The notes beneath the pieces were generated by a model. The model was not told where the DNA came from. It saw only the letters and a program-made list of their open reading frames with translations, and made no database searches. A program made the translations under genes and the position numbers. DNA of 22,032 bases from a virus, in IMG/VR virus record IMGVR_UViG_3300036768_000909, positions 1 to 22,032 of that record, one strand, 5' to 3'. Of the stretch, positions 1 to 22,032 are shown piece by piece. How positions within the stretch are numbered: the first letter of the stretch is position 1; the number at the start of each line of letters is the position of its first letter.

Positions 1-505
1 CTGAGAGCTTGCCGGTGAGCGGGTCAACAAAATCGGCAACCGCCGGTCCGCCGTTGGCAACCGGCGGCTGGGCAATGCTGGATGAAAAGGCGATTTGATC
101 CTTATACGACACGCCAGCCGGAGTAATGTACGGGATTTTAGACCACAACTCCCGCAGATCGACGACCGTGATATACATATCGTTGCGGATAGCGAGTTCC
201 CCTGCCCCTTTGCCGCGTCCGGTGCGGCCAATGGGAATCTGCGTGCTGCTGGCAGGTCCCCGGACGCGCTGACGACCCAGGTTATAGCCGCCCGGGCTGC
301 TTCCGAGCCACAGCGTCATGCCGGGTTCGATGTCGGTATAATCCCCGCTGCCGCCGTCATAGGTCAGTGATATGGCCGGATACACATCATCCTGATTCAC
401 GCGCGCCGTGAAGACCACACGCGGCTTCAGAATGAACAGATAGCCGCGCGCTGTCTGAGGATGGGTACGCCAGGTCGTCAGGTCAGAGGGTGAGGCGGTT
501 GGCAT
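1..505 (-). CDS. Putative tail/baseplate protein, N-terminal part (cut by left edge)
   Basis: An open frame runs without a stop from an ATG at 505 to the left edge, giving 168 residues that begin MPTASPSDLTTWRTHPQTAR. The start overlaps the stop of the preceding gene in a TAATG junction, so translation is probably coupled. The visible part is beta-rich in character, with stretches such as DIEPGMTLWLGSSPGGYNLG and ITVVDLRELWSKIP. It has no signal peptide or membrane segment. Its place two genes after the tape measure is where siphoviruses encode distal-tail, baseplate or tail-lysin proteins, so a tail-tip structural role is inferred. No enzymatic motif is visible in this part, and the product could continue into a much larger protein outside the window. 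Confidence 0.7.
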   Translation of the reverse strand, partial: MPTASPSDLTTWRTHPQTARGYLFILKPRVVFTARVNQDDVYPAISLTYDGGSGDYTDIEPGMTLWLGSSPGGYNLGRQRVRGPASSTQIPIGRTGRGKGAGELAIRNDMYITVVDLRELWSKIPYITPAGVSYKDQIAFSSSIAQPPVANGGPAVADFVDPLTGKLS

Positions 506-879
506 TACAGTGCCTCCACCAGTGTGATTTCATAGGTGACATTCCGAAAGCCGGTCGGGGTTCGTTGGATGCGTTTTGGGTAATGGGCGATGGCGTTGTA
601 ATTGGCATAGGTGTCATCATTGCCCTTGACGCGAACCGTTACCTCGGCGCTGCGCATGGTGACGCTCAGGCCGCCCAACTGCGTGTTAATGGCAGTGAAC
701 TCCTCTGGTTGCAGGATGGTATAAACCAGTTCGACAAAAGTCTTGCCATCGGCGTAGGTCAACCCGCTGGCCGCCTCGACCTCGCGCGCCACCTGCATCG
801 CATCGGGGGTGGCTGGTTGCGGGTCCAGATCAATGAGGGTGCCAGGATTGTTCCAGCCGCTAACCGCTTGATAGCTCAT
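505..879 (-). CDS. Putative distal tail protein
   Basis: This 124-aa protein is encoded directly after the tape measure; its ATG overlaps the tape-measure stop by 4 bases (ATGA). It has no transmembrane segment or recognisable catalytic motif. The composition suits a small beta-sandwich tail component, with alternating hydrophobic stretches such as SAEVTVRVKG and NVTYEITLVEAL at the C-terminus. By gene order (chaperones, tape measure, this gene, larger tail protein) it sits where distal tail proteins (Dit-like) or tail-completion proteins are usually encoded. The assignment rests on position more than on sequence motifs. Confidence 0.65.
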   Translation of the reverse strand: MSYQAVSGWNNPGTLIDLDPQPATPDAMQVAREVEAASGLTYADGKTFVELVYTILQPEEFTAINTQLGGLSVTMRSAEVTVRVKGNDDTYANYNAIAHYPKRIQRTPTGFRNVTYEITLVEAL

Positions 880-3743
880 GCCCCAATCAACCCCTCGAAC
901 TCATTCACAAACTGGCCGAGCGCCTTGCGTGTGCCTTCGTCGATGAGCCTGACCAATTCCTGTGGGTTGTACCCGCCGATGTCGCCAAAACTCATCTGTG
1001 GCGCGAATGTCCCAATCGTCAACCCTCCCCTGCCGCTAAGAAGCTGGCGAGTCGCATCCGCAGGCAGGATTCGTGCGGGTTGTGACAGCAAAGCGAGATT
1101 CTGCCCATTGTTGAGCAGTGCTGACTCCAATCCGTATTCATTGAAGCGGAATGGTCTGCCTGGAATGGGTCGTCCCCCGCCCGCAAAATTGGTCGGGGTT
1201 GCGCCACTGGTGGCCGGCGCAGGTGCGCCAGCGTTGGCGGCCAGCGTCGCGCTTCCGGTGCGCAAGAAATTGAAGAAACTGGTCATGCTGCTGCGGGCGG
1301 AGTCAATGGCGCTAAAGGCATTCTGGACGAAAGCGTTGCCTAGATCGGTTTCCTGGAGGAGTTGTAGGCGTAAATCGTTAATCTGCTTATTCCGGGCACG
1401 CACCCGTTCAGCGTCCTCGCGGGCATTATCTTCCTGCAAGCGCTTCAGGCGAATGGCGCGATCCTGCGCTTCATCGGCAGCGCGGATGGCGCGGTCTTCA
1501 GCTTCACGCTGAAGCTGGAGATTGCGCTGGGCGTCTTCCTGAATCAACTGTTGTTGGAACTGCTGCGAACGCAGCGCTTGTTCGCGGGCAAACTGCTGTT
1601 GTGCCTGTTGTTCCCGCCGTTGGAAATCTTCGTTGCGCCGCTGCGTTTCGGTGTCATAACTGCTATTCTCGGCTTTTGCCTTATCGGCGGCGGCTTGCTG
1701 GGCGCGCAACACCGCTTTGGCGTCGAGACTGCTGGCAGCATCTTCAACCGCGCGGTCGCGCTCGCTGGCAATCTCATCCAGGCGTTTGCTGTGGTCTTCA
1801 GCGCGGCGCACATCCTCGGCGCGAAAGTCGGCCAAATTCTGTGCTTGCTGGGCGTAGAACTGCGCCGCCGCGTCCTGCGTCTGCTGATAGTAGGCGTTGA
1901 GTTCCCGCGCGCGGTTAGCGTAGTAATCCTGGTCACGGCGGGCATCGGCCAGATTCTGGTCGCGGGACTGACGGCCACTACGCAGCGCGTTATCCGCCTC
2001 TTCGCGTGCTGCCGCGATGCGTCGCTGCTCGTCGATCTTGCGACTTTCCTCATCAAAATCCTCGTTGATTTTGGCAATTTTCTGGTTGGTTTCCCTGATT
2101 TTGTCAGCGTTGGCTTCGAGTGCGGCGGTGAGTGGATTAGCTTTCTGAGCAACCTGCCCCATTGCGTCGCCGGCGACCGCTGCCCCCTGCTGAAGTGGAG
2201 GGAATAGAAATTCGGCCAGGCCTTTGACGATGGGATTAACGATGTTGTCTACTCCCTGCCCCACTGAGTCAGCCACGCTCCGAGCTTCGCTGTGATCAAT
2301 GCCGCGCGCCAGGCGATCCAGTGCTTCCGTGCGCTGTCTCCCAGCGGCAACTATCTCGTCAAAACCGCTCTTGAGGGCGTTGTTACCCGCCGCGCCGATG
2401 CTTTTGGCGGCTTCCTCCTGCCCCGGAATATGGCTGAGAAGGTTGCTGACTGCATTCAGGAATGTGCCGATGGTCTGCACGACATTGCCAAAGGCTTCAC
2501 GGAAATACGAGCCACCCAGTTTGAAGACGGCGACGATGAGTTCAATTGCCTGCTTGACGACATTTGCGCCGACTGCGAAAATTTGCGCGATGAGCTTTGC
2601 TCCCTCGCCGAGCGACTTCACCACGATGACGATGATCTGATTCAGTCGTTCGGCCAGTACGCTGCCCGCGCTTTCCCCTGCCGCGATGCGCCCCAAATCG
2701 CCCGACCGGACACCGGCCTTTGCCAGCCGTGTTGCCACTTCCTCCCCAATCCCCACCCCTGCCGCAGCGGCCAGACCAACGCCAGCGACTCGCCCCACGC
2801 CGCCGCTGGAAACCGTTTTCAGTGTCTTATAAGCTGTAATCAACTGGGATAGCGCCAGGAAAAGCGGCGCGGTACCCGCTGCGGCAATCGCAAACACCGA
2901 GAGCGTTTGGAGTAAGGCTGGATTGGTCTTGTTCAGCCGATCAATGAAATCGCCGATTTGGGTGGCGGCTGGAATGAGGAAATTGTTGAGAAATGGCGTG
3001 AATGCAGTGGCTAAGGCCTCCTGCGTGACGCCGCGCAGGCGGTTAAAGGCGTTTGCGCCGCTGGCATTGAGTTGCTTGAACTTCTCTTCGGTCACGCCGA
3101 GGCCGCCAACCAGCTTGTCGAGGCCTTCGATGATCTTCTGCGGGTCGCCCTTCGCCGCATCGACCAGCCCCTTGAGTTGCGTCTTACTCAGTTCAAAGCG
3201 AGCGGCCAGTGAGGTGTAGGTGCCGCCGAGCAGTTCGCGGACGGCGAAGGCCGCCCCCTCAATGCCCTGCGCCGGGTCGATGAGCGCGAGACGTTGAACC
3301 AGACTCAATGTCTTGCCGAGGTCGACATTATTGCGCCCGACGGCAGGCAGGATGGCGTTCGCGCCCTCGGCAACATCGAGGAAGGATTGGCCGGTGTCGT
3401 TGGCGATTTTGCGAAGCTGCGCCATCCGTTCGTTGGCCTTCTGGGTCGAGCCGGAAAACGTGACCATGAGCGCATTCAGGCGCGCCACCTGCTGCGAGGC
3501 GGCTACCCCCCGCGCCACAATACCCGCGCCTCCGAGTGTGGCGAGGATCGTATTCAACCCGCCAGCGGTCTGCCGGAATTTGGTTTCGAGATTATCAAGA
3601 CCGCTGGCAATCGTGCGTCCGGTGTTCTGCCAGGCGCTCCCGACTTGCTGGGCAGTCGAAACGATCAGACGACCTGCGCTCTGGAGAGCGGAGGTGTCAA
3701 TTCGGAAACTGCCCTGAGCCACGCCGGGACGATTACCCGCCAC
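876..3743 (-). CDS. Tail tape measure protein
   Basis: This 955-aa protein is the longest in the window. Tape measure proteins set the length of the tail tube and are threaded through its lumen. The N-terminal third is Gly/Ala/Leu-rich with hydrophobic helices (around residues 285-310 and 320-335). Residues of roughly 540-810 form a very long charged region rich in Q, R, E, D and A, typical of an extended coiled coil. The C-terminus carries a Gly-rich segment followed by RFNEYGLESALLNNG, a pattern common near the end of tape measure proteins. At about 0.15 nm per residue this suggests a tail near 140 nm. The start is a GTG at 3743 with a nearby GGAAGGG Shine-Dalgarno, overlapping the chaperone frame by 11 bases. 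Its position directly after the chaperone pair is canonical. Confidence 0.93.
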   Translation of the reverse strand: MAGNRPGVAQGSFRIDTSALQSAGRLIVSTAQQVGSAWQNTGRTIASGLDNLETKFRQTAGGLNTILATLGGAGIVARGVAASQQVARLNALMVTFSGSTQKANERMAQLRKIANDTGQSFLDVAEGANAILPAVGRNNVDLGKTLSLVQRLALIDPAQGIEGAAFAVRELLGGTYTSLAARFELSKTQLKGLVDAAKGDPQKIIEGLDKLVGGLGVTEEKFKQLNASGANAFNRLRGVTQEALATAFTPFLNNFLIPAATQIGDFIDRLNKTNPALLQTLSVFAIAAAGTAPLFLALSQLITAYKTLKTVSSGGVGRVAGVGLAAAAGVGIGEEVATRLAKAGVRSGDLGRIAAGESAGSVLAERLNQIIVIVVKSLGEGAKLIAQIFAVGANVVKQAIELIVAVFKLGGSYFREAFGNVVQTIGTFLNAVSNLLSHIPGQEEAAKSIGAAGNNALKSGFDEIVAAGRQRTEALDRLARGIDHSEARSVADSVGQGVDNIVNPIVKGLAEFLFPPLQQGAAVAGDAMGQVAQKANPLTAALEANADKIRETNQKIAKINEDFDEESRKIDEQRRIAAAREEADNALRSGRQSRDQNLADARRDQDYYANRARELNAYYQQTQDAAAQFYAQQAQNLADFRAEDVRRAEDHSKRLDEIASERDRAVEDAASSLDAKAVLRAQQAAADKAKAENSSYDTETQRRNEDFQRREQQAQQQFAREQALRSQQFQQQLIQEDAQRNLQLQREAEDRAIRAADEAQDRAIRLKRLQEDNAREDAERVRARNKQINDLRLQLLQETDLGNAFVQNAFSAIDSARSSMTSFFNFLRTGSATLAANAGAPAPATSGATPTNFAGGGRPIPGRPFRFNEYGLESALLNNGQNLALLSQPARILPADATRQLLSGRGGLTIGTFAPQMSFGDIGGYNPQELVRLIDEGTRKALGQFVNEFEGLIGA

Positions 3744-4044
3744 GCTTACCCTTCCTTATGGATACGCCGGTTAAACCCAGCACGCTTTTGATGAACGCCT
3801 TTTTGCTGACCCGCTGCTTTGGATCGGCGAGCAGGTCGTCGAGGGTGTGCAGGTGCTGACCGGTCTTGGGGTCTACTTCGTTCAACTTACCTTCGACGTA
3901 GTTGCCGAAGTAGGACACCGCCGCGTCAAATTGCAGCGGAGTCCAGAGGTCATCCGGCATCCCGGTCAGGTCCGCCGCCCACTCGCGGATTCCCAGCAGT
4001 TCACTCGGTGACTGGCGAGTTGCCCGTGCCACCGCCCACACCAT
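3733..4044 (-). CDS. Tail assembly chaperone, second frame (T-like extension)
   Basis: This frame overlaps the end of the preceding chaperone ORF by 44 bases and lies directly upstream of the tape measure, the classical G/GT arrangement in siphoviruses. It can start at an ATG at 4044 (103 aa), but the same frame is open further upstream and reads sensibly there as VRSKQALWMVWAVARATRQS. That suggests it is normally reached by frameshifting from the upstream ORF, giving a fused chaperone. The frame is offset +1 (equivalently -2) from the upstream ORF, not the more common -1. No Shine-Dalgarno sequence is evident at 4044. The product has a hydrophobic helical centre and a basic tail ending GVSIRKGKRGG. 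Confidence 0.72.
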   Translation of the reverse strand: MVWAVARATRQSPSELLGIREWAADLTGMPDDLWTPLQFDAAVSYFGNYVEGKLNEVDPKTGQHLHTLDDLLADPKQRVSKKAFIKSVLGLTGVSIRKGKRGG

Positions 4045-4495
4045 CCACAGCGCTTGTTTGCTGCGGACGAAAATTGGCGAGCGCTGCGCTTGGCAGCCCC
4101 ATGAGCGAAAACAGGAATTGTTTCTCCTGGTCGCTCATATCGTCCCTGCCAATCTCATCGTCAGCCTTCGGGTCATCAACCATGCGCGGGTACAGCAAAC
4201 AGGTCATGGCAAAGGCGTCGTAGATGTCCACCAGATGGAGCGCTTCATCGGTGGTCAGGGTGTTGAGCGCATCCGAGCCGCCGCCGTTCACCACGAACTT
4301 CTCGACCAGCGGCGTCAGCGTGTCGGGAATTGTCCCCAGCCGCAGAAAGGTGGACATGTTGACCGGGCGAATGACAACCACACGCCCCCCTGGAAGTTCG
4401 ACCGGCACCCCTTCCTGACGCGCTTTGCGCCACTCGCTGGCCGGCGTCGCGCCCATCGCTTGAAAATCGGTGCGATCCATCAGCTTGTTGCCCAT
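4001..4495 (-). CDS. Tail assembly chaperone (G-like)
   Basis: This 164-aa protein is encoded two bases after the major tail protein stop, between it and the tape measure, the invariant position of the tail assembly chaperone that coats the tape measure during tube polymerisation. The N-terminus contains a short beta-like segment (VELPGGRVVVIRPVNMSTFLRLG) resembling this class of tail protein. The C-terminal part is acidic and ends in a Gly/Ser-rich linker (SAVDGVGGGTGNSPVTE), as expected for a domain connected to a second frame by ribosomal frameshifting. Start: ATG at 4495 with weak ribosome-binding signal, so coupling to the upstream gene is likely. Family membership is inferred from order, size and overlap with the downstream frame. 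Confidence 0.78.
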   Translation of the reverse strand: MGNKLMDRTDFQAMGATPASEWRKARQEGVPVELPGGRVVVIRPVNMSTFLRLGTIPDTLTPLVEKFVVNGGGSDALNTLTTDEALHLVDIYDAFAMTCLLYPRMVDDPKADDEIGRDDMSDQEKQFLFSLMGLPSAALANFRPQQTSAVDGVGGGTGNSPVTE

Positions 4496-4497
4496 CG

Positions 4498-5082
4498 TTA
4501 CGCCGCCGGCACGGTAGCAGCGACCGCCGTATCGTGTTCGAGAACTTCGAACAGGGTGGGCTTGCCTTCAGCGTCAGGGTAGCCGGCATCCAGGACGGCG
4601 GTGATCTTTAACTGGGTAACAGCGAATGCGCCGTATTCGAACTTCACATCGAAACTGCCTGTTACCTTTGCCTTCGGAACAAAGACATGGGTATCCCCGT
4701 TGCCCTCTTCGGCCTCGGCCCGCACGGTCAGGCCGAAATACGGGCGCTTGCGATTGGTAATGCGCACGCGCTTGTACATGATGCTGGTGGACTGGCCGCT
4801 ATTGAGCGACTCGCCCATGATGACGCGCAGCACGTCGGTATCGACGCCACCGAAATCCACGCTGACCTCGGCTTTGTTGGTGCGGCTGGCGGTGGCCGTG
4901 ATGCCATCGTCGCCTTCCAGGTCGCTCGACGTGGTTTGGGGCGACACCTGTCCCAGGCGGATGCTGGGGATGTCGTAATTCGTGTCGTAGATGCCATCGG
5001 CGAGTCGCTTGGCGATCTTGCCGTCGGCCAGTCCGAATTGCGGGCCACCGACATCAAAAATTCCGTTCCGTCCTACTGTCAT
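4498..5082 (-). CDS. Major tail protein (tail tube)
   Basis: This 194-aa protein begins MTVGRNGIFDVGGPQFGLAD. The ATG at 5082 is preferred over longer in-frame extensions because it has an AAGGA Shine-Dalgarno and an ATGA overlap with the preceding gene; the upstream extension is Arg-rich shadow sequence. The sequence is beta-rich, with an early loop (YDIPSIRLGQVSPQTTSSDLE), charged strands (ASRTNKAEVSVDFGGVDTD) and a central MYKRVRITNRKRPYFGLTVRA stretch, consistent with a siphovirus tube subunit. Its location between tail-completion genes and the tail assembly chaperones supports the call. A tube without a neighbouring sheath gene indicates a non-contractile tail. Confidence 0.8.
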   Translation of the reverse strand: MTVGRNGIFDVGGPQFGLADGKIAKRLADGIYDTNYDIPSIRLGQVSPQTTSSDLEGDDGITATASRTNKAEVSVDFGGVDTDVLRVIMGESLNSGQSTSIMYKRVRITNRKRPYFGLTVRAEAEEGNGDTHVFVPKAKVTGSFDVKFEYGAFAVTQLKITAVLDAGYPDAEGKPTLFEVLEHDTAVAATVPAA

Positions 5083-5534
5083 GATGTTTTCCTTCCAATG
5101 ACCTCGTAATCGCGCCTGAGCATAACCGCGCCGCGCAGGGCGGGCATCAACTGCTCGCGCTCGTCGTTCACTTCGTTTGAAAGCTGTACCTGAAACACGC
5201 CATTGACGGGCGTATCCTGAAGCAGCGCGTAAATCCGGTCGGCGGCTGCGTACAGCGTGGACCAATTTTGTGATTTGTCGTCGTACAGGTAGATTTCCAC
5301 CACCTGGCGCGTGTTCATGTAACCGATGTCCCGCAGGCCACCGGGCAACTCCGTCAGCACCCTCCCCTTGACCACCGCGAACGGCTTCAGCCTGACGCCG
5401 TTGAAAATGCCCGGCAGCGTGGTCGGATTCACCTCGGCGGGCAGACTCCGGTACAGCAACACCCCGCCAGTTAGCGCGCTGGTAAGCGTCGCATCGGCTG
5501 ACAGGCGCGCCTGAATCAGGTCCACTGCGCTCAT
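5079..5534 (-). CDS. Tail terminator / tail-completion protein
   Basis: This 151-aa protein has 4-base ATGA overlaps with both neighbours. It starts with an amphipathic helix (MSAVDLIQARLSADATLTSAL), then beta segments (VVEIYLYD) and a helix (LYAAADRIYALLQD), the arrangement of small tail terminator proteins that cap the tube and join it to the neck. There are no membrane segments or enzymatic motifs. Position directly before the major tail protein matches the terminator slot in siphovirus gene order. The functional call is inferred mainly from that order and size. Confidence 0.7.
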   Translation of the reverse strand: MSAVDLIQARLSADATLTSALTGGVLLYRSLPAEVNPTTLPGIFNGVRLKPFAVVKGRVLTELPGGLRDIGYMNTRQVVEIYLYDDKSQNWSTLYAAADRIYALLQDTPVNGVFQVQLSNEVNDEREQLMPALRGAVMLRRDYEVIGRKTS

Positions 5535-5884
5535 GCCGTCAGCCTTTGCAGGTCGGCCACGAACGATGGCCAGAAGTGATCGAGCGCCCTGCCGATGATG
5601 CCGTAGGCCCCGAAGTTGCCGTATTCGAGGTAAACTCCGTATTCTAGGCCGTAGTCGAAGGCCAGCACCAGTTCGTCGCGGTGCTGCTCAACGAAGGCAT
5701 AAAGGCTCTGGCGCAGATTGCCGGTCCGGTCCGTCCAGGGCGCGTTCTCCTTCATCCACGCTTCGATGCGCGGGGCGTAGGAGTCCATCAGAGCGTGAAT
5801 CGCCCCGATGACGCGCGCCACGTAGTCATCCCACAGATTGCCCCAGGCGGTTTGCGGGTCAATGTCCCACATGAATTTGCTCAT
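5531..5884 (-). CDS. HK97 gp10-like head-tail/neck protein
   Basis: This 117-aa protein contains a segment reading TDRTGNLRQSLYAF followed by LEYGVYLEYGNFG. That is the typical signature of the HK97 gp10-like (minor tail/neck) family, where R-T-G-N-L-R precedes a short beta region and an A/V-x-Y-x-E-x-G motif. The start (ATG at 5884) overlaps the previous stop in ATGA, with an AGGTGG-like ribosome-binding stretch upstream. The N-terminus is Trp-rich and helical. It lies in a tightly coupled run of four head-tail joining genes between the glycosyltransferase and the major tail protein, as expected for a protein bridging connector and tail. Confidence 0.78.
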   Translation of the reverse strand: MSKFMWDIDPQTAWGNLWDDYVARVIGAIHALMDSYAPRIEAWMKENAPWTDRTGNLRQSLYAFVEQHRDELVLAFDYGLEYGVYLEYGNFGAYGIIGRALDHFWPSFVADLQRLTA

Positions 5885-6213
5885 AATTCCACCTCACCCG
5901 TCGCCTGTCGCTCGCCGAGCGTGTCGATCACATTGGTGATACGATACACTCGTCCGCCCAGCAGGAAGCGGTCGCCGCGCCGGATGTCGGTATCGGGGAG
6001 CGTCGCGTGCTGGCGGATGCCGTACACGGTCACACTGCCCTGCCCCAGACTGCCGAGCGCAGGCGAAACCGTTTCGCCAATCGGGTTGACCTCAACGCGC
6101 ACCGTCTGGGCGGCCAAGTCGGCCACTCCGTCGCGCACAATCGTGATCGACGATGGCTTATCGTTGATGCGCAACCAGGCGCGGGCGGCGCGAAAGGCCG
6201 GATCAATAATCAT
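5881..6213 (-). CDS. Head closure / head-tail joining protein
   Basis: A 110-aa protein starting MIIDPAFRAARAWLRINDKP. The ATG at 6213 is chosen because GGAGG lies just upstream; longer in-frame extensions are Arg/Pro-rich shadow of the neighbouring gene. The start overlaps the end of the upstream connector by 11 bases. The protein is beta-rich, with TVRVEVNPIGE and a C-terminal RRGDRFLLGGRVYRITNV segment. This pattern of a short barrel ending in 'GDxxxxxGxxYxV' is typical of head closure (stopper) proteins that seal DNA in the filled head. Assignment is from size, beta pattern and order. Confidence 0.68.
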   Translation of the reverse strand: MIIDPAFRAARAWLRINDKPSSITIVRDGVADLAAQTVRVEVNPIGETVSPALGSLGQGSVTVYGIRQHATLPDTDIRRGDRFLLGGRVYRITNVIDTLGERQATGEVEL

Positions 6214-6583
6214 CCGGGTACTCCTCCCATCGGCGCGGCGTCGGGCGCGGGGTGCCCATGCGGACAACCCCCCCGGCCCCGGCGAGGGCGCTGTCGAGGT
6301 CTTTCTGCGCCTCTTTGGCGAGGACATCCAGTGCCCGGAAGACATCGCTCAGGCTCTCACTGCTGGCATTTTGGGTATAGCTGGCGCGGAGGGCATACTG
6401 GGCGCGAAGCTGCTTGATGCCTTCCAGCACCGAAGCGGCCATCATCGCGCGGTCGTTGGCGGCGACTGTCGGGTAGACTTCCGAGGCTTCGAGAAAGATG
6501 TCGTCGATGACTGCATCCGAGAAGTCGTCAATGGTGACATTCAGCTTACGCCGAAAGCGTGTGCGCTGGGTGTCCGTAGCCAC
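6203..6583 (-). CDS. Head-tail connector (adaptor) protein
   Basis: This protein is best started at a GTG at 6583, preceded by a perfect AGGAGG at a 6-base spacing. That gives 126 aa beginning M(V)ATDTQRTRFRRKLNVTIDD. An upstream ATG at 6622 is possible but lies inside the preceding gene without such a signal. The product is largely helical (DAVIDDIFLEASEVYP, MMAASVLEGIKQLRAQYALRAS) with an acidic C-terminus, like gp6/gp15-type adaptors that bind under the portal. The gene overlaps the glycosyltransferase end by 38 bases, suggesting the glycosyltransferase was inserted upstream of an already coupled set of joining genes. Confidence 0.72.
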   Translation of the reverse strand: MATDTQRTRFRRKLNVTIDDFSDAVIDDIFLEASEVYPTVAANDRAMMAASVLEGIKQLRAQYALRASYTQNASSESLSDVFRALDVLAKEAQKDLDSALAGAGGVVRMGTPRPTPRRWEEYPDDY

Positions 6584-7586
6584 TGAGTGCCTCCTGCCAG
6601 ATACGGGCGCACGCCGCGCCAAATGCGCTCCAGCGGTACGCCTTGCGAACGAACTTGGCGGCGGCTGCGCCGCGCTCCAGATAGACAGCGTGATTGCGGT
6701 AGACGTGCAGCATGGCGTCGGCTACGTCATCCACCGATGGCTTTGCCCACAGCCCCAACCCTTCGAAGTTTGGGTCTTTGCTCCATGCCGGCTGCGTCTC
6801 GGCGTACAGCGGATAGCCCCAGTGGGCGATGTCATCCGCTGTGCCGCCGAAATTCGTGGCGATGACCGGGCCGCCGGTGGCTGCGTATTCGCGCGGCGGC
6901 AAGCCGAATCCCTCGCCCATCGTCGGGAAGACCATGCAATCCGTCTGGGCGTAGAGGGACGCCATTTTGCGGTTGCTCAGGTCTTTCTCGATGATTCGGA
7001 TGTTGGGATTGGTGACATGAAACCCCAATGTGTCGGGGCGACATTTCAGCCACAGTTCAACGTTTGGATCGTCCATCCAGTATTTCGGGAAGGCCCGCCC
7101 CGCGATGTCCCACCCCTTGCGTCGCCCTCGGTCAGCAATCACGAGAAACCGATACGGGCGATCTTTGGGGACTTCCCGCTTGACGGGCTTGAACTGCCCG
7201 GACACGCCCAGGGGGATGCAGTGCAGCGGGACTTTCACGCCACTGTCACGGAAGGCGTCGATCATCCAGCGCGACGGCACAATGACCGCCTGCATCTCGT
7301 TCAGCACATCTGCCCACCCCGGCGGCAACTGGGTGCTTTCAAACATGGTGACGGCTACACGCGGCCCCATGGATGCCAGGATACCGTAGTGTTCGAAGTT
7401 GGTGGGATATGCGAGGAGAAAGCCGCCAAGCACCGTCTGGATGGCCTGGTGCTTGGGCGGGTTGCCGCCGCACCGATTGACATGATACCCCAGGCGCGTC
7501 AGGGCGCGGGAAAGCTCAATGGCGATCCGGCCATAGCTGTCCTGAATTTCCCATCCAGGCGAGAAGACATTGACGGCTTGCTTCAT
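6546..7586 (-). CDS. Glycosyltransferase, GT4-type (GT-B fold)
   Basis: This 346-aa protein has the hallmarks of a retaining GT-B glycosyltransferase. The C-terminal domain carries the EX7E motif (E225 and E233 in MGEGFGLPPREYAATGGP) that binds the nucleotide-sugar donor, followed by VIATNFGG. Around residues 145-158 it has FLVIADRGRRKGWD, the usual start of the donor domain. The N-terminal acceptor domain starts VNVFSPGWEIQDSYGRIAIE. There is no membrane segment, so it is probably cytosolic. Start: ATG at 7586 with AAGGA eight bases upstream, 11 bases after the capsid gene. Placement between capsid and connector genes means late expression and suggests virion components as possible acceptors; donor and acceptor cannot be read from sequence. 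Confidence 0.9.
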   Translation of the reverse strand: MKQAVNVFSPGWEIQDSYGRIAIELSRALTRLGYHVNRCGGNPPKHQAIQTVLGGFLLAYPTNFEHYGILASMGPRVAVTMFESTQLPPGWADVLNEMQAVIVPSRWMIDAFRDSGVKVPLHCIPLGVSGQFKPVKREVPKDRPYRFLVIADRGRRKGWDIAGRAFPKYWMDDPNVELWLKCRPDTLGFHVTNPNIRIIEKDLSNRKMASLYAQTDCMVFPTMGEGFGLPPREYAATGGPVIATNFGGTADDIAHWGYPLYAETQPAWSKDPNFEGLGLWAKPSVDDVADAMLHVYRNHAVYLERGAAAAKFVRKAYRWSAFGAACARIWQEALSGYGHPAHTLSA

Positions 7587-7597
7587 CGCTGGTGTCC

Positions 7598-8638
7598 TTA
7601 GCTCGTCGGGAACGTGATCTCTTCGACCGCCGCCGCCGGGTCAGCGTAGACGCCTTCCCATGCATCCCACACGGTCTGCTCCAGGATGAAGCGCGACACA
7701 TCGGGGTTGCCGGTGGTGGCTTGGAGATTCTGTTTCACGAACGACTTGAAGTTGCGCGTGCGGTAGCTCAGGTCGATCAGATACCCCTTGTTGGCGGGAA
7801 CGCCGGGGTACGTGACGGCCTTCTTGCCGCGTGAGCCGGTCCAGCCGTTGTAGACGATGACCTGCTGGATGTCGCCGATGGCCGATGACTGCACTGTTGT
7901 CCCCTGCTGGAATACGGTCGTCAGCGCGCGTTCGACCATAAAGCGGTTCGTGGGGGATACCAGCAGCGCGTATGGGCCGCGTCGCGGATTGGCGGTGTCT
8001 TCGCTGGCAGCGGTGATCGCGTCTTCGATGGTGCGCAGGTACTTCTCGGTCAGGTTCGCGCCAACGCTGCTGGCCGGGGTCTGATTGGCCGAGGTATAGG
8101 CGTAGTCCAGGATGGGCGCGAAGTGAATCGCGTTCATCTTGGCGTTGAAGGCGATGCCGGCCTGACGTTCGACTTCGGCCACGTTCCACAATTCGTTGAA
8201 CATGACGAGCGCTTTGGTGTATTCCAACCCCGTAGCGAACTGCTTGATCGGGACACTGAAATCGCTCTGGCCGACGGTCACGAACTTGACCTCGCCGCCT
8301 TCCTTGACCTCTTCGAAGACCACACCCGCCGGGCCAATGCGGTTGACTGGCACGAGGCGTGGCAGAGTCGGGTCTTCGGTGATGTCATACAAGGCCGTAT
8401 AGAGAAGCGGTTCGAAATCCCGACCGGCATCAACCTCGTAGCGCTGTCGTTCGTACCAGGCCGCCGCGAAATTGTCGGTGCCGATGAACTCGACCACCGT
8501 GCCATCTTTTTCCGCCCCGACGATTTGCATGTGGTTGCGGATGTCGAAATGAGCCGGGAACTTGATCTTGGGTTTTTCCACCCGCAGCAATTCTGTCGTG
8601 ACAACCTGAACGCCGCTCACTAATTCTTTGACGGGCAT
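7598..8638 (-). CDS. Major capsid protein (HK97 fold)
   Basis: This 346-aa protein lies directly after the decoration protein and the protease/scaffold gene, the standard slot for the major capsid protein. Sequence features fit an HK97-type subunit: a long N-terminal arm, an extended beta region with a DFSVPIKQFATGLEYTKAL segment, a spine-like helix (VAEVERQAGIAFNAKMNAIHF) and a C-terminal domain containing RRGPYALLVSPTNRFMVERAL. A GGGAG ribosome-binding site precedes the ATG at 8638, in keeping with high expression. There are no enzymatic motifs. The N-terminal arm is short, so the delta-domain function is probably supplied by the separate scaffold. Confidence 0.85.
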   Translation of the reverse strand: MPVKELVSGVQVVTTELLRVEKPKIKFPAHFDIRNHMQIVGAEKDGTVVEFIGTDNFAAAWYERQRYEVDAGRDFEPLLYTALYDITEDPTLPRLVPVNRIGPAGVVFEEVKEGGEVKFVTVGQSDFSVPIKQFATGLEYTKALVMFNELWNVAEVERQAGIAFNAKMNAIHFAPILDYAYTSANQTPASSVGANLTEKYLRTIEDAITAASEDTANPRRGPYALLVSPTNRFMVERALTTVFQQGTTVQSSAIGDIQQVIVYNGWTGSRGKKAVTYPGVPANKGYLIDLSYRTRNFKSFVKQNLQATTGNPDVSRFILEQTVWDAWEGVYADPAAAVEEITFPTS

Positions 8639-8640
8639 GA

Positions 8641-9024
8641 TTACAACGCTCCCGGCAACAGGATGCCCGTAACCATGTTGTTGCTGTCTTTGGCCGCAGT
8701 AGCCTTGAACAGCGCAACCTTACCGGCACCTGACGATGTGGAATAGGCCGCGTCGGCTGGGACATGCCCGCTGCCGATGCTGGCGAGGGTGATGTACACC
8801 GTGTCGCCCTTACTGACTGAGAGGCCAGCGGGAACAGTGAACTGATATTCGCGGCGGTCGATGGTCAGGGCGATTTCGTCGCCGCTGTCGCCCGCGCCGG
8901 CGGCAATGCCGAGCCACCCTTCGGCATAAACCACATCGTCTTTGGCGATGCCGTCATAGCTCAGGGTGACATTGACCGCTTTGCCGTCCGATTCCAGATA
9001 GGTGAGATTGCCTGCGGCGACCAT
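8641..9024 (-). CDS. Capsid decoration/cement protein (DUF2190-like)
   Basis: A 127-aa beta-rich protein directly upstream of the major capsid gene. The sequence begins MVAAGNLTYLESDGKAVNV, contains KDDVVYAEGWLGIAAGAGDSGDEIALTID and KGDTVYITLASIG, and ends with NNMVTGILLPGAL. This arrangement of a 'V-x-x-G-x-G-I-A' turn and a final 'A-G-x-L' strand resembles the DUF2190 family of small capsid decoration proteins that bind the outside of heads. The start codon overlaps the stop of the protease gene (TAATG) with GGAGCGGG upstream, so its expression is coupled to capsid morphogenesis. Confidence 0.75.
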   Translation of the reverse strand: MVAAGNLTYLESDGKAVNVTLSYDGIAKDDVVYAEGWLGIAAGAGDSGDEIALTIDRREYQFTVPAGLSVSKGDTVYITLASIGSGHVPADAAYSTSSGAGKVALFKATAAKDSNNMVTGILLPGAL

Positions 9025-10292
9025 TATTTACCCGCTCCTTCTGGCATGATGAAGAAGTCTTTCGCGCCCTTCTTCACCTGCGTCGGATTGTTGGCGGGGG
9101 TGCCCTGGTTCGGCCCCATGCTTTCCTGAAGGCCAGCGGCCAGCAGGCTCTTGATGCTCTCGCGCGCCAGCACGTCGTCGATGGCGCGGTCCAACTGCTT
9201 GCGCGTGACCGGCTTCTGGGCCAGCACGAGTTCGCGGACGACCGGGCGCACCTTCTCGACCTTCACCTGCGCGGTGATCTTGGCGTCGATGGCCTCGGCC
9301 AGCAGGTCGCTGGCTTCCTTGCGCATCTCGGCCAGGGTTTCTACCAGCGAACGCCCGTGCTTCACGGCGTCCGCCCCTTCGGGAAGCTCCAGCACTTCGC
9401 ACAGCGCCTTGAAGTCTTCCATCACCGGCTTCTGCTGGCGGATGATTTCTTCAAGCGTCGTGACCTGCTGCTTGAGCTTGCCCTGTTCTTCCGTCAGTTC
9501 GTGGATACGAACGTCGGACGCCGTGTTTTCCGGCATGGGCGTGTCTCCTGTCTCATTGTCGATAAACTCACGGGTGACAACAGGCACCGCCGCAGCGGAC
9601 GGCACCCCAACCATCCCGTGTAGGTTGGCGAGATCAATGCCGACGAGGCGCGCGTCCTGATAGACGCCGTTTTCGTCGATGGTCGGGTCCACGGCATAAA
9701 TGCTCGTGCCCGCTTTGGCGTTTCCGGCAGCGGCGGCGGCCAGATGTCGGGCGGCTTCTTCACGGACGGCCAGGGCTAACCCCCAGACCACGCCGCTCTT
9801 TTCGTCGATGGCCGCGTCATACCAGCGCAGATCGGGCGCTTTGTCCTGCGAGTCGTGCCCCCAGCGGCCACCCGGTCGTTCGGCCTTCACCTGCTCCACC
9901 AGCGACTTGTAGAACTGCTGGCTGTAGGTGCGCCCGTTGCGGCTGGTGATGCCAATCTTGCCGATGGGCAGGCGCACCCAGGTCAACTTGTCCATACCGA
10001 GGGCTTCTTTAAGCTGATCGAGGTTGATGTCCGAGGGGATGGGCAGTTCGGGTGCGCTGGAGAGTTCCTCGACAACATCCACCGCATCGAGTTCCATCAT
10101 CATGCCCTTCGTGTCCCACATCGACACCTGCGAGGCGTCGATTTCGCGGGCGCTGCCGGTGCGCTGCCATTTACCGCCGCGCTGGGTCATCACGTCAATC
10201 GTGACGGTGTTCCCATTCATCGCTGTCACCACGCCTTTGACCCCGCCGGGTCCAGTCACGTAGTCGCCTTTTTTGCACGCATAGCCGGCCAT
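9024..10292 (-). CDS. Prohead protease fused to scaffold
   Basis: This 422-aa protein combines three regions. Residues 1-50 look like a small SH3/KOW-type barrel (CKKGDYVTGPGGVKGVVTAM). Residues of about 105-250 match a herpes/T4-type prohead protease: RNGRTYSQQFY, then GRWGHDSQ with candidate catalytic His146, then GTSIYA with candidate catalytic Ser197. Residues 260-420 form a charged coiled coil (ELTEEQGKLKQQVTTLEE) with a basic/Gly tail, as in scaffolding proteins. Family knowledge says such fusions self-assemble as core, then the protease degrades it. A GGAGG site precedes the ATG at 10292, and a terminator hairpin lies only 13 bases upstream. The decoration and capsid genes follow directly. 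Confidence 0.82.
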   Translation of the reverse strand: MAGYACKKGDYVTGPGGVKGVVTAMNGNTVTIDVMTQRGGKWQRTGSAREIDASQVSMWDTKGMMMELDAVDVVEELSSAPELPIPSDINLDQLKEALGMDKLTWVRLPIGKIGITSRNGRTYSQQFYKSLVEQVKAERPGGRWGHDSQDKAPDLRWYDAAIDEKSGVVWGLALAVREEAARHLAAAAAGNAKAGTSIYAVDPTIDENGVYQDARLVGIDLANLHGMVGVPSAAAVPVVTREFIDNETGDTPMPENTASDVRIHELTEEQGKLKQQVTTLEEIIRQQKPVMEDFKALCEVLELPEGADAVKHGRSLVETLAEMRKEASDLLAEAIDAKITAQVKVEKVRPVVRELVLAQKPVTRKQLDRAIDDVLARESIKSLLAAGLQESMGPNQGTPANNPTQVKKGAKDFFIMPEGAGK

Positions 10293-10304
10293 ACATCCTC
10301 CAAC

Positions 10305-10341
10305 AAAAACGCCGCGACTGCTCAGGCTGGCACTCGCGGCG
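10305..10341 (-). terminator. Rho-independent terminator upstream of scaffold gene
   Basis: On the minus strand CGCCGCGA pairs with TCGCGGCG (10334-10341 with 10310-10317), with an inner TGC/GCA extension, followed at once by TTTTTG. This is a strong intrinsic terminator just before the protease/scaffold ribosome-binding site. It would stop transcripts coming from the Com-like gene and accessory genes, or act as an attenuator in the leader. Confidence 0.75.
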
Positions 10342-10364
10342 CTCTGGTTTGCCTTAAGAAAGAA

Positions 10365-10378
10365 TTGATGCGCATCAA
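10365..10378. promoter_or_regulatory. 14-bp perfect palindrome, possible operator
   Basis: The sequence TTGATGCGCATCAA is a perfect 14-base palindrome between the Com-like gene and the terminator before the scaffold gene. A size of 14 with full dyad symmetry fits a dimeric repressor site. The surrounding AT-rich stretch (10379-10426) could hold a promoter for the capsid genes, but no convincing -35/-10 pair was found. Confidence 0.35.
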
Positions 10379-10426
10379 CGCGCTGTTAATTCAATCTAAG
10401 AGATTAGCACAAATGTTTTATTATGT

Positions 10427-10600
10427 CTACAGCGTGGCTTTACGCTTGGGGCGAGGCGGCGCTTTGTCCGGCGCGGGCGTCATATCGGGGTAAACCCAGA
10501 CGCGGCGGCAGTGGCGGCAGTAAATCTCAATTTTGCCGCCATCGGCCAGCGCGTAGAACAGGAGATGTTCACAATTCGGGCAGCAGACCGCTTTTCTCAC
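10427..10600 (-). CDS. Com-like zinc-ribbon protein
   Basis: This 57-aa protein begins (GTG) MRKAVCCPNCEHLLFYA. It contains two CxxC knuckles, C7-x2-C10 and C28-x2-C31, separated by an 18-residue beta hairpin (GGKIEIYCRHCRR), with a basic Pro/Lys-rich tail. Size and cysteine pattern match Mu Com, a zinc-finger RNA-binding protein that activates translation of the mom DNA-modification gene, and related phage zinc ribbons. No mom-like gene is adjacent, so the target is unknown. The GTG lacks a clear Shine-Dalgarno and sits exactly at the edge of the IS-derived element, so its original 5' region may have been changed by the insertion. Confidence 0.72.
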   Translation of the reverse strand: MRKAVCCPNCEHLLFYALADGGKIEIYCRHCRRVWVYPDMTPAPDKAPPRPKRKATL

Positions 10601-10619
10601 AACAACTATTCAGCCGGAA

Positions 10620-10643
10620 GCTACGCGACTTTAGTCGCAGTAG
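10620..10643. repeat. Left-end subterminal hairpin of IS605-type element
   Basis: The stem pairs CTAC-GCGAC with GTCGC-A-GTAG around a TTTA loop, with one bulged base. An outer CAGCC/GGCTG pairing (10611-10615 with 10649-10653) extends it. It corresponds closely to the right-end hairpin at 10934-10956. Confidence 0.8.
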
Positions 10644-10672
10644 AGGAAGGCTGAAACTCCTTTCTCAACCAA

Positions 10673-10702
10673 TTGACGATATAGGGCGTTTTGTGCTAAA
10701 AT
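10673..10702 (+). promoter_or_regulatory. Promoter for the tnpB remnant
   Basis: TTGACG (10673-10678) and TAAAAT (10697-10702) are separated by 18 bases, each one mismatch from the sigma-70 consensus. The predicted start of transcription falls at the ATG at 10709, which would give a leaderless message on the plus strand, opposite to the phage operon. Confidence 0.6.
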
Positions 10703-10708
10703 AGGCAC

Positions 10709-10925
10709 ATGAAACTGACGGCGAAACTCAAACTCAACCCGACCGACGAGCAGCGCGACCACCTGCGCCAAACGCTCGACCGCTCGTCCTAATCAAGCAA
10801 CCTTCAAGTGCATACAGTGTGGATTCTCTGCCCACGCTGATTATGTGGCTGCGGTGAACATTAGCCGCAGGGCGTCAGTCAATGCGCCGAACGCGGGCAG
10901 TGAGTTGGGTTCCAATCCCGCCTGA
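10709..10925 (+). pseudogene. tnpB: tnpB remnant: N- and C-terminal ends joined
   Basis: The first frame (10709-10792) reads MKLTAKLKLNPTDEQRDHLR and stops after 27 codons; it matches the conserved TnpB N-terminus. The second frame, from about 10791 to a TGA at 10923-10925, reads FKCIQCGFSAHADYVAAVNI. That is the C-terminal zinc-finger and final catalytic-Asp region of TnpB: the second CxxC pair and the D of 'ADxxAAxNI'. About 300 residues, including the other RuvC residues and the first CxxC, are absent. The product cannot be an active RNA-guided nuclease. The two ends appear to have been joined by deletion out of frame near 10790. Confidence 0.85.
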
Positions 10926-11115
10926 CCTGCAAGCTACACGACTTTAGTCGTGGTAGTTGTTGACTTTCAGTATCCTCCGTGATGACCAGGAACAGGATAA
11001 GCAGCACCGCCCACCCCCAGGGGCCGATGTGGATGCCGTCGCGGATGCCGAAGCAGATGGCGACGCACAGCGCCAGGAAAGCGGCGACCCGCAGGAGATA
11101 CAGTGCTGTCCTCAT
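10879..11115 (-). CDS. Small membrane protein with altered C-terminus
   Basis: This 78-aa reading frame starts MRTALYLLRVAAFLALCVAI with two hydrophobic segments (about residues 4-23 and 32-47) joined by a short Gly/Asp turn, so it would insert in the inner membrane as a hairpin. The natural part ends near ITEDTES; from there the frame runs into the right end of the IS-derived element (LPRLKSCSLQVRRDW is translation of its hairpin). The original C-terminus has therefore been replaced. AAGGA lies about 10 bases upstream of the ATG. Function is unknown; size and topology could fit a holin-like or superinfection-exclusion protein, but nothing proves this. Confidence 0.6.
   Translation of the reverse strand: MRTALYLLRVAAFLALCVAICFGIRDGIHIGPWGWAVLLILFLVITEDTESQQLPRLKSCSLQVRRDWNPTHCPRSAH
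10934..10956. repeat. Right-end subterminal hairpin of IS605-type element
   Basis: CTAC-ACGAC pairs with GTCGT-G-GTAG around TTTA. Compared with the left-end hairpin, the base pair G-C has become A-T, a compensatory change that keeps the stem, plus one change in the bulge. In intact TnpB elements this end also encodes the 3' part of the guide RNA; here it is only a potential scaffold end. Confidence 0.8.
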
Positions 11116-11147
11116 GGTAAACCTGTTCCTTCATCCCATCCGTAAAA

Positions 11148-11924
11148 TTACACTCGTACAATGCTTTGGTCGGTGCGCATGTATCCCGGATAGGGGGTGT
11201 CGATCTGCGCGGCTTCGATTTTCAGGCTGAAGGCGGGGTTATTAAATGGATGCTCATAGCGCTCGTTGCCCGGTTCACCGCCCCACTTCAAGGCGTAGAA
11301 ATCCTTGTTGCGTTTGAACGTCTCCTGATGCTGGTCATTCGGCGTAACACTAAGCGAGGCGCTCCCCTGATGCACGACCCATGTCTCGTCATAGCAACAG
11401 ATGTCCAGACCGGCCAGCGTGCAGCGGCGCAACCAGTCCACATCTTCCCAGTAAATCGGAAAGTAGTTGCAGTCGAAATAGCCGACCTTCTCCAGCGCTA
11501 TTCGGTTGACGACACCGAAGCCGAACCCCGCTGAGTCGAACTTTTTAGAACGAATGTCATACCGCAGCGGGGATACCAGCCCGTAATCCTGATAATAGTG
11601 CAGCGCGGCATAGGCCAGCCGTCGGACGTGGTTTGGCGCAACCACAATGTCATCATTGGCGATAATCATGGCGTCCGCACCAAGTTTTTGTGCCTCGATC
11701 AGTCCCTCATTCCAGGAGCGTGACAATCCCCGATTGACGCCATATGGGTAGCCGATCACGTCGGCCCGCTGCGTCAGTTCCTCGAAGACCCGCACCACGT
11801 CAGGAAACTGCGAGTGCAGGAAGATATGAAAGGTGACGTGGTTGGTGATGGTGATACAGCTTTCGACGAGGCGCTTGAGGTCCTCGGCCAGGCCGTAGGC
11901 TACGGTGATGATGTGGATGTTCAT
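11148..11924 (-). CDS. Glycosyltransferase, GT2-type (GT-A fold)
   Basis: This 258-aa protein begins MNIHIITVAYGLAEDLKRLV, the usual start of a GT-A nucleotide-sugar-binding domain. A metal-binding DXD-like motif appears as NDD at residues 90-92 within AMIIANDDIVV. Residues 158-167 read IYWEDVDWLR, the ED motif providing the catalytic base in rhamnosyltransferase-like GT2 enzymes. There is no transmembrane helix, so it is probably soluble. The start overlaps the preceding small gene in ATGA. With the GT4 enzyme, the epimerase and the HAD phosphatase it suggests a phage-encoded glycan pathway; donor and acceptor are not determined. Confidence 0.88.
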   Translation of the reverse strand: MNIHIITVAYGLAEDLKRLVESCITITNHVTFHIFLHSQFPDVVRVFEELTQRADVIGYPYGVNRGLSRSWNEGLIEAQKLGADAMIIANDDIVVAPNHVRRLAYAALHYYQDYGLVSPLRYDIRSKKFDSAGFGFGVVNRIALEKVGYFDCNYFPIYWEDVDWLRRCTLAGLDICCYDETWVVHQGSASLSVTPNDQHQETFKRNKDFYALKWGGEPGNERYEHPFNNPAFSLKIEAAQIDTPYPGYMRTDQSIVRV

Positions 11925-12145
11925 GGGTGGGCGGCTTTCTGCACATTCAGCAAAAGTAGCGCTTGCTTGGCGTCTCGAATCCAGTCATGAGCGTGCGGGA
12001 TGCATGGGCCGTGCAATGGGCATTCAGGGATAACGTTCAGCAGTTCCCGCAACTGGTTATCGCTCTGCTTCAGAAGGTTAGCCCACTGGAACTGCTCATC
12101 CGGGGTAAGCGCTTCCCATTCCGCACGGGTAATGTCTTCGTTCAT
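11921..12145 (-). CDS. Small protein of unknown function
   Basis: This 74-aa protein begins MNEDITRAEWEALTPDEQFQ. It is coupled at both ends by ATGA overlaps (Ntn hydrolase upstream, GT2 downstream), with AAGGGA before its start, so it is very likely translated. It is acidic and helical, with a cysteine/histidine cluster (PECPLHGPCIPHAHD, residues 40-54) that could bind a metal ion. No family is recognised. Its position between a proteasome-like hydrolase and a glycosyltransferase does not define its role. Confidence 0.65.
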   Translation of the reverse strand: MNEDITRAEWEALTPDEQFQWANLLKQSDNQLRELLNVIPECPLHGPCIPHAHDWIRDAKQALLLLNVQKAAHP

Positions 12146-12681
12146 GGTGTCCCTTCTTCAACAACAAACGGCGGCAGCACCGAACCGGGTTGCAGCTTAC
12201 TGACCACTTCAAGCGCACGGGTGAGACGCTGTGTTGGTGGGAGATGGTCAAGTGCCACCAGTGCGCCGAGGGCGGCCATGCAACCCGCTCCGATTGCGTC
12301 GAACCCATCGGCGTGCTCAATAAAGCTGAAATCGCCCTGCACGGTATACAGGCGATTGGCGTAGGTCACGAGAAAATCACCGCCGCGCTCGACACTGCTT
12401 TCAATCGAGGTAAAACCGAGTTCCTTAAAGCGAAGCCGGATCGCCTCGACGATGCGCGACACATAGGCACGATCTGCTTCACCTTCCTGCTTTTCGGGAA
12501 TGGCGAGGTGGTACTGAAGAATCTGCCCCATTCGAAAGCTGCCGGTGTAGCCAAACAAAAAGTCCCCTCGCCGCACAAGTTTCGATGTGGTGACGTGGCG
12601 CGTCACCCAGCCGTCCGAGCCAGCACTGTCAGCAGCGAGGTAGACCGCATCCTCAACGGCGAGGCCGATAATGCAGGTCAT
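12142..12681 (-). CDS. Proteasome-beta/HslV-like Ntn hydrolase
   Basis: This 179-aa protein starts MTCIIGLAVEDAVYLAADSA; removal of Met would expose Thr1. Counting from that Thr, the sequence has D17 (in LAADS) and K33 (in TTSKLV), exactly the T1/D17/K33 spacing of proteasome and HslV catalytic subunits. Later, FDAIGAGCMAALGALVAL matches the 'IGSG..ALGAA' helix start of HslV. The ATG at 12681 is preferred because it overlaps the HAD stop (ATGA) and places Thr at position 2; a longer extension is shadow. It probably forms a ring-shaped threonine hydrolase. No ATPase (HslU, ARC) is nearby, so an ATP-independent or host-ATPase-dependent role is open. Confidence 0.87.
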   Translation of the reverse strand: MTCIIGLAVEDAVYLAADSAGSDGWVTRHVTTSKLVRRGDFLFGYTGSFRMGQILQYHLAIPEKQEGEADRAYVSRIVEAIRLRFKELGFTSIESSVERGGDFLVTYANRLYTVQGDFSFIEHADGFDAIGAGCMAALGALVALDHLPPTQRLTRALEVVSKLQPGSVLPPFVVEEGTP

Positions 12682-13211
12682 CGCGCCTGCACCCGCTGAA
12701 AGAAGTCTTCTGCCCATTCGAAGCTGCACCACGCAGCCTGCGCGGCCAACTCATCCTCGGCCATGTCGCCGACCATGAGCGTCTCTTCCGGTTTCACCCC
12801 GGCCAGTTCCATCGCGTAGATCAACATGCCCGGTTCCGGCTTGCGCCATGCCTGCTGCCAGTAGATCAGTTCCTCGTTGGGCACGTCGGCGGGGATGGGA
12901 CACCATTTCTTGCTGTTGAAGGCCTGATAGCGGTAGCAGACCAGCGTGCGCGGTTCGACGCCCAGCGCCGCGCGAATCGCCGCCATGCGTGCCTGTACGT
13001 CGGCTTTCGTCGGGTACTTCTCCGGCTGGCCGAAATTGCCCGACTGCATCCACTCGCGCAGACCGACACCGCCCTGGTTGCTGCATAAAATCACGGTCTG
13101 CTCGCCATAGTGGGCGTCAAACCACTCCCTGACACCGGGCAGCGGCTCGGTGCTGTTGAAGGCGGCCAGTGTGCCGTCGATGTCGAAAATGATGAGTTTA
13201 GGTTTCTGCAT
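12678..13211 (-). CDS. HAD-superfamily phosphatase (GmhB/HisB-N-like)
   Basis: This 177-aa protein starts MQKPKLIIFDIDGTLAAFNS. Motif I is DIDGT (D10, D12), motif II is SNQGGVG (S44-N45-Q46), motif III Lys is K124 in WRKPEPGML, and motif IV is VGDMAEDE (D149, D153). The SNQGG and RKPEPGML patterns are typical of the HAD-IIIA branch that includes GmhB (heptose bisphosphate phosphatase), histidinol phosphatase and polynucleotide 3'-phosphatase. A GGGGAGG site precedes the ATG at 13211. With a neighbouring epimerase and glycosyltransferases a sugar-phosphate substrate is plausible; a DNA 3'-phosphatase is the main alternative. Confidence 0.85.
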   Translation of the reverse strand: MQKPKLIIFDIDGTLAAFNSTEPLPGVREWFDAHYGEQTVILCSNQGGVGLREWMQSGNFGQPEKYPTKADVQARMAAIRAALGVEPRTLVCYRYQAFNSKKWCPIPADVPNEELIYWQQAWRKPEPGMLIYAMELAGVKPEETLMVGDMAEDELAAQAAWCSFEWAEDFFQRVQAR

Positions 13212-13392
13212 CGCTGTCCTCCCCAGTATAGCCGATGTGAAAGACAAACGGGAGCCGTTCGTCGATGTACCGCAGCACGAGAAATGGCCCGCCGTCGTCA
13301 CTGCCAACGGACTGCACGACAGCCTCGCGCACGCTGCCGTCCTTCTGGGTAATGTTCAGGTGTTTGCCGATGATGGGGGACAGGGCGTTCAT
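13198..13392 (-). CDS. Small protein of unknown function
   Basis: A 64-aa protein beginning MNALSPIIGKHLNITQKDGS, with a GAGAGG ribosome-binding site and an ATGA overlap with the MuF gene upstream; its end overlaps the HAD start by 14 bases. It looks like a single small beta-barrel (SVREAVVQSV, GPFLVLRYIDERLPFVFHI) with an acidic tail. No family is recognised. The tight coupling to the minor head protein suggests it is made at the same time. Confidence 0.65.
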   Translation of the reverse strand: MNALSPIIGKHLNITQKDGSVREAVVQSVGSDDGGPFLVLRYIDERLPFVFHIGYTGEDSDAET

Positions 13393-14429
13393 TTGAACAC
13401 CTCTCTAAACAGTAAACTGGCGAGATAACTGCCGAGCAGCCGCCGCACAAAGGTCATCGTATTGACGGGCGTCAGCGGCGGGCGCTGGCCGAGGTTAAAG
13501 GCGTCCCGAAGCTGCGTGACCACATCATCGGTCGAGGCCGTGACAATCGGGATCGGAGTACACATACAATGTCCGTGATAGGGCGGCGTCTCGACCTCAT
13601 TCAGTCGGTACGGTTCGCGCAGCCGCTCGCCGTTAATGCCGATGGTGGCGAACTGCGGGCAGATGGGACACGTCGGGTCGCCGCTTTTGCTGCGGGCGAT
13701 GTCCACCATGTCCACGAATGGGTTTGCCCAGGCCGCCGCTAAACTCGCCTGCGTGTGCGCCGCGCTGATCTCCGTCCGCCCCAGGCGCATCCCGGCGTAG
13801 TTGGCTTTGGTGCCATATGGCTTATTCGTGACCTTCAGGCCGTCACCGCTCGGCAGCAGGAACTGTTCGAGTTCCTGCGCCATGTCGAGCGCGCTGGTGC
13901 CAGCGCGGATCGAGTCGGTCAGGTAGGCGTCGAGTTTGGCCCGCGCTTCGAACCCCGATTTCCAGATGCGGTCGGACAGGCTGTAGCCGCCCTGTATCCA
14001 GGTGTGCGGGGCGTTGTAGTTGGCGAGGGGATTGGTGGCCTCCTGCGCCGTCATCAACCAGCGTTGCAGGTCTTCGGGCAGCCGCTCCTGCATCAGACGG
14101 GCGTGCGGCTCGACCGCGTGCCAGGTCGCCAGCGCCAGCGCTTTATTCAGCGCCTCGGCATAGGGCGAGAGCGGCGTCACGCCGTCCGAACCGAAGGCGT
14201 GACGGAAGTCCGCGCCGACGTAGAAGCGTTCCAGCGTGTCCCCTGCCCGGACGATCAGGCCGCGCGCCGCCGACTGTGGAATCAGGCGCTTCTCTCCTTG
14301 CGTCTGAGTCGCGCTGCCGATGAGGTCGGCCTGTATCTTCTGGAGCGGGATACGCATCGCTGTGTCGATGGCCTGCACCCAGTCGTTGACCACCTGAAAC
14401 TTGGCCTGGCGGACGGCGAGGGTTTTCAT
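13389..14429 (-). CDS. MuF-type minor head (morphogenesis) protein
   Basis: This 346-aa protein has the C-terminal SPP1 gp7 / Mu gpF domain. Residues 213-226 read GMRLGRTEISAAHT (the conserved R-T-E motif). D251-P-T-C254-x-x-C257 and a C-terminal PPYHGHCMC (residues 282-290) complete the Cys/His pattern characteristic of the family. The N-terminal 200 residues are helical. These proteins enter the procapsid near the portal and help organise head assembly or are ejected with DNA. There is no toxin domain fused to its end. Start: ATG at 14429 overlapping the epimerase stop (ATGA). Confidence 0.9.
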   Translation of the reverse strand: MKTLAVRQAKFQVVNDWVQAIDTAMRIPLQKIQADLIGSATQTQGEKRLIPQSAARGLIVRAGDTLERFYVGADFRHAFGSDGVTPLSPYAEALNKALALATWHAVEPHARLMQERLPEDLQRWLMTAQEATNPLANYNAPHTWIQGGYSLSDRIWKSGFEARAKLDAYLTDSIRAGTSALDMAQELEQFLLPSGDGLKVTNKPYGTKANYAGMRLGRTEISAAHTQASLAAAWANPFVDMVDIARSKSGDPTCPICPQFATIGINGERLREPYRLNEVETPPYHGHCMCTPIPIVTASTDDVVTQLRDAFNLGQRPPLTPVNTMTFVRRLLGSYLASLLFREVFK

Positions 14430-15418
14430 GTGGCGAGGCCTCGCTGCTTCAATTCTTCGTGTGCCTCATCGACCTTATCGACCGCGTGCTGCGATTTCAC
14501 CCACTGGGCGTAGCCAATCAACCCCTGCGCCAGCGTGACCCGCGCCTCGAACCCCAGCATCTTTTTGGCCTTGAGCGTCGAGGCAACACAATGCCGGATG
14601 TCGCCGGCGCGGTGCTGGTGGGTGATAACCGGCTCGATGGATTTGCCCATCACTGCCGCGAGTGACTTGGCAAGGTCATAGAGCGTGGTCGCCTTGCCGG
14701 TGCCGACGTTGAAGACCGTGCCGGTATGCTCGGTGGTCAGCGCCAGTTCGCAGGCGTGGGCTACATCATCCACATGCACGAAGTCGCGGGTCTGCTGGCC
14801 GTCCTCGTAAATCAGGGGACTGTGGTTGTTCAGCAGGCGCGACGCGAAGATCGCCATCACACCCGTGTAGGGGTTGCTGAGTGACTGGCGTGGGCCATAG
14901 ACGTTGAAGAAACGCAGCGCCACTGTCGGGATGTGATATGCCTTGCCGAAGATCAGGCATAGCCGTTCCTGGTCGTACTTGGTCTGAGCGTAGACGTTCG
15001 GAAGCTGGGGTATGTGCCACTCATCGGCGATGGCCTGCTCACCGTAGATGCTCATCGACGAGGCGACGATCAGGCGCTTGACGCTGGATTTGGCGAGGGC
15101 TTCGAGCAGGACTGCCGTGCCGCGCGTGTTGACATCAACGTACTCGGCCATCTGGTACATGGACTGCCCTACCCCGACCTTTGCGGCGAGGTGGTAGACG
15201 ACATCGACACCTTCGAGGACTGCGTGTACAAATTCCCTGTCGCGCACATCACCATAACGCATATCGGCCTTGTAATTGGCGTAGGTCGGCCATAGCGCGG
15301 TCGAATGCACCTGCTCGTCCATGTTATCGAGGATGCGAACTTCATGCTTGGCCGCGACAAGACGGTCAACCAGGTGTGAGCCGATGAAACCCGCGCCGCC
15401 GGTAATCAGGATTTTCAT
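14426..15418 (-). CDS. NAD-dependent nucleotide-sugar epimerase/dehydratase
   Basis: This 330-aa protein is an extended short-chain dehydrogenase/reductase. The N-terminal MKILITGGAGFIGSHLVDRL holds the GxxGxxG NAD-binding loop (G7-G13); the catalytic Y143-x3-K147 is in NVYAQTKYDQ, with Ser120-123 (ASSMS) before it. HLAAKVGVGQS and FNVYGPRQSL are usual for UDP-hexose 4-epimerase and related enzymes. Start ATG 15418 is supported by GGAG eight bases upstream; the in-frame extension lacks signals. Together with the glycosyltransferases it probably supplies an activated sugar. Exact substrate (UDP-Glc/Gal, GlcNAc or other) is not readable. It sits, unusually, between the portal and the minor head gene. 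Confidence 0.9.
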   Translation of the reverse strand: MKILITGGAGFIGSHLVDRLVAAKHEVRILDNMDEQVHSTALWPTYANYKADMRYGDVRDREFVHAVLEGVDVVYHLAAKVGVGQSMYQMAEYVDVNTRGTAVLLEALAKSSVKRLIVASSMSIYGEQAIADEWHIPQLPNVYAQTKYDQERLCLIFGKAYHIPTVALRFFNVYGPRQSLSNPYTGVMAIFASRLLNNHSPLIYEDGQQTRDFVHVDDVAHACELALTTEHTGTVFNVGTGKATTLYDLAKSLAAVMGKSIEPVITHQHRAGDIRHCVASTLKAKKMLGFEARVTLAQGLIGYAQWVKSQHAVDKVDEAHEELKQRGLAT

Positions 15419-15533
15419 AGGTTGTACTCCGCGTTGGGGCTGTCGGGCATCGCGTGCCTCTCCTTCGGGGTGGTGGGGTGTTCCCTCCCCCACCGGCTGC
15501 CGTTCAAAAAGTTTGAGGGATCACCTGCTTGAC

Positions 15534-15552
15534 GACGGCGGGAACTGCCGTC
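15534..15552 (-). terminator. Hairpin 3' of the tRNA, possible processing or weak termination site
   Basis: GACGGC (15547-15552 on the minus strand) pairs with GCCGTC (15534-15539) around a 7-base loop. It lies three bases after the tRNA. No T-run follows directly, so it may be a processing boundary or a weak terminator rather than a strong intrinsic one. Confidence 0.35.
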
Positions 15553-15554
15553 TG

Positions 15555-15627
15555 TGAGCGCGGCGGGAGTCGAACCCGCACCGATCCCGGCTTGCCGAGG
15601 ATTGCTCTGCCATTGAGCTACGCGCCC
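15555..15627 (-). tRNA. tRNA with abnormal anticodon arm (isotype undetermined)
   Basis: The 73-nt element has a 7-bp acceptor (GGGCGCG with CGCGCTC, one G-U), a normal D arm (GCTC-AATGGCA-GAGC) and a normal T arm (GCGGG-TTCGACT-CCCGC), so it derives from a real tRNA. The region between A26 and the T arm is 23 nt. Its best anticodon stem is ATCCT/GGGAT, which leaves a 9-nt loop (CGGCAAGCC) without the usual U33; the alternative fold is a tight CGGC-AA-GCCG hairpin. No standard anticodon can be assigned. CCA is not encoded. It could be a decaying tRNA or a tRNA modified for another use. Confidence 0.7.
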
Positions 15628-15768
15628 GTGTGCCGGGTGAGGCCTCGCCTCTTCACTGCATCCCGACTGCTACAGGTTCCGGTTTTCTATTCGCGGTCGT
15701 ACCCGTAAGGGCCACTTTGACACTAATCAATTCCCCGCCGTTTGGGATCCACCGTTTCCCTAAAGGGA

Positions 15769-15841
15769 TGGTGTCTCGTCGGGACTTGCACCCGAAACCA
15801 GGTTCTAGGTCGAAGGGTCGCCGCCTTCCTATGCCGAGACA
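15769..15841 (-). ncRNA. tRNA-like RNA with encoded CCA
   Basis: On the minus strand TGTCTCG (15841-15835) pairs perfectly with CGAGACA (15778-15772) and is followed by CCA (15771-15769). A T-arm-like hairpin TCGGG-TGCAAGT-CCCGA is placed directly before the 3' acceptor strand as in tRNA. Total length (70 nt) is tRNA-like. In between, GAAGG pairs with CCTTC around a 7-nt loop CGGCGAC, like an anticodon arm lacking U33, but the D arm is not recognisable. Either a degenerate tRNA or a tRNA-like structure. Isotype is not assignable. Confidence 0.5.
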
Positions 15842-15997
15842 TTGAGGGTTTTCTGCGCTTATCCCACAACGCCCCGCCCTGGTGGTAGCAGCTTCTGCAT
15901 CTTTTTTAGCCTCGCCGCAGCTTATCGAGGTCGATGCCCCGGCGCAGAAAGAGTGGAAACACCGCCGAGACATCGAACAAACATTCGTCTGTGCTAC

Positions 15998-16025
15998 AGG
16001 ATATGAAATTTACAAATCACGTCAA
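15998..16025 (-). promoter_or_regulatory. Candidate sigma-70 promoter after portal gene
   Basis: TTGACG (minus strand, 16025-16020) and TATCCT (16003-15998) lie 16 bases apart, right behind the portal stop codon. Transcription would start near 15991 and run through the tRNA-like region into the epimerase and the head genes. Confidence 0.5.
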
Positions 16026-16030
16026 GGGGG

Positions 16031-17557
16031 TTATGCCGCCGCGCTGAGTTGGCCGGTGTTTTCTGGCTGCTTCACGCCGTCATTCTGCTGCGGCTGCTGC
16101 CCGTCCTGCGGCTGGGTCGTGTCCGGCGTCTGGGCGGCCTGCTGGAAGCGCTGGTCAATGTTGTTCTGGAACTGCTGCTGCCGCGCCTGCGCCTCGGCCT
16201 CGGCCTTCTGGACGGCTTCGGCGGGATTGTCGATTTCGAGCGGCAGCAGTTTCAGGCCGGTTTCGCGGTCGATCATGCCGTCCTGTCGGGCGAACTGCAC
16301 CGCCGAGAGCGTCAGTTGCCCATCCTGCCGCGTCAGGTCCGACCAGCCGATAGCGATGTCATCGACTTCGACCTGCTTCACCTTCGAGTCGATGACCGAC
16401 TGATACGCATTCACGATCAGGCAGAGTTCTTTGACCCAACCAGTCGCCATGCTCCGCTTCATCTCGATGAACTTCACGAGCGGCTCGACCTGCGTGTTAG
16501 CCGAGGCCATCGACGAGGCAATCGCGTTGCCGAGTACCCATTCGGGTAGCTCTGAGTGCTGTACGTACAGGTAGAAGAACAGTTGCAGCAACGCTGTCGT
16601 GTCGCCCATGAAGGGTGCGGGCGACTTCCAGTTAAAGGTAGCCGTCTTGCCCAGCGTGAGCAGTTTGTCCGGGTCGAACGCCACTTCGGTGATGGTTTCC
16701 GTAGTGCCATCGGGGGCTGTGACCGTGCGCTTGTTGCTGTACTGTGACCAAAAGCTGTCGATGTCCGCCAGCGACTCAAAGCCCTCAATGGCGGGTGTCG
16801 GCCTGCCCTGCCGCTTGTTGCCGCCGAAGGCGCTCTCCAGCACCTCGCCGTATTTGTGCAGGAGCGGGATGAGTGCCTCAGCCTCACTGTGTCCAAACAG
16901 TTCATCAGCCGCGCGCAGATTGGGGATATGGACGACCGGCACGCGCCCGATCAGGTTGGGGAATGTGCGGCGGGACTGCTGCACGCCGCCTTTGGTGATG
17001 GTCTGCACGCGGTTGACCGCTGTGTATTCGTCCACGATTCGAATTTCATCACCTGGACGGGTCGGATGGGGATAAATCTGGTCGATCCGCCATCCGATCA
17101 CGCGCGAATAGGTCTGCTCATCGACGATGGGGCGCACTGCCGAAGGGGGAACAGCCGTGACGCTCAAATCGGCATTGATGACCAGGTACGCATCCGCCAG
17201 GTCGAGTGCATCCTGATAGGTCTTCAGCACCAGCGGGTGATTGCTCGTCCACCAGGCCTGAAGCTGCGCGGTGGCCTCGGCTTCGTCCTTGACCTCGAAG
17301 GTCGGCACGGTGCCGATGACCCACGAGGCGATCTTGCTGGTCAGGGGTTTAACCAGCAGGCCGGACAACTCCAAACCCCGCGCCTTACACTTTCGCAGTC
17401 GGTCGTAAAAGGCGTAATCGGTGACGCCGACATCGCGGCGCACATTCACTGCATCAACGACGGTGGAGCTTAACCGTCGGACGGTGCGCTGTGCCCCACC
17501 GATTAATTCACGGAGCGACTCAGGCAAAAGGGTAAAGGTGCGTCGAAGTCCTACCAT
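16031..17557 (-). CDS. Portal protein
   Basis: This 508-aa protein directly follows the large terminase, the usual portal slot. Portals form the dodecameric ring through which DNA is packaged and ejected. Recognisable portal-like parts are the N-terminal helical/clip region (RLRKCKARGLELSGLLVKPL), a central beta domain (DEIRIVDEYTAVNRVQTI), PVVHIPNLRAADELFGHSEAEALIPLLHKYGEV, typical of the stem helix area, and AIASSMASANTQVEPL. The C-terminus is a Q/N-rich low-complexity tail (QPQDGQQPQQND). The ATG at 17557 has AAGGA only one base away, so the exact start may be influenced by the upstream ACGAACAATT element. Size is normal for SPP1/phi29-like portals. Confidence 0.88.
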   Translation of the reverse strand: MVGLRRTFTLLPESLRELIGGAQRTVRRLSSTVVDAVNVRRDVGVTDYAFYDRLRKCKARGLELSGLLVKPLTSKIASWVIGTVPTFEVKDEAEATAQLQAWWTSNHPLVLKTYQDALDLADAYLVINADLSVTAVPPSAVRPIVDEQTYSRVIGWRIDQIYPHPTRPGDEIRIVDEYTAVNRVQTITKGGVQQSRRTFPNLIGRVPVVHIPNLRAADELFGHSEAEALIPLLHKYGEVLESAFGGNKRQGRPTPAIEGFESLADIDSFWSQYSNKRTVTAPDGTTETITEVAFDPDKLLTLGKTATFNWKSPAPFMGDTTALLQLFFYLYVQHSELPEWVLGNAIASSMASANTQVEPLVKFIEMKRSMATGWVKELCLIVNAYQSVIDSKVKQVEVDDIAIGWSDLTRQDGQLTLSAVQFARQDGMIDRETGLKLLPLEIDNPAEAVQKAEAEAQARQQQFQNNIDQRFQQAAQTPDTTQPQDGQQPQQNDGVKQPENTGQLSAAA

Positions 17558-17590
17558 GTCCTTAAGGGTAGCACAATTGTTCGTGCATGT

Positions 17591-19768
17591 CTACCATCCC
17601 GACACGGCCATCTGGCGCACCGGAATGCTTGGCTCATCAACCAAATCATGATACGCGCCGCTGAAGGCGTCCACCTGGTCATCATGGTAGCCCTGCTGGG
17701 GGAACCAAACCACCTCGTTGATGAAATCCCGATTCCAGGGGCCGGCCTTGAGGACAATGTTGCCGTACTCAACCTGAGCAGACAGTGGCTTGGCGCGTGT
17801 CACCTTGTCGCCCGTCACCCGCGCCCCGCGCACATCGAAGCCTTGCAGTTCGGTGACGTAGCTATCGACCAGGCTTTTGCCCGATGCGCCGCCCTCCTGC
17901 TCGATGCGGATGGCGACTCCCCTGCCGTCCTGCTGCGCGGTGGCTTTCACCAGTTCCATGACGCCTTTGGGGAGACGGCGGTCGCGCACCACGTCGAGGA
18001 CGGCAAACTTGTTTTTCTCACGAAGCTGTGCCAGGAGTAAACCGACGGTGTAATCGGGGTCGGTGTTGGTAGCGCTCGGTTCGCTGGCCGCGAGGTCCCA
18101 ATGGCGGATGAGCCGCGCGCCAAGCAGGTCAATGTGATCAACTGTCTTGAACCAGTCGCGCTTGAACAGGCCGCCGTCGAAGGTAGCATCCCAATTCCCT
18201 TCGAGCAGTTGGGATCGCGTGACGTAATCCAGTTCCTCCAGCGACTCCATATAGGAGGCTTTATCAACGCCCGGATTGTCGGTCAGGAAGGATGGAATAA
18301 AAATCTTGTCGCGTTTGCGCGTGGATGGGTTGATGTAGCGATTTTTAACCCATTCATGGCCGACGCCTCCCGGATTGGAAGCAGCACGGAAGCGCAGTGG
18401 CACATCGACTCCGGCTTTACGCCGCTGGCGGCTGAACAAATATAATGCCTGCTGCTCATAGAATTGTGTCAGTTCGTCAAAGGCGCAGTTTTGATTAATT
18501 AACCCAGTTGTGGTGAAATAATGAGACACGCCAGCAATGGTAATGTCCACAACATCAATCGAGTCGCATGGAGAAAGGATTGCGGTGCCAAATGTCACGG
18601 GTTCGGTCGCTAAACGAGTTTCCCTCGTATACGGGTGGCGATACGTTGCTCTATGGAGGGTACATATACGAGTATTCACCGCGCCATCGACTGTGCAATC
18701 AATAACGTAATCGTGGGCGTTTTCAAGCCGCGCTGACTGAACAGTCGGTGCATGAAGCACTACAGGGACGGACGCTAAAGCAGGCTGCTGCCCTGCTCCA
18801 TGTTCACACGCAAACTCTGCGGAACCGATACCCTGAGATTTTGGAGCCTCGGAAGCGAAAAACTCCGACGCAGATTGATGACCCTGAAATTGTTGAGACA
18901 ATCCGACTGCTGGCAAACGATGCGACGGTAGGCTATCGGGAAATTGCTCAACGCTATGGAATTGCTGCCATGACGGTGAAACGCATCTGCGAGCGGTACA
19001 ACATTCCCTGGACGAAGAAAACTCGCAAGGGCCAGAAGCGCCGACAATATCGACGTAGGAATGCCACCCCCTAGGTGTCAGCATCGGATGCGTTTTGCTT
19101 TGCACCTGCGTGCCGATAAGACGCCCTCTTTCATCAAAGACATCGGCACGCACACATTCCTCATTTCGTGGTACAGCAACCCGCGAGACTGGACGCGCTC
19201 CTTCCAGAGTCATGACCATATCGCCAGGGCGTAAATCCTCGACAGATTTTTGGCTACCATCGGCCATGACGATTCGTGTTCCCACTGCGGTGCAGAACTG
19301 GTATTCAGCGCCCTGATACTGTGTCTCGTCACCGATATGATGCAGATAGCCAAAAGAGAGCGTCGCGCCGCTGGGGAAAATGAAGCGGTGATCATTGTTA
19401 TTCCACTTCACCTCACCTGACTTGACGAATGGGTACATCCACTGAAGGGCGCGGTTCATGATGGCCTGGGGCTTGTTGAGATCGGCGAAGGTGCGGCGGA
19501 GAATCAGCGCGTCATAACCAGGCACATCGACGTACTGAAGCGCGGCCATCAGCAAGGCCTCCGATTTTCCTCCGCCCGCCGCGCCGCCAAAGAACACATC
19601 TCGGACGTGGTTGAGTAGCAGAAAGGCGGCCTGTTTAGGACTGGGGGTTGTCGGGATGTATTTCGTCAGCCTCGGCGTCGTCAGCCGCGCCAGTTGATCC
19701 AATGTCCCTGGATTGGAGCGCTCCAACTGACGCAAGGACTCCGAGGATGTCGGCAATGCGGTCCACAT
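17591..19768 (-). CDS. terL: Terminase large subunit with intein
   Basis: This 725-aa precursor is the packaging ATPase/nuclease. The Walker A-like motif is FFGGAAGGGKSE (residues 59-70), and Walker B ends in CAFDE (D431-E432). Residues 461-470 (RAASNPGGVG) are the coupling motif. The RNase H-like nuclease domain has D558 (RHWDLA), E623/E625 (RIEQEGG) and D696/D697/D700 (YHDDQVDAFSGAY). An intein occupies residues 159-427; the spliced protein would be 456 aa, normal for terminases. The ATG at 19768 lies within the small-terminase end (134-base overlap); an internal TTG near 19702 is a possible later start. Portal follows 33 bases downstream. Confidence 0.92.
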   Translation of the reverse strand: MWTALPTSSESLRQLERSNPGTLDQLARLTTPRLTKYIPTTPSPKQAAFLLLNHVRDVFFGGAAGGGKSEALLMAALQYVDVPGYDALILRRTFADLNKPQAIMNRALQWMYPFVKSGEVKWNNNDHRFIFPSGATLSFGYLHHIGDETQYQGAEYQFCTAVGTRIVMADGSQKSVEDLRPGDMVMTLEGARPVSRVAVPRNEECVRADVFDERGRLIGTQVQSKTHPMLTPRGWHSYVDIVGASGPCEFSSSRECCTARRCVSPSWQQFHSVEQFPDSLPSHRLPAVGLSQQFQGHQSASEFFASEAPKSQGIGSAEFACEHGAGQQPALASVPVVLHAPTVQSARLENAHDYVIDCTVDGAVNTRICTLHRATYRHPYTRETRLATEPVTFGTAILSPCDSIDVVDITIAGVSHYFTTTGLINQNCAFDELTQFYEQQALYLFSRQRRKAGVDVPLRFRAASNPGGVGHEWVKNRYINPSTRKRDKIFIPSFLTDNPGVDKASYMESLEELDYVTRSQLLEGNWDATFDGGLFKRDWFKTVDHIDLLGARLIRHWDLAASEPSATNTDPDYTVGLLLAQLREKNKFAVLDVVRDRRLPKGVMELVKATAQQDGRGVAIRIEQEGGASGKSLVDSYVTELQGFDVRGARVTGDKVTRAKPLSAQVEYGNIVLKAGPWNRDFINEVVWFPQQGYHDDQVDAFSGAYHDLVDEPSIPVRQMAVSGW
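18488..19294 (-). other. Intein in terminase large subunit (no LAGLIDADG)
   Basis: A 269-aa protein intron. It starts with Cys1 in CTAVGTRIVMADGS (splicing block A), has DLRPGDMVMTLEG, block B-like SKTHPMLTPRGWHS, block F VVDITIAGVSHYFTTTG and block G LINQN, followed by Cys+1 of the C-extein. The penultimate His is Gln, a known variant. No LAGLIDADG or HNH homing endonuclease motif is seen in frame. The middle (about residues 90-190 of the intein) is a Ser/Gln/Ala-rich region without recognisable fold, where an HTH ORF is found on the opposite strand. Insertion in YQF|CAFDE next to the Walker B acidic residues is typical, since inteins sit at conserved active sites. Confidence 0.9.
18748..19074 (+). 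CDS. Two-HTH DNA-binding protein nested antisense in the intein
   Basis: This 108-aa ORF runs opposite to the terminase, inside the intein DNA. Residues 9-28 (TLKQAAALLHVHTQTLRNRY) form one helix-turn-helix. Residues 45-84 form a second (DDPEIVETIRLLANDATVGY, then REIAQRYGIAAMTVKRICERY). The C-terminus is strongly basic (KKTRKGQKRRQYRRR). Such clean repeated HTH patterns are unlikely in a shadow frame. Start is the GTG at 18748; no Shine-Dalgarno is seen and the frame is open upstream to 18706, so the start is uncertain. Codon third positions are more AT-rich than in neighbouring phage genes. It could be a transposase/invertase-like or homing-associated DNA-binding remnant, or a regulator. 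Expression is unproven. Confidence 0.6.
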   Translation: MHEALQGRTLKQAAALLHVHTQTLRNRYPEILEPRKRKTPTQIDDPEIVETIRLLANDATVGYREIAQRYGIAAMTVKRICERYNIPWTKKTRKGQKRRQYRRRNATP

Positions 19769-20333
19769 CCGGCACCACCTTTACCTCGCCGCTGTGCTGC
19801 ACCTGGATTGGCGCATCCGGCGGCGTCGTGAGTTCAATCTTCTGCGGCTGCGCTTCCCCGGCCATGCCCATCCGCATGAGCTGCTTCTCGGCCCACACCG
19901 GGTCATGATTGCTCACCGTGTCGATGACTTTGAGCCAGCCGATACCCGCAACGGCCCGTGCTTCTTTGATAGCCTTAAAAAAATGCAGATACGGCTTTTC
20001 TTTCGGCTGCGGACGCGCCGCCACGATCAGGTCGTGCGGCACCTCAAAGGGTTTCTGAAGCTTCCGGCGGCGTCGATTTGCGGGGACGGCTCTGGGTGGA
20101 TTGGTCGGCGGCTTCCAGGGTGGCAACCCTTCGACGTAGGCGAACAGTTCGGCGCGGGATTTTTCGAGTCGCTCCATCTCGGCCTCGGCGCGGCGCTGCC
20201 ACATGGCGAAGGTGCCATAGGAGATGCCGGCATATTCGCAGGCAAGTTTCAGGGTCGCGCCAACCTGGACGGCGGCCACGATCTCGTTGAGCGTCTTCGG
20301 ATTGAGTTTGTGAGGGCGTCCGATGGGTTTCAT
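19635..20333 (-). CDS. terS: Terminase small subunit
   Basis: This 232-aa protein starts MKPIGRPHKLNPKTLNEIVA. An N-terminal HTH reads TLKLACEYAGISYGTFAMWQ (residues about 27-46), followed by a helical region (RAEAEMERLEKSRAELFAYVEG). This matches small terminases, which recognise packaging sites and form a ring on DNA. The centre is Pro/Arg-rich (NPPRAVPANRRRRK) and the C-terminal part is acidic, as often seen at the TerL-contacting end. No strong Shine-Dalgarno is found before the ATG at 20333. Its end overlaps the start of the large subunit by 134 bases in another frame, more than the usual 4-20 bases. Confidence 0.82.
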   Translation of the reverse strand: MKPIGRPHKLNPKTLNEIVAAVQVGATLKLACEYAGISYGTFAMWQRRAEAEMERLEKSRAELFAYVEGLPPWKPPTNPPRAVPANRRRRKLQKPFEVPHDLIVAARPQPKEKPYLHFFKAIKEARAVAGIGWLKVIDTVSNHDPVWAEKQLMRMGMAGEAQPQKIELTTPPDAPIQVQHSGEVKVVPDVDRIADILGVLASVGALQSRDIGSTGAADDAEADEIHPDNPQS

Positions 20334-20392
20334 ACGGAAAAAGTCAAAGCTCTAGCGAGGATGCGTGGGGCAAACGGGTTGCGCCTGACCCA

Positions 20393-20584
20393 TCAGCATG
20401 AACTAGGTGTTGCGGCTACGACCAATGCCCACCGCTGCCGCGACCCGGCGAACCGCGCCGCCGACACCCCGCGCCACCCGGCCAATGAGCCGCCCGCAGC
20501 ACCGCCGACGCCGCGCACGGCGCGACCGATGATCTGCATGGGTTGTGGACGTTCGAGGGGGAGGGCCTGAAATGAGTGGTCCAA
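20393..20584 (-). CDS. Small Gly/Arg-rich protein, TTG start
   Basis: A 63-aa ORF starting with TTG at 20584. Although TTG is unusual, a perfect AAGGAG lies seven bases upstream (20592-20597), better than any signal at the internal ATG at 20539. The product contains PMQIIGRAVRGVGGAAGGSL and is basic and Gly/Ala-rich; no family is recognised. The Shine-Dalgarno lies in the second arm of a 13-bp inverted repeat. It is the first candidate gene after the late promoter, 59 bases before the small terminase. Confidence 0.45.
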   Translation of the reverse strand: MDHSFQALPLERPQPMQIIGRAVRGVGGAAGGSLAGWRGVSAARFAGSRQRWALVVAATPSSC

Positions 20585-20638
20585 ATACTGACTCCTTATG
20601 CTACGTCGGACGATGACCTCAGTTCAAGGAGTCAGTAT
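20585..20638. promoter_or_regulatory. 13-bp inverted repeat covering a Shine-Dalgarno
   Basis: ATACTGACTCCTT (20585-20597) and AAGGAGTCAGTAT (20626-20638) are perfect inverted copies with a 28-base interval. Read on the minus strand, the first arm contains CTCCTT and overlaps the -10 box; the second contains the AAGGAG that serves the TTG at 20584. A transcript entering from upstream could hide the ribosome-binding site in a hairpin; one starting at the local promoter would lack the first arm. Confidence 0.7.
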
Positions 20639-20662
20639 AATGCAAAATAGATTTTCAAACAA
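20634..20662 (-). promoter_or_regulatory. Putative late promoter upstream of the packaging genes
   Basis: On the minus strand TTGTTT (20662-20657) and TATACT (20639-20634) are separated by 17 bases in an AT-rich stretch. The -10 is one mismatch from consensus; the -35 is weaker. The start of transcription would lie near 20627-20625. Just upstream are two copies of ACGAACA(A/G)TT (20661-20670, 20679-20688), possible activator or sigma-contact sites. Confidence 0.55.
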
Positions 20663-20702
20663 CTGTTCGTGTTAGGCCAATTGTTCGTCAACCAATTCGC
20701 GG

Positions 20703-20737
20703 AAGCAAAAGCCCGGCGTTGGCCGGACTTGTTTTTA
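20703..20737 (-). terminator. Hairpin terminator (likely bidirectional)
   Basis: AAGCCCGGC (20709-20717) pairs with GCCGGACTT (20722-20730) with one G-U. On the minus strand it follows the 69-aa gene stop and is trailed by TTTTGC. On the plus strand it is trailed by GTTTTTATT, a better T-run. It separates the right-hand genes from the packaging operon. Confidence 0.7.
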
Positions 20738-20944
20738 TTCCTCGCCACCTTCGCCGCCCGCGAGGGCTTGCAGTCGGCGGCGAGCAAGCTCCTCGATAAG
20801 GAATGTCTTCACCGCTTCCGTCAGCGCGTACACCAGGATGGCCTGCTCGGTGTCATTGGTCGGCGTGGGAAGGCGGCTTGCAAAATCGCGCACCAGCGCC
20901 GGCGCGATTTCGAACGCGGCTGCGAATGCCTCGCTAATTTCCAT
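20735..20944 (-). CDS. Small acidic helical protein of unknown function
   Basis: A 69-aa protein starting MEISEAFAAAFEIAPALVRD. The ATG at 20944 has AAGGAGG six bases upstream, which fixes the start against a longer in-frame option at 20998. It is mostly helical (NDTEQAILVYALTEAVKTFL, then IEELARRRLQALAGGEGGEE) with no membrane segment. Its start overlaps the end of the frameshifted upstream gene by 11 bases, indicating coupling. No family recognised. Confidence 0.65.
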   Translation of the reverse strand: MEISEAFAAAFEIAPALVRDFASRLPTPTNDTEQAILVYALTEAVKTFLIEELARRRLQALAGGEGGEE

Positions 20945-21178
20945 CCCGCCCCTCCTTTTGACGCGGATACGTGCCGCGCTTTTGCACGGCCTCCGCATCC
21001 AGAAAGCCGGGTACGTGCCAATCGAGCAAATCCCGCACGTACTCGGCCATCGAACCGCCGGTCACGCGAATGTCTTCGCTGTCTACACCCGGCTGAACAC
21101 TGATGTATCCAGCCGCCCCGCCGCGTTCAGCAGCGCCCGGTACTGCCCCGGCGTGAGCAGGATTTCCAAGCGCTTCAT
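20934..21178 (-). pseudogene. Frameshifted small gene (ribbon-helix-helix-like)
   Basis: From ATG 21178 the sequence reads MKRLEILLTPGQYRALLNAA and stops at 21083. Reading one frame back, sense coding resumes as QPGVDSEDIRVTGGSMAEYV, then RDLLDWHVPGFLDAEAVQKR, and stops at 20934, overlapping the next start. Together the two halves make one protein of about 80 aa, a beta strand then helices, reminiscent of small RHH-type regulators. The break can be explained by a one-base loss in GGCGGGGCGG near 21130. It may be real decay, a sequencing error or two separate peptides. It starts seven bases after the pentapeptide gene. Confidence 0.5.
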
Positions 21179-21185
21179 ACCTTGC

Positions 21186-21944
21186 TTACGAGGCATTGAG
21201 CTTACCCATAGCCTTCATGCCCTGCTCCTCCAGGAAGAGCAGGAAGGGAATAAGCGCTTCGTAGTACGCCCGATGCGGGTCGCCTTCCGGCTTGCGCCCA
21301 ACCTCCGCCTCGAATGCGGGCAGAGTATCGAAAAAGCACCCGCGCTGGATGCGCAGGCCGTCATCCCACCGTACCCAGTAGAGCAGCGCGTTGTCGCTGC
21401 CCCCTGGGCCTACGCACCCGATGTTCTTCGCGCCGTGTAGGTTCACGGCGTGCAGGTTCGCGCCCGCCATGTCCGCGTCGTGCAGGTCAGCGCCGTGCAG
21501 GTCAGCGCCGTGCAGGTTCGCGGCGCGCAGGTCCGCGTCGTGCAGGTCAGCGCCGTGCAGGTCAGCGCCGTGCGCGTCTGCATCGCGCATGACCACCCCC
21601 TGCAGGTCAGCGCCGCTCAGGTCAGCTCCGCGCATGTACGCGCCGGACAGGTCCGCACCGCTCAGGTCCGCGCCGCTTAGAACTGCGTCGGGCATGTACG
21701 CGTCGTGCAGGTCCGCGTCGTACAGAACCGCGCCGGACAGGTCTGCGCCGGCCAGGTTCGCCCCGCGCAGAATCGCTCCTGACAGGTCAACCCCCGACAG
21801 GTCAGCTCCGCGCAGGTCTGCGCCGAGCGCATAGACCAACAGCGCCTCGGTGCGGGTGATTTTCCAGCGCTCGCCTCTTTCCCGCGCTTCTGCGCGCAGC
21901 GTGAGAAGTTCTGACAAGGGGCGAATTTCAAGTGCTGTATTCAT
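21186..21944 (-). CDS. Pentapeptide-repeat protein
   Basis: This 252-aa protein (from ATG 21944, with AAGGAG ten bases upstream) has an N-terminal helical segment (MNTALEIRPLSELLTLRAEA). It then has about 27 pentapeptide repeats of the A(D/N)LxG type, such as GADLSGADLSGAYMRGADL, over residues of about 45-185. This folds as a right-handed quadrilateral beta helix. The C-terminal 65 residues (WVRWDDGLRIQRGCFFDTLP) form a separate domain seen with such repeats. Some family members mimic DNA and inhibit gyrase; function here is unknown. The repeats are visible at DNA level as tandem 15-base units. The same frame is open upstream to the window edge, so a longer N-terminus cannot be excluded. Confidence 0.85.
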   Translation of the reverse strand: MNTALEIRPLSELLTLRAEARERGERWKITRTEALLVYALGADLRGADLSGVDLSGAILRGANLAGADLSGAVLYDADLHDAYMPDAVLSGADLSGADLSGAYMRGADLSGADLQGVVMRDADAHGADLHGADLHDADLRAANLHGADLHGADLHDADMAGANLHAVNLHGAKNIGCVGPGGSDNALLYWVRWDDGLRIQRGCFFDTLPAFEAEVGRKPEGDPHRAYYEALIPFLLFLEEQGMKAMGKLNAS

Positions 21945-22032
21945 GTTCTCATTTCTCCTTTTTACAGTTTTCTGTGCCAGCCGTTGCATTTCCAGGACGG
22001 CCAGCGTATATACTTCTTCTGCCGCGCTATCG

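Follow-up and report, generated by a model that had tools for sequence, protein, structure and literature searches.

Known homing inteins usually carry their endonuclease as an in-frame domain. The large terminase gene of the virus genome analyzed here (the window, a complete IMG/VR record of 22,032 bases) contains an intein in which no intact endonuclease motif was found, and the strand opposite this intein encodes a 108-aa product with two HTH motifs. The preliminary description of the sequence viewed this frame as a DNA-binding gene that had taken the place of the endonuclease, perhaps a regulator or a targeting factor. The question raised by the locus is what the antisense frame encodes and how it came to lie within an intein.

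The terminase intein and the frame opposite it

The minus strand of the window carries the genes for a portal protein and for the small and large terminase subunits, the latter (TerL) of the psiM2 type. A 267-aa pentapeptide-repeat-like protein with ADLxGADL repeats is encoded upstream of the terminase genes (21186–21989, minus strand). The features of the terL gene are as follows.

17591–19768, minus strand: terL, ORF of the psiM2-type terminase large subunit, 725 aa, with the intein in frame (phrog_979, 1.2e-103; TIGR01630, 1.3e-23; Terminase_6C, 1.3e-17)
18488–19294, minus strand: intein, 269 aa, from C1 to a terminal Q-N with Cys at +1 (alignments with intein-less and intein-bearing TerL; AlphaFold2 HINT fold; Foldseek)
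19031–19294, minus strand: N-terminal Hint half, intein residues 1–88, blocks A and B (pLDDT about 95; C1 and H69 invariant across the family)
18638–19030, minus strand: intein linker, residues 89–219, the sense translation of the antisense endonuclease region (pLDDT, frame conservation)
18488–18637, minus strand: C-terminal Hint part, intein residues 220–269, blocks F and G (pLDDT about 90–95; DxT, SHY, terminal N)
18748–19074, plus strand: antisense double-HTH ORF, 108 aa, the putative C-terminal DNA-binding half of an HNH homing endonuclease (Pfam; homology to L123 and L132)
18724–19053, plus strand: extent of homology to residues 132–246 of the L132 open frame (local alignment)

The intein corresponds to TerL residues 159–427 within a continuous ORF, and its frame is open throughout. 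It is inserted immediately ahead of the terminase Walker B segment (YQF|C...NQN|C-AFDELT, where AFDELT is the Walker B segment); intein-less TerL relatives read YHY/QF-I-A/G-FDELT at this point. C1, H69, DxT/SHY, N269, and the +1 Cys are all present, with Gln instead of His at the penultimate position. AlphaFold2 run with the family alignment predicted a confident Hint domain formed by residues 1–88 and about 220–269 (pLDDT around 90–97), while linker residues 90–167, which lie over the HTH ORF, have pLDDT values below 50 and are predicted to be disordered. The top Foldseek match of the intein is the gp41-1 intein, with the RecA and PRP8 inteins also matched, and the intein profile A8 matches PI-SceI. 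Since both extein halves are intact, the protein would still be spliced, and a splicing-competent intein is the best explanation of the sequence.

The antisense ORF starts with GTG and ends with TAG, and its frame is open from position 18706. The product matches the Pfam models HTH_23 (1.3e-7), HTH_28 (4.8e-7), and HTH_Tnp_ISL3 (2.8e-7), each in two stretches and each above the Pfam curated cutoffs; no HNH_3 match was found with Pfam. The two-HTH frame noticed in the preliminary description is thus real, and the matches argue that the plus strand truly descends from DNA-binding coding sequence and is not a chance antisense frame. Homology to the relatives described below begins a few codons upstream of the GTG, and the HTH_ISL3 score improves to 6.3e-8 once these codons are added.

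Relatives with a complete antisense endonuclease

Exact-peptide searches of viral and genome contigs with the window HTH or TerL sequence, and a tblastn search of phages and plasmids with the window HTH, returned nothing useful. Relatives were found with a degenerate DNA pattern in which the intein end is fused to the TerL Walker B segment; a stricter version of the pattern was unsuccessful. The degenerate pattern led to L123, an IMG/VR contig whose TerL intein sits at the matching point and whose antisense strand encodes an HNH core (HNH_3, 5.2e-12) with a double HTH after it. A joint-alignment search yielded 12 further viral contigs and one Verrucomicrobiota MAG contig. This gives 14 records (13 IMG/VR contigs and the MAG) and, since the endonucleases of L126 and L129 are identical, 13 distinct endonucleases.

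In all 14 records, an HNH-HTH ORF lies opposite a continuous TerL-plus-intein ORF of 759 to 1194 aa, and the intein positions of the window and the 14 records fall within about four codons of each other near the Walker B strand. HNH_3 was detected in 12 of the 13 distinct endonucleases (best value, 2.7e-14) and gave no match in the remaining one at the threshold applied. When the endonuclease family profile was compared to PDB sequences, I-HmuI was the only match (1.1e-4); a Foldseek comparison of the endonuclease model with I-HmuI was weak (E of 0.12). The I-HmuI gene lies in a group I intron. Enzymes of its type (HNH_3, PF13392; PDB 1u3e) likewise consist of an HNH_3 core followed by an HTH DNA-binding part; the present gene, in contrast, runs antisense within an intein, and its window copy additionally has no HNH core. 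By inspection, the start codons of some relatives are preceded by Shine-Dalgarno–like GTGAGGTC or GAGAGGC.

The window HTH is 37% identical to that of L123 and about 47% identical to that of L132, with which it groups in the HTH tree (support 96/91). It keeps 23 of 29 family-conserved columns, and the relatives keep 21 to 28 of 28 to 31. The homology search suggested in the preliminary description therefore does return homologs, and these speak against an HTH gene having replaced the endonuclease: in each of the 13 distinct relatives, the corresponding antisense frame encodes an entire HNH endonuclease that ends in this double HTH. Weak similarity to the IS481/IS630 and ISL3 transposase HTH models might still suggest that an unrelated HTH gene, a transposase or regulator fragment, entered the linker of a mini-intein in antisense orientation. 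We regard such an insertion as extremely improbable, given that the HNH genes of these inteins, located at the same site and in the same phase, invariably end in the double HTH, and that an N-terminal endonuclease fragment survives upstream of it in the window (see below). A transposase origin of the HTH is rejected on the basis of the family alignment.

HTH homologs were seen solely as the ends of antisense HNH-HTH genes in TerL inteins, with one exception. In Pseudorhizobium pelagicum (L138, 2899–3543), a double-HTH ORF lacking the HNH part shares the antisense phase of the family and faces a frame that has an intein block-B–like piece; the region is degraded, and no terminase was seen near this ORF. 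A search of about 770 genomes, from the phylum to which L137 belongs and the class to which L138 belongs, gave no further copies. The TerL inteins of GMA6 and Cantare were considered as relatives and rejected, with an insertion point a few residues upstream and linkers that do not match.

Two other features of the relatives were observed. In L127, the TerL ORF (1778–5359, minus strand) apparently contains another intein, located at the Walker A motif (GGALGGGK|LMPLSEP...VTHN|T), which has a LAGLIDADG-like segment in frame. The inteins of L131, L133, and L134 have a C-terminal Gln and a +1 Thr (SSQ|TH) in place of Asn and Cys, which possibly reflects atypical splicing chemistry.

In the window and all 14 records, endonuclease codon position 1 lies over intein codon position 1, as expected of a single ancestral arrangement. 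In alignments of the related TerL inteins, it is the antisense frame and not the intein frame that is better conserved: over the same bases, antisense identity exceeds sense identity in every nonidentical pair (62% versus 33% for L126 and L137; 48% versus 21% for the window and L132), and antisense third codon positions vary most in nearly all pairs. This is the reverse of the pattern, HTH homologs absent and intein frame conserved, that the preliminary description had named as refuting its reading. At the same time, there are zero stops in the sense frame of any relative or of the window. Synonymous shuffling of the endonuclease codons of the relatives over their whole length predicts 4.6 to 10.3 sense stops [P(0) of at most 0.005]. 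In the window, too, the intein frame stays open across the ORF, as the preliminary description had stated, although shuffled HTH codons produce 3.3 intein-frame stops on average [P(0) = 0.013]. The combination of better antisense conservation with a stop-free sense frame indicates that selection acts on the sequence of the antisense protein but, in the sense linker, mainly on openness. Conversely, after synonymous shuffling of the intein frame, the plus frame remains open 13% of the time, so that openness alone is weak evidence against a plus frame that is a mere by-product of intein coding. The Pfam matches above cutoffs, the 13 homologous antisense endonucleases, and the higher conservation of the antisense frame leave almost no room for this explanation.

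The endonuclease and Hint sequences are in some pairs far more similar than the exteins that surround them (endonuclease, Hint, and extein identities of 62, 57, and 27% for L126 and L137, and of 52, 53, and 23% for L125 and L127). This indicates that both travel together between divergent terminases. The endonuclease-plus-intein unit would behave as expected of a mobile element that spreads by homing.

Loss of the HNH core in the window

Comparison with L132 revealed the following additional features on the plus strand of the window.

18592–18702, plus strand: N-terminal remnant of the antisense endonuclease, MSRVRSLNEFPSYTGGDTLLYGGYIYEYSPRHRLCNQ, about 36 codons (same frame as the HTH ORF; L132 homology)
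18703–18705, plus strand: TAA stop between the N-terminal fragment and the HTH part (read directly)
18700–18723, plus strand: deletion junction, 8 codons in place of about 65 residues in L132, the HNH core included (alignment to L132)

The N-terminal fragment is 57% identical to residues 31–66 of the L132 open frame, and none of 1000 shuffles scored as well. Both flanks of the missing HNH core are kept in one plus frame, the catalytic core itself is deleted, with the stop at 18703, and the net effect of the deletion is that the intein frame is preserved. The preliminary description was thus correct that the splicing blocks are kept and that an intact endonuclease motif is absent; the region is not free of endonuclease sequence, however, since this fragment, which the preliminary description had no means of recognizing, remains. 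Antisense DNA-binding coding sequence does occupy the endonuclease slot, and the architecture of the intein is indeed unusual.

Most likely, the antisense homing endonuclease of the window has decayed, and its HTH ORF would be the remnant of a dead or dying enzyme. We assign a probability of about 0.88 to the full reading, in which the ORF corresponds to the C-terminal, DNA-binding part of an antisense HNH homing endonuclease gene in a TerL intein, a gene now decayed, with the intein probably still competent for splicing. In intact relatives, one DNA element would perform two jobs on separate strands. Translation of the sense strand together with the terminase would yield a splicing domain whose long linker is apparently disordered. 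The antisense product would be an I-HmuI–like HNH nuclease with a double HTH, which presumably cleaves terL alleles that have no intein and thereby leads to the element being copied into them. The window copy would have lost its HNH core by internal deletion and gained a stop, while the intein must still splice. Expression of the antisense gene, cutting, homing, and intein splicing are what we infer.

In simulations of neutral drift, 27% of runs kept the HTH frame open at 0.1 substitutions per site, compared with 4% at 0.3 substitutions per site. As the HTH is not visibly degraded, either the decay is recent or the HTH half is still selected. The latter would apply if the HTH-only form were a functional antisense protein, retained after nuclease loss, that binds the homing site or a promoter, with a role in site protection, in regulation, or as a dominant negative against rival endonucleases. 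The HTH part is open and intact with its conserved columns kept, long neutral persistence of such a frame is improbable in the simulation, and L138 provides a second HNH-less copy in the same antisense phase. But the only start is the internal GTG, before which no Shine-Dalgarno sequence is recognizable; no promoter-like site for the HTH part was found on the plus strand; and L138 sits in a degraded region. Moreover, the N-terminal fragment, which looks useless, is preserved as well as the HTH, which points to a recent deletion, with the caveat that this fragment partly overlaps conserved intein sequence. Retention for function is therefore improbable in our estimation; that the HTH-only gene is a domesticated DNA-binding protein, shielding, for example, the occupied terminase site from rival endonucleases, we consider unlikely, if slightly less so. 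The role of regulator or targeting factor proposed in the preliminary description is not needed, because an internal deletion and a stop in an endonuclease gene explain the window copy.

Endonucleases in other frames of phage inteins

Endonuclease genes in unusual frames are known from other settings. The ShiLan domain is an out-of-frame HNH insertion in phage methylases whose host frame is open (PMC11855218). As in the TerL family, the frame that conceals the endonuclease differs from the host-protein frame, which stays open; however, ShiLan lies on the same strand, and its authors did not find a splicing domain, whereas the TerL endonucleases are encoded on the opposite strand and within a splicing domain. 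In nuclear group I introns, such as L2066 of Didymium squamulosum, there are antisense homing endonuclease genes that are expressed and active (PMC9548176). That gene, too, is on the strand opposite the splicing element, but the element is an RNA intron in rDNA, the nuclease is of the His-Cys box type, and an open sense frame is not required. The split uvsX (RecA-like) inteins of T4-like phages have Hint halves resembling the window intein and an endonuclease encoded as a separate gene; there, the extein is encoded in two physically separate pieces, with the endonuclease gene between them on the same strand, while the window has one continuous ORF. The “complementary strand” of a PRP8 intein in PMC1508164 refers to contig orientation only.

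A second case of an antisense endonuclease frame in an intein was found in the MuF proteins of Gordonia phages, where the nuclease family (LAGLIDADG-like), host protein, and codon phase differ from those of the TerL family and the annotation is merely minor capsid protein.

L091:2088–2678, minus strand: antisense LAGLIDADG-like endonuclease of the MuF intein, also present in L095–L097 (phages SchottB, Sitar, Nordenberg, and Thing3)

The antisense product matches phrog_5046 (9e-16). Between SchottB and Sitar, 9 of 151 aa are changed in the antisense frame compared to 45 of 151 in the intein frame, and 43 of the 56 base changes are at antisense third positions, indicating selection on the antisense frame.

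Same-strand arrangements were also observed. The TerL intein of Gordonia phage Sedona (L004:1305–1841) has an Endonuclease_7 in the +2 frame of the same strand (Pfam, 1.7e-19). By eye, from the common motif CIDHDH..LLCNDCN, similar same-strand +2-frame ORFs are seen in 15 of 20 further phage inteins (the TerL inteins of L101, L104, L108–L119, and L121), and the L107 intein has another HNH-like ORF in a different frame. In total, about 16 of the 20 other phage inteins sampled have an endonuclease-like ORF in another frame, mostly as judged by eye. The literature searched, whose coverage did not extend to a preprint on noncanonical actinobacteriophage inteins, contains no description of an endonuclease antisense to an intein, and antisense endonucleases within inteins appear not to have been described before.

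The TerL family thus presents predicted splicing and homing functions encoded on opposite strands of the same bases, across divergent phage terminases. Such an element must simultaneously keep its sense frame free of stops and its antisense enzyme functional, and expression of the enzyme must run opposite to the late genes. The window would capture a step in the decay of an endonuclease in an intein. Apparent mini-inteins with odd linkers may conceal endonucleases, which bears on whether inteins are counted as mobile or dead.
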